The notes beneath the pieces are model-generated. The model was given only the letters and a program-made list of their open reading frames with translations, was not told the origin of the DNA and did not search any database. The position numbers and the translations under genes are program-made. 64,000 bases of DNA from assembly GCA_022775005.1 (NCBI GenBank), contig JALFJR010000066.1, forward strand, positions 1 through 64,000, read 5' to 3'. Numbering within the stretch: position 1 is the stretch's first letter; each line of letters starts with the position of its first letter. Of this stretch, positions 1 to 64,000 are shown piece by piece. The stretch is from Parabacteroides sp. (GTDB lineage Bacteria > Bacteroidota > Bacteroidia > Bacteroidales > Tannerellaceae).

Positions 1-993
<993 letters not shown>

Positions 994-1169
994 TCAAATT
1001 GTTTTCTTTTTATCCTTAGCCCGGATTCCGTCTCTCATCGTAGTCCAAGGTCTTTCTCTTGACGGTACTCATCGATATACTCGATTCCGTTTCTTGTACT
1101 ACTTGTCGTATTATGTAAGTATCCTCAAAGATCGCTTTCGCAATCATCGTCGTTTCTCGATTGCGGGTG
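994..1169 (-). other. rRNA operon leader region
   Basis: Transcribed spacer between the rRNA promoter (1170-1201) and the 16S 5' end, read on the minus strand. It carries no open frame of note and is expected to hold antitermination and processing signals of the precursor rRNA. I could not assign individual boxes. Confidence 0.6.
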
Positions 1170-1201
1170 CAAAAGTAATGCTATAAAACATATCTACCAA
1201 A
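1170..1201 (-). promoter_or_regulatory. rRNA operon promoter, Bacteroides -33/-7 type
   Basis: On the minus strand TTTG (complement of 1198-1201) is followed after 20 nt by TACTTTTG (complement of 1170-1177). This matches the Bacteroidota sigma-ABfr consensus TTTG-N19-20-TAnnTTTG. AT-rich DNA with A and T runs lies just upstream (1202-1230), as expected for a strong rRNA promoter. Confidence 0.85.
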
Positions 1202-1298
1202 CATATTCGCAACTTTTTTCAAAAAAATTTGCGACGGGTATTCCTTGTCATGTCCCTTCTACCTATTATTGAGCGGCTTGCAGGTACCATGTTTTTTC

Positions 1299-1328
1299 CT
1301 AACTGGAGAAATATTTTTCCCAGTTAGG
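1299..1328. repeat. dispersed palindrome, copy 1
   Basis: Inverted repeat CCTAACTGG (1299-1307) / CCAGTTAGG (1320-1328) around an AT-rich core AGAAATATTTTT. Related palindromes occur at 33136-33171 and 46991-47038. It follows the end of the DUF4249 gene but has no U-tract after the stem on the minus strand, so it is not a typical intrinsic terminator. Confidence 0.7.
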
Positions 1329-1343
1329 GAAATAGTTCCCTGC

Positions 1344-2294
1344 TTACTCATAATCCACTTCCACCCGGTTCGGAGTACATCCTCCAAAGATACCTAAACC
1401 TCCATCTATATTACTATATACCCGGATGGGGTCCGCCAGACCTGCGTCAATTAAATGATTGGCAAAAGATCTGTCTGACTGATCTTGCAAGGTCTTTAAA
1501 TACCTATAATAGTCGGCAGAGATCGCATAAAGACGTACACGCAACCGTTTGGTTGCCTCACTGACATAATGAGTACTTGTTTGTAAGCGAATCGTATAGT
1601 TCTTTCCGTTGATCGACTCATCAGAGAACACCCGCCCGTCATAACCTGACAAATACTGTGAAAAAAGTATCTGATCCAAAGCGGAAGCACTTTGCACAAA
1701 AAGCGGCTCTTCCGCATAATCCAAATAGAGCACTCGCCAACTATACATAGAATCTACCTCATTGATCAAATTCCCCTCCTCCAAGCGGAACAGGTAATAG
1801 TCGTCTTCCTCGACTGCATCTTGAAAACTGATAGAGTACAAAACTCTTTTTACCGTACTATCCGTCGTACTTACTTCTCGTGTAGCCTTAGCTTCCAAAA
1901 GCTTGGAGGCTTGCGGGATTACCGTCTCCGCATGAATCGCCTCATAGCCAGGCGCTGAGACCTCCAGCCGAAGTCGATCAGAAACATCAGGAACAAAAGC
2001 GGCCTGATAACTACCCACCGCATTGAACAAGGTATCCCCAGGCACAAAAGGGATCGTCTCCTCATAGTGGTCATTCACATAAAGGCGTACCGTCGCATCG
2101 GGTATCACCACATTGGGATGATCATCGGTATAGAACCAGGTACGTGTCACGCTCAATCGCAAGGGTTCTCCCGCCACAGCCACTCCATTCACCACTAATC
2201 GGGGCGATTCACGCAAGTCCGAAAGGTCCACCTCAGTCAGACAGGCGGTCAAGCTTATACCCAAAAGTATATACAAAATCGTTTTCATACGCAT
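1344..2294 (-). CDS. DUF4249 family lipoprotein
   Basis: About 316 residues. The N-terminus is a lipoprotein signal (hydrophobic stretch then LTAC, with the lipidated Cys near residue 18). The remainder resembles the DUF4249 family, beta-rich outer-membrane-associated proteins that Bacteroidota often encode directly after a TonB-dependent receptor. The role is probably as a surface accessory to the receptor at 2300-4819; no substrate is known. The longest frame begins with a TTG at 2303; I chose the ATG at 2294, five nt after the receptor stop, while an ATG at 2288 is also possible. It is the last gene of the sigma/FecR/receptor run. Confidence 0.85.
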   Translation of the reverse strand: MRMKTILYILLGISLTACLTEVDLSDLRESPRLVVNGVAVAGEPLRLSVTRTWFYTDDHPNVVIPDATVRLYVNDHYEETIPFVPGDTLFNAVGSYQAAFVPDVSDRLRLEVSAPGYEAIHAETVIPQASKLLEAKATREVSTTDSTVKRVLYSISFQDAVEEDDYYLFRLEEGNLINEVDSMYSWRVLYLDYAEEPLFVQSASALDQILFSQYLSGYDGRVFSDESINGKNYTIRLQTSTHYVSEATKRLRVRLYAISADYYRYLKTLQDQSDRSFANHLIDAGLADPIRVYSNIDGGLGIFGGCTPNRVEVDYE

Positions 2295-2299
2295 TTTTA

Positions 2300-4819
2300 T
2301 CAAAATTGATAGGTGTAAGAGATGGAGGGAATCACTGGCACGATTCCTACCAGCTTAAATACAGGACGATACACATAGGTTTGCCCAAGTGTATTTACCA
2401 AGGAATAGCAATTGCCTCTTCGCTCATCCTTGATGATAAAAAGGGGATTCATGCGGCAATAGGCGTTGTATAACCCCACTTGCCAAATTCCCATCCTCCC
2501 CCTTGCCATAGGACGATAGAGGGTCAGTCCGATGTCCAACCGATGATAGGGCGGCAACTGATAATTGTTGCGTCGGCCATAAGCATTCAATGACTCCTCA
2601 TACGTATTATGCAACCAGTTATCTAAGCGTCCATAGCCATCCATCTGCCACCGAGAGGGAATCACTGGATTGGCCAGTTCATAATTATCCACGGAAAGAG
2701 TCAAATGATTGCCTGAGGAGTAGGTCCATGCGGCTGCCAGTTCCACCTTTTGAGAAAGTTTTTGAGTGAATGCCAGATTCACCTTATGCCGGTTGTCATA
2801 ACGGGAAGGGAAACGCTGCCCGTTGTCAATCTCAGCAAACTGACGATCCGACCACGATAGGGTATAACCCAGCGAAACACCCCAACGCCTTGCCTCTTTC
2901 CGAGCCAGCCATTCCACGCCATACGCCCGACCTTTCCCTACGGTCAGCTTCTCCTCCCAATCAGCAAACGACCCTATCACATGAAAATCATCTTTATAGG
3001 CCAACAGATTACGCATATTCTTATAATAACCCTCCATTGAGAAGTAATAACCATGCATTCCCTCATAGCCTATGGATAGTGTGCCTTGATCACTCCGCAT
3101 AGGTCGGAGGTGAGCGGTGGAGGGTGCCCAAGCATCCGTGGGTAAATTGATGTAGCTCTCGCTCAATAAATGGCTGTATTGGTGTTGGCGGGCATAGGAT
3201 AATCGCACCGAGCCACCCGAAAAGGGTTGCCAAGTCATCGCCCAACGAGGCTCAATCCCCACGTACACCTTTTGCTCAACGAGGAAAAGCCCGAAGCGCA
3301 CACCTCCATTTATGCGCATAGCCGGGCTAAGTTGGAAATCACCCTCCCCATAAATGACTCCCTCGTGGGTCCATAGCTGCTGGTTAGTGAAGTTGCGCTG
3401 TGTGGGTTCCTTTAAATCTGCCGAGAGGTTACTGCTCTGTGACAGGGTAGCTTCCGGACAATAGCGGTGTAACGTCCAAGCCAAACCTCCTTGCCAACGG
3501 TGCGACGCCCAGCGATGCTCCAAAGAGCCACGCAATCCCACATCTAACAGCGCATTGGATTGCACAGACTCAGCCACAGATGCCTGATAGGTGGAAGAGT
3601 TCGGTTCACCATAACTGTTTCGGGAGAGCGCTGAGGCACGGGTATGGTAGCGGGTAACAAACAGGTTGGCTTGCCCATAGCGTGCGCTATCCACCTGCCA
3701 CCGCCATCCTAAAGTAGCCATCAAGTTTCCCCAGCGCAATGCCCCCTTTTGCTCATCCAAATAGGCAATCTGTTCCGAGGTGGAAGGGGTTTCTTTCCGT
3801 CCACCCTTGAAATAATCTGTCCCTTGATACAAACTGAGGAAGAGTAGGTTGTGCCTATTCAGCCGATGATCTAACCGAACATTGAGATCGTGGAAGGCAT
3901 AACGGAAATTGAACCAATCCCCCCGATCCCTCTTCCGACTGTTAATGATCGCCAAGGTAGGGGCGGAAAGCAGATCCAACCAAGAGCGACGCAATCCGAC
4001 ATGGAAAGAGGTGCGCTCCTTGATCAACGGTCCCTCCAACCGAAAAGCACCAGCAGTCAATCCCAAAGTCGCACTTCCGTGCAACTGTTCAAAGTTGCCC
4101 GAACGGGTATTCATATCCAGTACTGAAGAGAGTCGCCCCCCATAACGAGCCGGGAAAGCGGACTTGTAAAAGGCGAGGCTACGCACCATATCGGTATGGA
4201 AAGCGGAAAAGAGCCCACCTACATGATTCACCGGATAGATAGGTACACCATCCAACAGGAAGAGATTGTCATCTCCCTCTCCGCCACGCACATAGAGGCC
4301 TGCCAACCCCTCCGTACCGTTCGATACGCCAGGAGTTTGTTGTAAGGTCTTCACCACATCCGGCTCACCCAACAGCGTAGGGGTATGATGAAATTGTTTG
4401 CCAGAGAGCATCGCTGCCGCCATCCACTCCAACGTATCCACAGAATCGTTTATCGCCTCCGCAGTAATCACCACCTCGCTCAGTTGCACCTGTCGGGTAG
4501 GTTCAGCAGTCCTCGTTTTTCGTTTCAGAATAATGACCCTACCCGTTTGGTGATAAGTTATGGGTGTTTCCGCAAAAAGATGTACCAAGCATTCGCTCAA
4601 AGGTTGTTGCTCTACATCTAATGTATAAGGAGGCTGATCATCCAGCAGGGTCGATTCATAGGAGAAGGAGACATCCGCCTCGGCCTCCAACTGCGTCAGG
4701 ATCTCTCGCAAAGGGCGTTGGCTGAGGTGTAGAGTGAGGGTTTTCTCTTGGGCGATCAACCATTGGCTGATCCCCAACAGACTGCATAACAGATACCTAA
4801 ACACCTTGCTCAGCCTCAT
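2300..4819 (-). CDS. TonB-dependent receptor with N-terminal STN signalling domain
   Basis: About 839 residues, outer membrane. A signal peptide ends near ...WLIAQ (about residue 23). An STN (secretin/TonB short N-terminal) domain follows at about 24-97, then a TonB-box-like segment (LSEVVITAE), the plug (LYVRGGEGDDNLFLLDGVP) and a 22-strand-type barrel ending in aromatic YTYQF. STN domains talk to FecR-type anti-sigma factors, and fecR ends four nt upstream, so this is a transducer that imports a ligand and signals its presence. The ligand is unknown. The frame is open further upstream to 4894 inside fecR; the ATG at 4819 is chosen because it directly precedes the signal peptide. Confidence 0.92.
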   Translation of the reverse strand: MRLSKVFRYLLCSLLGISQWLIAQEKTLTLHLSQRPLREILTQLEAEADVSFSYESTLLDDQPPYTLDVEQQPLSECLVHLFAETPITYHQTGRVIILKRKTRTAEPTRQVQLSEVVITAEAINDSVDTLEWMAAAMLSGKQFHHTPTLLGEPDVVKTLQQTPGVSNGTEGLAGLYVRGGEGDDNLFLLDGVPIYPVNHVGGLFSAFHTDMVRSLAFYKSAFPARYGGRLSSVLDMNTRSGNFEQLHGSATLGLTAGAFRLEGPLIKERTSFHVGLRRSWLDLLSAPTLAIINSRKRDRGDWFNFRYAFHDLNVRLDHRLNRHNLLFLSLYQGTDYFKGGRKETPSTSEQIAYLDEQKGALRWGNLMATLGWRWQVDSARYGQANLFVTRYHTRASALSRNSYGEPNSSTYQASVAESVQSNALLDVGLRGSLEHRWASHRWQGGLAWTLHRYCPEATLSQSSNLSADLKEPTQRNFTNQQLWTHEGVIYGEGDFQLSPAMRINGGVRFGLFLVEQKVYVGIEPRWAMTWQPFSGGSVRLSYARQHQYSHLLSESYINLPTDAWAPSTAHLRPMRSDQGTLSIGYEGMHGYYFSMEGYYKNMRNLLAYKDDFHVIGSFADWEEKLTVGKGRAYGVEWLARKEARRWGVSLGYTLSWSDRQFAEIDNGQRFPSRYDNRHKVNLAFTQKLSQKVELAAAWTYSSGNHLTLSVDNYELANPVIPSRWQMDGYGRLDNWLHNTYEESLNAYGRRNNYQLPPYHRLDIGLTLYRPMARGRMGIWQVGLYNAYCRMNPLFIIKDERRGNCYSLVNTLGQTYVYRPVFKLVGIVPVIPSISYTYQF

Positions 4820-4823
4820 GCGT

Positions 4824-5684
4824 TCAAGGATTAGGGGGATTCTGCGTGATACGCACATCCAACGTTTCATTGACCACTTGCAATGCCTCCTCAAGGGTCA
4901 GCTCTTCCAAGGTGACCGTCAAACGTTTATCCGCATCGCCTGAATAGCTAAGCATCGTCTGATAGGACTGTTCCAGATCAGCAACCACCTGAGGTAAAGG
5001 GGTCTCCTCAAAACGCAGGCGATGGGTCAGCCAGGCCAATTCATTCGGATTTGGTTGTTCTGTTACTTTTATACGTTGATCTCCCGAAGTATAGTACGCC
5101 TGCAAACCTGCAGTTAGCGCTACAGAATCCTTTTTTTCCCGCAAGGCAAAACCCACTTTCCCGCTCATGACATCGACCACAGTTCGCTCCTTTTCGGCCA
5201 CGACCTGAAAGCGAGTGCCCAATACCGTCACTCGGCTCTCCGCTGTCTCTACCCGGAAAGGACATGCCTCGTCATGCCGCACCTCAAAAAGCGCTTTTCC
5301 CTCCAAACGCACTAAACGCACCTCCTGACCATAGTGCCGTGCGTCATAAGTCAATCGGCTACCTCCCGCTAACGAGATCTCGGTCTGATCAGGCAATGTC
5401 AACTGTTTAACTTGTTGCGCTTCTGCTGTAAAGGTCACCCAGTCGGGCTGTTTCTGTTGCCATTGATAGAATCCAATGAGGCTGACAAGCAGGGCTACGG
5501 AGGCAGCCACGGTCCAGGCATAGGTCGATCTCATCCACACACGCTTCAAAGAGGAGATTCCCTGTGCCTCGGAGAAGCGTAGCCATGCCCGGTCAGGATC
5601 CAAGGCTCCCGGTCGGTAACGCTTAGCCACAAATCGAATGGCCTGCTCACTCCTCTCCCCTTGCTTGTCAACACTCATCGACAT
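4824..5684 (-). CDS. FecR family anti-sigma factor
   Basis: 286 residues, inner membrane. A cytoplasmic N-terminal segment (1-54) would hold the sigma factor. One transmembrane helix lies at about 55-74, followed by a periplasmic FecR domain (about 85-200, with the typical LEGKALFEV and VLGTRFQV strands) and a C-terminal DUF4974 domain (about 213-283) that contacts the receptor STN domain. It lies between the beta-barrel gene (36-nt gap) and the receptor (4-nt gap) and is probably co-transcribed with both. It should release or activate the ECF sigma factor at 6577-7092 when the receptor is occupied. Confidence 0.93.
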   Translation of the reverse strand: MSMSVDKQGERSEQAIRFVAKRYRPGALDPDRAWLRFSEAQGISSLKRVWMRSTYAWTVAASVALLVSLIGFYQWQQKQPDWVTFTAEAQQVKQLTLPDQTEISLAGGSRLTYDARHYGQEVRLVRLEGKALFEVRHDEACPFRVETAESRVTVLGTRFQVVAEKERTVVDVMSGKVGFALREKKDSVALTAGLQAYYTSGDQRIKVTEQPNPNELAWLTHRLRFEETPLPQVVADLEQSYQTMLSYSGDADKRLTVTLEELTLEEALQVVNETLDVRITQNPPNP

Positions 5685-5720
5685 TCTCTAACAATATGAA
5701 AATATGAAACTAAAGTTCGA

Positions 5721-6494
5721 TTACTTACTCATCCTAAACCGATAACCAATGGTCAGCATCAGGGTGTTATAGTTTGCTCCAATAGAGGGATAATAACCTC
5801 CTACGATCGAGGGAGTATGCTGAATGGTGTAAGGCTCTCCTTCATCGCCTAATGAAAGCTCATAACCCACCTTAAACTGCCAATTGTCCACCTCCAGACC
5901 TAAACCAGTCGTGACACCCCAGTCGAAATGGCTATGCCCAACGTAGGGATTGTCGTTTCCCGACTTCATTCCGTTTATTTCAGATGACTCCTCCTTGAAA
6001 GAATAGCCATATTGCTTCTCCAACACCTCCTTCAGCTCTGGCGTGACGGCTGTCCAAGTAGTAGCCCCATAGTCACCCCACTCCCAGTCATTCTTCACAG
6101 CGTAAGCGGCATACATACCCGCCTCGAAGTGCATCCGCCAACGGTCGTTCACCTGCCAAGAGAAGTCAGCCACAACAGGCACTTGCAGGAAGTGCTGCGT
6201 AATCCTTCCCTGCCGCAAGCCATAACCTATGCGATCCTCATTGACACTCATCCAGAGGCCAGTGGGTGCACTGTTACCCCGATTAGTATAGTAAAGGCCA
6301 GATTTGATGCCGATCCATCCCGGCTTGAAAGTATAATCCATGCCAACACCCGCACGCACTGCCGGATGCCAAGTTGTTCCATTCACTCGTTTAGAGACCG
6401 TGACACCTACCTCCGGCATCACGCTCCAACCCTCTTGCGCCTGCACTGTCCCCAAGCAGCAGGCCGCAACCATCATTAACACGAATTTTCTCAT
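5721..6494 (-). CDS. outer-membrane beta-barrel protein, PorT/OmpW-like
   Basis: 257 residues with a clear signal peptide (MRKFVLMMVAACCLGTVQA). Alternating amphipathic strands follow, such as GMDYTFKPGWIGIKSGLYY, and the end is a barrel-like LTIGYRFRMSK. It resembles the small outer-membrane beta-barrel families common in Bacteroidota. It is inserted between the sigma factor gene and fecR, an uncommon position, so it is likely part of the same regulon. Its function is not known. A candidate regulated promoter lies at 6530-6560. Confidence 0.8.
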   Translation of the reverse strand: MRKFVLMMVAACCLGTVQAQEGWSVMPEVGVTVSKRVNGTTWHPAVRAGVGMDYTFKPGWIGIKSGLYYTNRGNSAPTGLWMSVNEDRIGYGLRQGRITQHFLQVPVVADFSWQVNDRWRMHFEAGMYAAYAVKNDWEWGDYGATTWTAVTPELKEVLEKQYGYSFKEESSEINGMKSGNDNPYVGHSHFDWGVTTGLGLEVDNWQFKVGYELSLGDEGEPYTIQHTPSIVGGYYPSIGANYNTLMLTIGYRFRMSK

Positions 6495-6529
6495 CTTCTT
6501 TTTTCTGTTTTAAAGGTTGATTCTACCCC

Positions 6530-6560
6530 TAAGACAGCGAAGGGTCGAAAAACCCCTATC
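6530..6560 (-). promoter_or_regulatory. candidate ECF-sigma target upstream of the barrel-fecR operon
   Basis: Between the sigma factor gene and the barrel gene, the minus strand reads GGGGTTTTTCGACCC, then TTCGCTGTCTTA. It contains a short GGGT/ACCC inverted repeat and a GTCTTA element. No TAnnTTTG housekeeping box is seen here. The pattern resembles upstream regions of other Bacteroides FecR/TonB loci as I recall them. The assignment is an inference. Confidence 0.35.
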
Positions 6561-6576
6561 CCCTTTTCGAAAAAAA

Positions 6577-7092
6577 TCAACTAAAAAAGAACAGATAAAC
6601 ACGGATCGCCGCTTCACGTAGGCTCTTTAGCGCCTTACCCATCTGATTCTCTACGGTTTTCAGGGAAAGATGCAACCGATCAGCAATCTCTTGCTGTTTC
6701 AGGCCATCTCGTTTGGAAAGCAAGAAGATCTCTCGCCGAGCTGGCGGTAATGTGTCAATTGCACGCCACAGGCGGGCATGTTCCTCCGCTTCTCTTATCG
6801 CCTCCTCTTCCGATTCATCCGCCACATCAAGCAAACCCTCCGCAGGGATGAGCGTCTCCGTACGCATAGCGAAGGAGAGCGACCGATGCTTGACCGCCTG
6901 AAACAGGTAGGATTTCAAGTTCTCGATACACTCTCCGGCTCTCAGCTTCGCCCATACTTCCGTAAAGGTCTGCTGCACAATATCCTCCGCATCGTCCGTA
7001 GAGGTGATGTAGCGCAACGAGAAGAGGCACAAGGGTTGATACCAACGTTTAAACGCACCCTCGAAAGCCTCCGCTGTTATCATTGCTGTCAT
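6577..7092 (-). CDS. ECF-type RNA polymerase sigma factor
   Basis: 171 residues. Sigma region 2 is at about 12-80 (YITSTDDAEDIVQQTFTEVW) and the region 4 helix-turn-helix at about 115-165 (LPPARREIFLLSKRDGLKQQEIADRLHLSLKTVENQ). It is the cytoplasmic partner of the FecR protein encoded two genes downstream. It starts 8 nt after the trpS stop with no terminator between, so it may be co-transcribed with trpS at a basal level. An alternative start is the ATG three codons in. Confidence 0.94.
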   Translation of the reverse strand: MTAMITAEAFEGAFKRWYQPLCLFSLRYITSTDDAEDIVQQTFTEVWAKLRAGECIENLKSYLFQAVKHRSLSFAMRTETLIPAEGLLDVADESEEEAIREAEEHARLWRAIDTLPPARREIFLLSKRDGLKQQEIADRLHLSLKTVENQMGKALKSLREAAIRVYLFFFS

Positions 7093-7100
7093 ATACCTAT

Positions 7101-8153
7101 TTAATAAGGACGGAAACCGATGATCTGACGCACCTCGTTCAAGGTCTTCGCCGCACTCTCACGCGCCTTCGCCGCTCCCTCACGTGCCACTTTCTCCATA
7201 TACTCCGTATTAGCGGCAATATCGAGGATACGCTCACGGATTGGCGCACAAAAGGCGTTGATATCCGCAGCCAACTGCTTCTTCATATCGCCATAGCGGA
7301 TCTCGCAGTTGTTGTATTTCTCGTTGAAGTAGTCGTAAGTGTCCTTCGTGGAGACAATCTCCATCATGGTGAAGAGGTTCTGGATCGGTGCCGGCTTCTC
7401 GCTGTTCGGCTCCGTAGGGCCTTGGTCAGTCACCGCCTTCATCACCTTCTTCTTGATGGTCTTCTCGTCGTCGATCAAGTAGATCGCATTGCCCTCGCTC
7501 TTACCCATCTTGCCAGAGCCATCCAAGCCGGGCACCTTCACGCTGCGCTCACCCAAATGGAAAGAGGCTGGAATAGGGAAGAACTCCACGCCATAGGTCG
7601 TATTGAAGCGACGGGCGAAACGACGAGCCATCTCCATATTCTGCTCTTGGTCTTTTCCCACAGGCACCTTCAACGCCTTGTGAATAATAATATCCGCCGC
7701 CATCAAAGTCGGGTAGGTCAGCAATCCAGCACTCACGCTGTGCTTGTTACCCTCGTTAAAGATCTCGCGCTCCACATCGCCCTCCGAGCCCTCGCGGCTG
7801 ATGTGCAACTGCTGGCGTGCCTTGTCCTTGAAAGAGGCGGTACGCATCAACTCGCCAATACCAGCGTTCATATTTAAATAAAGGTAAAGCTCCACTACCT
7901 CAGGCACGTCGCTCTGCACGTAAATCGTCGCCTTCTCAGGATCCAATCCGCAAGCCAAATACTCCGAGAGGATTGTCTTCGCACTGTTACGAATATTGTC
8001 AGGATGCGGATGCGTGGTCAACGAATGCCAATCCGCAATAAAGAAAAAGCAATTATACTCCTCTTGCATCTGCAAGAAACTCTTCACAGCACCGAAATAG
8101 TTACCCAAATGCAGGTTACCTGTGGGCCGGATGCCACTCACTACAGTTTCCAT
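7101..8153 (-). CDS. trpS: tryptophanyl-tRNA synthetase
   Basis: 350 residues, cytoplasm. It charges tRNA-Trp with tryptophan using ATP. Class I signatures are visible: the HIGH-type motif TGNLHLGN near residue 12, and the KMSKS-type motif GKMGKSEGN near residue 215. The length is typical for bacterial TrpRS. The 5' leader is about 30 nt. It is followed closely by the ECF sigma gene. Confidence 0.98.
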   Translation of the reverse strand: METVVSGIRPTGNLHLGNYFGAVKSFLQMQEEYNCFFFIADWHSLTTHPHPDNIRNSAKTILSEYLACGLDPEKATIYVQSDVPEVVELYLYLNMNAGIGELMRTASFKDKARQQLHISREGSEGDVEREIFNEGNKHSVSAGLLTYPTLMAADIIIHKALKVPVGKDQEQNMEMARRFARRFNTTYGVEFFPIPASFHLGERSVKVPGLDGSGKMGKSEGNAIYLIDDEKTIKKKVMKAVTDQGPTEPNSEKPAPIQNLFTMMEIVSTKDTYDYFNEKYNNCEIRYGDMKKQLAADINAFCAPIRERILDIAANTEYMEKVAREGAAKARESAAKTLNEVRQIIGFRPY

Positions 8154-8236
8154 TCTTTCGTTCGTTTTGTTAAAATTCTAATCGCCGCGAAGATAGCAAT
8201 ATTCAACTAAAAAGGCGATTATTCTCTCAAAAACGC

Positions 8237-8244
8237 TATTTTTG
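8237..8244 (+). promoter_or_regulatory. -7 promoter element for the EamA transporter gene
   Basis: TATTTTTG matches TAnnTTTG and lies about 27 nt before the ATG at 8271. No clear -33 TTTG is seen. Confidence 0.5.
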
Positions 8245-8270
8245 CGCCTTGGTTAGATAAAGTGGACATT

Positions 8271-9209
8271 ATGAATGTACAAGCTAAAGGTTATCTTTTA
8301 GGGGCGATCGCCGCAGCCAGCTACGGCATGAACCCGCTCTTCGCACTCCCTTTGTATGAAGCAGGCATGGCGCCAGATTCCGTGCTCTTCTGGCGATACC
8401 TCTTCGCACTGCCGGTATTGGCCATCATGTTAATTGCCCGTGGACGTCATTTTCGGTTAGAGAAGCGACATCTTTTCCCGTTGATTGCCTTAGGATTGCT
8501 ACTTGCGCTCTCCTCGCTCGCCCTTTTCGAGAGCTACCATTACATGGCGGCCGGCATTGCCTCCACATTACTGTTTGTCTATCCCATCATGGTAGCGTTG
8601 ATCATGACACTCTGCTTTCGGGAGAAGCTGACCAAACTCACGCTTTTCTGCATCGTGATTGCCCTAAGCGGTATCGGGTTGCTCTATCAAGGAGATGATG
8701 GAGACACATTGAACTTGGTGGGTGTACTTTTGGTAATGGCCTCCTCGCTATTTTATGCCATCTACATTGTGGCGGTCAACCGTCCTTTCTTGCAAGGGAT
8801 CGCCACCTTGAAACTGACCTTCTATACACTGCTATTTGGTGTCTCACTCTTTATTTTCCGAGTCGATTTTGGGCAAAGCCTTCAATGTCCAACGCATTGG
8901 TACTTATGGGGTAATGCCATCTGCTTGGCGATCTTCCCAACGGCTATCTCCTTCCTGTGCACCACCCAGGCGATTCAGTGTATAGGTGCGACCCCCACGG
9001 CCATCTTAGGAGCATTAGAGCCTTTAACCGCCGTCTTTTTTGGTATCACGATCTTTGGAGAGGCAATGACTCCCCGGTTAGCTATCGGCATTCTATTGAT
9101 CATCTCAGCCGTCACCTTGATCATTGCCGGCAACACGGTTACCACGCACTTGCTACGCCTTCGCAAGCTGTTTCCCCGACTGCCGTTTCGTCAGTTTTGG
9201 TCTGTGTAA
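8271..9209 (+). CDS. EamA/DMT family transporter
   Basis: About 312 residues with ten hydrophobic segments arranged as two EamA repeats, ending in a short basic tail (RLRKLFPRLPFRQF). It belongs to the drug/metabolite transporter superfamily of inner-membrane exporters or importers; the substrate cannot be told from sequence. An in-frame GTG lies at 8262; I chose the ATG at 8271. It is transcribed divergently from trpS. Confidence 0.9.
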   Translation: MNVQAKGYLLGAIAAASYGMNPLFALPLYEAGMAPDSVLFWRYLFALPVLAIMLIARGRHFRLEKRHLFPLIALGLLLALSSLALFESYHYMAAGIASTLLFVYPIMVALIMTLCFREKLTKLTLFCIVIALSGIGLLYQGDDGDTLNLVGVLLVMASSLFYAIYIVAVNRPFLQGIATLKLTFYTLLFGVSLFIFRVDFGQSLQCPTHWYLWGNAICLAIFPTAISFLCTTQAIQCIGATPTAILGALEPLTAVFFGITIFGEAMTPRLAIGILLIISAVTLIIAGNTVTTHLLRLRKLFPRLPFRQFWSV

Positions 9210-9211
9210 AC

Positions 9212-9406
9212 TCACCTTAATTCCATCATAATATCCAAGTAGGAGCGACGACCCTCGATATAGTCGGCAAAAACCAACTCGGCCTCTTGGTGATGCAGCA
9301 CTTGACAATTGCCACATTGATCGCAATCGGCGATGCAACGAAAGCGCTCCCGTATGAAACGGGCGCGCTCGTCACGATCAGATTGTGTGATATCAGGTGC
9401 TTTCAT
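9212..9406 (-). CDS. small cysteine-rich protein B (paralogue of the adjacent gene)
   Basis: 64 residues, no signal peptide. It contains CIADCDQCGNC, then a conserved segment FADYIEGRR. The upstream gene at 9403-9630 has the same plan (an N-terminal R-R-rich helix, a C-x-x-C-type cluster and YEDYIEGRRELAEI), so the two are paralogues. The start overlaps the stop of the upstream gene by 4 nt. The cysteine pattern could bind zinc or an Fe-S cluster. I do not recognise a named family. It is the last of three genes coupled to lpdA. Confidence 0.75.
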   Translation of the reverse strand: MKAPDITQSDRDERARFIRERFRCIADCDQCGNCQVLHHQEAELVFADYIEGRRSYLDIMMELR

Positions 9407-9630
9407 TTGCGTTGCTTCCCGGCGAACCGTTCACTATAAGCTTGATTGATCTCCGCAAGCTCACGGCGACCTTCGATATAATCCTCATAGATCTTATCCA
9501 CACTGCCACCGCCTAACCAGCAACTGGAGCAGAGCTCACATCCGCTGCTGCCACAAAAGCCTAATGCCTTGTTGACAATGCGGATGCGTTCCTCCCGTGT
9601 GGTATCTTTGATCAACAAGCTGCTACTCAT
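9403..9630 (-). CDS. small cysteine-rich protein A
   Basis: 75 residues, cytoplasmic. Four cysteines lie in CGSSGCELCSSC, followed by WLGGGSVDKIYEDYIEGRRELAEI. It is a paralogue of the next gene. Its start overlaps the lpdA stop by 4 nt (ATGA type), implying translational coupling to dihydrolipoyl dehydrogenase. It could be a small metal or Fe-S protein that works with the flavoprotein, or a redox-regulated accessory; both are guesses. No named family is recognised. Confidence 0.8.
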   Translation of the reverse strand: MSSSLLIKDTTREERIRIVNKALGFCGSSGCELCSSCWLGGGSVDKIYEDYIEGRRELAEINQAYSERFAGKQRK

Positions 9631-10973
9631 ACTAACGCCTCCTTCAGGATCTCGCCCACCGTAGGATGGGGGAAGACGAAACGGGTAAGCTGCTCAGCCT
9701 TCATACCTTGTTCGATCGCCATGCCCGCAATGACAATCAACTCCGAGGCGGGATTACCCAGCAGATGCGCACCGACCAATGTGCCCTCTCCATCCAACAG
9801 GAGCTTGCAAACGCCATTGCCCATCTCGTTCTCCGCCACGAAACGGCCTGAGAAAGCCATCGGGATTTTCTTCACCTGATAATCCACGCCAGCCGCCTGC
9901 AACTCATCCTCCGTACGACCTACGCCTGCGATCTCTGGATTGGTATAAACCACACCTGGAATGGCTTTATAACTCATAGCATGAGGTTTACCCAAGATAT
10001 GGTCGATCGCCACCTCTGCCTCACTGACGGCCGTATGCGCCAACAGCGAGAAGGCTGTGATGTCTCCGCAGGCATAGACATTCGGCAAGGAGGTTTGCAT
10101 ATACTCGTTCACTTTCACCCCATTGCGGAAAGGTTCCACGCCTAAGTTCTCCAAACCAAAGCCTTTCGTCACCGGGCGACGGCCCACGCTCAACAATACC
10201 TTCTCTCCTGTCAACGTAAACGATTCTCCATCCTTTTCCACAGAGACCTCCGTGCCATGCACACCCGTCACCTTATGACCCAGGTAGAACTTCACGCCAC
10301 GCTTCGCATACTCCGCTTGCAACATAGCAGACAGCTCACGATCCATCGGGCCTAAAATCTTATCCAACATCTCCACGACATGCACCTCCACGCCAAGGCT
10401 GTTGAAGAAAGAGGCGAACTCCATGCCAATCACGCCACCACCGATAATTACCAACGAGGCTGGCAACTCTTTGCTCTGCAACGCCTCACGGCTGGTCCAA
10501 TAGGCCGTCTCCGACAAACCCGGAATAGGCGGAATCACCGTTTCAGAACCGGTGCAAATCAACAGATTGGCCGCCTCATAACGGGTATCTGCCGCAACAA
10601 TCGTCAGCGTGCCATCCTCCGCACGTCCCTCGATCGAGGCCTCTGCATTGACCACGGTCGCGCCTGCCTCCGTCATCTTCATACGGATACCGGCCGTCAG
10701 TTTCTTCACCACCTTGTTCTTGCGGGCAATGATCTTTCCCAAATCAAAGGAAGGATTCTCCGCCTTCACCGCATATTTCGACGCATGGCGGATGTTGTCG
10801 TAAGTCTTTGCCGAATAGAGCAAGGTCTTTGTGGGCACACAACCCTCGTTGAGGCAGACACCTCCCAAGGCATTCTTCTCAAACAGAATGGTGGAAAGTC
10901 CACCCTTCGCCGCACGTTCCGCGGCGGTATAACCGGCGGGACCTCCGCCGATGATCGCTACATCATATTTCAT
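9627..10973 (-). CDS. lpdA: dihydrolipoyl dehydrogenase (lipoamide dehydrogenase)
   Basis: 448 residues, cytoplasmic FAD flavoprotein. It reoxidises dihydrolipoamide of 2-oxoacid dehydrogenase or glycine-cleavage complexes, passing electrons to NAD. The FAD-binding motif GGGPAGYTAA is near residue 9. The redox disulfide is in GGVCLNEGCVPTK, an NAD-binding GGGVIGMEFA follows, and the C-terminal dimer domain carries HAHPT-type HPTVGE. No E2 or lipoyl protein gene is adjacent. It is followed by two overlapping cysteine-rich genes and preceded by the PH-domain gene with a 2-nt gap. Confidence 0.96.
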   Translation of the reverse strand: MKYDVAIIGGGPAGYTAAERAAKGGLSTILFEKNALGGVCLNEGCVPTKTLLYSAKTYDNIRHASKYAVKAENPSFDLGKIIARKNKVVKKLTAGIRMKMTEAGATVVNAEASIEGRAEDGTLTIVAADTRYEAANLLICTGSETVIPPIPGLSETAYWTSREALQSKELPASLVIIGGGVIGMEFASFFNSLGVEVHVVEMLDKILGPMDRELSAMLQAEYAKRGVKFYLGHKVTGVHGTEVSVEKDGESFTLTGEKVLLSVGRRPVTKGFGLENLGVEPFRNGVKVNEYMQTSLPNVYACGDITAFSLLAHTAVSEAEVAIDHILGKPHAMSYKAIPGVVYTNPEIAGVGRTEDELQAAGVDYQVKKIPMAFSGRFVAENEMGNGVCKLLLDGEGTLVGAHLLGNPASELIVIAGMAIEQGMKAEQLTRFVFPHPTVGEILKEALV

Positions 10974-10975
10974 CT

Positions 10976-11386
10976 TTAGGTAGTTTTAATTTGTATCGTA
11001 GGATTGAATTGACGCAATTGCTTGACAAAGTCTTTGCGATTGACCGGCGAGATGAGCATCCACGGCCTCCCCTTGCTCCAGATGATCAAACGGTTGAGCG
11101 AGAGCGCATAGGAAGAGACTGGCATCACCGTAGGCTCTACGGCCTCTATCTCCTCGATGGCGATTCGTTTCTCAGGGAAGATGCTGCAATGCGCAATCAG
11201 CATCCCATCAGCCGTGATACGATAGTAGGTGTTGAAAAAGACATGCAGCACCAGCAGGGCAGCTAACAGAGAGGCCACGATAGGCACCACCCCTCCTACC
11301 AAAAACGCACGCACACATCCGACTATCACCAAAATAATCACCAGATGATAGATCCATCCCACCTCCGACTTATATTCTTTATCCAT
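10976..11386 (-). CDS. PH domain-containing membrane protein (bPH_4/DUF1200-like)
   Basis: About 136 residues. Two N-terminal transmembrane helices (about 10-50) are followed by a bacterial PH-like domain with the pattern YRITADGMLIAHCSIFPEKR..., SLNRLIIW and ISPVNRKDFVKQL typical of the DUF1200/YyaB group. The function is unknown. The frame is open back to 11437, but a canonical promoter at 11408-11438 lies inside that extension, so the ATG at 11386 is the likely start. It ends 2 nt before lpdA, so lpdA and the cysteine-rich genes are probably transcribed from the same promoter. Confidence 0.85.
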   Translation of the reverse strand: MDKEYKSEVGWIYHLVIILVIVGCVRAFLVGGVVPIVASLLAALLVLHVFFNTYYRITADGMLIAHCSIFPEKRIAIEEIEAVEPTVMPVSSYALSLNRLIIWSKGRPWMLISPVNRKDFVKQLRQFNPTIQIKTT

Positions 11387-11407
11387 GATGTTACTTTTGT
11401 TTTGCAG

Positions 11408-11438
11408 CAAAGATACACCTTCCACAGGAATCCGCAAA
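11408..11438 (-). promoter_or_regulatory. promoter of the PH protein-lpdA operon
   Basis: On the minus strand TTTG (complement of 11435-11438), 19 nt, TATCTTTG (complement of 11408-11415). Full match to the Bacteroidota consensus. The expected leader is only about 15 nt. Confidence 0.8.
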
Positions 11439-11512
11439 CATTTACCCCACTGATATGCATGTTCCCAGCACAGCCTGTCCGATTTTTACATAAGCAATCA
11501 AACAATAATCGT

Positions 11513-11520
11513 TACTTTTG
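11513..11520 (+). promoter_or_regulatory. -7 promoter element for the second EamA transporter
   Basis: TACTTTTG, 26 nt before the ATG at 11547. No good -33 TTTG at the right spacing; T-rich DNA at 11483-11487. Confidence 0.55.
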
Positions 11521-11546
11521 CCCCCGAAAAAACAGATACTACCGCA

Positions 11547-12446
11547 ATGAGAGCTTCAACTTTCCCATTCCATCACCAAGGGAACCTTTGGTTGCACCTA
11601 CTGGCTATCGCCATTGTCGCCGTCTGGGGCACGACGTTCATCTCCTCCAAGCAACTGCTTCTGGCGGGGCTCAGTCCTTCCGACATCATTTTCTACCGAT
11701 TCGTGATTGCCTACGTCTGCTTGGCTCTCTTCCAACGCCCTTTTCGACTGTGGGCAGACAACTGGAAAGATGAGGGGAAGTTCCTGCTGGCCGGATTATT
11801 CGGTGGCACACTCTATTTCCTGACCGAGAACTCCGCCTTGAAATTCACCTATGTCTCCAATGTCTCCCTCATCTGTAGCACCACCCCCTTGTTGACCCTC
11901 TTGATGAAATATGGGTTCATGCGCAAGGAACATCCCGGCAAATGGCTTTTTCTGGGCTCTATCCTTGCTTTCTGCGGGGTGGCTATCGTGGTTCTCAATG
12001 GCCAATACACCTTTCACCTAAGCCCCAAAGGGGACCTGCTCTGCTTAGGATCTGCCTTGTGTTGGACCTGCTACACATTGTTGATCGAACGGCTCAGCAC
12101 GAAATATGCCGTGGGGCTCATTACCCGCAAGGTGTTCCTATACAGTCTCCTTACATTGCTTCCTTTCCTGATGCACGACTCCCTGCTGACTACCCCCGTC
12201 ATCCTGCTATCAGCCCCAGTACTTGGGCGACTCTTTTTCTTAGGATTTGTCGCCTCTTTCCTCTGCTTCCTGCTCTGGAATATCTGTCTGAAACGGTTAG
12301 ATGCCATTGTCACCACCAACTACATCTATCTCATGCCAGCCATCTCCATCGCCGTGTCTAACCTCACGTTGGGGGAGCGTATCAACGGGATCCTGATCGC
12401 GGGAACCCTCCTCGTCATCGCCGGGATGTACTTGGCTCGCAAGTAA
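11547..12446 (+). CDS. EamA/DMT family transporter
   Basis: 299 residues, ten predicted transmembrane helices in two EamA repeats (first repeat WGTTFISSKQLLLAGLSP; second repeat begins near LLCLGSALCWTCYTLL). Inner-membrane transporter of unknown substrate. It is divergent from the PH-lpdA operon and is only distantly similar to the transporter at 8271-9209. It appears complete, with a single-gene layout. Confidence 0.9.
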   Translation: MRASTFPFHHQGNLWLHLLAIAIVAVWGTTFISSKQLLLAGLSPSDIIFYRFVIAYVCLALFQRPFRLWADNWKDEGKFLLAGLFGGTLYFLTENSALKFTYVSNVSLICSTTPLLTLLMKYGFMRKEHPGKWLFLGSILAFCGVAIVVLNGQYTFHLSPKGDLLCLGSALCWTCYTLLIERLSTKYAVGLITRKVFLYSLLTLLPFLMHDSLLTTPVILLSAPVLGRLFFLGFVASFLCFLLWNICLKRLDAIVTTNYIYLMPAISIAVSNLTLGERINGILIAGTLLVIAGMYLARK

Positions 12447-12484
12447 AAATAGGGATCAGCTGCGATTTATCGCCCAGAAATGTG

Positions 12485-12492
12485 TACTTTCG
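12485..12492 (+). promoter_or_regulatory. probable -7 element for the serine peptidase gene
   Basis: TACTTTCG, a one-base variant of TAnnTTTG, 34 nt before the ATG at 12527. Its place inside the upstream open frame argues for the downstream start. Confidence 0.4.
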
Positions 12493-12526
12493 CAGTCAAT
12501 TTAGCAATCATTCAAATAAATCATCC

Positions 12527-13816
12527 ATGAGAAAAACTGGTATATCGTTACTACTGTGTCTCCTCGCTTTGCTCACGGTTTGGGCAAACCCCAACGAGTT
12601 AGAGGCACGCTTGCAAGCATTAAAAGGAATCAGCGGCATCGAACGCTTAGACTCAGAGACCTATCCCGAGAAATATGTGGTACGCATCACGCAGCAAGTG
12701 GATCCAAAAGATCCCGCAGCAGGCACCTTTACGCAACGTGTCGTGATCGGTCATCGGGGCTTCGACCGCCCGACTGTCATTGTCACAGAGGGATATGGAG
12801 CCGCTTATGCCCTCAACCCCAAATACCAAGAGGAGCTGACAAAACTGCTCGACGCAAACCTGGTCTTCGTGGAATATCGCTACTTCTTAGAATCCACCCC
12901 CGAACCGAAGAACTGGGACTACCTGACCGCCGAGAACTCCGCCTACGACCTGCATCATGTGCGGGAGACCTTTGCAGAGCTTTATCCAGAGAAATGGATC
13001 AGCACCGGTATCAGTAAGGGCGGACAGACCACCATGCTTTACCGGGCCTTTTTCCCAAACGACGTGCATTTCTCTGTGCCTTACGTTGGACCGCTCTGCA
13101 AAGCCGCAGAAGATGGACGGCACGAGCCTTTCCTGCGCAAGGTAGGCACCAAAGCAGAACGCAAACGCATCCAAGCCTTCCAAAAGGAGGTATTGAAACG
13201 CCGCGGCGAGATGGAGCCACTCCTGGAGTGCTTCTGCCAAGAGAAGGGCTACACCTTCCGCATCGGTATGCCCGAGCTATTAGACTATTGCGTGCTGGAG
13301 TACTCCTTTGCCCTCTGGCAGTGGGGCACACCGGTCGCCCAAATTCCCTCCCTCAAGGCAGACACGCAAACACTGTTCGATCACCTGATGCAGATCAGTT
13401 CGCCCGACTACTTCGCCGAGGATGGTGCCAACGTCTCCTTCTTTGTTCAGGCAGCCAGAGAGTTGGGCTATTATGGCTATGACGTGAAACCATTCAAGGG
13501 ATTACTTAGCATCAGCAGCACCCAAGGCTATCTCAACCGCATCATGCTGCCCAAGGAGTTGGTCGGCAAAGTGGAATTCCGCCCCGCACTCTATCACAAG
13601 ATCCATGATTTCTTGCGAGACAACGACCCCAAGATACTCTTCATTTATGGAGAAATTGACCCCTGGAGTGCCGCTATGGTGCCTATTTTCAAGGGAAAAC
13701 AAAACGAAAAGGTCTATATTCAGCCACGGGGCAGCCACCGGGCGCGCATCAGCAACATGCCGGAGGAGCTGAAAGCAGAGATTCTGACGCAACTCAACCA
13801 ATGGCTGGCTGAATAA
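12527..13816 (+). CDS. secreted serine peptidase, S28/S37 (PS-10) type
   Basis: About 429 residues with a signal peptide (MRKTGISLLLCLLALLTVWA), so periplasmic or secreted. An alpha/beta-hydrolase fold is expected. The nucleophile Ser is in GISKGGQTT, a likely Asp in YGEIDPWSA, and the His in RGSHRARI near the C-terminus. Peptidases of this group release di- or tripeptides from N-termini, often after proline; substrate specificity here is inferred. The frame is open to 12482, but the signal peptide and a -7 box at 12485-12492 support the ATG at 12527. Confidence 0.88.
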   Translation: MRKTGISLLLCLLALLTVWANPNELEARLQALKGISGIERLDSETYPEKYVVRITQQVDPKDPAAGTFTQRVVIGHRGFDRPTVIVTEGYGAAYALNPKYQEELTKLLDANLVFVEYRYFLESTPEPKNWDYLTAENSAYDLHHVRETFAELYPEKWISTGISKGGQTTMLYRAFFPNDVHFSVPYVGPLCKAAEDGRHEPFLRKVGTKAERKRIQAFQKEVLKRRGEMEPLLECFCQEKGYTFRIGMPELLDYCVLEYSFALWQWGTPVAQIPSLKADTQTLFDHLMQISSPDYFAEDGANVSFFVQAARELGYYGYDVKPFKGLLSISSTQGYLNRIMLPKELVGKVEFRPALYHKIHDFLRDNDPKILFIYGEIDPWSAAMVPIFKGKQNEKVYIQPRGSHRARISNMPEELKAEILTQLNQWLAE

Positions 13817-13903
13817 TGTTACCTTTGCTTCGCAAAAGCGAAGATAGGCGGCACCTCAGCAAAACATTCAAGCCAGCTTGATGATTTTGCCTTCGGTTTG
13901 CAC

Positions 13904-13911
13904 TATCTTTG
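13904..13911 (+). promoter_or_regulatory. -7 promoter element for the zinc ABC genes
   Basis: TATCTTTG. Candidate TTTG elements upstream are at unusual spacing (13886-13889, 14 nt). A second TACCTTTG occurs at 13820-13827. The box lies inside the longest open frame of the next gene and supports a start after 13917. Confidence 0.5.
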
Positions 13912-13931
13912 CGGCAAATATGCTTAATAGA

Positions 13932-14858
13932 ATGAGACATTACACGCACTATTTTTTAGCCTTAGTAGGCCTACTATTGCTTTCTGCCTGCGGAGATAAA
14001 CGACAACGGGCTGAGCGTATGATCTCCGTCACGATCGAACCGCAACGCTATTTTGCGGAGCGCATCGCCGGAGAGCACTTCGCCATTCATTGCGTCGTGC
14101 CTGCCGGACAAAGCCCGGAAACCTACGATCCAACCCCGCAACAGATGGTACAGATCGGGCAGAGCGAGGCCTACCTGCGTATTGGCAGCATCGGGTTTGA
14201 GCTGGCTTGGATGAAGGCCATCTCCGAGAATAATCCCAACTTGCAAATCTTCGATCTCTCCCAAGGGATGCCCCTGCTGCAGGGCGAAGAGGAGGCCGAG
14301 GAGGAGCATGAACACGATCATGCGCACGAGGCTGCCGCAGAAGCGGAACATCACCACCATCACCACGGCGGTGTAGATCCGCACATCTGGAGTTCCATTC
14401 AGGGCGCACGGATCGTCGCCCAAAACACCCTAACGGCGCTACAGACGTTAGACCCAACGAACGCAGAAACCTACAACGCCAACTATCAACAGGTAGTAGC
14501 ACTTATCGACTCTACGGAGGCAATTATCAACACCCTGTTGAAACCGTTGGCACATCGCTCCTTCATCATCTACCACCCGGCATTGACCTACTTGGCGGCC
14601 GAGTATGAACTGGAGCAGCTCTGCATCGAGATGGAGGGGAAAGAGCCCTCGCCCGCCCAGCTGAAGACTTTGGTGGAAACCGCCCAAGCCCATCATACGA
14701 AAGTGGTCTTCGTGCAGCAAGAGTTCGACCAAAAGAACGCGGAGCTGATCGCCAAAGAGACCGGTTGCCAGTTGACCCCCATCAATCCCTTGGCTTACGA
14801 TTGGAGCCGGGAGATGATCCGAATCGCTAAAGCCTTGGCCGATGGAGAAGTTGATTGA
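13932..14858 (+). CDS. znuA: zinc/manganese ABC transporter substrate-binding lipoprotein
   Basis: About 308 residues. A lipoprotein signal ends LLLLSAC. The cluster A-I metal-binding fold carries the usual His ligands (IHCVVPAGQSPETYDPTP region, GVDPHIWSS, YHPALTYLAAEY). A charged His-rich loop (EHEHDHAHE..., then six His) lies between, typical of zinc-binding ZnuA/AdcA proteins. It captures zinc in the periplasm for the ATPase encoded next. Starts at 13878 and 13920 are also in frame; 13932 fits the promoter box best. It overlaps znuC by 17 nt. Confidence 0.9.
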   Translation: MRHYTHYFLALVGLLLLSACGDKRQRAERMISVTIEPQRYFAERIAGEHFAIHCVVPAGQSPETYDPTPQQMVQIGQSEAYLRIGSIGFELAWMKAISENNPNLQIFDLSQGMPLLQGEEEAEEEHEHDHAHEAAAEAEHHHHHHGGVDPHIWSSIQGARIVAQNTLTALQTLDPTNAETYNANYQQVVALIDSTEAIINTLLKPLAHRSFIIYHPALTYLAAEYELEQLCIEMEGKEPSPAQLKTLVETAQAHHTKVVFVQQEFDQKNAELIAKETGCQLTPINPLAYDWSREMIRIAKALADGEVD

Positions 14859-15639
14859 GCTGCAGCAGGTGACAGCCGGCTATGAGCAGAAGACCGTCCT
14901 ACGCGACATCTCTCTCACCGTTTGGGAGAAGGACTTCTTGGGCATCATCGGACCGAACGGTGGTGGAAAGACGACCCTCCTGAAGGTGATCTTAGGACTG
15001 CTCACGCCTCGTTCTGGTGCGATTCGTTTTTATGCCGAAGGGCAGGAGGTGCCCGCCTTAAAGATCGGCTACCTACCCCAAATGAGCCTCATCGACAAGA
15101 AATTCCCGATCTCTGTCAAGGAGGTGATCGCTTCTGGATTATCGGCAGAAAAACCGCTGTTTCGTCGCTACAACACCGCCCAGGAGCAACGCATCACCGA
15201 GGTGATCGCCCAAATGGGCTTGGAGGAGTTAGCCAACCGACCCATCGGAGCGCTCTCAGGCGGTCAGTTGCAACGGGTACTGTTGGGACGCTCGATCGTC
15301 TCCCGCCCGCAGCTCTTGATCCTCGACGAGCCTAACTCCTACGTGGATAAGCGCTTCGAGTCTCGTTTCTACCAATTATTGACCGAGATCAACCGGGAGA
15401 GCGCCATTATCTTGGTCTCGCACGACATTGGCACAGTCCTCACGATGGTGAAGAACATCGCCTGCGTCAACGAGACGCTGCATTATCACTCCGGTTCGGA
15501 TGTGTCAGCGGAATGGTTGGGTGAGAAATATGCCTGTCCCATCGAGCTGATCGGCCACGGTGATCTGCCTCACCGTGTGTTGAAACGGCACAACTGCGAG
15601 GGACATTCGACATCTGCCGCAGACCCCTGTCGAGGTTAG
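14842..15639 (+). CDS. znuC: metal ABC transporter ATP-binding protein
   Basis: 265 residues, cytoplasmic ATPase of the zinc/manganese uptake ABC family. Walker A is GPNGGGKTT, the signature LSGGQLQRVLLGRS, and Walker B LLILDEPNSYVD. It overlaps the binding-protein gene. The last ten codons (STSAADPCRG) are written in a 23-bp tandem repeat that continues past the stop, so the natural C-terminus may have been altered by repeat growth. No permease gene (znuB) follows, so the membrane subunit must be elsewhere. Confidence 0.93.
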   Translation: MEKLIELQQVTAGYEQKTVLRDISLTVWEKDFLGIIGPNGGGKTTLLKVILGLLTPRSGAIRFYAEGQEVPALKIGYLPQMSLIDKKFPISVKEVIASGLSAEKPLFRRYNTAQEQRITEVIAQMGLEELANRPIGALSGGQLQRVLLGRSIVSRPQLLILDEPNSYVDKRFESRFYQLLTEINRESAIILVSHDIGTVLTMVKNIACVNETLHYHSGSDVSAEWLGEKYACPIELIGHGDLPHRVLKRHNCEGHSTSAADPCRG

Positions 15640-15770
15640 CAGCAGACCCCTGCCGAGGTTAGCAGCAGACCTCGATTGACGTCAGCAGCAGACCTCGGAA
15701 GACGTTAGCAGCAGACCTCAGTTGAGGTTAGCGGCAGACCTCGGAAGGCATCTGCAACAGATCTCAGCGA
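15610..15770. repeat. seven-copy 23-bp tandem repeat with internal hairpins
   Basis: Seven contiguous 23-bp units begin at 15610, 15633, 15656, 15679, 15702, 15725 and 15748. The core is GTTAGCAGCAGACCTCG. Units joined head to tail create GAGGT-N9-ACCTC inverted repeats, the best being at 15654-15674 (six-bp stem) and 15724-15742. The array begins inside znuC and fills the gap to the Xre gene. There are no spacers, so it is not CRISPR. Confidence 0.9.
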
Positions 15771-15814
15771 ACATGAAAAAAGATATTTTGATACATATAT
15801 AATAAGGAATAACG

Positions 15815-16201
15815 ATGGAGAATGATCTCAAGAAATTAGTAGGACAGCGGCTGCAACTCCTCCGTCAGGAGAAGAATCTCAGCCAAGAAGAGATGAGCGA
15901 GCGATTGGATCTCTCGTTAAGTGCCTATCGCAAAATCGAGTATGGGGATACAGACATCACATTGACCCGACTCAACAAAATTGCCGAGATCTTCGATATG
16001 CCGGCAGTGGAGCTCTTCAGCCGAATCGACGGAAACACGCAATTCAACAACTGCCAACATTTCATCGGCTACGCCCAACATAACAATACAGTCAATCTGA
16101 GTAATCCAGAGGACTTACGTGCACTCATTAAAGCGAATGCGATGCTGATCGAGATGATGGACAAACGGATCAAACAGTTGGAGGAGAGTCAACGAAAATG
16201 A
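15815..16201 (+). CDS. Xre-family helix-turn-helix regulator
   Basis: 128 residues. An N-terminal HTH_3 domain (about 8-65; LSQEEMSERLDLSLSAYRKIEYG) is followed by a polar linker and a C-terminal helix likely to form a coiled coil (ALIKANAMLIEMMDKRIKQLEES). It is probably a dimeric DNA-binding repressor or activator. Its stop overlaps the next small gene by 4 nt, making it the first gene of a three-gene coupled run with the two-TM protein and the epimerase. Its targets are unknown. Confidence 0.9.
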   Translation: MENDLKKLVGQRLQLLRQEKNLSQEEMSERLDLSLSAYRKIEYGDTDITLTRLNKIAEIFDMPAVELFSRIDGNTQFNNCQHFIGYAQHNNTVNLSNPEDLRALIKANAMLIEMMDKRIKQLEESQRK

Positions 16202-16389
16202 TCAGCTTCCCGGAAATCGGTTTGATTGTTGGCATCGCAGTCGTACTCTTCGGCTGCAAGGCGGTGTCGCAGAACCCCTTTATCAGCCGGCAACAGAAGA
16301 TCCTGTGGATGCTGACCATCGTCGTACTCAACTGGATCGGCCTGCTGTGGTATTACTATACGTTTTATATGAGAGATAAAGATGAGTGA
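16198..16389 (+). CDS. small two-TM membrane protein, PLDc_N-like
   Basis: 63 residues: one transmembrane helix at about 5-22, a short loop with FISRQQKILW, and a second helix (MLTIVVLNWIGLLWYYYTF). The NWIG...YY pattern resembles the phospholipase-D-nuclease N-terminal (PLDc_N) membrane module found alone in small Bacteroidota proteins. It overlaps the Xre gene by 4 nt and the epimerase gene by 8 nt. Function not known; it may anchor or sense at the membrane. Confidence 0.8.
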   Translation: MISFPEIGLIVGIAVVLFGCKAVSQNPFISRQQKILWMLTIVVLNWIGLLWYYYTFYMRDKDE

Positions 16390-17407
16390 AACACGAAAAA
16401 AGATATTGATCACCGGAGCCAGTGGCTTCATTGGCGGTTTCCTTGTGGAGGAGGCACTCCGCCGAGGGTATGAGACGTGGGCAGGCGTACGGGCCAGCAG
16501 TAGCCGGGCACACCTGCAAGATCCCCGCATCCGTTTCATTGACCTGAAGTATAACGATCCAGCGGCATTGACTGCCCAACTGGCTGAGTTCGCCCGCACG
16601 GAGGGGCCGTGGGATTACGTCCTGCACAACGCCGGGCTGACCAAGACGACCGACAAGCGCAACTTCCTACGGGTCAATTGCGAGAATACCCGAAACTTTG
16701 CCGAAGCATTGGCCGCTGCCGATTGCCATCCCAAGAAATTCCTCTTGATGAGTAGCCTCAGCAGCTACGGCATCGGCGACGAGACCGGCTTCACCCCGAT
16801 TCGCCTGGATGATCCACAACGTCCCAACACCGCCTATGGGCAGAGCAAGTTGGCCGCTGAGCAATACATACGCAGCCAACAGCATTTCCCCTACGTTATC
16901 TTGCGCCCCACAGGGGTCTATGGCCCGGGGGAGCGAGACTATTTCTTGCAGATCCAAGCCGTTCAGCAGGGCTTCGACTTCGCCGTAGGCAGCGTGCCGC
17001 AACGCATCACCTTTATTTATGTCAAGGATTTGGCGTGGGTAGCCCTCACGGCCTTGGAGAAGGAGGAGATCCGCAACCGCCACTACTTCGTAGCGGATGG
17101 CGATGTCTATACCGATGCCCAATTCTCTCGGCTGATCCAAGAGCTTGTAGGGAAAAAGCATGTGCTCCATGCCCGTATTCCCCTGCCGCTCGTACACCTC
17201 GCTTGCCGCTACTGCGAGACGTGGGGCAGATGGATGAAGCGGAGCGTGACGCTCAACAGCGACAAATACCTCATCCTGAAGCAGCGCAATTGGATCTGCG
17301 ACATTGCTCCCTTGCAACACGACCTGGGCTTCGTACCCCGCTATAACCTGCGACGTGGATTGGAGGAGAGCATCGCCTGGTATCGCGAAAAAAGATGGCT
17401 TTCTTAA
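16382..17407 (+). CDS. NAD-dependent epimerase/dehydratase (extended SDR)
   Basis: 341 residues. The Rossmann nucleotide motif GASGFIGG is near residue 12, the catalytic YxxxK is YGQSK near residue 157, and LRPTGVYGPGE follows, as in nucleotide-sugar epimerases and 3-beta-hydroxysteroid-type SDRs. The substrate cannot be assigned. It ends translationally coupled genes starting with an Xre regulator. The C-terminal region (CRYCETWGRWMKRS) is basic and cysteine-containing. Confidence 0.88.
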   Translation: MSETRKKILITGASGFIGGFLVEEALRRGYETWAGVRASSSRAHLQDPRIRFIDLKYNDPAALTAQLAEFARTEGPWDYVLHNAGLTKTTDKRNFLRVNCENTRNFAEALAAADCHPKKFLLMSSLSSYGIGDETGFTPIRLDDPQRPNTAYGQSKLAAEQYIRSQQHFPYVILRPTGVYGPGERDYFLQIQAVQQGFDFAVGSVPQRITFIYVKDLAWVALTALEKEEIRNRHYFVADGDVYTDAQFSRLIQELVGKKHVLHARIPLPLVHLACRYCETWGRWMKRSVTLNSDKYLILKQRNWICDIAPLQHDLGFVPRYNLRRGLEESIAWYREKRWLS

Positions 17408-17526
17408 AGATTATGCGGTCTTTTTCAACAAAAAAGAAAATTATCGTTTCATAATCGAACAAAAAGCAGTATTTTTAGAGCCGATTTTTAAACAGAAATG
17501 CTAATCAATACTCATTTAATGAAATA

Positions 17527-19068
17527 ATGAAACATTTCAACAGTAAAGCGTGCATCCTTGGCTTAGGTGTGATCATCGGCGCAGGCATCATGATCGCCAC
17601 CTACAAGACCTCGGTCTATTTCTCGACCGACGAATCCTGCATGATGTGCCATGTGCACCCGCATGTAGAGAACAGTTGGAAACTCTCTAAACATGTCAAC
17701 AACGGAAGTGGCGTGAAGACGCACTGCGTGGCTTGCCACCTGCCGCCTCAAAACCAGACCTGGGAGCATTACAGCGCCAAGGCGAAATTGGGCTTAAAAG
17801 ATGTTTGGGCCTACCTGACAAAAGACAGTGCCGATTTTCAATGGGACACCAAGTCGGAGTTGGAGCATGCCGTGACCTACATTCCCAACGCCTCCTGCAA
17901 GGAGTGCCATCAGAACCTCTTCCCGGAGGGTATCACCGACGATGGTGTGACAGCGCACCTCTATTATGAGGACAACGAGGAGAAGCTGAACCTGCAGTGT
18001 ATCAGTTGCCACCTCGATGCCGGACACTATAACCCCAACTATGTCCACTCCAAACTGGCCGGTGTACCCGGTGCCAACAATGCGCAAGCGGTTGATACCA
18101 GCCTCTTCTATAAAGAGCCGACGACGGTGACCAGCTTCACGGATTACGTGGAGCAGATCCCGGGAACCATGGTCGCTTTCAAGATGATCGCCGTGCCGGG
18201 TGGTAGCTTCCAAATGGGTAGTCAGAACAACGAGCCATTCCACCAAGCAGATGAGGCCCCCCTGCACAAAGTGACACTCGACCCCTTCTTCATGGCAGAG
18301 GTGGAAGTGACCTGGGATCAATATTGGGCTTTCTACGCACAGACCATGAGTGAGGGACGTACACCGCCCGAGACAGTTTACGCCAACAACAGCAATCCCG
18401 ATGTAGATGCCATTTCTGGCCCTACTCCTCCGTTTGGTTTCCCCGATCAAGGATGGGGCGGTGGCGATCGTCCGGCCATCACGATGACACACTATGCCGC
18501 AGAGACCTTTTGCCAATGGCTCTCCAAGCAAACCGGCAAGAAATATCGCCTGCCGACCGAGGCAGAATGGGAGTATGCCGCTCGTGGTGGCACGGAGACT
18601 CCCTACTTCTTTACGGGCAACCCGAAAGACTTCTCCGACCAGGGCTTCTGGCGTAAGTTCTTCGACGCAAAGACCGACAGCATCAGCAGCTACGTGATCT
18701 ACGCCAAGAACAGCAAGAACAAGACAGCCGAGCCCTCAGCGGTCAAGGCGAACCCCTTCGGCTTGAAGAACATGCTGGGCAACATCATGGAGTATTGCGC
18801 CGACAAGTACAACCCGGAGGCATACAGCAAGTTGGGCGACAACGCACATAACCCGCTGATCACCGAAGGTGAGGAATGGGTAGTGCGTGGCGGCAACTAC
18901 ACCTCCGACGCAGCAGACCTGCGTTGCGCGGCTCGTGGCTACACCAAGCACGATGCCTGGTTGAAGACCGACCCACAGCAGCCGAAGAGTATCTGGTGGT
19001 ATTCTGACATCCGAGGCATTGGCTTCCGTGTCGTATGCGAGCCGGATGCGGCTATCGCCACAAAGTAA
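17527..19068 (+). CDS. NapC/NrfH-like tetraheme cytochrome c fused to an FGE-sulfatase (SUMF1-like) domain
   Basis: 513 residues. A single N-terminal membrane anchor (about 8-25) is followed by four heme-binding CxxCH motifs (CMMCH 38-42, CVACH 67-71, CKECH 124-128, CISCH 158-162), as in NapC/NrfH quinol dehydrogenases. A linker leads to an FGE-sulfatase domain at about 218-508 (PGGSFQMGSQNN, YRLPTEAEWEYAARGG, RCAARG, GIGFRVVCE). The catalytic cysteine pair of true formylglycine-generating enzymes is not seen in the RGGNYTSDAADLRC region. The protein should take electrons from menaquinol, or give them back, on the periplasmic face. It heads a run with two Tat-exported sugar-active enzymes. 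Partner and substrate are unknown. Confidence 0.9.
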   Translation: MKHFNSKACILGLGVIIGAGIMIATYKTSVYFSTDESCMMCHVHPHVENSWKLSKHVNNGSGVKTHCVACHLPPQNQTWEHYSAKAKLGLKDVWAYLTKDSADFQWDTKSELEHAVTYIPNASCKECHQNLFPEGITDDGVTAHLYYEDNEEKLNLQCISCHLDAGHYNPNYVHSKLAGVPGANNAQAVDTSLFYKEPTTVTSFTDYVEQIPGTMVAFKMIAVPGGSFQMGSQNNEPFHQADEAPLHKVTLDPFFMAEVEVTWDQYWAFYAQTMSEGRTPPETVYANNSNPDVDAISGPTPPFGFPDQGWGGGDRPAITMTHYAAETFCQWLSKQTGKKYRLPTEAEWEYAARGGTETPYFFTGNPKDFSDQGFWRKFFDAKTDSISSYVIYAKNSKNKTAEPSAVKANPFGLKNMLGNIMEYCADKYNPEAYSKLGDNAHNPLITEGEEWVVRGGNYTSDAADLRCAARGYTKHDAWLKTDPQQPKSIWWYSDIRGIGFRVVCEPDAAIATK

Positions 19069-19114
19069 ACAACGTATTTTATAAACATATTATAGATATA
19101 AAACAGTATATATC

Positions 19115-20500
19115 ATGAAAAAAGAAAACGGAATCAGCAGACGTTCCTTCTTGAAGAGTTCTGCTTTAGCAGGTGCGCTGGGCGCAATCGGAACAGGTAG
19201 CACCATGAGTGTATTAACCAGTTGTGGTGGTGGCGAGGGTGCCGCTAACGCCAACAAGCCGTTGAAACAACCGGGCGAGTATTACATCCCCGAGTTGCCG
19301 GATCTGGCTGCTGACGGCAAAGAATTGAAAGCCGGTGTGATCGGTTGTGGTGGCCGTGGTTCAGGTGCCGCATTCAACTTCTTGAACGCTGCCAATGGCG
19401 TAACAATCACAGCCTTGGGCGATACCTTCCAAGAGCGTGTGGATGATTTGGCCAAGAAATTGAAAGATGAGAAGGGCATCGACGTGCCTGCCGACCATCG
19501 CTTCGTCGGCTTGGATGCCTATAAGCAGGTGATCGATAGCGGTGTGGATGTAGTGATCGTGGCTACTCCTCCCCTCTTCCGTCCGATCCACTTCCAATAC
19601 GCAACCGAGAAGGGCAAACACTCCTTCTTGGAGAAACCGATCTGCGTAGATCCGGTCGGCTATCGTACAATCATGGCTACTGCGAAGCAGGCACAGGCGA
19701 AGAACCTCTGCGTCGTAACTGGTACGCAACGTCACCACCAGCGTAGCTATGTAGAGTCCTACAAGAAGGTGATGGAGGGCTTGATCGGCGAGATCACCGG
19801 CGGTATCGTTTACTGGAACCAGAGCATGCTGTGGTATCGTGAGCGTCAGGCTGGCTGGAACGACTGCGAGTATATGATCAAGGACTGGGTGAACTGGAAA
19901 TGGCTCTCTGGCGACCATATCGTAGAGCAGCACGTGCATAACATCGACGTATTCACTTGGTTCAGCGGTTTGAAACCAGTGAAGGCAGTCGGCTTCGGCT
20001 CTCGTCAGCGCCGTATCACAGGTGACCAATACGATAACTTCAGCGTAGATTTCACGATGGAGAACGGCATCCACCTGCACAGTATGTGTCGCCAGATCGA
20101 CGGTTGCGCCAACAACGTCAGCGAGTTCATCCAGGGTACGAAGGGTTCTTGGGACAGCTCTACAATGGAGATCAAGGACTTGGCAGGCAACGTGATCTGG
20201 AAATATGACAGCGAGGCAGAGAAGGCCAACTTCAAGCAGACCGATCCCTACACGCTGGAGCACGTGAACTGGATCAACTGCATCCGTCAGGGCAAGCCGA
20301 TCATGCAAGCTACGGAGACAGCCGTATCTAACATGGCGGCGATCATGGGTCGTGAGTCAGCTTACTCAGGTGCGGAGACCACTTGGGATCAGATGACCGC
20401 TTCTCAATTGGACTATACGCCGAAGGATTTGAACCTCGGCAAGATGGATATGAGTGGATTCGTGGTTCAGGTTCCGGGTAAGCCCATTGATAAGAAATAA
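19115..20500 (+). CDS. Tat-exported Gfo/Idh/MocA family oxidoreductase
   Basis: 461 residues. A twin-arginine signal (ISRRSFLKSSALAGAL) is followed by a possible lipobox (VLTSC), implying export of a folded, cofactor-loaded protein. The Rossmann motif GVIGCGGRGSG binds NAD(P), EKPICVDP is the family's EKP motif, and GDHIVEQHVHNIDVF carries likely catalytic residues. The family oxidises sugars or glycosides at C-3 or similar positions. Because NAD is scarce in the periplasm, it probably keeps its cofactor bound and needs an electron acceptor; the cytochrome encoded 46 nt upstream is a natural candidate. The link is an inference. Confidence 0.92.
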   Translation: MKKENGISRRSFLKSSALAGALGAIGTGSTMSVLTSCGGGEGAANANKPLKQPGEYYIPELPDLAADGKELKAGVIGCGGRGSGAAFNFLNAANGVTITALGDTFQERVDDLAKKLKDEKGIDVPADHRFVGLDAYKQVIDSGVDVVIVATPPLFRPIHFQYATEKGKHSFLEKPICVDPVGYRTIMATAKQAQAKNLCVVTGTQRHHQRSYVESYKKVMEGLIGEITGGIVYWNQSMLWYRERQAGWNDCEYMIKDWVNWKWLSGDHIVEQHVHNIDVFTWFSGLKPVKAVGFGSRQRRITGDQYDNFSVDFTMENGIHLHSMCRQIDGCANNVSEFIQGTKGSWDSSTMEIKDLAGNVIWKYDSEAEKANFKQTDPYTLEHVNWINCIRQGKPIMQATETAVSNMAAIMGRESAYSGAETTWDQMTASQLDYTPKDLNLGKMDMSGFVVQVPGKPIDKK

Positions 20501-20505
20501 GAACC

Positions 20506-21423
20506 ATGGATAGAAGAAACTTTATCAGAACAGGTATGGCGGGTGCGGCAATCGCGATGAGCGGTTCCACCCTCGCCGCTTGTGCGTCAAAACCGACTGA
20601 AGCTGCGGCCGAGAAGCCAGGCAAAGGCTTAGAGCTGAAGCTCTCCTTGCAAGAAAACAAGGCTCCGGGCAAGACCTTGGAGGAGCAGTTCGACTACATG
20701 GAGGCAAATGGCGTTGTCGGTTTTGAGCCGGGAGGTGGCGACCTACCGCAACGGGTAGAGAGCCTGAAGAAAATGCTGAGTGGCCGCAATATCCAGGTCA
20801 GCGCGATCTGTGCCGGCTTCAAAGGATTCATTCTTTCTACGGATCCGGCTATCCGCAAGCAGTGCATGGACACCATGAAGGAGATCATCGCCGCTGCGGG
20901 TGAGTTAGGCTCTACCGGCGTGATCATCGTGCCAGCGTTCAACAGCCAGGTTCCGGTGTTACCGCACAACAAGGAAACCAGAGATTTCCTCTGCGAGCAG
21001 TTCAATGAGATGGGTACTTATGCCGCACAGCATGGAACGACTGTGATCTTTGAGCCGTTGAACCGCCGCGAGTGCTTCTACCTGCGCCAGGTGGCGGATG
21101 CCGCTTCACTTTGCCGAGACATCAACAATCCCGGCGTGCGTTGCATGGGCGACTTCTGGCACATGACTTGGGAGGAGACCTCCGATATGGGTGCTTTCAT
21201 CTCCGCCGGCAAATACCTACAGCATGTGCATGTGGCCAGCCGTAAGAACCGTAACATTCCGGGTACGGATGGCGAGGCGGATAACTATGTAGAGGGATTC
21301 CGTGGTTTGAAGATGATTGGCTACGACAAGTATGTCAGCTTCGAGTGCGGTTGTCCCGAGGATCGTGAAGCCCCCATCACCGCCGCCTTGAAGTTGCTGC
21401 GTGAGCAATGGGAGCAGGCTTAA
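20506..21423 (+). CDS. Tat-exported sugar isomerase/epimerase-like TIM barrel protein
   Basis: 305 residues. A twin-arginine signal (MDRRNFIRTGMAGAAIAMSG) ends at the lipobox LAAC, so a lipoprotein outside the cytoplasm. The rest is a xylose-isomerase-like (AP endonuclease 2) TIM barrel with likely metal ligands in VIFEPLNRRE, MGDFWHM, HVHVASRK and SFECGC. Five nt separate it from the oxidoreductase gene. It may isomerise, epimerise or cleave the keto-sugar made by that enzyme, as in Bacteroides 3-keto-glycoside pathways; this role is inferred. Confidence 0.9.
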   Translation: MDRRNFIRTGMAGAAIAMSGSTLAACASKPTEAAAEKPGKGLELKLSLQENKAPGKTLEEQFDYMEANGVVGFEPGGGDLPQRVESLKKMLSGRNIQVSAICAGFKGFILSTDPAIRKQCMDTMKEIIAAAGELGSTGVIIVPAFNSQVPVLPHNKETRDFLCEQFNEMGTYAAQHGTTVIFEPLNRRECFYLRQVADAASLCRDINNPGVRCMGDFWHMTWEETSDMGAFISAGKYLQHVHVASRKNRNIPGTDGEADNYVEGFRGLKMIGYDKYVSFECGCPEDREAPITAALKLLREQWEQA

Positions 21424-21433
21424 CACTGTATAT

Positions 21434-22147
21434 ATGGCTATTGTTTATGCAAATATGAGATTGAGTGAGGTGGTGGAAGAGCACCCCTCACTCATTCGTG
21501 TAGTCAATCGCTTCGGGATTCGCTTGGGTTTAGGCGACAAGAGCGTGCGCACCCTCTGCGAGGAACATGCGTTAGACACCGACTTCCTCTTGACCATACT
21601 GAACACCTATCTCAATGAAGAGTATTTCCCCGAGAAGAAGCTACAGACTTTCCATGTCTCCCAACTAATCGGCTACCTCACGAAGACCAACCAAGATTAC
21701 CTGCGCAATCAACTGCCCAACATCGAGCGGCATTTAGGCTATTTCATCCAGCATAGCCCACAAGGCAATCAATCCTTGGCCCTCTTAGGTCGCTTCTTCG
21801 CCTCTTTCAAAGCAGAACTGACCGCACGTATCCGGGAAGACGAGGAACGCAGATTCCCCTATTGCCGACAGCTCATTAAGGGTAATCCGTTGCCAGAGCT
21901 ATCCAGGAGCCTGCAACAGCAGACCAACCAACCAACGGATGACTCCATCGAAGCACTCTTGGCTGACTTGAAAAGCATTATGGTGAAACACTTGACCGGA
22001 GCGTTCAACGATAACCTTTGCTGTGCTGTACTGCTCGCTATCTGCAGCTTGGAGAAAGACATCAAGCAACACAACCGCATTCGCTATCGCATCCTCCAGC
22101 CGATGATCCTCTCAATGGAACAATCATGCGCCGAAACAAGAAGATAG
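21434..22147 (+). CDS. RIC/ScdA-like helical protein with degenerate hemerythrin ligands
   Basis: About 237 residues, cytoplasmic, mostly helical. The N-terminus (MRLSEVVEEHPSLIRVVNRFGI) resembles the ScdA_N/DUF542 module of RIC di-iron repair proteins. The rest has the plan of a hemerythrin-like bundle (LPNIERHLGYF, IREDEERRFPYC, IKQHNRIRYRILQP). Several His ligands expected in YtfE/ScdA are replaced, so iron binding is doubtful. The ATG at 21434 is chosen; an earlier frame start at 21401 overlaps the preceding gene. It overlaps the LuxR gene by 22 nt. It may sense nitrosative or redox stress, or be a non-enzymatic partner of the regulator. Confidence 0.75.
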   Translation: MAIVYANMRLSEVVEEHPSLIRVVNRFGIRLGLGDKSVRTLCEEHALDTDFLLTILNTYLNEEYFPEKKLQTFHVSQLIGYLTKTNQDYLRNQLPNIERHLGYFIQHSPQGNQSLALLGRFFASFKAELTARIREDEERRFPYCRQLIKGNPLPELSRSLQQQTNQPTDDSIEALLADLKSIMVKHLTGAFNDNLCCAVLLAICSLEKDIKQHNRIRYRILQPMILSMEQSCAETRR

Positions 22148-22695
22148 CCCTGATCCTCAAAGACACCCTGCGTAGTTGCGGCCTGCAAAGCCTGTTGGTG
22201 GACTATTTCCAGCCCGTGGAGATTTCCCCATTCCCTACGTTAGAGGCGTTGCAAGCCAATGGAATGGAGAGTTTCGACTATTACTTTACCGAGGCGGAAC
22301 TATTCACCGAGGGAGCCGACTATTTCTTGCCACGCCGCAACAAGACCATCGTCGTGGTCAGTCACAGCGAGGCAACGCACAACGGCAACACCTTGCAACG
22401 CTTAGCGACCGACCTCACGCCCGAACAATTGATTGAGCAGCTGCAACAAATCTTCGAGGCCACGCCTCAACAGGAGTTCGAGGGCAGCAAAGAGCTCTCC
22501 ACTCGTGAGATCGACGTGCTGCAGCTGGTAGCGAAAGGCATCACCAACAAGGAAATTGCCGACAAGCTGAACATCAGTCTCAACACCGTCTTGACCCACC
22601 GCAAGAACATCACGACCAAGTTAGGCATCAAGACAGTCTCCGGCCTCACCTTCTACGCCATCATGAATGGCTTCCTATCCGGAGAGGAATTCTGA
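22126..22695 (+). CDS. LuxR-type HTH regulator
   Basis: 189 residues. A C-terminal GerE/LuxR helix-turn-helix (about 122-180; STREIDVLQLVAKGITNKEIADKLNIS) follows a receiver-like N-terminal region (MRRNKKIALILKDTLRSCGLQSLLVDYF) without an obvious phospho-acceptor Asp. It starts inside the RIC-like gene, so the two are translated together and likely act together. The position at the end of the cytochrome/Tat enzyme run suggests it controls that run or reports on redox state; this is an inference. Confidence 0.88.
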   Translation: MRRNKKIALILKDTLRSCGLQSLLVDYFQPVEISPFPTLEALQANGMESFDYYFTEAELFTEGADYFLPRRNKTIVVVSHSEATHNGNTLQRLATDLTPEQLIEQLQQIFEATPQQEFEGSKELSTREIDVLQLVAKGITNKEIADKLNISLNTVLTHRKNITTKLGIKTVSGLTFYAIMNGFLSGEEF

Positions 22696-22768
22696 GGTTT
22701 CTAATCAGATAAAATTTTAAAGTAGCCTAAAAATTGGCAATTCTCTTCTTTCCCTTTCCTTTTCCTAT

Positions 22769-22776
22769 TACCTTTG
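22769..22776 (+). promoter_or_regulatory. -7 promoter element before the 118-residue gene
   Basis: TACCTTTG, 25 nt before the ATG at 22802; T/C-rich DNA precedes it, with no exact TTTG. Confidence 0.5.
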
Positions 22777-22801
22777 TGAGCAAACAGGTGTTGAATCTAC
22801 T

Positions 22802-23158
22802 ATGTACCGTATAGAAAAAAGGAAAGCTGTTCGTTGGATTTGTATGATCTTGTTACTGCTCATACAGTTTGATGCGTATGGATACGACGCATTGAATGCC
22901 ATGACCCAAGAGACAGCCTACATCAGTCTATACGAAGAGACCATAGATGCAGACACCGAACAAACCGAATGGTCAGACTACCGCTATCGAGTGGTGAAGC
23001 AGAGGGCTGAACTGAAATTCACGGCTATTGCCCAAGGGGTAGTTGCCGCATTCCTATCAGACAGCGTAACAAAACCCATACATGCGTTCATCCCTGCAAC
23101 ACCTTTAGGATCTATCGTTTCACATGTTAATTTACTCTATTGCACATTCCTGATTTAG
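22802..23158 (+). CDS. hypothetical exported or membrane-anchored protein
   Basis: 118 residues. A basic start (MYRIEKRKAVRW) is followed by a hydrophobic segment ICMILLLLIQFDAYGYDA that could be a signal peptide or anchor. An acidic part (YEETIDADTEQTEW) follows, and a hydrophobic end. No family recognised. A good -7 promoter box 25 nt upstream and its isolated position support a real gene. The following 167 nt to the TPR gene hold no feature I can name. Confidence 0.6.
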   Translation: MYRIEKRKAVRWICMILLLLIQFDAYGYDALNAMTQETAYISLYEETIDADTEQTEWSDYRYRVVKQRAELKFTAIAQGVVAAFLSDSVTKPIHAFIPATPLGSIVSHVNLLYCTFLI

Positions 23159-23325
23159 GCCAAGCCACGGTCTAATCATTTGTGCGTGAACAACGCTTTT
23201 GAGGAATAGATCATAATCCTTTCCATCTAATTTGCATTTCGGATTTGGCATGTTATCGGCTTGTCAAACCACGTTGCATGGAATACGTACATCATAATAT
23301 TATCTAATCATAAATAAAGACAAAC

Positions 23326-24072
23326 ATGAAAAAAGTAGTCGTATTGGCAGCATGCTGCCTATTATCCATCGGAAACAGTTTTGCACAAGACGCTGACGCA
23401 TTGAGAGATGCGGGTGATGCTGCGATGAAAGCAAAAGATTACCCAACAGCCGTAGCGAAATACAGCGAGTATTTGAAGCAAAACAACTATCAAGACACCG
23501 TTCGTATCTTTAATTGTGGTTTCGCCGCCAACCAAGCGAAGAATTATGCGGAGGCTGCTAAGTTTTTCGATATGGCAGTCAAGATGAACTATAACATGGA
23601 CGATGCCTATGTAGGTGCAGCCATGGCCTATCGCAATCTCAACCAGACAGAGGATTTCTTGCGCACGACAGAGGCAGGCCTCAAAGCCATCCCCGCAGAC
23701 AACAAAAACAAAGCCAACTTAGAGAAACTGGTTTACGCCTATTGCATCAAACAGGGACAGGCAGCCCAGAAGAAGGGGGACTTGACTGCCGCTGAGAAGA
23801 TGTACAAGGAGGTGGTCGATCTTTCCAACAAGAGTTATCAAAGCAAGGCTTACTATTGCCTGGGTGCCATGATGTATGGAAACGGAGCCAAGATACTGCA
23901 AGCCGCCACACCGATCGCCACTTCTGATCCGGAGAAATACAAAGCGGAGAAGGCTAAAGCGGATAAGGATTTCAAGGCTGCCAAGGAGTACCTCACCCAA
24001 GCCGTTGCCTTGGATCCCAACGACGAGAACTCCAAAAAGATTTTGGCTTCCATTGATGAAGTGCTGAAATAG
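23326..24072 (+). CDS. periplasmic tetratricopeptide-repeat protein
   Basis: 248 residues with a signal peptide (MKKVVVLAACCLLSIGNSFA). Helical TPR motifs run through the mature part (for example GDAAMKAKDYPTAVAKYSEYLKQ and AAKEYLTQAVALDPNDE). Such proteins are scaffolds for protein-protein contact in the periplasm; the partner is unknown. Probably a single gene, ended by the terminator at 24115-24150. Confidence 0.88.
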   Translation: MKKVVVLAACCLLSIGNSFAQDADALRDAGDAAMKAKDYPTAVAKYSEYLKQNNYQDTVRIFNCGFAANQAKNYAEAAKFFDMAVKMNYNMDDAYVGAAMAYRNLNQTEDFLRTTEAGLKAIPADNKNKANLEKLVYAYCIKQGQAAQKKGDLTAAEKMYKEVVDLSNKSYQSKAYYCLGAMMYGNGAKILQAATPIATSDPEKYKAEKAKADKDFKAAKEYLTQAVALDPNDENSKKILASIDEVLK

Positions 24073-24114
24073 AAAACTTCATTTTTCAACATACAACTTG
24101 ATTCCAAGGGGAAG

Positions 24115-24150
24115 GGAGGGTACGCTCCATGCACATACCCTCCTATTTTT
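24115..24150. terminator. intrinsic terminator between convergent genes
   Basis: Stem GGAGGGTA (24115-24122) / TACCCTCC (24136-24143) followed by TATTTTTATTTT. It ends the TPR gene on the plus strand. The convergent WlbA-like gene ends at 24154, so it may also help on the minus strand. Confidence 0.8.
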
Positions 24151-24153
24151 ATT

Positions 24154-25185
24154 TTATGACAAATTTCCTGTCTCCTTCACGGCATAAATGCGACGGATGA
24201 TATCGACGACCTTCAAACCCTCCAAGGCAGTGGTCGTGATGGTGGCACCCGCCTCTCCGCTCAAGGCCTCCACCACATTCCGAATCACGAAGTTATGGTT
24301 TTGCGCCGACCCTTTATAAGGACCGTAATCATTGCCCGGATTGGTCGGTGCCAAAGTAGGCATCTCATAATCTTGCACATGGCAATAGGTCACCTCGTTC
24401 ATGTATTGTCCGCCGATCTTCACGCTTCCCTTCTCTGCCACGATGGTCATGCTGCTCTCCAAGTTCTTATCCCACACCGCCGTAGAGTAGTTCAAGCAGC
24501 CCATGCCTCCTTTGGCGAATCGAAAATTGACAAAGCCGGAATCCTCGAAAGCGGTCAGCGACTGGTGGTTGAAATCAGCAAAACGGCCCTGAATATCGCA
24601 GATATCGCCAAACAGCCAATACATAATGTCAATAAAGTGCGAGAACTGCGTGAACAGCGTGCCACCATCCAACGCCGCATCGCCGTGCCAGCCACCCGGT
24701 TTGTAATAACGGGCATCGCGGTTCCAATAGCAATTCAGCTGCACCATATAGATCTGCCCCAACTTACCGGAGTCAATCAACTCCTTGATCCAGACCGAGG
24801 GAGGCGAATAGCGATTCTGCATCACGCAGAACACCTCCCGACGTTGCTTCAAGGCGGTTTGCAAGACAGCCTCCGCATCGGTGCGTGTAAGCGCCATCGG
24901 CTTCTCGATCACCACATGATGACCGGCCTCCAACGACTGGATGGCTAACGCGGCGTGCAAGCCATTGGGCACACAGATGTTGATCACATCAATCGCCAAA
25001 TCAGCGGCCAAAAGAGCCTCTATCGTGTTGAAAAAAGGAACGGGATAGGCCTCAATGCCCAACTCCTCCTGCGGACGAACGTCGCACAACGCCACCAACT
25101 CAGCTCCCGCATCCCGGGTAACCATCTCTGCATGGCGCTTTCCTATATGGCCGCAACCGACTACGGCAAAACGGATTTTCTTCAT
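24154..25185 (-). CDS. Gfo/Idh/MocA oxidoreductase, WlbA/WbpB-like
   Basis: 343 residues, no signal peptide, cytoplasmic. NAD-binding VVGCGHIGKRHAE is at the N-terminus, VVIEKPMALT is the EKP motif, and CYWNRDARYYKPGGWHGDAALDGG resembles the active-site region of UDP-N-acetyl-glucosaminuronate 3-dehydrogenases. These oxidise C-3 so that a DegT aminotransferase can add an amino group, giving 2,3-diamino sugars. Exactly such an aminotransferase gene lies upstream with a 4-nt overlap. The assignment to this pathway is by pairing and motif; other steps are not in the window. Confidence 0.85.
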   Translation of the reverse strand: MKKIRFAVVGCGHIGKRHAEMVTRDAGAELVALCDVRPQEELGIEAYPVPFFNTIEALLAADLAIDVINICVPNGLHAALAIQSLEAGHHVVIEKPMALTRTDAEAVLQTALKQRREVFCVMQNRYSPPSVWIKELIDSGKLGQIYMVQLNCYWNRDARYYKPGGWHGDAALDGGTLFTQFSHFIDIMYWLFGDICDIQGRFADFNHQSLTAFEDSGFVNFRFAKGGMGCLNYSTAVWDKNLESSMTIVAEKGSVKIGGQYMNEVTYCHVQDYEMPTLAPTNPGNDYGPYKGSAQNHNFVIRNVVEALSGEAGATITTTALEGLKVVDIIRRIYAVKETGNLS

Positions 25186-26312
25186 TTCAATGCTTTTACT
25201 GATTCAATAATCGTCTGTATCTCCTTCTCCCGCATCTCGGTATGGATCGGGAGCGAGAGCACACTTCGGCTCAACCGCTGGGCAACCGGGCACTCACCCA
25301 CCACACGTGCCTTTCCCTGCATCACCACCTGCTCGGTGAGCGAGAGCGGGTAATACACCATCGAGGGGACACCTTGCGCCTTCAAAGCGGCTTGCCAAGC
25401 CTCCCGTTTATCGGCCGGCACCTGCACGGTATATTGGTGATACACATGCGTAGAATAGGGGGCACGCCAAGGGGTTTGCAATGCGGACAACGCAGCGAAA
25501 GCGGTATCATAACGGGCGGCTACCACCTGACGGGCAGCGGTAAACTCCGCTAAATGCGCCAACTTCACCCGCAACACCGCCGCTTGCAACGTGTCTAAGC
25601 GGGAGTTGCAACCTATGATCTGGTGGTGATATTTCACCTGCTGCCCATGCGTAGCCATCATGCGAGCCCGCTCCGCCAAAGCGACCTCTTTCGTAAGCAG
25701 TGCTCCGCCATCTCCATAGCAGGCCAACGGTTTGGAGGGAAAGAAAGAGGTGGTTCCTATATCACCCATCAAGCCGGCCTGTTCGACATGCCCATCCGAG
25801 AAGCGATAGGTCGCCCCAAGCGACTGGGCATTGTCTTCAATCACCCGCAGCTGATGTCGTTTTGCCCAGCACAAGATCGGCTCCATATCGGCACATTGCC
25901 CAAAGAGATGCACCACCACAATCGCCTTGGTACGTTCGCTCAACGCCGCCTCCAACTGCGTGGGATCGAGATTAAACGTACGGGGATCCACATCCACCAA
26001 CACGGGGGTGAGCCCTAACAACAATGCCGCTTCGGCAGCGGCTATATAGGTAAAGGCGGGGACGATAATCTCGTCACCCGCCTTTAAATCCAAGGCCATC
26101 AATGCGATCTGCAAAGCGTCTGTCCCATTGCCACAGGTCACGACATGCGCTCCTCCCAAATAGGCAGAGAGCTCAGCGGTAAAGGCCTTCACGGCCGGGC
26201 CATTGATGAAGGAGCTCTGCTCCAGCACGGCACGCATCGCAGGGTCTATCTCCGCACGCAAGCGTTCATACTGCCTGCGCAAATCCACCATCTGGATCGC
26301 CTCTGCACCCAT
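25182..26312 (-). CDS. DegT/DnrJ/EryC1/StrS aminotransferase (WlbC/WbpE-like)
   Basis: 376 residues, PLP-dependent sugar aminotransferase. CGNGTDALQIAL binds the cofactor phosphate, VIEDNAQSLGA holds the cofactor Asp, and the Schiff-base Lys is in SFFPSKPLACYGDGGA. It would transfer an amino group to the keto-sugar formed by the next gene's product. Its ATG overlaps the metG stop by one nt (TAATG) and its stop overlaps the oxidoreductase start by 4 nt, so the three genes are translated as a coupled unit. Confidence 0.9.
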   Translation of the reverse strand: MGAEAIQMVDLRRQYERLRAEIDPAMRAVLEQSSFINGPAVKAFTAELSAYLGGAHVVTCGNGTDALQIALMALDLKAGDEIIVPAFTYIAAAEAALLLGLTPVLVDVDPRTFNLDPTQLEAALSERTKAIVVVHLFGQCADMEPILCWAKRHQLRVIEDNAQSLGATYRFSDGHVEQAGLMGDIGTTSFFPSKPLACYGDGGALLTKEVALAERARMMATHGQQVKYHHQIIGCNSRLDTLQAAVLRVKLAHLAEFTAARQVVAARYDTAFAALSALQTPWRAPYSTHVYHQYTVQVPADKREAWQAALKAQGVPSMVYYPLSLTEQVVMQGKARVVGECPVAQRLSRSVLSLPIHTEMREKEIQTIIESVKALK

Positions 26313-28372
26313 TATTTCACCTCGCTACCCGGTTTCACAGCCTTCTCCGGCGTGATCACCGCCAAACCGCCATCCCAGTTCTCCGCAGAAAGGATCATAC
26401 CCTCAGAGACAATGCCCTTCAACTTACGCGGAGCCAAGTTGGCGATGAAGCAAACCTGCTTGCCGACCAACTCCTCTGGTTTGTAATGCTGGGCGATACC
26501 GGAAACGATCGTACGTTTCTCCAAGCCATCGTCGATGCGGAACTGCAACAGCTTATCCGCCTTCGGCACTTTCGTGCACTCCAAGACCGTACCCACACGA
26601 ATATCCAACTTCGTGAAATCGTCGAAAGTGATGTTCTCACGGATCGGCTTCGCCTGATAGTTCGCCTCCTCGTTGGCCTTCTTCGTGTCGAGCAGCTTCT
26701 GGATCTGCGCCTCGATCACGCTATCTTCGATCTTCTCGAAGAGCAGCTCCGCCTTACCTAACTGATGGCCGGCAGGCAACAGGTCGGTCGCACCCAAGCG
26801 ATCCCAACCCAACGGCTCCACATTCAGCATCTTGTTCAGCTTCTCCATGCTGAAGGGCAAGAAGGGCTCGAAGACAATCGCCAAGTTGGCCGTGATCTGC
26901 AAAGCGATGTTGAGGATCGTGCCTACACGAGCCATGTCTGTCTTCGCCAGCTTCCAAGGCTCTGTGTCAGCCAGGTACTTATTTCCGATGCGGGCCAAGT
27001 TCATCGCCTCGCGCTGTGCGTCGCGGAAGTGGAAAGTGTCGAGCAGACGCTCTACGTTGGTCTTCACATCGGCAAACTCCTGCAAGGTCTGGCGGTCGTA
27101 GTCCGTCAACTCACCCGCAGCAGGCACTTGACCTTGGAAATACTTCTGCGTCAAGACCAACGCACGGTTGACGAAGTTACCCAAGATAGCCACCAACTCA
27201 TTGTTATTGCGTGCCTGGAAATCCTTCCAAGTGAAGTCATTGTCTTTGGTCTCCGGCGCATTAGCGGTCAGCACATAGCGCAACACATCCTGCTTGCCCG
27301 GCAAATCCACCAAATACTCGTGCAACCAAACCGCCCAGTTACGGGAGGTAGAGATCTTATCCCCCTCCAAGTTCAAGAACTCGTTGGCGGGCACGTTATC
27401 CGGCATGTTGTAGCCGCCATGTGCCTTCATCATCACGGGGAAGATCAAGCAGTGGAACACGATGTTGTCCTTACCAATGAAGTGAATCATGCGGGTCTCC
27501 GGATCTTGCCACCATTTCTCCCACGTGCCGAAACGCTCCGTCTGCTGGTCGCAAAGCTCCTTGGTGTTTGAGATATAGCCAATCGGCGCATCAAACCAGA
27601 CGTAAAGCACCTTACCTTCCGCACCCTCAACCGGCACGGGAATACCCCAATCCAGGTCGCGGGTCATCGCGCGCGGCTGCAGATCCATGTCTAACCAAGA
27701 CTTGCACTGGCCATACACATTGGGACGCCACTCTTTATGGCCTTCGAGAATCCACTCCCGCAACCAGCTTTGATACTGGTTCAAAGGTAAATACCAGTTC
27801 TTGGTCGGACGTTTCACGAGGCCATGCCCCGGGTTATTCTTGTTGGTCGGGTTGATCAACTCATCGGGCGAGAGCGTTGCGCCACACTTCTCGCACTGGT
27901 CGCCGTAAGCGCCCTCCGCACCGCAGCGCGGACAGGTGCCGACAATGTTACGGTCGGTCAGGAACTCGCCCGTCTCCACGTCGCAATACTGCTCCTCCGT
28001 GATCTCCTCCAACTTGCCATCGTCATACAGCTTGCGGAAGAAGTCGGAAGCGAACTTATGGTGAATCGCACTCGTGGTGCGGCTATAGACATCAAACGTA
28101 ATGCCCAATTCCTCAAACGATTTCTTGATGATGTTGTGATAGCGGTCCACCACATCCTGCGGAGTGATTCCCTCCTTGCGGGCACGCAGCGTTACAGGCA
28201 CACCGTGCTCATCTGATCCACCAATCATCAACACCTCCTCGCCCTTCAATCGGAGGTAACGCGCATAAATATCGGCAGGCACATACACGCCGGCCAAGTG
28301 TCCGATATGAACAGGACCATTTGCGTAGGGCAACGCCGTTGTTATCAAGGTTCTTTTAAACTGTTTCTCCAT
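26312..28372 (-). CDS. metG: methionyl-tRNA synthetase
   Basis: 686 residues, cytoplasm. It charges initiator and elongator tRNA-Met. The HIGH-type motif is in [14 protein letters not shown] (residue 15 on), the zinc knuckles in [17 protein letters not shown], the KMSKS position is KISTS, and a C-terminal tRNA-binding (EMAP-like) domain begins near [14 protein letters not shown]. This is full length for the two-domain bacterial type. It heads an operon with two nucleotide-sugar genes. Promoter box at 28401-28408. Confidence 0.98.
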
Positions 28373-28400
28373 GCTTCACCTGTTTTCGTTTTTTAGTGGG

Positions 28401-28408
28401 CAAAGATA
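28401..28408 (-). promoter_or_regulatory. -7 promoter element of the metG operon
   Basis: TATCTTTG on the minus strand, about 29 nt before the metG ATG. No exact -33 TTTG at normal spacing. Confidence 0.55.
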
Positions 28409-28431
28409 AATATAATCTCTGGAAACAGGAA

Positions 28432-28621
28432 TTATTTGTTATCATAATGACCATAAGCTGAAAGGACAAGCACGATCACCTCATCAGCCAAGCGTTCATG
28501 TCATCTTATTGGTAAAGCAGATACCCTCGCCTCGCTTAATCTCGGCCAAACCCTTACCGACTTGAGCGAAAAACTCCTTTCTACTCATCAATGTATCATC
28601 CACAGTAGCCTGTTTCCGGAA
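28432..28621 (-). pseudogene. remnant of a type II toxin-antitoxin module
   Basis: On the minus strand one frame reads DDTLMSRKEFFAQVGKG, continues AEIKRGEGICFTNK and then stops. A shifted frame carries MNAWL, and a third piece (28432-28491) reads LADEVIVLVLSAYGHYDNK before a TAA. These look like the tail of a Bacteroides-type antitoxin (where GEGxxFTN and MNAWL are normally contiguous) joined to the last residues of a RelE/YoeB-like toxin (AYGHYDxK). The antitoxin N-terminus and most of the toxin are missing and the frame is broken. The family call rests on recall of these motifs. Confidence 0.5.
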
Positions 28622-28642
28622 TTGTGCCAAATGTGCGAAAAG

Positions 28643-28679
28643 CAAAAAAGCCGCCAGGCTTTTTGATATCCTGACGGCT
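28643..28679 (-). terminator. intrinsic terminator of the S-layer-like gene
   Basis: On the minus strand AGCCGTCAGG (complement of 28670-28679), an 11-nt loop, CCTGGCGGCT (complement of 28649-28658), then six T. The ten-bp stem has one G-U pair. A run of A/T on the other side could let it act in both directions. It lies about 160 nt after the stop at 28838. Confidence 0.8.
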
Positions 28680-28837
28680 CCTTTTTTTTGTGACTTGCTG
28701 TTCGCCCCTCACGGGATTACTAAGCAAAAGAACTTTTTTAATTTTTTTATAACGATCCCGCTTGTTCACTTTCGCAAGCTACTTGGCATGAAGCCTCGCG
28801 GGAACTAAATTATTTATTCTGTCTTTTCTGAATATAC

Positions 28838-31800
28838 TTACTTAACCACTACCTTCGTAGCCTCACCTTCAACAGCAACTACGACTACACCTGCCGGAGC
28901 AGCGATCGTTACGTTGTCGGAAGTTGCTACCTGGTTAGCGATCGTCTGACCCAAGATGTTAGCTACGGTAATTACCTTACCTGCTGCACCCTGAACCGTT
29001 ACTACGCCCTGGCCACCGATTACCTGAACACCAGCTGCCTCGATTGCCTCGTTAGCGGTCGGAGAAACAGTATCAGCGATGACGAACTTCATAGCCTTCG
29101 GCTCATTGTAAACCCAAGTCAATTTGTCATTGATACTGCTCAAATACTGAGTTTTACCGTTATATCCAGCAGCAATCTGACGGATTACATACAAATCATC
29201 CTCAGCGTCTGCTAATACGATTTGATACTTGAAGCGATTCAAATCACCCTTCGTACCCTTGTTGTCAGACTTCATAGCTACCTCAGTTACTTTACCCTTG
29301 ATAGAGGTTGTCATTGTGTCGTTGCTCTCGCTTAAGATACCGCTCTTGAAGATAGCCTTCTTTGTATCCTCTGCCCATTCATAGTTCTTATCATAAGCTC
29401 CTGCACCTACATAGTAGTTTACAGAATCCTCCGGATTGAACAAGAAGTTGCGAGCCTTATCCTCAGCATCAAAGCCAGTAGAGATTAAGAATGAAGGAAC
29501 AGCGGCATCCAAATCCGTTGCGAATACACGATAAGTCAACGGCTCATTGCTGATCACAATACCATCCTTCTCACCATCCATAGCAATGTAGTTACCCAAC
29601 TCACCCTGCAAAGTTACATAAGTTGCAGTTGCAGGCAAGCTAACCGCAGGAGCATCCTGTACCAAATAAGTTTTGATCTGATTAGCGTAAGAGAGAGTCT
29701 GAATGCTGTTATTAGCCATACAACGAGTCAACTCTTTATCAATATCTGCATACGGATTCTGCATATGCTTATTCACAGAGATAAAGGCCTTTCCATCAAT
29801 TGTAATGATCTCAGAATAATCCCAGTCTGTTGAAATGATGAAGTTTCCTGCACCTGTTTTAGCACCAATTGAGTATGCGTTTGCAGAACTTGCTGCGGTT
29901 GTGCTGGTCTGCTTCTGAAGATACTTATCCGTAACGTTACCATCATCCACCAAACGGAAGTTATACATGTAATAAGCGATAGTATCACCCTTTGTCTTAT
30001 AAGCTACCTTCTCATTCTTGTCCAGATAAGCGTATGTATAAGTAGTATATTTGGGCTTGGATGATTTCTCCAACTGCCACTGAACAGCCTCAAAAACATC
30101 ATCTGTCAATTCGATCTTGTCCAAATCAGTTCCAGCAGCATTCAACTGAGGATACATTTTATTAGACGTAGGCGCATTATCACGAGCGAAAGCAATCGTT
30201 ACTTGTGTGCCATCAGCTACATTCCAACCACTGATTGCCTCAGTCTCAGCAGGAATCAACTGAACAGGCATACGGTGGAATGACAACTCTGTATTACCCG
30301 TACTATTAATAATTCTCTTCTTTACATCACCATTATTCTGGATATTCAATATTTCAAACTTTTTATCACCCGTGTAAGCTAATGAATAATAGTCACCCCG
30401 CTCATACAGTTTCACTGTCAACGTATTACCGGATGCACGGTTTGTAAATGTTACGCCAGCATCACTAACCTTAGTAATAACAAACTGATATGCGGGAGAA
30501 TTCAAATCTGCCATAGCAGAACCGGTAGCAAAATAACTGTAAGTACCTGCCTGAACCATATGATTCTCCAAGAAGAGATCGTCACCGATTTGAATGTTGT
30601 AAACTGATTTACCCTCAGCACTCAACAGCTCAGTAGCATCCTTGATATTACTCTCAACAAATTTGAAGATATAATTCGGAGTTGTACTCTCCTCAGACAC
30701 CAAATATTCATTGGAGTTATAGCTTGCATCGCTCTTCACACTCAAACGGATTTTATTATCCTTTCTTGACTGCATATCCGATGCCTTGTCTGTTGTCTTC
30801 ACATAATACAAGTGCGCCAACGAGAGAGCATAATAACCGGCATTATTAATGTCGTTTTTCTTCACCGTGAAAACGGTATTCCAAACATTGATTGTAGAGC
30901 CACAAGGTTTATCGGAAACATCCAGGTCATTGATCTCAGAGGTTTTCACTGTCTTCATAAGGTTCAATTCCTTACCTGCAACCGTTGTCAGTTAGAAACC
31001 TTCACCCTTGTTCTGGTTATCAGCCTTGTTAGACGCATTGTCTGTCGGGCTTACAGCCACAAATGTTGAATTCAACAGATAATCCAATTTATCCGCAGCA
31101 TCCCATGAGTTATCATAATCATACGCTGGAGTCTCCACCGCCAAATAAGTACCCGCTGGGAAACCAAATTTAGTATTCTCGTTAGTTACATTTACATCAT
31201 TTGCCAACTTAATAGCATAAATGGCATTACCGCCATTCAAGATACTATTGTCAACAGCCTCATAGCCCTTCTTCAAATCAAAGTTGAAACCAACAGCATT
31301 GTAGAGTGAATTCAAAGCTCCATCTGATACTTCCTGATCTGTTGCCTCGTAGAGTTGAATGCACTGATTGCTAACAGTTCCTCCATAAACACCACCACCA
31401 TCATAAAAAGTTAAGACTGCATTTACAGAAGTAGATTCCTCATATTTCCCTTTCAGATAAAACGTCGCATCCGTCCCACCCTCATACTTCAAATACTGAT
31501 TTGAACTACTATTCAAGATAAAAGAGGTCAATCCATTTTTATAATTATCTGTATCCTCAACCTTATCCTCGAAAGCTACTGTCTCACTAGCTGCCACAGT
31601 AGTATTGGGCACTCTCAGCAGTTCTCCTGTCGCAACGTTTTTAAATGAATAATAGTACTTAGAGCCATTACCCTCAACTGTGGATTGAGTAACTTCCCGC
31701 AAATAGTTATTCACATCAAATTGGTCAGCTGTAGAGAATTTACCATTACTGTACGCAGCGGCATCGTAATACAATTCTTTAGTATCAGGATCTATCCTCA

Positions 31801-31996
31801 TACCTAATGCTTTATCGGCAGCATCTAAACCTGTGGTTGCCCCTTCACCCGTAGTAACATTTTGAACCAAGAAGTACTTTTTACCTTCTACCTTTTGTGC
31901 AGGAGAGGATGCCAAAGGAAGGACATCGGCCGCAAAAGCACTTGTACTTAAAGCCATCAAGGAAATGGCCATCAGTGTAGAAAACTTTTTGTTCAT
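28838..31996 (-). pseudogene. S-layer-like surface protein gene (DUF6383 C-terminus) interrupted by an in-frame TAA
   Basis: One reading frame of 1,052 codons from ATG 31996 to the stop at 28838 is broken only by TAA at 30992-30994 (codon 335). Part 1 (30992-31996) has a signal peptide (NKKFSTLMAISLMALSTSAFA). Part 2 continues in the same frame (LTTVAGKELNLMKTV) and ends with a domain of the DUF6383 type (VITVANILGQTIANQV...VVVAVEGEATKVVVK) found on Parabacteroides and Tannerella S-layer proteins. The intact product would be a large beta-rich, probably glycosylated surface protein. The AT-rich leader has no Shine-Dalgarno. Only the first 334 residues would be made unless the stop is read through or is a sequencing error. 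Confidence 0.85.
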
Positions 31997-32193
31997 AATA
32001 AATAATACAATTAGAAATTAATAATATGTTATAAACAACTCGTTCTTATGCTCACATCCCTTTTCCGAGCCAATTGTTAATACTACGTTAAAAAACGGGG
32101 TAAAACTGCTCAACGAAAAGGTTCCTATTTGCGGAGCACTTTTAGGGCGCATTTTGAACCTCTTGAAAGCCTTTTTATGCCTGCTCGTGTCTT

Positions 32194-32290
32194 GCCGGGC
32201 TCGACCCGGCATCCCATCCTATCCAAGAAGTAGAGACGTAACGTGTTACGTCTGATGGAGCGAGTATGAGATTGCGGGTCAAGCCCGCAA
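32194..32290. repeat. three consecutive hairpin repeats (REP-like)
   Basis: GCCGGG-CTCGA-CCCGGC at 32194-32210, AGACGTAAC-GT-GTTACGTCT at 32234-32253, and TTGCGGG-TCAAG-CCCGCAA at 32272-32290. Each is a perfect short hairpin of a kind found dispersed in many bacterial genomes. Open frames crossing them are not believed to be genes. Confidence 0.75.
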
Positions 32291-32441
32291 TGACACAGTG
32301 AATGAGCGATCTGGAAAGAATCTCGAAGGCTTCTCGAAGAAATAGCGCACCGAATTGATGCAAAAAACAGTGGTTTTCGTTGCGCAAACCAACGCCCTTG
32401 TTCATAAAAATGGGGTAAAAAATATTTTTCTTGGAGCAATA

Positions 32442-32472
32442 CTTGTTTGTACCGAAATTACGCATACCTTTG
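32442..32472 (+). promoter_or_regulatory. promoter facing away from the S-layer-like gene
   Basis: CTTG (32442-32445), 19 nt, TACCTTTG (32465-32472). Good -7 box and near -33 box. It points right, 15 nt before the inverted repeat at 32488, and no gene follows on the plus strand. Inverting the segment between 32105 and 32504 would aim it at the S-layer-like gene. Confidence 0.55.
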
Positions 32473-32568
32473 CGTCAGGAAAGTAAACCTTTTTGTTGAG
32501 CAGTCCCGCTCAAAGCAATCATCCCAATAAGATACAAAGAACCAAGTAGTTATCATCGAATAAACAGC

Positions 32569-32902
32569 CGTGGAACATAATGTTCCACGCACTAATTTCT
32601 GTTAAAATCAGCGTTAAAATGGGCCTAAAATCAGTGTTCCACGGCAATTGTTCCACAGAATGCGCACCCTTTTCGTTGAGCAGTCTTTCTCTGCTCTTTG
32701 TATATTGCTAGTTATCAATAGATTACGAAGATTGTAAACGCACGTAAACCGATTGCGCACTTTATAACATTTCGTTGAGCAGTGTTCCACGAATGTTCCA
32801 CGGATGTTCCACAATGTGTATCAGCGTATTAACGCTTTCAGACTGCTCAACAAAAGTCCGTGGAACATTTTGTTCCACGCGCAACAAAAGTAATGTTCCA
32901 CG
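32569..32902. repeat. array of TGTTCCACG motifs
   Basis: About ten copies of TGTTCCAC(G/A) or its complement. Two make outward palindromes, CGTGGAACAT-A-ATGTTCCACG (32569-32589) and CGTGGAACA-TTT-TGTTCCACG (32859-32879). Three direct copies at 32783, 32794 and 32805 are spaced by exactly 11 bp, one helical turn. Others lie at 32635, 32648 and 32894. This suggests phased binding of a protein or a recombination accessory site. Confidence 0.8.
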
Positions 32903-32993
32903 GCTCGATTGCGCCATTTAATGGAGCCGTCTTTTCCCTGCTTCGTGATCCCTATATACTATAATGTTCGCGCACAGAAGGAGGCGGGTTAAC

Positions 32994-33062
32994 CATTACT
33001 AATCTTCAGCGTCGGTCATTACTAATGTCAAGGGCTCGGCATTACTATCGACAGTAGAGACG
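32994..33062. repeat. 23-bp tandem repeat, about 2.6 copies
   Basis: Units begin CATTACTAAT at 32994, CATTACTAAT at 33017 and CATTACTAT at 33040; the remainder of each unit diverges. Confidence 0.55.
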
Positions 33063-33107
33063 TGCCATTGGCGCGTCTCCCGGTATTCCAGCCGTTGCAC
33101 GCAACGG
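33057..33107. repeat. two adjacent hairpin repeats
   Basis: GAGACGTGCC / GGCGCGTCTC at 33057-33079 and CCGTTGC-AC-GCAACGG at 33092-33107. The first shares its GTAGAGACG start with the hairpin at 32234. Confidence 0.7.
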
Positions 33108-33135
33108 TTCTACTGCCAATTGGGCAGAAATTTTT

Positions 33136-33171
33136 CTCCAGTTAGGAAAATATTTTTTGCTAACTGGGGAG
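33136..33171. repeat. dispersed palindrome, copy 2
   Basis: CTCCAGTTAGG...GCTAACTGGGGAG around an AT-rich core AAAATATTTTTT. Same family as 1299-1328 and 46991-47038. Confidence 0.7.
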
Positions 33172-33203
33172 ATAAATATGATTGCTGATAGGCAGAAATT
33201 CTG

Positions 33204-33313
33204 TTGCCCGTAGTTTTGAAAAGTGTTGCCCGTAGTTTTGGAAAACATTGCCCGTAGTTTTTTCAGCCGTTGCCGATGGTTTTTCAAAACAATGCCCGTG
33301 ATTTTTTCGAACC
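33204..33313. repeat. five-copy 22-bp tandem repeat
   Basis: Units start at 33204, 33226, 33248, 33270 and 33292 with the consensus TTGCCCGTAGTTTT. Copies 4 and 5 are diverged. An inverted copy of the core (CACGGGCAACG) follows at once, making a hairpin with the last unit. It ends about 45 nt past the stop of the nuclease gene at 33360, on its downstream side. Confidence 0.85.
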
Positions 33314-33359
33314 ACGGGCAACGTTTTTGAGTCAGTCTATATTCGTTTCTCTGCTCTCT

Positions 33360-34256
33360 TTACAACTGGTCTATTTGCGTTTGTGTCAAGCCTGTGAACT
33401 GCATGATAACCTGTGCATTGAGACCGGCTGCTTTCATGTTTTTAGCGATTTCCATTTTACTTGCCACCATTCCTTGCTCGATACCTTCCGCCAAGCCTTC
33501 TGCACGACCTTCTGCCAAGCCTTCCAGCTTTGCCGTGTCGAGCACATCCTTCTGCACCCGGAGATTGTCCATGTGGGCGAGATAAGCCTTGCGGTCAGCA
33601 TCCGACATGGTGAGGTAGAGCAGACGTTGACGAGCCTCCTTCAAACCTGGCGTACAGGTGTCGTCCTTGATGCGATTGTTCTTCAGGTAGTCTAACCATT
33701 CCTCTAACGGGGTACGAGCCACGTCGTTGAACTCGTTGACACGCACGATATAATACTCCGGGAATACGTCTGTGGGCATAGCCATCTTGATTCCCTCCTT
33801 CTCTCGGGTGTTCACCTTCAGCAGGTCGCCCGTATGTACACCCGTAAAGACGGTCTTGCCATGATAAAGATAGTCGCTGCCCTGCCCAAGGTCGAAATAG
33901 ACGATGTTGATGGAATAGACCTTCTTTACCTCACCGTAGGTATCACCTAAACCAATGTGTTCCGTGATGGTCTTCGACACGCCGTAAAGTATGCGACGGA
34001 GGTAATAGAGCTGCCGAGTCAACTGCACCTCCACGATGATGATGTCGCCACGCTCGTTCTTCGCCTTTATATCGACCCGGTTAAACTTGTCGGAGGCATT
34101 CTCTTGATTGCCCTCGCTCTCCAGGATCTCGACGATCTTCACTTGCTCGCCCGTAAGGACCGTGATCAGCCCCTCCAATACGGCAAAGTTCGCCTTGTCG
34201 CGAAGCATTCGCTTCACGGCCCAGTCAAATCGTATGTATTTCTCGTTTACCTCCAT
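33360..34256 (-). CDS. Rpn/PD-(D/E)XK family nuclease (PDDEXK_2 transposase-like)
   Basis: 298 residues. The N-terminal nuclease core has the motif residues in RVDIKAKNERGDIIIVEVQ (D...E-V-Q). The C-terminal part has the low-complexity AEGRAEGLAEGIEQG stretch that marks this very common Bacteroidota family. Such proteins are called putative transposases or recombination-promoting nucleases, but mobility is rarely shown. The start lies 3 nt after the stop of a DUF2807 gene. Tandem repeats flank its 3' end. Confidence 0.92.
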   Translation of the reverse strand: MEVNEKYIRFDWAVKRMLRDKANFAVLEGLITVLTGEQVKIVEILESEGNQENASDKFNRVDIKAKNERGDIIIVEVQLTRQLYYLRRILYGVSKTITEHIGLGDTYGEVKKVYSINIVYFDLGQGSDYLYHGKTVFTGVHTGDLLKVNTREKEGIKMAMPTDVFPEYYIVRVNEFNDVARTPLEEWLDYLKNNRIKDDTCTPGLKEARQRLLYLTMSDADRKAYLAHMDNLRVQKDVLDTAKLEGLAEGRAEGLAEGIEQGMVASKMEIAKNMKAAGLNAQVIMQFTGLTQTQIDQL

Positions 34257-34259
34257 AAC

Positions 34260-35048
34260 TTATTTCACTACCTCTTCCACTTTTCCCTTGCCGATCACAC
34301 GCTGATCGACCGCTACGGGGCCTTGGTAACGGATGTTGCCCTTGCCTACGATTTGTGCCTTGAGGTGCTGCGTCGGGGTGATCTCAGCCAAACCATTGCC
34401 CGTCACCTTGCAGTTGATCTTCGGAATCGACAGGCCGAACGCATGGATGTCTCCCTTTGTCACGATGTTAAAATCGCCCTCCTTGGCGGTTCCCTTCTTC
34501 ACGGTGATGGAGCCATCGCCATCAATATCTAATTCCACCTGATCGGCTGTTACGTCGTTGACCACCATATTGGCACTGCCGGCCACCTTCAACGCCAACT
34601 TGCCCACCTTCACCGGTTGCTTAAACTGCACCAAACTATTGGCATTGGCCTTGATCGTGGTCTCGTCGCCATTCAACGCACTATTGATCATCAGGTTCGC
34701 ATTGCCCGTCACCTTCGCGGATGCTAACCACTTGGAGTTGGTCTTGACAATAAACTTGGTGAAGTGATCGACCTTCGCCCCCTTGAAGCCAACCGAAAGG
34801 GTACGATCTTTCACCTCGATATTGACATAGGGATGCAGGTTGCCGTCTACGGTCACCTCAATGCTCGGCGTCTCATTCGACTGGACATAGTTAAAATCGA
34901 TCACGCCATCCACCTTAATCTCGTTAAAATCCTCGATCTCAATCTTCTTGGTTGTTAACTTGCCATCGCCTTTCACACGATCAGCTGCCCAACCTCCGGC
35001 TGCCCAACCAAAGAGCATCACCACCAACAAAAGCGTCTTTGTTCTCAT
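34260..35048 (-). CDS. DUF2807 (putative auto-transporter adhesin head) protein
   Basis: 262 residues. A signal peptide (RTKTLLLVVMLFGWAAGGWA) is followed by a right-handed beta-helix-like DUF2807/GIN domain (FNEIKVDGVIDFNYVQSN..., repeated AxVTGNANL / VAGSANM / VTGNGLAEI strands). Location is periplasm or surface. The function of the family is not known. It is a tandem paralogue of the gene at 35163-35906, 114 nt upstream. The PD-(D/E)XK gene begins directly after it. Confidence 0.9.
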   Translation of the reverse strand: MRTKTLLLVVMLFGWAAGGWAADRVKGDGKLTTKKIEIEDFNEIKVDGVIDFNYVQSNETPSIEVTVDGNLHPYVNIEVKDRTLSVGFKGAKVDHFTKFIVKTNSKWLASAKVTGNANLMINSALNGDETTIKANANSLVQFKQPVKVGKLALKVAGSANMVVNDVTADQVELDIDGDGSITVKKGTAKEGDFNIVTKGDIHAFGLSIPKINCKVTGNGLAEITPTQHLKAQIVGKGNIRYQGPVAVDQRVIGKGKVEEVVK

Positions 35049-35162
35049 TGTTCAATCTATTTAGTTGATTTTGTTTTCCGCAAAAGTAAACATAAAAAGC
35101 CACCCGATATCACATCCGATGGCTTTTCTCACTATAAAAAGCATGTCTATATGCGTTTTGTC

Positions 35163-35906
35163 CTATCTTTTTCTCACTTTGCCCGAGCCGATACAAGAGC
35201 TCTTGACTTTCGGATCACCTTTGTAGAAGATATCGCCACTGCCCACGATATTGCCAGTAAGCTCACGTACAGCATAGACTTCCAGGTTTCCACTACCGGC
35301 TACGTTGCCCTCCACTTCTTCCGACTCACAGTCCTCAGCCTTCACATCGCCACTACCGGCTACGTTGTATTTTGCCTCACGCACCTTGCCTTTCAGGATC
35401 AGATTGCCACTGCCCGCGACATTGCCCTCCAGCTCATCGGCTTGCAACATCGCGATGCGCATCGTGCCACTACCCGACAGATTCAATTCCAGCTCCTTGG
35501 TTCGCACCATTTGATCGGCCTTGAAGGAGCCGCTTCCCGCGAGATTCACCTCCTCCAATGCCTTGGAATTGCCCTTGATCTTAAAGACCGTAGGACGAAG
35601 ATCTTTGGAGCGCCCCAGCATCCCCTCTGTTTTCGGGCCAACGTGCAACTCGCTACCCTTCACTTTCACCTCCAGATAGGGCAAGAGGTTCTCGTCGATC
35701 GTCACGGTCACCGAGGGAGCCGCCTCCGATTGCTCATAGGTAAACTCCGCCGAACCGACAAAGGAGATCTTGTCAAAATCCGCAAATTGATATTCCTTCG
35801 TGATCACTTTCCCATTCCCTTTGATTGTCTCCGCACGCAAGGTGCCACACAAGGCTGCCATACAGATCAGGCAGACCAAACTCCATACTGTTCGTTTCAT
35901 CATCAT
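35163..35906 (-). CDS. DUF2807 (putative auto-transporter adhesin head) protein
   Basis: 247 residues with a signal peptide (MKRTVWSLVCLICMAALCGTLRA). The DUF2807 body has repeated LAGSGSF / LSGSGTM / VAGSGNL / VAGSGDV / IVGSGDI strands, each a turn of a beta solenoid, and ends in KVRKR. It is the upstream member of the tandem pair. On the minus strand ACTCGTCTTATAG lies 25 nt upstream of the start codon, similar to the GTCTTA element before the barrel-fecR operon. Confidence 0.9.
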   Translation of the reverse strand: MMMKRTVWSLVCLICMAALCGTLRAETIKGNGKVITKEYQFADFDKISFVGSAEFTYEQSEAAPSVTVTIDENLLPYLEVKVKGSELHVGPKTEGMLGRSKDLRPTVFKIKGNSKALEEVNLAGSGSFKADQMVRTKELELNLSGSGTMRIAMLQADELEGNVAGSGNLILKGKVREAKYNVAGSGDVKAEDCESEEVEGNVAGSGNLEVYAVRELTGNIVGSGDIFYKGDPKVKSSCIGSGKVRKR

Positions 35907-35981
35907 TTCTTTTTTAGTTTGTTTTCCCTATAAGACGAGTGATGCCGTGCGGAGGTTGCATCAATCCTCAGAAAAAAACAT

Positions 35982-35989
35982 TACTTTTG
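35982..35989 (+). promoter_or_regulatory. -7 promoter element for the flavin-binding protein gene
   Basis: TACTTTTG, 26 nt before the ATG at 36016, within the longer open frame and so favouring the downstream start. Confidence 0.55.
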
Positions 35990-36015
35990 CGGGACAACGT
36001 AAAAAGATCCGTAGT

Positions 36016-36492
36016 ATGAAAACATTAGTACATCAAGATCAGCTATTTATCGAAGAGGTGTTGAAAGCGGCAAAGATCTGCTTTGTCGGTATGGCCGACA
36101 CCGACGGCACCCCCTACGTGATTCCCATGAACTTTGGCTATCGCGATGGCGCATTCTATCTGCACTCAGCCCAAGAGGGGCGAAGCATCTCCATCCTGAG
36201 CCGCAATCCACGGGTGTGCATCTCCGTGAGCGTGGATAACAGCTTGGTCTTCCAACATCCGGAGGTGGCTTGCAGCTACCGCATGAAGGCGAAAAGTGTC
36301 ATCGCCTGGGGCAAAGTGGTTTACGAGGAGGAGGACGAACGCAAGCGGGAAGCGCTCGACATCATCATGGAGCAATATGTGGACAAAGCTTTCCGCTACA
36401 GCGATCCCGCCGTGCGCAACGTCAAGATCTGGCGAGTGGATGTAGAGGAGATCACCTGCAAGGAGTTTGGAGCGCCGCATCGGAAACCGTAG
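36016..36492 (+). CDS. pyridoxamine 5'-phosphate oxidase-like (Nim-like) flavin-binding protein
   Basis: 158 residues, cytoplasmic. Split-barrel flavin fold with KICFVGMADTDGTPYVIPMNFGYRDGAFYLHSA and ending IWRVDVEEITCKEFG. This group includes NimA-type nitroimidazole reductases as well as many FMN or heme-binding proteins of unknown role. No claim on drug resistance is possible from sequence alone. The frame extends upstream to 35800, but the promoter box at 35982 and the conserved start favour 36016. Confidence 0.88.
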   Translation: MKTLVHQDQLFIEEVLKAAKICFVGMADTDGTPYVIPMNFGYRDGAFYLHSAQEGRSISILSRNPRVCISVSVDNSLVFQHPEVACSYRMKAKSVIAWGKVVYEEEDERKREALDIIMEQYVDKAFRYSDPAVRNVKIWRVDVEEITCKEFGAPHRKP

Positions 36493-36552
36493 CATTACAC
36501 TTTTCAAAGGATTTTGTGCCCTAAAAACTACACTTTTCAAATTAGGAGCGCA

Positions 36553-38025
36553 TTATTGCGCAAAGCGGACATTGATGCCGGGGTCTTCCTTCGCTATTTG
36601 GCTGAACGAGCGGATGCGATTCTTCACTTCGCCGGTGATGAACTCCGGGATGTTGTAGGACTTCATGAGGCGAAGGTAATAGTCGGTATCGGCTTGGGGC
36701 AACAGGAAGGGTTTGGCCACCTTGCCCTCCGCATCGACATAGGCAAAGAAGGGACGGGTGTAGAGTCCATCAAGCCGACGACTACTGAACACAATCCAAC
36801 GGCTGTTGCTGCTCCAAGAGTGATAGCTCTCCACATCATCGCTGTTGGCCACGGTCAGCGGAACAGATGCTTTCGTCTGCAAATCGGCCAAATAGAGATC
36901 GGCATCCTTATGCCAAATCGAGAAATTGCCATAGCCCGAGAGCGTATAGAGCAACCAACGGCCATCGGGAGAGACCCGCGGGAAAGAGGCACTTAACCCT
37001 CCCTTACCCGCCGAGTAGAGGGTATCTACTTGGCTACTAAAGCTCCGCTGCTCAGGGTCGAAGCCAATCGAACAGAGATTGTATTTCACCTGTTTGAAAT
37101 CGACCGGCATGGTTTGCGCCTCTGCCGTACAGAAATAGAGCGTGCGGCCATCGGGCGAGAAGGTGGGGAAGGTCTCAAACGCTCCCGTCTGGCTGAGTTG
37201 CGCACAAGTCACCACCTCATGCCGCTGCACATCATAGACCACCACGTCGGAGGCCTTATCGAACACCTCAACCCTATTCTTGTCGTTGGCGTGAAAGCTC
37301 TGCTGTGTCTGATTGACCGAAAAAGCCACGAAGCGTCCGGAGGGATGCCAAGAGGGATAGACCAAGGCAGAGAGCGTCTGATCGGTCTTGGTGTTTAGTT
37401 TCTCGATCTTATCCCCTTGAATCAGATAGGTTCCCGCATGTTTATCGCGCATGTGGAAGAGGAAGCGGTCGGGATTCTGCATACAGAAAGAATGGCAATT
37501 CATACAATTCTGATCGCTGTATTTATTCTCCATGATCGGGGTCTGCGTATAATCGCCCAAGGCCCGTTGGTAGATACCCATCTGATTCCACAACTCATAG
37601 CCCGGCTCAATGAGGCGATAGGCGATATAGGGATCGATTGGCTCCGGTGCGATATGCAGCGAACAGGCAGGAAAAGCCAACCACTCCGCATCCTGCGCAA
37701 AAAGTTGGATCGTCAACGTTTGACCACCAGCCTCTCCAATCAGCTTCTTCCAATCAGCGGGCGGGATCGTAAACTGCCCTTTGCGCTCCTTTACCCGCAC
37801 CTGTTTATCGCCTACGCTCAGCAAGGCATAGGCTGCCGTATGGGGATTCTCCAACCGGAAGTTAAGCGGAGCAATATTGGTCGGGATCGTCACCTCCGTA
37901 TAATCCGGAAAGAGACGAGCCGCTTCATCCGTCGGCTGAGCGGTCGGGATAGCTTCGTCACAAGCCATCAGGCCCATGAACCAACAATAGATCAGTCCTG
38001 TATAAAAAGAGATGCTGCGTATCAT
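36553..38025 (-). CDS. lipoprotein with one c-type heme motif and a TolB-like beta-propeller
   Basis: About 490 residues. A lipoprotein signal ends GLMAC. One heme-binding motif, CMNCH, occurs near residue 178 (SDQNCMNCHSF). PD40/WD40-like propeller blades follow (FSPDGRTLYF, VSPDGRWLLY, WSSNSRWIVFSSRR). Extracytoplasmic. A single heme beside a propeller suggests an electron-transfer or sensing lipoprotein. It begins 8 nt after the stop of the DUF6057 membrane protein gene, with which it is probably co-transcribed. The frame is open to 38187; the ATG at 38025 starts the lipoprotein signal. Confidence 0.85.
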   Translation of the reverse strand: MIRSISFYTGLIYCWFMGLMACDEAIPTAQPTDEAARLFPDYTEVTIPTNIAPLNFRLENPHTAAYALLSVGDKQVRVKERKGQFTIPPADWKKLIGEAGGQTLTIQLFAQDAEWLAFPACSLHIAPEPIDPYIAYRLIEPGYELWNQMGIYQRALGDYTQTPIMENKYSDQNCMNCHSFCMQNPDRFLFHMRDKHAGTYLIQGDKIEKLNTKTDQTLSALVYPSWHPSGRFVAFSVNQTQQSFHANDKNRVEVFDKASDVVVYDVQRHEVVTCAQLSQTGAFETFPTFSPDGRTLYFCTAEAQTMPVDFKQVKYNLCSIGFDPEQRSFSSQVDTLYSAGKGGLSASFPRVSPDGRWLLYTLSGYGNFSIWHKDADLYLADLQTKASVPLTVANSDDVESYHSWSSNSRWIVFSSRRLDGLYTRPFFAYVDAEGKVAKPFLLPQADTDYYLRLMKSYNIPEFITGEVKNRIRSFSQIAKEDPGINVRFAQ

Positions 38026-38033
38026 GATTCTAT

Positions 38034-39788
38034 CTATTTCGTCAATAAATAATAGGCCCAATAGGTAGAGCCGAAATACCGTTGAATCAAAAGGGGCAAT
38101 TGCGTATTCCCTCGATTCTGTAACACCAAGTTGCGATACTCCCCGTATCGAGCCGTGACAGCGGGGGAAACTTGGTAATAACTCCACCGTTCCGGTTGCT
38201 TCTCGGTAAGCATGATGACCGCCTCCTGAAAGCTTACCGGCAGTGTCGGCAAGGCGGGTGTGCCATAGTAGGTATCGAGCAACGCTTGAAAACCTTTTAA
38301 GTCTTTCGCCAGCAAACGCTGTACGCCCACGAACTCTATCGGCAGGGTATGCTCAGGTTGTTGCTCCGTCCGCAACAGCAGGTCGTGCTCCAACCCATAA
38401 ATCCCGGCCAAATCGCTTTCTTTCGGTAACCCCCTGCGTTTCAAACCTAACAGAGGATCAGCCTCCACAGCGGCATCGTTGTAGAGAAACGCCCGATGCC
38501 GTTTCGCCCAATCTCGATACACAGGCATCTGCTCTAACAGACGCAGGTATTTCTCCGCGATGGGGTAAGCCCCAAAGATCAAGTTGGTCTGCACTAAACG
38601 CATCAAGCAACGCGGACTTCCCGCCCCTATCACACTGACGTTGGCCTCGAATGCCATCTCTTGCGAGAGCGCAACCTCGCCCAAGGTAAAATAGACATCA
38701 CTCAACAGCAACGAAACCGAGAAGGTCTTGTCCCAACCTACCATCAATCCTTGCGGGCCATGCTGATTGAAAGCAAATGCCTGATCGCCCAACACACCCT
38801 TCTCAGCCAAAGCACGGTTGAGGTAGTTGAGATAGAGGTAATTCTGTATCGGTCCCTGAGAGAGACGCAACACCTCGTCCCAATCTTCTTGCCGATTCGC
38901 ATAATCCAATTGTTTCAACGGATAGGCCTCCCGATGGGCATAGCGGGGAATCGCCACATAGCAAAGCGCAGCAAAGAGCGCACCTTGCAACACCCCCTCC
39001 ACGCATTGACGGCGAGCGCTCAACGCTGTTTTGGCCGGCCACAGGGCAGTCAGCAAAATCCCAAAAGGCAAGCTGATCCAAGCAAAGTAGATCTCCAGCT
39101 TGGGGGATAAGATCGGATGATAATAGGCTTGTGCCGTCCATGCGAAAGCGGCATTGCGCACCCAAGTCGTTTCTACCGCCAACCAAGCCAAGAGCGCAAA
39201 AGCTACAACAGCTAATAAATCAAATAGATAGAAAGACTTTCCTCTTCGGGCGAAGAGGTCGATCAAAAGGGCAGAGATCGCAAACAATCCGGCGACAGGT
39301 CCCATTGTGACATAAAGCGACAACACGCCAATCAACGCAGCCCCCCCTCGGATCCAAGGCCATCGCAACCCCATCCAACCCAACAAAGCCAACTCCATGC
39401 CGGCAAAAGCGACCGTTCCTTTCAACAGATAATTGAAATCGAACTGCATCAACAACAGGGAAAGCGCAGGCAACAACGCCAACAACCAAGGCTCTCGCTT
39501 CGGTTGTATCCGACGCAAAATCGCAGCGGTCAGCCAGAAAATCCCAGTCAACAAAGCCGCAATCACCACAGGTCCCACATAGGGATAGGCAAAATATTGC
39601 GTGAGCAGCTCACCCAACAATGCAGCTACACCGCCTACCTCAGCCACCTGAGCGGCCCAATAATCAACAGCATAGCGGAACAGTTGCAACTGCTCAATGT
39701 AATAAAAATGAAAGCTATTTGTTACTTGCAAGAAAACTGCTGTCACCACAAAACAGCAGATTCCCGCCATTAGTCGTATGTATTTCAT
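38034..39788 (-). CDS. DUF6057-like polytopic membrane protein
   Basis: About 584 residues. The N-terminal half has about ten hydrophobic helices (for example GICCFVVTAVFLQV, WLLALLPALSLLLMQFDF). The C-terminal half (after about 280) is soluble and helical (DYANRQEDWDEVLRLSQGPIQNYLYLNYLNRAL), resembling TPR-like repeats. It matches my recollection of DUF6057 proteins in Bacteroidales. Function unknown. Start ATG 39788 chosen over 39812 because of the promoter box at 39824-39831. It precedes the heme/propeller lipoprotein gene. Confidence 0.8.
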   Translation of the reverse strand: MKYIRLMAGICCFVVTAVFLQVTNSFHFYYIEQLQLFRYAVDYWAAQVAEVGGVAALLGELLTQYFAYPYVGPVVIAALLTGIFWLTAAILRRIQPKREPWLLALLPALSLLLMQFDFNYLLKGTVAFAGMELALLGWMGLRWPWIRGGAALIGVLSLYVTMGPVAGLFAISALLIDLFARRGKSFYLFDLLAVVAFALLAWLAVETTWVRNAAFAWTAQAYYHPILSPKLEIYFAWISLPFGILLTALWPAKTALSARRQCVEGVLQGALFAALCYVAIPRYAHREAYPLKQLDYANRQEDWDEVLRLSQGPIQNYLYLNYLNRALAEKGVLGDQAFAFNQHGPQGLMVGWDKTFSVSLLLSDVYFTLGEVALSQEMAFEANVSVIGAGSPRCLMRLVQTNLIFGAYPIAEKYLRLLEQMPVYRDWAKRHRAFLYNDAAVEADPLLGLKRRGLPKESDLAGIYGLEHDLLLRTEQQPEHTLPIEFVGVQRLLAKDLKGFQALLDTYYGTPALPTLPVSFQEAVIMLTEKQPERWSYYQVSPAVTARYGEYRNLVLQNRGNTQLPLLIQRYFGSTYWAYYLLTK

Positions 39789-39823
39789 GTCATTATGTGC
39801 GCTGTATTCCATCCTTCGCCGGG

Positions 39824-39831
39824 CAAATGTA
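39824..39831 (-). promoter_or_regulatory. -7 promoter element of the DUF6057 operon
   Basis: TACATTTG on the minus strand, 36 nt before the ATG at 39788. Confidence 0.5.
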
Positions 39832-39872
39832 CAGAAAAGGCAGGATATTCTTCCTATAGAAAGCCGCTTTTC

Positions 39873-41075
39873 TTAGGAGATCAGCAAATAGGCCCGATAG
39901 TGCGTCTTTGGATTGACCGGGCAAAGCGACAAATAGCCTTTCACAATCCGCCCCGCCTCCACGCACAAAGGGTGCGCCTCTTGCGCCTCCTGATGCAACC
40001 GATAAGCTTCCCCCTCTTCCTTTTGATACGTGATTTGGAAAAGTCCCGACACTTGATCTGCCAACAGACGTTGTGTCAGTTTCAATGCGACCAATCCCAT
40101 GGTACGACGCATATTGATCTCCACACAAGGATGCCAAGCGTAGGCCCCTGCTTCAGTCCGATAGATCAACATATCCACACCAATATATCCCTGGTAATAG
40201 GGCGCATACAGTTCTTTCAGACAGCGTACAAGCGTCTGTTTTACTTGCTCAAAAAGGGATTCCTCCACATAGGTAAAGAGCGTTTGCCGCAACCGCTTTT
40301 CTGAGGCTAACCGATTGCCGGTATAGGCCCCTCGCTCCGCTGTCTCAAAAAGCGAAAGCCCCTCATACCTTACCTCTCCTGTTTCCTCAACCAGAAATTC
40401 CATCGCAAAATCAAGCACCTTATCCAATCCACGCTCTACACTGATTTCGCCCTGCCTGCGCAGCGCACCCTGCACCCAAGCCGTTTCCTTCTCACCCAAA
40501 CGATCCGCACACCACAGCAATCCCCTACCGGAAGAGGAGAAGGGCGTTTTCAACACATAGGGTCCTTTCCCCATAGCCATACAATCATTTACCTCCGCCA
40601 AAGAGGAACAAAAGGTCGGCACTTGCGGCCACTCCACCGCAGGCAAGAATCTGCGTAACCGACTCAGACAGATAGCCGCTGTTTGTCGACCCGTCAATCG
40701 ACGATAATCCGTTTTCCATGCTGTTCCTTTCACTTCTCCGGCTACCTGCTGAGCCAATTGCGCCATCCGGTAAAGGCTATCAGGAGATAAACCCCAAGGT
40801 TGTGCCTGCCAAACCGTTCCAATCGTCAGCTGTCGCATCAAGGCCTCCGTCGTCATGGCTCGGCCAAAAGGTTGTATCGCAGCCGAAGGTAGGTGGGCTA
40901 CCATAGGCGTTGCATTCTCTTCGCACCACACCAAGTCGCCCGGCTCCGCATACCACATAGGCAAGGTCGCCAAGTTGCGCCGCATCAGCTGCACATTGAC
41001 TGGAGGCGTATAGCGCACCTGCCCAGAAAGGACCGCCGCTTCATAGCCCGGATTAAATAAATGAATCGCACGCAT
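39873..41075 (-). CDS. ATP-grasp-like protein of unknown function
   Basis: 400 residues, no signal peptide. The second half has an ATP-grasp layout: a nucleotide-binding strand YVLKTPFSSSGRGLLW, EFLVEETGEVRYEGLSLF, and metal-binding acidic residues in GYIGVDMLIY...CVEINMRRTMG. The N-terminal half (FNPGYEAAVLSG, WCEENATP) resembles pre-ATP-grasp folds. ATP-grasp enzymes join a carboxylate to an amine or thiol; substrate unknown. It stands alone, with terminators on its upstream side. Confidence 0.8.
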   Translation of the reverse strand: MRAIHLFNPGYEAAVLSGQVRYTPPVNVQLMRRNLATLPMWYAEPGDLVWCEENATPMVAHLPSAAIQPFGRAMTTEALMRQLTIGTVWQAQPWGLSPDSLYRMAQLAQQVAGEVKGTAWKTDYRRLTGRQTAAICLSRLRRFLPAVEWPQVPTFCSSLAEVNDCMAMGKGPYVLKTPFSSSGRGLLWCADRLGEKETAWVQGALRRQGEISVERGLDKVLDFAMEFLVEETGEVRYEGLSLFETAERGAYTGNRLASEKRLRQTLFTYVEESLFEQVKQTLVRCLKELYAPYYQGYIGVDMLIYRTEAGAYAWHPCVEINMRRTMGLVALKLTQRLLADQVSGLFQITYQKEEGEAYRLHQEAQEAHPLCVEAGRIVKGYLSLCPVNPKTHYRAYLLIS

Positions 41076-41086
41076 ATTTCTAACAG

Positions 41087-41121
41087 AAAAGCCGTCTTCT
41101 ACTCAGAAGAAAACGGCTTTT
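41087..41121 (-). terminator. intrinsic terminator after the DUF349 gene
   Basis: Stem AAAAGCCGT with TCTTC (41087-41099) against GAAGA and ACGGCTTTT (41106-41121). The minus strand ends GGCTTTT. It lies 35 nt after the DUF349 stop and just before the ATP-grasp gene. Confidence 0.7.
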
Positions 41122-41155
41122 CAAACATCTGTTCTTATGTTTACCCGTGTGCTAT

Positions 41156-43012
41156 TTATTCCAAATTCTCATCGATCGCATCAATTTTCTTCACGATCAA
41201 TGCCATATCTGATTTCAAGTTCTCAATCTTACGCTCCAATTCTTTCAGCAAACCGCCTCCGCCTTTAGAGGAGATACTCAAGAAACCGATATTGTTCTCG
41301 TAAGTCTGCAACTCGCTTTTCATGCGCTCATACTGACGCAGCAATTTATCACGCTCGCTGAACAGACGATTCTTGCCCTTCTCGCCACCGCTCATTCCTG
41401 TCAAGTTGTTACGGAATGCCTGCATCTTCCGGTCGTTCTGATCCACCTTTAAGCGATCAAACTGTTTATCCAAGGCCTCACGATAAGCCTTTTGCACCTT
41501 ATCCTTATCACGCAAGGGGACAAAACCGATTTGATTCCACTCAGCCATATAGCCCTTCAACTGCGCAATGGCCTCGTTCGGTTCCAAGCGCTCGTCTAAT
41601 TGCTTGATCTGTTCGATCAATGCCTTCTTCGCTGCCAAGTTGCTCTCCTCTGCCGCTTTCTGCGGAGCCAGATTCTTTTTCTTCTGGTCAAAGAAGTAAT
41701 CGCAAGCCGCATTGAACCGTTTCCAAAGCGCATCGATACGTTTCCGATTCGTCGGGCCACCCGTAGCCTTCCACTCTTTCTGCAAAGCGATCAGCTTATC
41801 GCTGGTAGCCTTCCAATCCGTACTATCTTTCAATGCCTCAGCCTGTTCACACAAAGCACGCTTTGCTTCAAAGTGTTTCTGAGCCTCAGCCTTGAACGCT
41901 TTAAAGAAGTTGCCTTTCCGCTCAAAGAAATCATCACACACCTTGCGGAAACGATCGAAAATCTTTTGGTTATGTTTCTTTGGCGCATAGCCAATCGTTC
42001 TCCATTTCTCCTGAACCGCAATCACCTCCTTGCTTTTCTCATCCCAGTCCTTAACCGTCTTCAAAGCGGAGTAATCTATGGCCTCCATCTCCTCGCAGAT
42101 CGCAGTCTTTGCCTGTAAGTTAGCCACCTCGGCCTCTTTCATTTTCTCGAAATGAGCCTGATGACGCTTATTGACTACGATAGAAGCCGCCTTGAAACGA
42201 GCCCACAACTCCTCGCGCAGCTCCTTCGCTACTGGTCCGGTCTCTCGCCACTGTTGATGCATTTTCTGCAACTGATGGAATGCAGAGAGCACATCGGGTT
42301 CCGTAGCCAATTTCTCCACCGCTTCGCATAGAGCTGTCTTCAACTCCAGATTCTTTTTGAAGTCATATTCACGGAACTGGTTATTTATCTTGATCAAATC
42401 ATAGAAATGCTCTGAATAGGTTTGGTAACTACGCCACAGTTCATTGGCGTACTCCTGGGGAACCAATTTAATCTCTTTCCAACGCTGCTGGATATCCTTG
42501 AATGCAACATAAAGCTTATTGAAATCCTCTTGACTCTCCGAGAGTGCTTTCAGCTGATCGAGCAACTGAAGCTTCAATGCGTAATTCGCAGCTTTAACAC
42601 GCTCCTCTTCTGCCAAGACTGCGGCTCTTTTCTCTTTATATACGGTTAGCAAAGCTTTGACCTTCCCCTCTGTCTCATCTTCGGGTGCGACAAAATCAGC
42701 CTCTTCTCCTCCATCGGCAACAAAAGCCTTCTTTTGTTCCTCCACCTCATTATGACGAAGTTTATAGTAAGCCTGCTTGAGCGCTTCCACCTCACCACGT
42801 ATGCCCTCCTCGTAGGAGTCAACCAATGCAGCGAGTTTTTCTACCATCTCTTCTTTGGATAAATTACTTACGTCCATAAGGTTGACCGCCTCCTCAGTTA
42901 CGTCAGTAACAACGTCTGTGGCAGTCTCCATCTCCGGCGTTTCCACCGGGCTCTTCGTCTCTTCTACTTTGACCTCATCTTGCGACAAATTGGTCTCTTG
43001 CGTGTCCTTCAT
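41156..43012 (-). CDS. DUF349 domain protein
   Basis: 618 residues, cytoplasmic, highly charged and helical. Several DUF349 repeats of about 70 residues are seen, each with a W in the pattern LQKEWKATG / VQEKWRTIG / MHQQWRETG. The N-terminus is acidic (SPVETPEMETATDVVTDVTE). The C-terminus is a coiled coil (LERKIENLKSDMALIVKKIDAI). DUF349 proteins are widespread in Bacteroidota; the role is unknown, possibly nucleic-acid or translation related. A single gene with its own terminator. Confidence 0.92.
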   Translation of the reverse strand: MKDTQETNLSQDEVKVEETKSPVETPEMETATDVVTDVTEEAVNLMDVSNLSKEEMVEKLAALVDSYEEGIRGEVEALKQAYYKLRHNEVEEQKKAFVADGGEEADFVAPEDETEGKVKALLTVYKEKRAAVLAEEERVKAANYALKLQLLDQLKALSESQEDFNKLYVAFKDIQQRWKEIKLVPQEYANELWRSYQTYSEHFYDLIKINNQFREYDFKKNLELKTALCEAVEKLATEPDVLSAFHQLQKMHQQWRETGPVAKELREELWARFKAASIVVNKRHQAHFEKMKEAEVANLQAKTAICEEMEAIDYSALKTVKDWDEKSKEVIAVQEKWRTIGYAPKKHNQKIFDRFRKVCDDFFERKGNFFKAFKAEAQKHFEAKRALCEQAEALKDSTDWKATSDKLIALQKEWKATGGPTNRKRIDALWKRFNAACDYFFDQKKKNLAPQKAAEESNLAAKKALIEQIKQLDERLEPNEAIAQLKGYMAEWNQIGFVPLRDKDKVQKAYREALDKQFDRLKVDQNDRKMQAFRNNLTGMSGGEKGKNRLFSERDKLLRQYERMKSELQTYENNIGFLSISSKGGGGLLKELERKIENLKSDMALIVKKIDAIDENLE

Positions 43013-43200
43013 ACAAAATTTCTTTTTAGGAAAGAATTATTTCCCGATTATGTCACAAAATAAGCTAAATAATTTGGTATTCCCAGCATCTAAACCCCAC
43101 TTTTTTACCTATAGGCCCCAAGAATCATCATTTATTTGCTTTACATCTCTCCTAAGCAACTGCAGCAGCTTGGAGAATCAGACACGATAGGCATCAGGAG

Positions 43201-43245
43201 AATAAAAAAGTGAGGAGTCAGGATAATCTCCCCACTCCTCACTTT
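43201..43245 (-). terminator. intrinsic terminator of the oad operon
   Basis: Perfect 12-bp stem AAAGTGAGGAGT (43207-43218) / ACTCCTCACTTT (43234-43245). On the minus strand the stem runs into TTTTTTATT. It lies about 30 nt after the oadB stop. Confidence 0.9.
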
Positions 43246-43275
43246 CTCGTTCTAATTCCCAACTTATACGTTCAC

Positions 43276-44511
43276 TCACCCCAGGAATGAGATCAACACA
43301 CCGGCTGCTACCGCCGAGCCAATCACACCTGAGATGTTGCTTGCCATACAATATTGCAGCACGTGGTTCTTAGGATCATACTGCAAAGCAATCTCGTTGG
43401 CCACACGAGAAGCCATCGGCACCGCGCTCAAACCAGTCGCACCGATTAACGGATTGATCTTCTTGTTGGTGAAAAGATTGAATATCTTCACGAAACAAAT
43501 GCCACCCGCAATGGAAAGCGCAAACGCCAAAAAGCCTCCAATCACAATACCAATTGTCGTTAAATTCAAGAAGGCCTCAGCTGTCATCGTCGCACCGACC
43601 GACAAACCCAAGAAGATCGTTGCCGCATTCATGATGCTATTGGACGCAGCATCAAACAGGCGAGAGGTGTTGGTTCCAACCTCCTTCACCAAGTTACCGA
43701 ACATCAACATACCAATCAAGGGAACAGCACTCGGCACAAACAGAGCCACCACCGTCGTCACCACAATCGGGAAGATAATCTTTAAGACGGTCAAGTTCTT
43801 AATCTCATTCTTAGAGGGGAATTTCTTCTCCTGCTCCTTCATGTTGATACAAAGCTCTTTCTTGGAGCACAACGCTTTCACCACCAATGGAATGATCACG
43901 GGCACCAAAGCCATGTACGAGTAAGCCGCAATCGCGATCGGTCCCAACAAATGAGGAGCCAGCTTAATGGTCGTAAAGATTGCCGTCGGGCCATCCGCAC
44001 CACCAATGATACCCAAGGAGGCTGCCTCTTTCGGGGTGAAGCCCATCAAGATAGCCACCAGCAAGACGGTGAAGATACCCAACTGAGCCGCCGCACCAAA
44101 GATAGAGAGCCGCAGGTTGCGCAACATAGGACCAAAATCGGTCAACGCACCGACACCCATAAAGATGACAGGGGGCAAAAAGCCAGTCTTAATCAACATA
44201 TAATAGATGAAATTCATCAAGCCCAACTCATGCGCAATGTCGTGCAACGGTATCTCCCAGACATTCTTCATCACCCCATGCACGTTGATGAAACCATTCT
44301 CATCCGCTTGGATCACGCCCATATCACCGCCGGGGAAATTAGCCAGCAGCACACCAAAGGCGATCGGGATAAGCAACAACGGCTCATATTGCTTCTTGAT
44401 ACCCAAATAGAGCAACAAGAAAGCAATCGCATACATGACCAAGAACTGCGGTTCAGCAATGATATTGCTGAACGCAGTCATCTCGTATAGATTCTGAAAT
44501 ATCTCCTTCAT
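43276..44511 (-). CDS. oadB: sodium-pumping oxaloacetate decarboxylase, beta subunit
   Basis: 411 residues, inner membrane, about nine to eleven helices. It moves sodium ions outward while decarboxylating carboxybiotin delivered by the alpha subunit. Family signatures: VGALTDFGPML, SLGIIGGADGPTAIF with the ion-binding Asp, and GATGLSAVPMASRVAN. It starts one nt from the oadA stop. Together with oadA and oadG it makes the membrane pump; whether the substrate is oxaloacetate, methylmalonyl-CoA or glutaconyl-CoA is set by the alpha chain, which here is of oxaloacetate type. Confidence 0.93.
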   Translation of the reverse strand: MKEIFQNLYEMTAFSNIIAEPQFLVMYAIAFLLLYLGIKKQYEPLLLIPIAFGVLLANFPGGDMGVIQADENGFINVHGVMKNVWEIPLHDIAHELGLMNFIYYMLIKTGFLPPVIFMGVGALTDFGPMLRNLRLSIFGAAAQLGIFTVLLVAILMGFTPKEAASLGIIGGADGPTAIFTTIKLAPHLLGPIAIAAYSYMALVPVIIPLVVKALCSKKELCINMKEQEKKFPSKNEIKNLTVLKIIFPIVVTTVVALFVPSAVPLIGMLMFGNLVKEVGTNTSRLFDAASNSIMNAATIFLGLSVGATMTAEAFLNLTTIGIVIGGFLAFALSIAGGICFVKIFNLFTNKKINPLIGATGLSAVPMASRVANEIALQYDPKNHVLQYCMASNISGVIGSAVAAGVLISFLG

Positions 44512-46439
44512 TATTGAATCGTCATTAATACGTCATCCTCTGACACCGCATCACCCGAATGGAAGCAGATGGCCGTGATCTTTCCAGAGAACTCCGCACG
44601 CACGGCATTGTAGGTCTTCATGGCCTCCACGTAGCAAAGCACATCGCCCTCCTTGACCTCATCACCTACCTTCACAGGAGTGTCGGATGCATTCTTAATC
44701 ATATAGAACTTACCCTCCAACGGAGAAAGCACCTCTTTGCCCTCACCCGCAGCAGGGGCAGCAGCCGGTGCCACAGGAGCAGCAGCTGGAGTGGCTGCCG
44801 GAGTAGCTGGTGCAACCGGTGCTGCACCAGCGGTATCACCAAACGCCACAGTCACCCGATAAGCCTGACCATTCACATCCACCGTCATCACCTGAGGGGT
44901 AGTCGGCATAGTCAATGTCACAGGACCTGCGGGCGCAGCCGGAGCAGCAGCCACTTGCGGTTTACCCGCATTGGCCTTCTCAGCCTTGCGTTTAGCCACA
45001 TCCGCCTTGAACTCCACCTTCGCCTTACCTGAACGATAAGCCTCATACTGAGCCGGGTGCATTGCGTATTCGAAGAGTTCCTCCTCATCCTCGCCCACTT
45101 CCCATTGCTTCTCGTTCATCAACTTACGATACTTGTCCAAAGAGTCAGGATAATTGTCTTGCGGATTGCCCTCGAAGAACTTACGACCCTCGGCCTTCGC
45201 CTTCTCCACGATCTCAGGAGCCAACGGACCCGGCAAGCGACCGGCCTTGCCCAAGATCATGTCCCAAATATCGTCGGCAATCATGCTCCAACGAGCCTTG
45301 CCCTTCTCCATCTGCATCACGTTCATCAAAGCCAAGTTCTTCACATACTGACTGAACGGTGTCACCAATGGAGGATAACCGACACGCGGCCATACGTAAG
45401 CCACCTCGTTGAACAACTTGATCAACAGCTGATCTTGCGACATCAACGGACGGTTATTCTTGATGTTATTCTTATTGATCGTCTCCAAGTTCTTCTCCAA
45501 GTCAGCCATCAAGCTACCCATCATACCGCCAGGAAGACCCGGACCGATCAGCAACGAGTTCATCAAACGGTTCTTCGGGCTGATGTAAAGACCCAAGAAA
45601 TCGTCCATAAACTCCTGAATCAAGGCACGTACCTTCATGTAGGCCTCCATGTTGATCTCCGGCACTTGGAACCCGGCATCTTTCAACATAGCTTGAACCG
45701 TCAAGAGATCCGCATGGCCCGTACCCCAAGAGAGCGGCTCCATACCAACATCCACATAATCGCAACCAGCCTCACATACCTCTAAGATCGAAGCCACATT
45801 GAAACCGGGACCTGCGTGGCTATGATATTGAACCGGAATCTCCGGATATTTTTCCTTGATGTTGGCCACGATGCGGCCCAAAGTATGCGGGCGACCGATA
45901 CCAGCCATATCCTTGATACAGATTTCATCCGCACCTAACTCGATCAACTCATACGCCATCTTCGTATAATACTCCACCGTATGTACCGGAGAGTGCGTGA
46001 TACACAACGAACACTGAGAAATCATACCAGCCTCCTTGGCATACTGAATAGAGGGAGCGATGTTGCGAACGTCGTTCAAACCACAGAACGTACGAGCGAT
46101 ATCCGTACCTTGCGCTTTCTTTACCTTATAGAAAAGGCGACGTACATCATCAGGCACCGGGCTCATACGCAGACCGTTCAAAGCACGATCCAACATGTGT
46201 GTCTGAATACCAGCCTCATGGAATGGCTTTGTCCACTCACGAACTGCTTTATTTGGATTCTCGCCGAATAATAAATTCACTTGCTCAAAACCTCCGCCAT
46301 TGGTCTCTACACGGGCGAAACAGCCCATCTCAATAATAGCCGGAGCCACACGGGTAAGTTGATCTACGGTCGGGACATATTTACCGGCAGATTGCCACAT
46401 GTCACGAAAGACCAAACTAAACTTGATTGCTTTCTTCAT
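44511..46439 (-). CDS. oadA: oxaloacetate decarboxylase alpha subunit / pyruvate carboxylase subunit B-like
   Basis: 642 residues, cytoplasmic. An HMGL-like carboxyltransferase TIM barrel (about 1-290; metal-binding VQYHSHAGPG), a conserved carboxylase domain, a flexible Ala/Pro linker (about 520-570) and a C-terminal biotinyl domain. The biotin Lys is in EAMKT rather than the usual AMKM. The N-terminus IKFSLVFRDMWQSAGKY differs from the common RDGHQS motif. It lies between oadG and oadB. Confidence 0.93.
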   Translation of the reverse strand: MKKAIKFSLVFRDMWQSAGKYVPTVDQLTRVAPAIIEMGCFARVETNGGGFEQVNLLFGENPNKAVREWTKPFHEAGIQTHMLDRALNGLRMSPVPDDVRRLFYKVKKAQGTDIARTFCGLNDVRNIAPSIQYAKEAGMISQCSLCITHSPVHTVEYYTKMAYELIELGADEICIKDMAGIGRPHTLGRIVANIKEKYPEIPVQYHSHAGPGFNVASILEVCEAGCDYVDVGMEPLSWGTGHADLLTVQAMLKDAGFQVPEINMEAYMKVRALIQEFMDDFLGLYISPKNRLMNSLLIGPGLPGGMMGSLMADLEKNLETINKNNIKNNRPLMSQDQLLIKLFNEVAYVWPRVGYPPLVTPFSQYVKNLALMNVMQMEKGKARWSMIADDIWDMILGKAGRLPGPLAPEIVEKAKAEGRKFFEGNPQDNYPDSLDKYRKLMNEKQWEVGEDEEELFEYAMHPAQYEAYRSGKAKVEFKADVAKRKAEKANAGKPQVAAAPAAPAGPVTLTMPTTPQVMTVDVNGQAYRVTVAFGDTAGAAPVAPATPAATPAAAPVAPAAAPAAGEGKEVLSPLEGKFYMIKNASDTPVKVGDEVKEGDVLCYVEAMKTYNAVRAEFSGKITAICFHSGDAVSEDDVLMTIQ

Positions 46440-46456
46440 GATAAATGTATGCTATA

Positions 46457-46744
46457 TTATATTTTTTCAATTTTCACTACTTTACCTTGGCCTGCAGTCA
46501 ATACACTGACCGCTGAAACAATGGCTGCCGTTTCAGGCCCGCCCATCACGGGTGCAGAAGCTACCACAGGAGCCGCCACTCTCGCTCGACTGGGAGCCGC
46601 TTTTTTCGCAACCACCTCTTCCGGGGCATACTTGTTGACCAAAAGGATAAGACCCTTCCCTAAATTAATCACTATCAAAAGGATCGCAAAAACGGTCATC
46701 ATACCGACCGCCATCAATAAAAGTCCTGTTTCTATATTCTCCAT
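46457..46744 (-). CDS. oadG: oxaloacetate decarboxylase gamma-type subunit
   Basis: 95 residues. One N-terminal transmembrane helix (GLLLMAVGMMTVFAILLIVI) followed by an Ala/Pro-rich tail, the usual OadG plan. It anchors and assembles the alpha and beta subunits. First gene of the three-gene operon (17-nt gap to oadA). A TAATTTTG box on the minus strand at 46819-46826 may be its promoter. Confidence 0.9.
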   Translation of the reverse strand: MENIETGLLLMAVGMMTVFAILLIVINLGKGLILLVNKYAPEEVVAKKAAPSRARVAAPVVASAPVMGGPETAAIVSAVSVLTAGQGKVVKIEKI

Positions 46745-46818
46745 ATCTCTATCTGTGGTTACCTCTTATATGGCAAGAAAAGCCGCTGAGAAACTTCTCC
46801 CCCAAGTAAAAACAGTTG

Positions 46819-46826
46819 CAAAATTA
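46819..46826 (-). promoter_or_regulatory. -7 promoter element of the oad operon
   Basis: TAATTTTG on the minus strand, 74 nt before the oadG ATG. No exact -33 box. Confidence 0.4.
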
Positions 46827-46990
46827 GCAAATAGTCGCAGATTGCCACAGGCATTTTCATTAAAAAATGAAAACAAATAAGTTAGCAAACGGATAAAACT
46901 ACGCTTCGTAAGCAAACAGCCCGTTATACTTTCATACTGTTTCCTCCCGACGTAGCAAAGTTTACATCGCTACCAAAGCGCATTTCGCCC

Positions 46991-47038
46991 ATTGGAGAAA
47001 TATTTTTCTCCAGTTAGCGCAATATTTTTCTTCAGTTG
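46991..47038. repeat. dispersed palindrome, copy 3
   Basis: TGGAGAAA (46993-47000) / TTTCTCCA (47005-47012), then GTTAG, and a second half-copy AATATTTTTCTTCAGTTGG. It lies just before the -7 box of the TPR gene and shares its core with the copies at 1299 and 33136. The rest of the gap 46745-47085 holds only the oad promoter box and short A/T palindromes. Confidence 0.65.
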
Positions 47039-47085
47039 GCAAAAAATAGCGTACCTTCGCACGCAAAAACAAAATAAGTCAAAAC

Positions 47086-48057
47086 ATGGGAAACTTTTTC
47101 ACATCGTTGTTCTCCTCATCCAACAACAAAGAGAACACAGAAGAGACAACGCAAGCTAAAAACGAAGAAAAGAATTTCGACATCTTAAAATACGATGGTG
47201 TACGTGCACATCAAATGGGGAAATTAGGCTATGCCATTAAGTGCTATACGGAAGCTCTCGCAATAAAGTCTGATCCCGAGACGATGAACTTTCTCGTTAC
47301 AGCCTATACTGCAAAAGGCGAAATCGCAAAAGCAGAGCAAGTGGTCAATCAGTTGGTCGATTTAGATCCAACCAGCGCTGAATATCGCCTCGCGCGCGTA
47401 CATATATTATTTATGTGCGGTAAAGAGGCCGATGCCGTCACCGATTGCGATGCCATCATTGCCCAAGATCCCAACAACGCATTAGCCTATTTCCTGCGTG
47501 GAAAAGCAAAGCAGATGCTCGGCGGACGCCTGAATGCCGTTACCGACCTGACCAAAGCCATCACTCTCCAACCCAATTTCGGCAGCGCCTTCCTCCTGAG
47601 AGCCGAGCTGCTACTCGTCATGGGACAAGGGAAAGAGGCATTGGATGATATGAATCAAGCCGTTACATTGATGCCGGAAGAAGAGATCGCCTATTTACTT
47701 CGCGGACGCATCTACGGCATGAGCCATCAATGGGAAGCTGCCCAAGCTGATTTTGAGCAAGTATTGGCACTCAATCCCTTCAACGAAGAGGCGCAACTGC
47801 GCATTGGCCAGTTGATGACCGAACAGGGTAAGTTGGACGAGGCTATCGCCTATTTTGACGAATTGATCGCAGACGAGCCCAACTTTAGCAAAGCCTATGG
47901 CGAACGTGGACGAGTGCGCAATCTCAAAGGAGACAAGCAGGGCGCTTTAGAGGACCTGAAGAAGGCTATCGAATTAAATCCGAATGGTGAGGAAGCGCAA
48001 CGCATGAACGGGCAACACACTAATTTCAATAATTTATACCAAGGCGGCATTTACTGA
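47086..48057 (+). CDS. tetratricopeptide-repeat protein
   Basis: 323 residues, no signal peptide, cytoplasmic. The low-complexity start (SSNNKENTEETTQAKNEEKN) is followed by seven or more TPR motifs (for example AVTDCDAIIAQDPNNALAYF, AIAYFDELIADEPNFSKAY, ALEDLKKAIELNPNGEEA). Partner unknown. A TACCTTCG element at 47052-47059 is a plausible -7 box. Single gene. Confidence 0.92.
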   Translation: MGNFFTSLFSSSNNKENTEETTQAKNEEKNFDILKYDGVRAHQMGKLGYAIKCYTEALAIKSDPETMNFLVTAYTAKGEIAKAEQVVNQLVDLDPTSAEYRLARVHILFMCGKEADAVTDCDAIIAQDPNNALAYFLRGKAKQMLGGRLNAVTDLTKAITLQPNFGSAFLLRAELLLVMGQGKEALDDMNQAVTLMPEEEIAYLLRGRIYGMSHQWEAAQADFEQVLALNPFNEEAQLRIGQLMTEQGKLDEAIAYFDELIADEPNFSKAYGERGRVRNLKGDKQGALEDLKKAIELNPNGEEAQRMNGQHTNFNNLYQGGIY

Positions 48058-48104
48058 TCCGAATGATGAAATCAAAGCTGACAAACGAAAAAATCTCGCT
48101 TCCT

Positions 48105-48135
48105 TTTGTTTATTACAAAAAAGGGGCTATCTTTG
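48105..48135 (+). promoter_or_regulatory. rpmH promoter
   Basis: TTTG (48105-48108), 19 nt, TATCTTTG (48128-48135), a full match to the Bacteroidota consensus, 44 nt before the rpmH ATG. Confidence 0.85.
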
Positions 48136-48179
48136 CAGCCCGAATCAGTATGCGAATAATATAAAAATAGAATAGTAAA

Positions 48180-48332
48180 ATGAAGAGAACATTCCAACCT
48201 CACAACAGAAAGAGAAAGAACAAGCATGGCTTCCGTTCAAGAATGGCTACCGCTAATGGCCGTAGAGTATTAGCAGCTCGTCGTGCGAAGGGCAGAGCTA
48301 AATTGACAGTATCTGACGAGTACAACGGATAA
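48180..48332 (+). CDS. rpmH: 50S ribosomal protein bL34
   Basis: 50 residues, very basic: starts [18 protein letters not shown], with the family segment [19 protein letters not shown] and an acidic-ended tail (SDEYNG) common in Bacteroidota. It is a component of the large ribosomal subunit. A strong promoter lies upstream. rnpA and dnaA, its neighbours in many bacteria, are not here. Confidence 0.97.
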
Positions 48333-48468
48333 TCGCTCGTTCAAAAGATTTACTTGGAAAGTAAAGGTTTTTGTGAAGAAAGCCTTTACTTTCTTTGTTT
48401 TTAGGCCCCTCTTTTCCCCTTTCGACCTTAAATAGCGTTATTTCGCTATGTGATTGGTGTTTTTTTGC

Positions 48469-48476
48469 TACTTTTG
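48469..48476 (+). promoter_or_regulatory. -7 promoter element of the PASTA-rluD-ddl operon
   Basis: TACTTTTG, 26 nt before the ATG at 48503. Confidence 0.55.
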
Positions 48477-48502
48477 GGACCGTCAACGAATATATAAGTG
48501 AA

Positions 48503-49129
48503 ATGAGTAACTTTATAACGAGACTGATCAAGCATCCCTTCATCATCAGCTTGGTGCTGATGATTGTTGCAACATGTGGTATTTTCTATGGCGTGCTGTC
48601 ATGGCTGGACACCTACACACGGCATAATCAAGCTATTGTTGTTCCCGATGTCAAAGGGATGAAATTGGAGGATGCCATCCCCTTCTTGGAGAATAATCAT
48701 TTACGCTATAACGTCATCGATTCAGTTTTTTCCAAAGATGTCGCACCGGGAGCGATTGTGGAGATTGTACCCTCTGTGGGTTCAAAAGTGAAAGAGGGAC
48801 GCATCCTCTTCGTCACTATCAATGCTTTAACCTCCCAAATGGCAATGATTCCAGATATCGAGGATCAATCATTCAGACAAGCATATGCGCTATTGAGAGC
48901 ACGTGGGTTCAACTCGGTAGAAATTGAGTATGTGGCAGGGGAATACAAAGACTTAGCCGTATCGGTTGAGCATGACGGACGCACACTGACCAAAGGAGAG
49001 CTCATTCCACTCACTTCACCTTTGGTTCTGAAAGTAAGCAGTGGTGATCCAAATTTCTCACCGGATTCCTTGGCATTAGACAGCATCCCCGTCGAGCAGC
49101 TGAATAGCGACATTGAAAAGTGGTTTTAA
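48503..49129 (+). CDS. PASTA domain membrane protein
   Basis: About 208 residues. A short cytoplasmic start, one transmembrane helix (FIISLVLMIVATCGIFYGVL) and two to three PASTA domains outside (VVPDVKGMKLEDAIPFLENN; IPDIEDQSFRQAYALLRARG; DLAVSVEHDGRTLTKGE). PASTA modules bind peptidoglycan fragments in kinases and PBPs; here there is no enzyme domain. The genes that follow, a pseudouridine synthase and D-Ala-D-Ala ligase, are a conserved Bacteroidota arrangement as I recall it. The upstream open frame to 48395 is excluded by the promoter box. Confidence 0.9.
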   Translation: MSNFITRLIKHPFIISLVLMIVATCGIFYGVLSWLDTYTRHNQAIVVPDVKGMKLEDAIPFLENNHLRYNVIDSVFSKDVAPGAIVEIVPSVGSKVKEGRILFVTINALTSQMAMIPDIEDQSFRQAYALLRARGFNSVEIEYVAGEYKDLAVSVEHDGRTLTKGELIPLTSPLVLKVSSGDPNFSPDSLALDSIPVEQLNSDIEKWF

Positions 49130-49133
49130 GGTG

Positions 49134-50219
49134 ATGGATGAATATTTCTACGATAAGGATGATGAGCAATTAGAGGATGATCTGTTGCTGGAAGAGGAAG
49201 ATGGCGAGACATCGGCCAACCCGATGTATGAGCATTTTCGTTTCGTTGCCGACAAAGGACAATCCTTACTCCGTGTTGATAAATTCCTGGTAGATCGTAT
49301 GATGAGCGCCACACGCAACCGAATCCAATTGGCTGCTGAGGCTGGTTGCATCTTGGTGAATGGCAATCCGGTAAAGAGCAACTACCGAGTGAAGCCGTTA
49401 GATGTAGTTACGATCGTAATGGATCGCCCACGCCGAGAATTAGAGATCATCCCCGAAGAGATTCCATTAAATATAGTCTATGAAGATAATGACCTGTTAG
49501 TGGTGAACAAACCCGCTGGCATGGTCGTACACCCGGGTCACGGGAATTATACAGGTACCTTGGTGAATGCCTTAGCCTATTATTTAAAAGATGATCCGCT
49601 TTATGATCCCTCCGACCCTCGTTTGGGATTGGTGCATCGCATTGATAAGGACACGTCTGGACTTTTGGTGGTAGCGAAACGTCCCGAAGCAAAGAGCCAC
49701 CTTAGCTTACAATTCTTCCATAAGACAACAAAGCGCAAATACCGGGCATTGGTATGGGGCATCGTGCGAGAGGATGAAGGACGCATCGAGGGAAACATTG
49801 GGCGTGACCCAAAGGACCGGATGCTAATGCGGGTTTTCCCAGAGGGCGATCAAGGTAAAACAGCGGTCACCCATTACAGTGTGTTAGAACGACTTGGCTA
49901 TGTAACCTTAGTGGAATGCCGTTTGGAAACCGGACGCACCCATCAGATTCGTGTACACATGAAACATATTGGCCATACGCTTTTCAATGATGAGCGCTAC
50001 GGTGGCCATGAAATATTGAAAGGAACAACGTTTACTAAGTATAAGCAGTTTGTGCAAAATTGTTTCGCCATCTGCCCGCGGCAGGCCCTACATGCCAAGA
50101 CATTGGGTTTCATACATCCAACGACAGGCGAAGAGTTGTTTTTCGATTCGGAAATCCCGACAGATATGCAACAACTCATCGACAAATGGCGAAACTATGC
50201 AAACACTAAAGAAGGATGA
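49134..50219 (+). CDS. rluD: RluA/RluD-family 23S rRNA pseudouridine synthase
   Basis: About 361 residues. An acidic N-terminal extension, an S4 RNA-binding domain (about 44-95; LLRVDKFLVDRMM) and the catalytic domain with HRIDKDTSGLLVVAK, where the Asp makes pseudouridine, and ETGRTHQIRVH near the end. RluD modifies helix 69 of 23S rRNA in other bacteria; the exact sites here are inferred. ATG 49134 is chosen, 4 nt after the PASTA stop. It overlaps ddl by 4 nt. Confidence 0.93.
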   Translation: MDEYFYDKDDEQLEDDLLLEEEDGETSANPMYEHFRFVADKGQSLLRVDKFLVDRMMSATRNRIQLAAEAGCILVNGNPVKSNYRVKPLDVVTIVMDRPRRELEIIPEEIPLNIVYEDNDLLVVNKPAGMVVHPGHGNYTGTLVNALAYYLKDDPLYDPSDPRLGLVHRIDKDTSGLLVVAKRPEAKSHLSLQFFHKTTKRKYRALVWGIVREDEGRIEGNIGRDPKDRMLMRVFPEGDQGKTAVTHYSVLERLGYVTLVECRLETGRTHQIRVHMKHIGHTLFNDERYGGHEILKGTTFTKYKQFVQNCFAICPRQALHAKTLGFIHPTTGEELFFDSEIPTDMQQLIDKWRNYANTKEG

Positions 50220-51214
50220 AGATGAAAAAGAATATCGCTATCGTAGCTGGAGGATACTCTTCGGAGTATGTCGTCTCTTTAAGGAGTGCACAAGGAATAC
50301 ACTCCTTCATCAACAAGGAGCGGTATAATCTCTATATCGTATTGGTTACCCATGAGGAATGGAAAGTGCAACTTCCAGATGAAAGCTGGACACCCATTGA
50401 CAAGAATGATTTCAGTTTCACGGAAGGAGGAGAAAAGAAACATTTCGACTTTTGTTACATCACGATTCATGGCACACCCGGAGAGGACGGACGTCTTCAA
50501 GGCTATTTCGATATGATCGGGATGCCCTACTCCTCATGCAGCATGATGGTTAGCGCATTGACATTCAATAAATACATCTGCAATCAATATTTACGTCATT
50601 TTGGTGTCCATGTCGCCGACTCTATTCACCTGTTCCAGGGAGATCAAATCACTGACGAGGAGGTAATCGCTCGCTTAGGGCTACCGATTTTCGTAAAACC
50701 CAACGATGGAGGAAGCAGCTTTGGCGTTACAAAGGTAAAGATAAAAGAAGCTATCCAACCCGCCATCGAGAAAGCATTTAGCGAAGGTAGAGAGGTCGTA
50801 TTGGAACGCTTCATTGCCGGCACCGAGGTAACATGCGGATGCTATAAAACGACCCATAAAGAGGTTGTTTTTCCTCTGACTGAAGTGGTCACGTCCAATG
50901 AGTTTTTCGACTACGACGCAAAATATAATGGTCAGGTGGACGAGATCACCCCGGCCCGTCTCTCAGAAGAGCTGACAAAGAAAATCCAACAGGAAACGTC
51001 GAGAATTTATGATATATTAGGGGCTAAAGGCATTATACGCATTGATTACATCATTACGGCAGAAGGAACACCCATGCTGTTGGAAATCAATACGACCCCA
51101 GGTATGACCGCAACCAGCTTCATTCCTCAGCAAGTCAGAGCTGCAGGATTAGCGATTGAGGAAGTCATGACTGATATCATCGAAGACGAACTTAACAACA
51201 AGAAAACTAAATGA
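50216..51214 (+). CDS. ddl: D-alanine--D-alanine ligase
   Basis: 332 residues, cytoplasmic. It joins two D-Ala with ATP for peptidoglycan precursor synthesis. ATP-grasp fold with VKPNDGGSSFGVTKV, YITIHGTPGEDGRLQGYFDM near residue 85, and metal ligands in RIDYII...LLEINTTPGMT. An omega-loop KYNG is visible. Start codon overlaps the rluD stop; an in-frame ATG two codons later is an alternative. Confidence 0.96.
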   Translation: MKMKKNIAIVAGGYSSEYVVSLRSAQGIHSFINKERYNLYIVLVTHEEWKVQLPDESWTPIDKNDFSFTEGGEKKHFDFCYITIHGTPGEDGRLQGYFDMIGMPYSSCSMMVSALTFNKYICNQYLRHFGVHVADSIHLFQGDQITDEEVIARLGLPIFVKPNDGGSSFGVTKVKIKEAIQPAIEKAFSEGREVVLERFIAGTEVTCGCYKTTHKEVVFPLTEVVTSNEFFDYDAKYNGQVDEITPARLSEELTKKIQQETSRIYDILGAKGIIRIDYIITAEGTPMLLEINTTPGMTATSFIPQQVRAAGLAIEEVMTDIIEDELNNKKTK

Positions 51215-51220
51215 TAAGAT

Positions 51221-52384
51221 ATGGATACAGCAACCATTTCCCCTAATTTCGACGACATTCGTCCGTTAAACAACGACGAAGTTAAGGATGCGATCGAGAG
51301 TTTGATTGCTAACAAGGACTTTGAGCGCGCTTTGCGTTACATTAAGCCGCAGTTGGATTGGGCGGAATTCTCGGCAGCCATGCGAGCCTGTAAGACGAAA
51401 GAGGAGTTCAAATCAACATTAGCCTACGATGCAGTAATGACCGTAGCGAAAGCAACAACTTTTTCGTTGACCATCTCCGGACGCAGCCGCTTACCTAAGG
51501 ACAAGGCGGCCTGCACCTTTATCTCCAACCACCGTGACATCGCACTGGATGCCTCATTCTTAAATGTCATGCTTTATGATGTGGGTTACGGTATGACACA
51601 GGTAGCGATAGGCGATAACCTGCTGATTCGCTCATGGATTGAGACCGTAGTACGCCTCAACAACAGCTTCATCGTGAAGCGAAACATCCCCGTTCGTCAG
51701 ATCTTAGAGGCCAGCCAACGGCTTTCGGCCTATATCCATCATACGATTCGCGATACAAAAGAGTCTGTTTGGATCGCTCAGCGAGAGGGACGTGCGAAAG
51801 ACAGCAACGATCGCACACAAAGTAGTGTCTTGAAAATGTTAGCCATCGGAGGTAGTCATGAAAATCTGATTGAAAACCTCATGGAGTTGAACATTGTTCC
51901 GGTTGCCATCTCTTATGAGTATGATCCATGCGACTATCTGAAAGCAAAGGAGTTCCAGCAGAAACGAGATAACCCTGATTTTGTGAAATCGCAAAGGGAT
52001 GATCTCCTAAGCATGGAAACGGGTATCCTGTGCAACAAGGGGCGCGTACACTTTACGCTCACGCAACCTATCAACGAATTACTGGCGCAGGTTGACCGTA
52101 GCTTAGACAAGAATGGATTGGTCACTGCCGCAGCAAACATTATTGATCGGGAAATTTATAAGAATTATCGTTTTTATCCTTGTAACTATGTTGCATATGA
52201 TCTGCTGATGGGAACTCGCCGTTTCCAAGATCATTACGGTGTAACGGATAAAAAACATTTTGAGGAGTATCTGCAAGGCCAGATCGAGAAAGTAGATCTT
52301 GAGAACAAGGACGAGACGTTCATCCGGACAAAGATCCTGGAGATGTATGCCAATCCACTCAAGAATCACCTCACTACACTGTAA
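51221..52384 (+). CDS. lysophospholipid acyltransferase (1-acyl-glycerol-3-phosphate acyltransferase-like)
   Basis: 387 residues. A PlsC-type acyltransferase core has the HX4D catalytic motif in SNHRDIALD (about 105-112) and a second block QREGRAKDSNDRTQ. N- and C-terminal extensions are longer than in PlsC. It probably acylates a phospholipid intermediate or modifies a lipid at the inner membrane. It begins 6 nt after ddl and so ends the PASTA-rluD-ddl run. Confidence 0.88.
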   Translation: MDTATISPNFDDIRPLNNDEVKDAIESLIANKDFERALRYIKPQLDWAEFSAAMRACKTKEEFKSTLAYDAVMTVAKATTFSLTISGRSRLPKDKAACTFISNHRDIALDASFLNVMLYDVGYGMTQVAIGDNLLIRSWIETVVRLNNSFIVKRNIPVRQILEASQRLSAYIHHTIRDTKESVWIAQREGRAKDSNDRTQSSVLKMLAIGGSHENLIENLMELNIVPVAISYEYDPCDYLKAKEFQQKRDNPDFVKSQRDDLLSMETGILCNKGRVHFTLTQPINELLAQVDRSLDKNGLVTAAANIIDREIYKNYRFYPCNYVAYDLLMGTRRFQDHYGVTDKKHFEEYLQGQIEKVDLENKDETFIRTKILEMYANPLKNHLTTL

Positions 52385-52410
52385 ACAGGGAAAAAAAGAT
52401 TTTCATGCCC

Positions 52411-52446
52411 GACGTTTCTATCCACAAAGAGACGCCGGACTTTTTA
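52411..52446 (+). terminator. probable terminator of the PASTA-rluD-ddl-acyltransferase operon
   Basis: GACGTTTCT (52411-52419) pairs with AGAGACGCC (52428-52436) with one mismatch and one G-U; GGAC then TTTTT follows. Confidence 0.5.
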
Positions 52447-52452
52447 GTGCTA

Positions 52453-52492
52453 TAAAAAAAGGCAGGCGAGAATATCACTACTCAGCCTGCCC
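52453..52492 (-). terminator. intrinsic terminator of asd
   Basis: On the minus strand GGCAGGC (complement of 52485-52491), a 17-nt loop, GCCTGCC (complement of 52461-52467), then seven T. It lies about 37 nt after the asd stop. Confidence 0.85.
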
Positions 52493-52528
52493 AACAACTT
52501 AATATAAAAAAGGGGAAATATAAAGTGC

Positions 52529-53539
52529 TTATTTAATGTTGCCCACCTTTAACAGATACTCGGCGATCTGCACGGCATTCAGGGCCGCACCCTTCTTGAT
52601 CTGATCGCTGACTGTCCAGAAGGTCAAGCCATTCGGATTGCTTAAATCCTTACGGATACGACCCACATACACAGGATCGTGATCGGCTACGAACAACGGC
52701 ATCGGATAAACCTTGTTTGCGGGATCATCCTGCAACACAACTCCCTCCTCCTTGGCAAACGCCTCACGAGCCTCCTCTACGCTGATCGGACGCTCTGTCT
52801 CAACCCAGGTAGATTCGCTATGCGCACGCATAACCGGCACACGAACACACATCGCACTTACCTCGATGTCAGAGTGCATGATTTTACGGGTCTCGTTATA
52901 CATCTTCATCTCCTCTTTGGTATAACCATTATCCTGGAATACATCAACATGAGGGATTACGTTGTATGCCAATTGGAATGCGAACTTCTCTACGGTAGGT
53001 TGCTCACCCTTCAAGAGTTGCTCATATTGTTTCACCAACTCAGCCATTGCGGTTGCTCCCGCACCACTGGCCGCTTGATAAGTTGATACGTGTACACGCT
53101 TAATATGTGACAATTTCTCAATAGCATTCAAAGCAACAACCATCTGGATGGTTGTACAGTTTGGATTAGCGATCACACCACGCGGACGATTGAGCGCATC
53201 CTCCGGATTCACCTCGGGAACCACCAAAGGTACATCTGCATCCATGCGGAAAGCACTGGAGTTGTCAATCATCACTGTGCCATGCTTTGTAATCGTCTTC
53301 TCAAATTCCTTGGATGTACCAGCCCCAGCTGAAACAAAAGCGACATCAATACCCTTGAAATCATCGTTGTGCTTTAATTCTTTGACGGTATATTGCTTAT
53401 CACGAAACGTATATACACGTCCGGCACTACGAGATGAGCCAAAAAGTACCAGCTCATCGATGGGGAAATTCCGCTGGTCGAGTACACGCAGGAACTCCTG
53501 TCCTACGGCTCCACTTACACCAACAATTGCTACATTCAT
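52529..53539 (-). CDS. asd: aspartate-semialdehyde dehydrogenase
   Basis: About 336 residues, cytoplasmic. It makes aspartate semialdehyde from aspartyl phosphate with NADPH, for lysine/diaminopimelate, threonine and methionine. NADP motif [11 protein letters not shown], catalytic Cys in NPNCTT, and a His-containing [11 protein letters not shown] near residue 240. An in-frame GTG lies at 53548; I prefer the ATG at 53539. The 5' leader is about 110 nt, from a promoter box at 53655-53662. Confidence 0.96.
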
Positions 53540-53577
53540 TTTGAGCACTGATTTAATATGATTTAAAAATTTAGTTA

Positions 53578-53662
53578 TAACTTTGCTGCCGCTATGGGTT
53601 ACTGATTTCAGTCGATTAGCCGCCCTTTTGTGACAGTTGTTTGTTAATCGGGTGCAAATATA
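53578..53662. promoter_or_regulatory. divergent promoter region of asd and the lamin-tail gene
   Basis: TATATTTG on the minus strand (53655-53662) points to asd. TAACTTTG on the plus strand (53578-53585) points to the gene at 53685. The two would overlap in transcription by about 70 nt. The plus element is the weaker call. Confidence 0.4.
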
Positions 53663-53684
53663 GATAATTTATTACTAAAACACA

Positions 53685-55673
53685 ATGACTATGAAACAAT
53701 TATTCCTATTTCTGTGTTTACACATCTTTACATGCTTATACGCACAGTCTCAGTCTGACATTATTATTAACGAGGTAATGGCCAATCCCAAGGGATTGAT
53801 TTTGCTTCCAGAAACCGAATATATCGAATTGCACAACACCACAAAACAGGCCATTTCATTAACCGGCTGGTGGCTTGTCTATGGTCAAACCCAAGTGAAA
53901 CTAAGCGAATTGGCTCTTCCTGCAGAAGGCTATGTCGTTCTCTTCCGATCAAACAGAACGATTCAAGTGGAAACAAACGGATTGCAAATGCCTTTGGAGA
54001 AATTTCCATATCAATTAAATAATGACGGCAAATTACTGCAGCTGTATGATGCTGATTGGGCATTACACGATGAGGTCTATTACCCCAAAGCACTGGCAGC
54101 AGTCTCTTGGGAACGTTGCGGAAATGAATGGATCAGCTGCACCGATGAACGGGGAGGGACCCCAGGAGGAATCAACAGTTGTGGAACATCCGGCAACGAA
54201 ACACCTGAGGAGCCCTTAGAACCGGAAGAGCCTACGACACCCGAGCTCCCGGAAACGCCGATCACCCCGGAAGAGCCCGAGAATGAACCTACGCCAACCT
54301 ATACAGCAGGTTGTATCTGGATCAACGAGGTCATGGCCGATCCGAATGGATTGGTGGCATTGCCTCAAACCGAGTATGTGGAACTGTATAACCGAAGCGA
54401 TCAGCGCATCAATCTGGAAAACTGGCAATTTATATATGGTGATAAACCGACCCTCTTGACTGACTATGAGCTACCCGCTCAAGGATACGTAGTGCTCTAT
54501 CGTTCCGGCAGAGAGATAAAGGTAGATGCGCAAGGAGGAGCATTGCCATTAGCGAAATTCCCCTCTGCCTTGCTCAATACGGGGAAAGAGCTCTCGTTGA
54601 TAGATCCCATAGGACAGGTAATAGATCAGATTACGTATGAAAAGGCCAAGGCTGGTATCGCTTGGGAACGATCTACAACGGGTTTTTACCTCTCTACCGA
54701 TCCTCGAGGTGGAACACCTGGAGAAGCTAATTCTGCCCAAACAACCACCTCTCCAGACGAGCCGACTGAACCGGAAACACCCAATGAGCCAGAAACGCCA
54801 GACAAACCCGAAACTTCGACCGACCCAGAAACACCAAACAATGTATCACTGGTGCAACCTGGTGAAATCATATTGAATGAGTTGCTACCAGCACCTTATT
54901 CAGACGGTAGCGAATATATTGAGCTTTACAACCGTTCACAACAAACGCTATTTCTTACAGGACTTGCCTTGGCAACTCGCAAGACGGACGGAAGTTTAAG
55001 CACGCTCTACCCGCTATCTTCCATAACAACACCCTTAGAACCTGGTGGATATGCACTGCTGAGCAAACTGTTGAGTGGCGTGGAAGCCTTCTATCTCATC
55101 TCCTCACCCCAAGCGCTGCATGAGGTGAAGCTACCGGTATTGGCAAACAACGGATCGACAGTCGTCCTGCTCCGCTTGGCCGATCGCACAGTCATTGATG
55201 AGGTCAGCTATTCCCCGAAATGGCACGACAGCGCTATCAAGGATTCGAAGGGGGTAGCATTAGAACGTATAGATCCAGATAAACCAACCCAAGATGCGAC
55301 CAACTGGCACTCCGCTGCCGAATCAGCTGGCTACGGCACACCGGGGTACCGGAACTCGCAACAACTCCTGCCATCCAGCACACAAAATGGCTTTGAACGT
55401 CCCTATTGGTCGGAAAGTGAACGCAGCTATATATTGCGTTATCAGTTGGCTGATGCCGGCTATCATTGTCGCATTTGGGTATTCGATACGATGGGAAGAC
55501 GCATCGCCGAGATCGCCAATCTCACCATCTTAGGCACAGAAGGCCTATTGCGTTGGGATGGTTTGGGACACGATGGCAGTCGCCCCAAACCGGGCATCTA
55601 CATCTTTTACGCGGAGCTATTCCTGCCCAATGGCACGACACATACCCAACGGGAGGTTTTCTTAATCCACTAA
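53685..55673 (+). CDS. secreted protein with three lamin-tail domains
   Basis: 662 residues. A signal peptide (MKQLFLFLCLHIFTCLYA) is followed by three lamin-tail domains, at about 24-165 (IIINEVMANPKGL), 206-350 (IWINEVMADPNGL) and 390-555 (IILNELLPAPYSD). They are joined by Pro/Glu/Thr linkers (about 168-204 and 353-386). The C-terminal 90 residues (LRYQLADAGYHCRIWVFDTMGRRI...LRWDGLGHDGSRPKPGIYIF) look like a FlgD-type immunoglobulin module, as used at the ends of secreted Bacteroidota proteins. It is probably a surface or adhesion protein. Starts 53685 and 53691 are both possible. Codes towards the peptidase gene with a 5-nt gap between stops. Confidence 0.88.
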   Translation: MTMKQLFLFLCLHIFTCLYAQSQSDIIINEVMANPKGLILLPETEYIELHNTTKQAISLTGWWLVYGQTQVKLSELALPAEGYVVLFRSNRTIQVETNGLQMPLEKFPYQLNNDGKLLQLYDADWALHDEVYYPKALAAVSWERCGNEWISCTDERGGTPGGINSCGTSGNETPEEPLEPEEPTTPELPETPITPEEPENEPTPTYTAGCIWINEVMADPNGLVALPQTEYVELYNRSDQRINLENWQFIYGDKPTLLTDYELPAQGYVVLYRSGREIKVDAQGGALPLAKFPSALLNTGKELSLIDPIGQVIDQITYEKAKAGIAWERSTTGFYLSTDPRGGTPGEANSAQTTTSPDEPTEPETPNEPETPDKPETSTDPETPNNVSLVQPGEIILNELLPAPYSDGSEYIELYNRSQQTLFLTGLALATRKTDGSLSTLYPLSSITTPLEPGGYALLSKLLSGVEAFYLISSPQALHEVKLPVLANNGSTVVLLRLADRTVIDEVSYSPKWHDSAIKDSKGVALERIDPDKPTQDATNWHSAAESAGYGTPGYRNSQQLLPSSTQNGFERPYWSESERSYILRYQLADAGYHCRIWVFDTMGRRIAEIANLTILGTEGLLRWDGLGHDGSRPKPGIYIFYAELFLPNGTTHTQREVFLIH

Positions 55674-55678
55674 TCAAA

Positions 55679-56809
55679 CTACTGATAAACTGCTTGGTAC
55701 CAATCTAATTGTTGGTACCAGCTGTTTAAATCCGCCAACTCCGCTTGTGGAACGTAGATAGACAGGCCACTAAAGCGGTTGATAGGCAAGTAGGTGCCAA
55801 AAGCGTAGGCATAAGCGCTCTTGGGTGTAGTCGCTTTATAGATGACTGCCCGCTCCAAGCAAGACTGAAACTCCGCATATTGTGCGTCGGTAGCCAGCTG
55901 GCGCACATAATCCGCACAATCATACAGCGCATGGACATTACCCGTCAGATACTCCATGATCTGCAACTCCTGTACAGGAACAGCGAAAAGTTCCTCCTCA
56001 CGCTTCCCTTGGAAAATCGCTCGGCAAGCGGTCGCTAAATCACCTAATTCCGCCGTTTTGGTAACGGAAATCGTGCCGTAGGAGGATTGATAATAGGTAT
56101 AGAACTGCTTCGCCATATCCACTACGTTAGCCTCAGGCATAAACATATCTTGCATAAAGAACTGATAGGGGAATCCATCGGCCAATACCTCCGTGGGAGA
56201 AGCGATTAGGTAATCTATGCAATGCCGTAGGGCGTAAGCCACCTCCAAAGAGGCCATGTAGCAAGCATCAAACAGGAGGAAATCGAAATGATAGTCGGAC
56301 AAAGCCGCAGTCAAGTCATCTACACGCATGGCATGATTCCCGGTATCGGTGCCAAATGAGCGTAAGTAATTCTTATAATCAAAAGGTAGCCATGCAGTGC
56401 CATGGCTCCAGAGCACCAAGCCATACTGATCGGAAGGGTAGGCTTCGGTCACTTGTCGCAGCACTTGACGCAATCGCTCTGCCGTAGCGGAAGCATGATC
56501 GATCACATATTCCTCGATCACCTCTCGACGTACGCTGTCTCCCTCCTGCACCAAGCGAAGCAACTGCGGGGATTGTCCCTTTCTATCTGCATATATCAAT
56601 AGATTACCATCGCACATGTCCATACCCGGCAATCCCTCCTCCATGGCTGCGATGTCTCCCTCTACACTGCTGCTGAGGTTATTGTCAGCAGCGAAATAGA
56701 CCAGCACCGTACGCCCAGCCACAGGAGTCACCTGTGGCTCCTCCTTCTCGCAAGCGCAAAGCAACAAGAGAACAATCACCCAAAACCAATGTCCTACACC
56801 TTTCATCAC
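55679..56809 (-). CDS. clostripain-related (C11) cysteine peptidase lipoprotein
   Basis: 376 residues. A lipoprotein signal ends LLLLCAC. The C11 catalytic pair is visible: His in LVLWSHGTAW (about 135) and Cys in LLFDACYMASLE (about 182). C11 enzymes cut after basic residues and mature by self-cleavage. It starts 7 nt after the GHL10 glycosidase stop, so the two are probably one operon. Confidence 0.92.
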   Translation of the reverse strand: MMKGVGHWFWVIVLLLLCACEKEEPQVTPVAGRTVLVYFAADNNLSSSVEGDIAAMEEGLPGMDMCDGNLLIYADRKGQSPQLLRLVQEGDSVRREVIEEYVIDHASATAERLRQVLRQVTEAYPSDQYGLVLWSHGTAWLPFDYKNYLRSFGTDTGNHAMRVDDLTAALSDYHFDFLLFDACYMASLEVAYALRHCIDYLIASPTEVLADGFPYQFFMQDMFMPEANVVDMAKQFYTYYQSSYGTISVTKTAELGDLATACRAIFQGKREEELFAVPVQELQIMEYLTGNVHALYDCADYVRQLATDAQYAEFQSCLERAVIYKATTPKSAYAYAFGTYLPINRFSGLSIYVPQAELADLNSWYQQLDWYQAVYQ

Positions 56810-56816
56810 CTATTCC

Positions 56817-58346
56817 TTAAAGTTTCACCTTCTTTGCTTTACCTTCGCTCTCATTGTGAAAGCGATCCACCGCCGTCACCACATAGCGATACTTCACCTG
56901 CCCATGATCATAGGGCAAGCTATACCAGGTGTTGCGTGTGATTGAGACAATCTTTGCCGGATTGCTCAAGTCAACGGGCTCATCCATACGGAAACGGTAA
57001 ATCACGAAATAGTTGGCCAATTCCGGATTCGTAGGACTCTGTTTGGCTTTCCAATGGAGCAGGAAACCATCCGCTGTCCACTCGGTCTTCAGCCCCTTCA
57101 CCTTCTCAGGTGCCCGATCATGTTGATGGGTATAAGCCGGGATCAAGGCCGGATAGCGGTGATAGTGTTGTTTCAAGCTATCCGCTACACCCTTATTGTT
57201 CCAAAGAATCTCGTTTGCCGGCCAAAAACAGTTACCTAACACATGAGGCAGAGCCCGCTCATACCGCATCTTGCGGGTCAGTTGATCCGCTTTCATCGTG
57301 CGATCCACATCCTGCCCAATATACAAATGGCCGCCGTTGGCATTTTTATCCCACCATTTAATTAAAGTAATGTAATCCGCTGCCGAATGGCCAATCTCCC
57401 AATAGATCTGCGGAATGTTATAATCGATCCAACCCTGTTTGACCCAATACAGCACATCGGCATAGAGATCATCATAATTCTGCAAGCCGTTGGTATCGCT
57501 GCCTGATCCATCCGGTGTACTCTTCTTGTTACGATAGATACCAAACGGACTGATACCAAAACGCACCCAAGGCTTGGTGAGCAAAATCGTCCGACGCAAC
57601 TCACTGATCAACGTGTTCACATTCTGACGACGCCAGTTACCTTTGGTTGCCTCCGTATATCCCTTCGGCACACCATACTTGCGGAAGCTATTCTCATCGG
57701 GGAAGGGGGCTCCAGCTGCTGGATAGGGATAGAAATAGTCGTCCATGTGGATCGCATCCACATCGTAACGGGAGACAATATCTTTGACCACCCGACAAAT
57801 GAACTGACGACACTCCGGTAATCCGGGATCGAACAGGATCTGCTTGTTATAGGTCACGAACCATTCCGGATGACGATGGTAGATATGCGTAGCTGCAAAA
57901 CGGGTATTGCCTGCCGTGCTCGCCCGATAGGGATTCAGCCAAGCATGAAACTCCATGTTCCGCTTGTGACACTCCTCGATCAGGAAAGCCATCGGATCAA
58001 AATTGCCCTCGGGAGCCAATCCCTGCTCACCCGTGAAGAAACGGCTCCACGGCTCAATATCTGATTTATAGAAAGCATCGGCCTCCGGACGCACCTGAAA
58101 GATAATGGCATTAATGCCACACGCCTGTAAGGTATTCAGTTTACGAATGAAATCTTTCCTCATCTGTGCCGGTGTCATGGATTTATACTCCCCTTGGAAA
58201 GCGGTCTGTATCCAGGCTCCGCGGAACTCCCTCTTGGCCTCCTTGCCCTGCTGCGCTACGGGTTGAGACTGCCTGCGTAAAGTCGAACAGGAGGTGATTG
58301 TCAAACAAAAAATCGCTATGAGTAAGCGATATAAGGTTGATTGCAT
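56817..58346 (-). CDS. GHL10-type glycoside hydrolase-like lipoprotein
   Basis: 509 residues. A lipoprotein signal ends TITSC. The glycosyl-hydrolase-like 10 (DUF187) TIM barrel begins at FRGAWIQTAFQGEY and carries AIIFQVRPEADAFY, FHAWLNPYRAS and VDAIHMDDYFYPYP with likely acidic residues. A C-terminal fibronectin-III-like domain (KGLKTEWTADGFLLHWKA...) follows. The family is thought to act on peptidoglycan or related glycans; substrate inferred. Promoter box at 58383-58390. Confidence 0.92.
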   Translation of the reverse strand: MQSTLYRLLIAIFCLTITSCSTLRRQSQPVAQQGKEAKREFRGAWIQTAFQGEYKSMTPAQMRKDFIRKLNTLQACGINAIIFQVRPEADAFYKSDIEPWSRFFTGEQGLAPEGNFDPMAFLIEECHKRNMEFHAWLNPYRASTAGNTRFAATHIYHRHPEWFVTYNKQILFDPGLPECRQFICRVVKDIVSRYDVDAIHMDDYFYPYPAAGAPFPDENSFRKYGVPKGYTEATKGNWRRQNVNTLISELRRTILLTKPWVRFGISPFGIYRNKKSTPDGSGSDTNGLQNYDDLYADVLYWVKQGWIDYNIPQIYWEIGHSAADYITLIKWWDKNANGGHLYIGQDVDRTMKADQLTRKMRYERALPHVLGNCFWPANEILWNNKGVADSLKQHYHRYPALIPAYTHQHDRAPEKVKGLKTEWTADGFLLHWKAKQSPTNPELANYFVIYRFRMDEPVDLSNPAKIVSITRNTWYSLPYDHGQVKYRYVVTAVDRFHNESEGKAKKVKL

Positions 58347-58382
58347 AGTGATATATTCTTGTTATTTCGATTAAATTTCCAA

Positions 58383-58453
58383 CAAAAGTAGCGCATTCTG
58401 CTAAATAACGAAATAATTAGGCTACGTTTTATGGCGGTTAATGGCTATCTTTG
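58383..58453. promoter_or_regulatory. divergent promoters of the GHL10 and uvrA genes
   Basis: TACTTTTG on the minus strand (58383-58390) for the glycosidase gene, and TATCTTTG on the plus strand (58446-58453) for uvrA. Both are good -7 boxes, without exact -33 TTTG. Confidence 0.55.
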
Positions 58454-58505
58454 CTGCCCAAGCAGCGATGACAGGCTGCAGGTACGAAAAAAAGCAACAG
58501 ATAGC

Positions 58506-61289
58506 ATGGCTGAGAAAGATACGATTTTCATCAAGGGCGCACGCGTCAACAATTTAAAGCATATAGATGTAGAGATTCCTCGCAATAAGTTTGTAGTCAT
58601 CACCGGATTGTCGGGCAGCGGTAAGTCCTCCTTGGCATTCGATACCCTCTATGCCGAAGGGCAACGACGCTACGTGGAGAGTCTTTCGGCTTACGCCCGT
58701 CAGTTCTTAGGACGCATGAGCAAACCAGAATGTGACTATATCAAAGGTTTGCCGCCTGCTATCGCTATCGAGCAACGGGTGAACACCCGCAACCCTCGCT
58801 CCACCGTAGGCACCTCCACCGAGATTTACGAATACCTGCGCCTGCTCTTCGCACGCATCGGAAAGACCATCTCGCCCCGCTCAGGCACGGAGGTCAAGAA
58901 ACATCAAGTCAATGATGTGGTCAAAGCGGTGATGCGCTATCCCGAAGGTACCCGTTTTGCCATCTTCGCCCCGGTGATCCTACCGGAAGAGCGCTCCATG
59001 AAGGAACAGTTGGAGATCTTGCGGAAAGAGGGCTACGCCCGCTTGTGGGTGAATGGCTTGGTTTACCGCATCTCTGAGGTATTGGCGAGCGAGGAGCTGC
59101 TCTCCTACCCGATTGAGTTGATGGTCGATCGCCTGACGGTGGCCGCCGATCAAGCATTCCGCAGCCGTTTGGCCGATTCCGTAGAGACCGCCTTTTTTGA
59201 GGGACAGGGCTATTGTTCGTTGCGCTTCTTCTTGGAGGAGAAGGTGGAGACACTGGAGTTCTCCAAGAAATTCGAAGCGGACGGACTCACCTTCATCGAG
59301 CCAACCGACATGATGTTCAGCTTCAACAATCCCTTAGGAGCCTGTCCAGTGTGCGAGGGATTCGGCAAGATCCTGGGCATTGATGAGCATTTAGTCGTGC
59401 CTGATACAAGCCTCTCGGTCTATGAGGGAGCGGTCGTTTGCTGGAAAGGCGAGGTGATGAGCGAATGGTTGCAGGCTTTCATCCATGACAGCGAACGCTA
59501 CCACTTCCCGATCCATCGCCCCTATTACGAGCTAACCCAGGCAGAGAAGGATCTGCTTTGGCATGGCGCACCGGGGCTGCATGGTATCGACGACTTCTTC
59601 AAGTTCGTGGAGGAGAACCTCTATAAGATACAATACCGCGTGATGCAGGCCCGCTATCGCGGGAAGACCACCTGCCCGGCTTGCCATGGCAGTCGCTTGA
59701 AGCCGGAGGCACTTTATGTGCAGGTAGGCGGCAAGAACATCGCGGAGCTGGTCGCTCTACCGGTCAGCGAGGCCAAGCGCTTCTTTGATGACCTGACCTT
59801 GGACGAGACAGATGCAGCCATCGCCAAACGGTTGCTCACGGAGATCAAGAGCCGTCTGCAATTCCTGTTGGATGTAGGCTTGGGTTATCTCACCTTAGAC
59901 CGCCTCTCCTCCACCCTTTCTGGTGGTGAGAGTCAACGCATCAATCTGGCTACTTCATTGGGCAGCAGCTTGGTGGGCAGTCTCTATATCTTGGACGAGC
60001 CCAGCATCGGCCTCCATTCTCGTGACACCGATCGCTTGATTCATGTGCTGCGACAGCTACAGGCTTTGGGCAACACGGTCGTGGTCGTGGAGCATGACGA
60101 GGAGATCATCCGAGCAGCGGATTACATCATCGACATAGGTCCAAAGGCGGGTCGTTTGGGTGGCGAAGTAGTCTATCAAGGTGATGTCAACCACCTGCGT
60201 CTGTGCAGCGACAGCTATACCGTGCGCTACCTGACGGGCGAGGAGCGGATCGAACTGCCTGCTTATCGCCGTCCGTGGAACAACTTCATCGAGGTGAAGG
60301 GAGCCCGGATGAACAACCTGAAAGGAATCGACGTCAAGTTCCCGTTGAACGTGATGACGGTAGTGACCGGTGTCAGCGGTTCGGGAAAGAGCTCGTTGGT
60401 ACGAGGCATTTTCTACGAAGGTGTAAAACGGCTGTTGGATGACGCAGCACGGCTATCCGTTGAGTGCAGCGGCATCGAGGGAGACTTGAAAATGATCACC
60501 GGCGTGGAATATGTCGATCAGAACTCCATCGGAAAGAGTTCCCGCTCCAACCCGGTGACCTACATTGGTGCCTACGACGAAATCCGCAAGCTATTCGCCG
60601 AGCAAGCACTCGCTAAGCAGATGGGCTACAACGCCGCCTATTTCTCGTTCAACAAGGAGGGTGGCCGTTGCGAGGAGTGCAAGGGAGAGGGAAAGATCAC
60701 GGTTGAGATGCAGTTCATGGCCGACATCACCTTGGAGTGCGAGGCCTGCCACGGCAAGCGGTTCAAGCAGGAGGTGTTGGATGTGGAATACCGTGGCAAA
60801 AACATCTACGACCTGTTGGAGATGACCGTCAACCAAGCCATTGAGTTCTTCGCCGAAGGAAAGGACAGCCAAGCCAAGAAAATCATCAAACGCTTGCAAC
60901 CCCTGCAAGATGTTGGCTTAGGCTATATCAAATTAGGACAAACCTCCTCTACGCTCTCCGGCGGAGAGAACCAGCGAGTGAAATTGGCCTACTATTTAGG
61001 ACAGGAGAAGCAACAGCCTACGCTGTTCATTTTCGATGAGCCGACCACCGGCCTGCATTTCCACGACATCAAGACGCTGTTGAAAGCCTTCAATGCCCTG
61101 CTTGACAAGGGACATTCCATCGTGATCGTAGAGCATAACTTGGATGTGATTAAATGTGCGGATTATGTGATCAACTTAGGTCCGGAGGGTGGTAAAGCCG
61201 GCGGGCAGTTAGTGTGTGCCGGAACACCGGAGGAGGTCGCCGCCTGCGAGACCTCCTATACCGGTCATTTCCTGAAAGAGAAACTCTGA
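58506..61289 (+). CDS. uvrA: excinuclease ABC subunit A
   Basis: About 927 residues, cytoplasmic. The damage-recognition ATPase of nucleotide excision repair, working with UvrB and UvrC. Two ABC modules: Walker A GLSGSGKSS (about 32) and GVSGSGKSS (about 625), signatures LSGGESQRINLA and LSGGENQRVKLA, and zinc-binding CPVCEGFGK / CPACHGSRL and CEECKGEGK / CEACHGKRF. The frame is open to 58431; the ATG at 58506 is chosen because a -7 box lies at 58446-58453. Confidence 0.98.
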   Translation: MAEKDTIFIKGARVNNLKHIDVEIPRNKFVVITGLSGSGKSSLAFDTLYAEGQRRYVESLSAYARQFLGRMSKPECDYIKGLPPAIAIEQRVNTRNPRSTVGTSTEIYEYLRLLFARIGKTISPRSGTEVKKHQVNDVVKAVMRYPEGTRFAIFAPVILPEERSMKEQLEILRKEGYARLWVNGLVYRISEVLASEELLSYPIELMVDRLTVAADQAFRSRLADSVETAFFEGQGYCSLRFFLEEKVETLEFSKKFEADGLTFIEPTDMMFSFNNPLGACPVCEGFGKILGIDEHLVVPDTSLSVYEGAVVCWKGEVMSEWLQAFIHDSERYHFPIHRPYYELTQAEKDLLWHGAPGLHGIDDFFKFVEENLYKIQYRVMQARYRGKTTCPACHGSRLKPEALYVQVGGKNIAELVALPVSEAKRFFDDLTLDETDAAIAKRLLTEIKSRLQFLLDVGLGYLTLDRLSSTLSGGESQRINLATSLGSSLVGSLYILDEPSIGLHSRDTDRLIHVLRQLQALGNTVVVVEHDEEIIRAADYIIDIGPKAGRLGGEVVYQGDVNHLRLCSDSYTVRYLTGEERIELPAYRRPWNNFIEVKGARMNNLKGIDVKFPLNVMTVVTGVSGSGKSSLVRGIFYEGVKRLLDDAARLSVECSGIEGDLKMITGVEYVDQNSIGKSSRSNPVTYIGAYDEIRKLFAEQALAKQMGYNAAYFSFNKEGGRCEECKGEGKITVEMQFMADITLECEACHGKRFKQEVLDVEYRGKNIYDLLEMTVNQAIEFFAEGKDSQAKKIIKRLQPLQDVGLGYIKLGQTSSTLSGGENQRVKLAYYLGQEKQQPTLFIFDEPTTGLHFHDIKTLLKAFNALLDKGHSIVIVEHNLDVIKCADYVINLGPEGGKAGGQLVCAGTPEEVAACETSYTGHFLKEKL

Positions 61290-61290
61290 C

Positions 61291-62442
61291 TTATTGCTGT
61301 ACAGAGAACTTATAGATACACTCGCTCTTATAGGTCTCACCCGGGCGAACCACTACGCTGGGGAAGTTCGGCTGATTGGGAGAGTCGGGATAGTGCTGTG
61401 TCTCCAAACAGAGCGCACCGCGCACGGGATACACCACGCCTAACTTACCCTTGTCGCCATCCTTGGCCATCATGTTACCTGCATAGAACTGGATACCCGG
61501 CTCGTTGGTATAGACCTCCATCACGATACCGCTTGTCGGAGAAACCACCTTGGCAGCCACCTTCGTGATGTCGCCACCGTTGTTCAACACCCAGTTGTGG
61601 TCGTAACCACCGCCGTAAACCAACTGCTGATAGGGATTGTCGATGTCATCACCCACAGTCACCAACTGACGCAGATCCATCGGAGTGCCCTCCACCGGCT
61701 CAAACACGCCCGTCGGGATCAAGGTCTCATCTACAGCCGTAAAGGTATCGGCATCAATCATGATCTGGTGATCAACGATCTGAGAGCCCGGCACACCGGA
61801 AAGGTTGAAATAGCTGTGGTTCGTTAAGTTCACCACGGTAGCCTTGTCGGTCGTAGCCTCATAACGGATGTCAACCGCATTATCGTTCGTCAACTGATAA
61901 GTCACCTTCACGGAGAGGTTGCCGGGGAAACCTGCCTCGCCGTCCGGAGAGAGATAGGTCAGCTCCAGCGTCTGGTTGTCGATCTGCTTCGCATCCCAAA
62001 CCACGGCGTGATAACCCTTCGGACCGCCATGCAAGCAGTGACCGTTGTTGTTCTGCGGCAAGTTATACTCCGCTCCATCCAACGTAAACTTCGCATTTGC
62101 GATACGGTTGCCATAGCGACCGATCAATCCACCGTAGTTGTTGTCCGGATTGGCCACATACTGGTCGATGTTGTCATAGCCCAGCACCACATCCGTCAGT
62201 TTGCCGTTCTTATCCGGCACCATCACAGACACCAAGCGGCCACCCCAATTCGTCACGCAGGCCTCAGCCCCTTGCTGGTTGGTCAATACATACAAAGCGG
62301 TCGGTTTACCATCGACCTCTGATACAAATTTCGCTTGCTCCAAACCGGAGAGCGTCTTCTGCGGGGCAGCCTCCTTTTTCTCTGCGCCACCGCACGCTGC
62401 CAAAAGACAGAGCGTCAAGGCAGCCATACAAAATTTCTTCAT
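61291..62442 (-). CDS. galM: galactose mutarotase (aldose 1-epimerase) lipoprotein
   Basis: 383 residues. A lipoprotein signal ends LLAAC, so it works outside the cytoplasm, unlike the E. coli enzyme. Catalytic residues are in NNGHCLHGGPKGYHAVVWD, LTNHSYFNLSG and ALCLETQHYPDSPNQPNF. It interconverts alpha and beta anomers of galactose or glucose. Convergent with uvrA, with one nt between stops. A TATCTTCG variant of the -7 box lies at 62487-62494. Confidence 0.96.
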   Translation of the reverse strand: MKKFCMAALTLCLLAACGGAEKKEAAPQKTLSGLEQAKFVSEVDGKPTALYVLTNQQGAEACVTNWGGRLVSVMVPDKNGKLTDVVLGYDNIDQYVANPDNNYGGLIGRYGNRIANAKFTLDGAEYNLPQNNNGHCLHGGPKGYHAVVWDAKQIDNQTLELTYLSPDGEAGFPGNLSVKVTYQLTNDNAVDIRYEATTDKATVVNLTNHSYFNLSGVPGSQIVDHQIMIDADTFTAVDETLIPTGVFEPVEGTPMDLRQLVTVGDDIDNPYQQLVYGGGYDHNWVLNNGGDITKVAAKVVSPTSGIVMEVYTNEPGIQFYAGNMMAKDGDKGKLGVVYPVRGALCLETQHYPDSPNQPNFPSVVVRPGETYKSECIYKFSVQQ

Positions 62443-62676
62443 CGTCCTTATTGATTTAATGATTGAAATATGAGTTTATTCGGTCGCGAAGATACACAAA
62501 AACGAGACACGCTACCTTAGGAAAAGCGACTCCCCTTTCGGTTTTCTCTCTCGAAAAGGGACAAACGTATCGGCAGATTCCGACCAAAAGATGGGCAACA
62601 AAACTTCGTGAAGTAGGCACAGAAACTTTCTGATACACGGACAGAAACTGTGAGAACTGCCCACCTAAACTTCAAT

Positions 62677-62760
62677 TCATGGTTTGGATTTTGTAATCCA
62701 AAGCTTGGATTATACAAACCAAAGCTTGAACTATACAATCCAAACCTTAGATTTGAGTTT
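62677..62760. repeat. 21-bp tandem repeat, about four copies
   Basis: Units start at 62677, 62698, 62719 and 62740; the two best share CCAAAGCTTG and TATACAA. Because 21 is a multiple of 3, short frames on both strands show heptapeptide repeats, but these frames have no other sign of coding. The rest of 62443-62924 holds promoter-like boxes only. Confidence 0.7.
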
Positions 62761-62924
62761 TACTCGGCAATTCGACAAGTTTATGTCGGGGATCTACTAA
62801 GTTTTGGTGCCGACATCGCCAAGTTTTACTGGGCAATCTTTTGGGGAAATATGGGGAACGGCGGGCACTACCTCCGAAATAGTTCGTATCTTCGCCGTCG
62901 GAAATCCATTAACGAGTGAGCGAT

Positions 62925-64000
62925 ATGAAATACCCCATTGGCATGCAGAGTTTCGACCAAATCCGGGAAGAAGGATTTGTCTATGTGGATAAGACCGACA
63001 TGGTCTATCAGTTGGCGACACAGGGAAAGATCTATTTCCTCAGCCGCCCCCGGCGGTTTGGCAAGAGCCTCTTGATCTCTACTTTGGAGAACTACTTCTT
63101 GGGCCGCAAGGAGCTCTTTCAAGGGCTTGCCATCGACCGGTTAGAGCAGGAATGGCTGACTTATCCCGTGTTTCATGTCGATTTCAACGGCAAGGTATTC
63201 ACCTCGCCCACAGAACTCGCTCAAACGCTGGAAACAATCGTGGCCACAGGAGAGGACAAATATGGTAAGAGTCCGCATGCCACTACGTTGGGCGACCGAC
63301 TGGCCTACGTGTTCGAGCAGGCACATGCACAGACCGGTCGGCGAGTCGTGATGCTGGTGGATGAATATGATAAGCCGCTGTTGGATGTGCTGGGCACCCA
63401 CATTCCCTCCCCTGTCGTAGAAGGCGAGATCCAGACTTTGGAGGACTACAACCGGGAGCTACTCAAAGGATTCTACAGTGTGTTTAAACTGGCCGATAAA
63501 CACCTGCGCTTCGTGCTCCTGACGGGTGTCACCAAGTTCTCGCAGATCAGTGTCTTCAGCGGGTTCAACCAACCGGCGGATATTAGCATGGATAATCGCT
63601 ATGAGGCATTGTGCGGTATAACAGAAAAGGAGTTATACTCTGTTTTTGCAGAACCGATCCGTAAATTGGCTGCAACCTATAAGGTAGATGAGACCGAAAT
63701 GAAGCAAATGCTGAAACAGCATTACGATGGCTATCATTTCAGCGATAACCTCTTGGATATCTACAATCCTTTCAGTCTGCTGAATTGCTTCTCCAGCTGC
63801 TCCATGCGAGACTTCTGGTTCGCCTCCGGCACGCCCACCTATTTGGTACACCTGCTAAAGCATTTCAAACAGAATATCAATGAGCTGATCAAAGACTACC
63901 ACTTCCCCGAGGAGTTCATCGACTACAAAGCGGACGTGGAGCAGCCACTGCCGATGATCTTCCAAAGTGGCTACCTCACCATCAAGGAGGCAGATCCTCT
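62925..64000 (+). CDS. AAA-ATPase-like / PD-(D/E)XK nuclease superfamily protein (3' end beyond window)
   Basis: At least 358 residues, cut by the window edge. It starts MKYPIGMQSFDQIREEGF and YVDKTDMVYQL, has a Walker A-like RPRRFGKSLLISTLE near residue 42 and Walker B-like VVMLVDEYDKPLLD, as in the AAA-ATPase-like (PF09820) family. These usually end in a PD-(D/E)XK nuclease domain, which would lie outside. The family is highly multiplied in gut Bacteroidota and is of unknown role, possibly mobile. A TATCTTCG box at 62887-62894 may be the promoter. Confidence 0.93.
   Translation, partial: MKYPIGMQSFDQIREEGFVYVDKTDMVYQLATQGKIYFLSRPRRFGKSLLISTLENYFLGRKELFQGLAIDRLEQEWLTYPVFHVDFNGKVFTSPTELAQTLETIVATGEDKYGKSPHATTLGDRLAYVFEQAHAQTGRRVVMLVDEYDKPLLDVLGTHIPSPVVEGEIQTLEDYNRELLKGFYSVFKLADKHLRFVLLTGVTKFSQISVFSGFNQPADISMDNRYEALCGITEKELYSVFAEPIRKLAATYKVDETEMKQMLKQHYDGYHFSDNLLDIYNPFSLLNCFSSCSMRDFWFASGTPTYLVHLLKHFKQNINELIKDYHFPEEFIDYKADVEQPLPMIFQSGYLTIKEADP

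Follow-up and report, generated by a model that had tools for sequence, protein, structure and literature searches.

A tetraheme cytochrome-FGE fusion and its Tat-exported Gfo/Idh/MocA partner in Bacteroidales: a possible flavin-linked periplasmic respiratory dehydrogenase

Results

Organization of the locus

At positions 17527-22695 of the window (the whole stretch of 64,000 nucleotides analysed), five open reading frames are present on the plus strand, close or overlapping, as the first-pass annotation had described them:

17527..19068, plus strand: NapC/NrfH-type tetraheme cytochrome fused to an FGE-fold domain, 513 aa (PF03264 and PF03781 above cut-off)
19115..20500, plus strand: Tat Gfo/Idh/MocA oxidoreductase, predicted lipoprotein, 461 aa
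20506..21423, plus strand: Tat TIM-barrel epimerase/isomerase-like protein, variable partner, 305 aa (PF01261, AP_endonuc_2)
21434..22147 (start 21434 or 21401), plus strand: RIC/hemerythrin-like protein, local add-on (TIGR03652, below cut-off)
22126..22695, plus strand: LuxR-type regulator, pairs with the RIC-like gene, ATG start (PF00196, GerE)

According to these coordinates the genes are separated by 46, 5 and 10 bp, followed by a 22-bp overlap, and from the length of these gaps the five may be co-transcribed; from its alternative GTG start at 21401 the RIC-like gene would also overlap the TIM-barrel gene. Scans of the locus gave 4 promoter-like and 10 terminator-like sequences, neither figure being above that of the shuffled sequences (5.6 ± 2.2 and 7.0 ± 3.1, respectively).

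The gene order is not due to chance, because 46 of the 51 fusion loci (the window plus 50 others, all from Bacteroidales, with the full-length fusions G014, G244 and G248 left out) have a Tat Gfo/Idh/MocA gene immediately 3′ of the fusion, and the core of the system is therefore formed by its first two genes. The conserved module that had been claimed for them is thus borne out, and the opposite outcome, a fusion occurring mostly without the Tat enzyme, was looked for in the neighbourhoods and was not seen. Within the order, the full-length fusion is present in 38/295 genomes.

The remaining genes are less constant. The TIM-barrel protein, which matches the solved structure 3kws (5.6e-154) and the 3-keto-D-glucoside 4-epimerase 6wn6 (1.1e-19), is a partner that varies among the fusion loci. 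The RIC-like protein scores 49.9 bits against TIGR03652 and does not reach the cut-off of 204.7, and the RIC/LuxR pair is found in 8/51 fusion loci (the window, L033-L035, L073-L075 and L076, where hemerythrin and LuxR domains share one 314-aa protein). With so few loci, the pair is a local add-on, and its earlier inclusion as a member of the enzyme system was dropped.

The tetraheme cytochrome

Residues 8-171 of the 513-aa fusion match NapC/NirT (PF03264, E 5.2e-21), and both hallmarks of NapC/NrfH, the membrane helix and the four CXXCH motifs, are present:

17542..17619, plus strand: N-terminal membrane helix, residues 6-31 (helix in the AlphaFold2 model)
17638..17652, plus strand: haem motif 1, C38-H42 (invariant, 40/40 aligned fusions)
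17725..17739, plus strand: haem motif 2, C67-H71 (invariant, 40/40 aligned fusions)
17896..17910, plus strand: haem motif 3, C124-H128 (invariant, 40/40 aligned fusions)
17998..18012, plus strand: haem motif 4, C158-H162 (invariant, 40/40 aligned fusions)

A phmmer search with the cytochrome domain alone matched no NapC/NrfH-type cytochrome; the profile search did. K85 and D92, invariant in 24/24, align with NrfH (2j7a) and would correspond to its menaquinol-site pair, Lys82/Asp89 in the numbering of PMC4683180, an identity based on equal spacing. The retention of this pair agrees with the exchange of electrons with quinols that had been expected of a NapC-type cytochrome. In Verrucomicrobia, four proteins carry this FGE domain together with c-type haem domains of another kind (PSCyt1), a combination separate from the NapC fusion.

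The Gfo/Idh/MocA protein and its pairing with FGE

The product of 19115-20500 carries a Tat signal and a Gfo/Idh/MocA domain with the Rossmann glycine motif and the EKP lysine. Its closest fold is DgpA, and the nearest ones also include GFOR (1h6d), RgNanOx (6z3c) and the NAD-dependent sulfoquinovosidases (8qc2). No GH109 Pfam match was obtained at E 0.01 (2ixa gave 8.1e-6 by profile), and against the BT_2158 glycoside 3-dehydrogenase family (NCBIfam NF058561) the score was 22.7 bits for a cut-off of 750, so that membership of either family is without support in the Pfam and NCBIfam scores.

The same Gfo family also lies directly 3′ of stand-alone FGE genes in 31/45 loci (L083-L127), which were found among the best 80 of 555 relatives and come from Bacteroidota, Planctomycetota, Verrucomicrobiota and Acidobacteriota, as against 1/25 of the more distant FGE loci L128-L152. 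This one is L140, which had been grouped with the stand-alone forms on account of its Gfo neighbour; it is therefore counted with the distant loci for adjacency (31/45 being 32/46 minus L140) and is included in the 97-sequence motif count given below. In 14/45 loci Gfo is missing from the expected place, and three PSCyt1-FGE fusions out of the four (L097, L102 and L112) belong to these; in L103, L124 and L126 a Gfo gene is nearby, though not directly downstream. Among 20 hand-picked Planctomycetota loci that were read, 3 had no Gfo match. Neighbours of the DUF1080 and ThuA families occur in a minority of operons.

The FGE-fold domain and its ApbE-like motif

Three features define the C-terminal part of the fusion:

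18181..18948, plus strand: FGE-fold domain, residues 219-474, without the FGE copper cysteines (PF03781, E 2.6e-42)
18406..18426, plus strand: ApbE-like flavinylation motif D294-A-I-S-G-P-T300, predicted FMN site T300
18958..18996, plus strand: second subfamily loop, W478-x3-D482-PQ-x-PKS-x-W490, kept in fusions and stand-alone forms

In the profile alignment to 6s07 and 1y1e, the first of the cysteines that we take to be copper-binding falls in a gap and the second stands opposite a non-Cys column, and the domain scores far below the cut-offs of the NCBIfam models of PvdO, GldK and EgtB.

The published ApbE flavinylation motif is given as D-x-x-[S/T]-G-A-[S/T] in PMC12052999, a definition that replaced a first guess, [SD]GA[TS]xT with FMN on the sixth residue, for which there were no matches. 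Its D, [A/P] and [S/T] positions are invariant in 97/97 subfamily sequences (51 fusions and 46 stand-alones, L140 included) and are found in 20/20 of the Planctomycetota loci, which were hand-picked and not random. The motif is absent in 24/24 other FGE relatives, only 6 of which have all seven columns gapped. The strict form occurs in 10/51 fusions and 3/46 stand-alones and not in the window, P replacing A in 38/51 fusions, the window among these; the relaxed D..[ST]G[AP][ST] covers 48/51 fusions, and the stand-alone forms are mostly of the DAVTRPT type, thus also without G. In the 449,656 residues of all the ORFs called in the loci, strict D..[ST]GA[ST] occurs 15 times, 13 of them at the FGE motif position. 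Both subfamily loops are of low confidence in the AlphaFold2 model, with mean pLDDT of 54 and 55 for the two blocks. From the motif, T300 is the predicted site of covalent FMN. Placing the FMN on Gfo instead was rejected, since the [ST]GA[ST] matches in other proteins are single and scattered (6/18 ApbE loci, including L087 and L105, where the match is in Gfo), with none common to the loci.

Association with ApbE

The FGE subfamily is genetically linked to ApbE, which binds FMN covalently to proteins. An apbE gene lies within about 2.3 to 2.5 kb in 17/45 stand-alone loci vs 1/25 distant FGE loci, again L140 (Fisher p 0.0016). A second sample, the Bacteroidota genomes with a stand-alone FGE match of at least 189 bits, gave ApbE within 3 kb in 11/33, adjacency being read by eye; at least one of these genomes (G550) is that behind L109. 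In a third sample, of Planctomycetota and including the L096 genome, ApbE lies within 2.5 kb in at least 55/76 genomes with a median gap of 393 bp, 13 being non-adjacent and a further 8, whose FGE matches are weak and for the most part partial, being left out of the reading (adjacencies read by eye, gaps of the 55 counted pairs recomputed).

At the genome level, ApbE is present in 75/76 FGE-positive vs 94/119 FGE-negative Planctomycetota (p 2.1e-5), in 30/30 genomes behind stand-alone loci (28 of these without an adjacent ApbE), in 36/37 fusion genomes and in the window's own genome. It was found in 0/51 of the stretches fetched around the fusions, nor was any found in G805, a planctomycete with an FGE-Gfo pair, and it is widespread anyway, as 27/30 control Bacteroidota genomes without an FGE match have it. 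In a tree of 55 ApbEs (14 of the 18 FGE-adjacent ones from L-numbered loci, without L104, L115, L122 and L127, 11 further FGE-adjacent ones and 30 hand-chosen others), 24/25 FGE-adjacent sequences fall within two clades, with 5 label changes vs 18.5 in shuffles, and 0/500 shuffles as low.

Discussion

Bacteroidota and Planctomycetota export Tat-targeted Gfo/Idh/MocA proteins into a compartment without free NAD. The first-pass annotation had proposed that bound NAD could couple the oxidation to the quinone pool, which implies a transfer straight to haem, and it assigned no role to the FGE domain. Direct hydride hand-over from bound NADH to haem is not plausible; this route was rejected on chemical grounds, and an FMN step was put in its place. 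Judging from the ApbE-like motif and the link to ApbE, the FGE domain may be the flavin carrier that was missing.

The sequence of events could be as follows: (i) the Gfo/Idh/MocA protein, whose family membership is clear, would fold in the cytoplasm with NAD bound and be exported by Tat; (ii) in the periplasm it would oxidise a hydroxyl of a sugar or glycoside, probably at C3; (iii) its bound NADH, which in the periplasm is out of reach of the soluble cytoplasmic enzymes that could re-oxidise it, would pass hydride to an FMN attached by ApbE to T300; (iv) the FMN, supplying the two-electron/one-electron step that the earlier idea lacked, would split the two electrons and hand them on singly, first to the four c-type haems and thence to menaquinone. 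The TIM-barrel protein may process the keto-sugar, and RIC/LuxR may add a local, redox-responsive control. Outside Bacteroidales, the flavin-FGE/Gfo pair would be the core, with other electron carriers. We infer the flavinylation, the direction of the electrons and the substrate from sequence, and to the reading as a whole, in which exported Gfo and the flavin-FGE/tetraheme fusion would constitute a periplasmic respiratory dehydrogenase feeding menaquinone, we give a probability of about 0.5. As for the substrate, the 3-keto-glycoside chemistry proposed at the outset keeps some links, in the DUF1080 and ThuA neighbours and the DgpA fold, although those neighbours belong to a minority of operons.

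In favour of this reading as a whole we counted the adjacency of Gfo and ApbE, the ApbE clades, the invariance of the motif, K85/D92 and, with rather less weight, the PSCyt1-FGE proteins; against it, the imperfect motif, the fusions without an adjacent ApbE, the wide distribution of ApbE, G805, the Gfo-less loci, the low-confidence loop, and the fact that GFOR and RgNanOx are redox-neutral with their bound cofactor and need no acceptor.

Alternatively, FGE could have a structural or binding role, as C-type lectins do, and bring Gfo or the sugar to the cytochrome, with ApbE serving another, unlinked flavoprotein. PorK/GldK and the variable protein TvpA share the FGE fold, none of them being, to our knowledge, an enzyme, and both the imperfect motif of most members and the wide occurrence of ApbE would fit; however, neighbouring ApbE genes were found in each of the three samples and in several phyla, the other proteins of the ApbE loci share no common [ST]GA[ST] site, and D294, [AP]299 and [ST]300 are constant in the 97 sequences, all of which makes such a module rather unlikely. 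It is quite unlikely that Gfo is itself redox-neutral, oxidising and re-reducing with its bound NAD while the TIM barrel epimerises in between and the cytochrome only resets dead-end enzyme or regulates: the NAD-dependent sulfoquinovosidases, like GFOR and RgNanOx, are redox-neutral and all are among its closest folds, but a dedicated quinol-type tetraheme fusion in as many genomes as were found fits a net electron flow better. The flow could also be reversed, from menaquinol through the haems and a possibly flavinylated FGE to Gfo-bound NAD+ and on to a keto-sugar or other acceptor, giving a periplasmic reductase like most partners of NapC/NrfH, which usually move electrons outward from quinol (NrfH, 2j7a, being a match of the cytochrome); yet the step from menaquinol (about -75 mV) to NAD+ (about -320 mV) is uphill by textbook potentials, and ThuA and DUF1080, where present, indicate catabolic 3-keto chemistry, so this direction seems quite improbable. 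Finally, that the domain is a genuine formylglycine-generating enzyme, or a metal-dependent oxidase like PvdO, acting on another periplasmic target with electrons from the haems is highly improbable, given the missing copper cysteines and the low PvdO, GldK and EgtB scores.

Returning to the flavin-linked dehydrogenase, its parts have known counterparts. The cytochrome resembles the NrfH/NapC quinol dehydrogenases in its helix, haems and menaquinol-site K and D, and differs in its C-terminal FGE-fold domain and in having Gfo where a nitrite or nitrate reductase would stand. The FGE/PvdO family shares the fold; here, in contrast, there is no copper cysteine pair, the loops DxxSxPT and DPQxPKSxW are present, and the genetic link is to ApbE and Gfo. 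With the ApbE-dependent extracytosolic flavoproteins (NqrC/RnfG, DUF2271, DUF3570) the subfamily has in common the ApbE neighbour, in stand-alone forms, and a DxxS/T...S/T motif, although with Pro often in place of Ala and Arg of Gly. The glucose-fructose oxidoreductase of Zymomonas works between two sugars without a respiratory partner, and the Bacteroides 3-keto-glycoside system (BT2157, DgpA), from which Gfo is set apart by its low BT_2158 score, has no cytochrome-FGE partner that we know of. LacABC is of the FAD/GMC type with a cytochrome, whereas here the enzyme is an NAD-binding Gfo protein. What the two would share is the membrane-bound oxidation of glycosides at C3 in the periplasm, as described for the LacABC lactose 3-dehydrogenase, with DUF1080, of Caulobacter and Pedobacter (PMC9007349).

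In summary, we tentatively propose, at somewhat less than even odds, that the FGE-fold domain represents a new class of ApbE-flavinylated carrier that makes an exported, NAD-locked Gfo respiratory in at least four phyla, with the wire from FMN through the haems to menaquinone joined in one polypeptide in Bacteroidales. None of the words FGE, SUMF1 and Gfo occurs in the main text of PMC8238504, a flavinylation survey which gives 670 genomes with ApbE and no known substrate, and flavin-FGE, if true, could explain some of these. A dedicated flavin/haem partner would then explain, for one large family, how exported Gfo enzymes are re-oxidised, and would constitute a quinone-linked route of glycan oxidation that is directly testable with two proteins.

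The fusion and its gene neighbours in Bacteroidales

The five genes that the first-pass annotation had assigned to a candidate periplasmic redox system were all found as described, backed by Pfam and NCBIfam matches. The first protein, the cytochrome-FGE fusion, has a membrane helix (from the AlphaFold2 model), four CXXCH motifs, which do not vary across 40 aligned fusions, and an FGE-fold domain. Because the twin arginine, the next phenylalanine and a lipobox-like cysteine are kept in 39 of 39 aligned proteins, export by Tat as a lipoprotein is predicted for the Gfo/Idh/MocA oxidoreductase (Gfo); a twin-arginine signal and a lipobox-like cysteine can also be read in the TIM-barrel protein. 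A second Gfo/Idh/MocA gene of the window (24154-25185, minus strand), without a Tat signal and adjoining an aminotransferase-like gene (named by eye), probably serves nucleotide-sugar synthesis and is probably unrelated.

Full-length fusions occur in 38 of the 295 Bacteroidales genomes, with Parabacteroides, Tannerella, Sunxiuqinia and Maribellus among the named carriers, and the 51 fusion loci comprise 40 fetched neighbourhoods (39 full-length fusions and one partial), 10 fusions among 80 named loci (the best 80 of 555 relatives) and the window. The association with a Tat-exported Gfo, proposed from the window alone, holds in 46 of these 51, where Gfo starts immediately downstream in the same orientation. 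Five loci depart from this: in L042 and L044 it lies further down (L042 having a more distant Gfo-family gene directly downstream as well), L045 is a short contig with an inverted Gfo, and L046 and L051 have none. The TIM-barrel gene belongs to one family in 12/41 loci and to a second in 8/41, three of those eight on the opposite strand. Which enzymes accompany the cytochrome-FGE protein varies, since four operons (L048, L055, L058 and L063) have two tandem Gfo-family genes, and some of them ThuA and glycosyltransferase genes too.

RIC and LuxR accompany the fusion in 8 of the 51 loci, in one of them as a single protein:

L076:6877-7818, minus strand: hemerythrin/RIC-like domain and LuxR HTH joined in a single 314-aa protein, encoded divergently from the cytochrome-FGE gene

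Because both domains form one protein there, this locus supports the view that RIC and LuxR of the window make up a single sensor-regulator.

The stand-alone FGE domain and Gfo

The best stand-alone FGE relatives (45 loci, L083-L127) come from Bacteroidota, Planctomycetota, Verrucomicrobiota and Acidobacteriota, and share with the fusion FGE domain a C-terminal DPQxPKSxW loop. In 31 of the 45 loci they are followed by a gene of the same Gfo family, and among the next 25, mostly other FGE proteins, the pairing is found in L140 only. FGE plus Gfo is thus the core, and the NapC-type cytochrome seems to have been added in Bacteroidales. Haem is joined to the FGE domain in another way, separate from the NapC one, in Verrucomicrobia, where four proteins (L097, L099, L102, L112) have one or two PSCyt1 haem domains fused to it, with Gfo at the expected place in just L099. 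A 723-aa protein (L088:4684-6852, plus strand) bears a stand-alone-type FGE domain C-terminally, its N-terminal half being FG-GAP/VCBS repeat-like by eye.

A possible flavinylation motif

In an ApbE review (PMC12052999), the flavinylation motif is defined as D-x-x-[S/T]-G-A-[S/T], the last residue bearing FMN; the window has D294-A-I-S-G-P-T300. D294, [A/P]299 and [S/T]300 are kept without exception in 97 aligned sequences, as are G298 and T300 in the 51 fusions. The strict motif matches 13 times at the FGE position and twice elsewhere in all ORFs called in the loci (449,656 residues), and other FGE relatives lack the motif (0/24). Speaking against flavinylation, P replaces A in most family members, and in the stand-alone forms R replaces G in 28/46, including most ApbE-adjacent ones. 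Position 299 alternates between P (L048, L058) and A (L055, L078) in relatives that share an operon type, which suggests that both residues are functional. In the AlphaFold2 model of the fusion the FGE core is confident and both subfamily loops, motif included, are of low confidence; the cause may be an absent cofactor or just a flexible loop, and the low confidence is by itself no evidence.

ApbE beside the FGE domain

ApbE appears in 10/82 proteins in a bulk Pfam scan of the neighbours of stand-alone FGE genes, and tblastn places it within about 2.3 kb, in either orientation, at 17/45 stand-alone loci versus 1/25 others (p 0.0016). It lies within 3 kb of stand-alone FGE in 11 of 33 Bacteroidota genomes, a second set largely, not fully, separate from the named loci, as genome G550 is the one behind L109. 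In Planctomycetota, 76 of 195 genomes have the FGE subfamily. At least 55 of the 76 have ApbE no more than 2.5 kb away (gaps of 221-906 bp plus one of 2357), 13 being non-adjacent and 8 left out of the assessment; ApbE occurs anywhere in the genome in 75/76 of them versus 94/119 FGE-negative ones (p 2.1e-5). Twenty Planctomycetota loci examined in detail have the motif in 20, ApbE in 12, and Gfo in the scripted window 0.6-2.0 kb downstream in 15, at 2.2 kb in two and not at all in three. The ApbE tree gathers 24 of its 25 FGE-adjacent sequences in two clades; the five non-adjacent ApbEs inside these come from genomes that all carry the FGE subfamily, and all five from FGE-less control genomes fall outside. 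Two Maribacter loci (L091, L121) have a small gene between FGE and ApbE, YceI-like by Pfam in L121 and by eye in L091, perhaps a sign that isoprenoids or quinones are handled there.

Beside the Bacteroidales fusion there is no ApbE in the fetched stretches (0/51). It is found somewhere in 36 of 37 other fusion genomes, the lone miss being 61% complete, and has a match in the window's own genome; control genomes without an FGE match have it in 27/30, so that, being nearly universal, its presence is simply compatible with flavinylation. The only match in the window's genome (L163, G000:C39:4804-5628) lies in a 932-aa stop-free frame running from dihydroxy-acid-dehydratase-like sequence (named by eye), and may be a real fusion or a sequence error.

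A possible electron chain

A Lys/Asp pair of the cytochrome half aligns with NrfH residues, with the spacing of the NrfH menaquinol site. In fold, the Gfo model is most similar to the glycoside 3-dehydrogenase DgpA; levoglucosan dehydrogenase, NAD-dependent glycosidases and GFOR are also close. The 87 neighbour proteins of fusion operons include six ThuA and three DUF1080 3-keto-disaccharide hydrolases (L037, L039, L060). Literature searches, mostly without subscription papers, gave nothing on such a system for Gfo with ApbE or formylglycine-generating, and none among the matches listed for flavinylation/ApbE with SUMF1/FGE or MocA, or for NapC/NrfH with FGE/MocA; a word search of the main text of a flavinylation survey (PMC8238504) turned up none of the terms FGE, SUMF1, formylglycine, Gfo and NapC.

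The families, the haem motifs, the conservation of the motif and the genetic links are seen in the data; bound NAD, flavinylation, the direction, the substrate and the formation of a complex are inferred. The simplest chain would be that electrons pass (i) from the substrate to NAD bound in Gfo; (ii) from this NAD to FMN on the FGE domain; (iii) and finally, from FMN through the haems to menaquinone.
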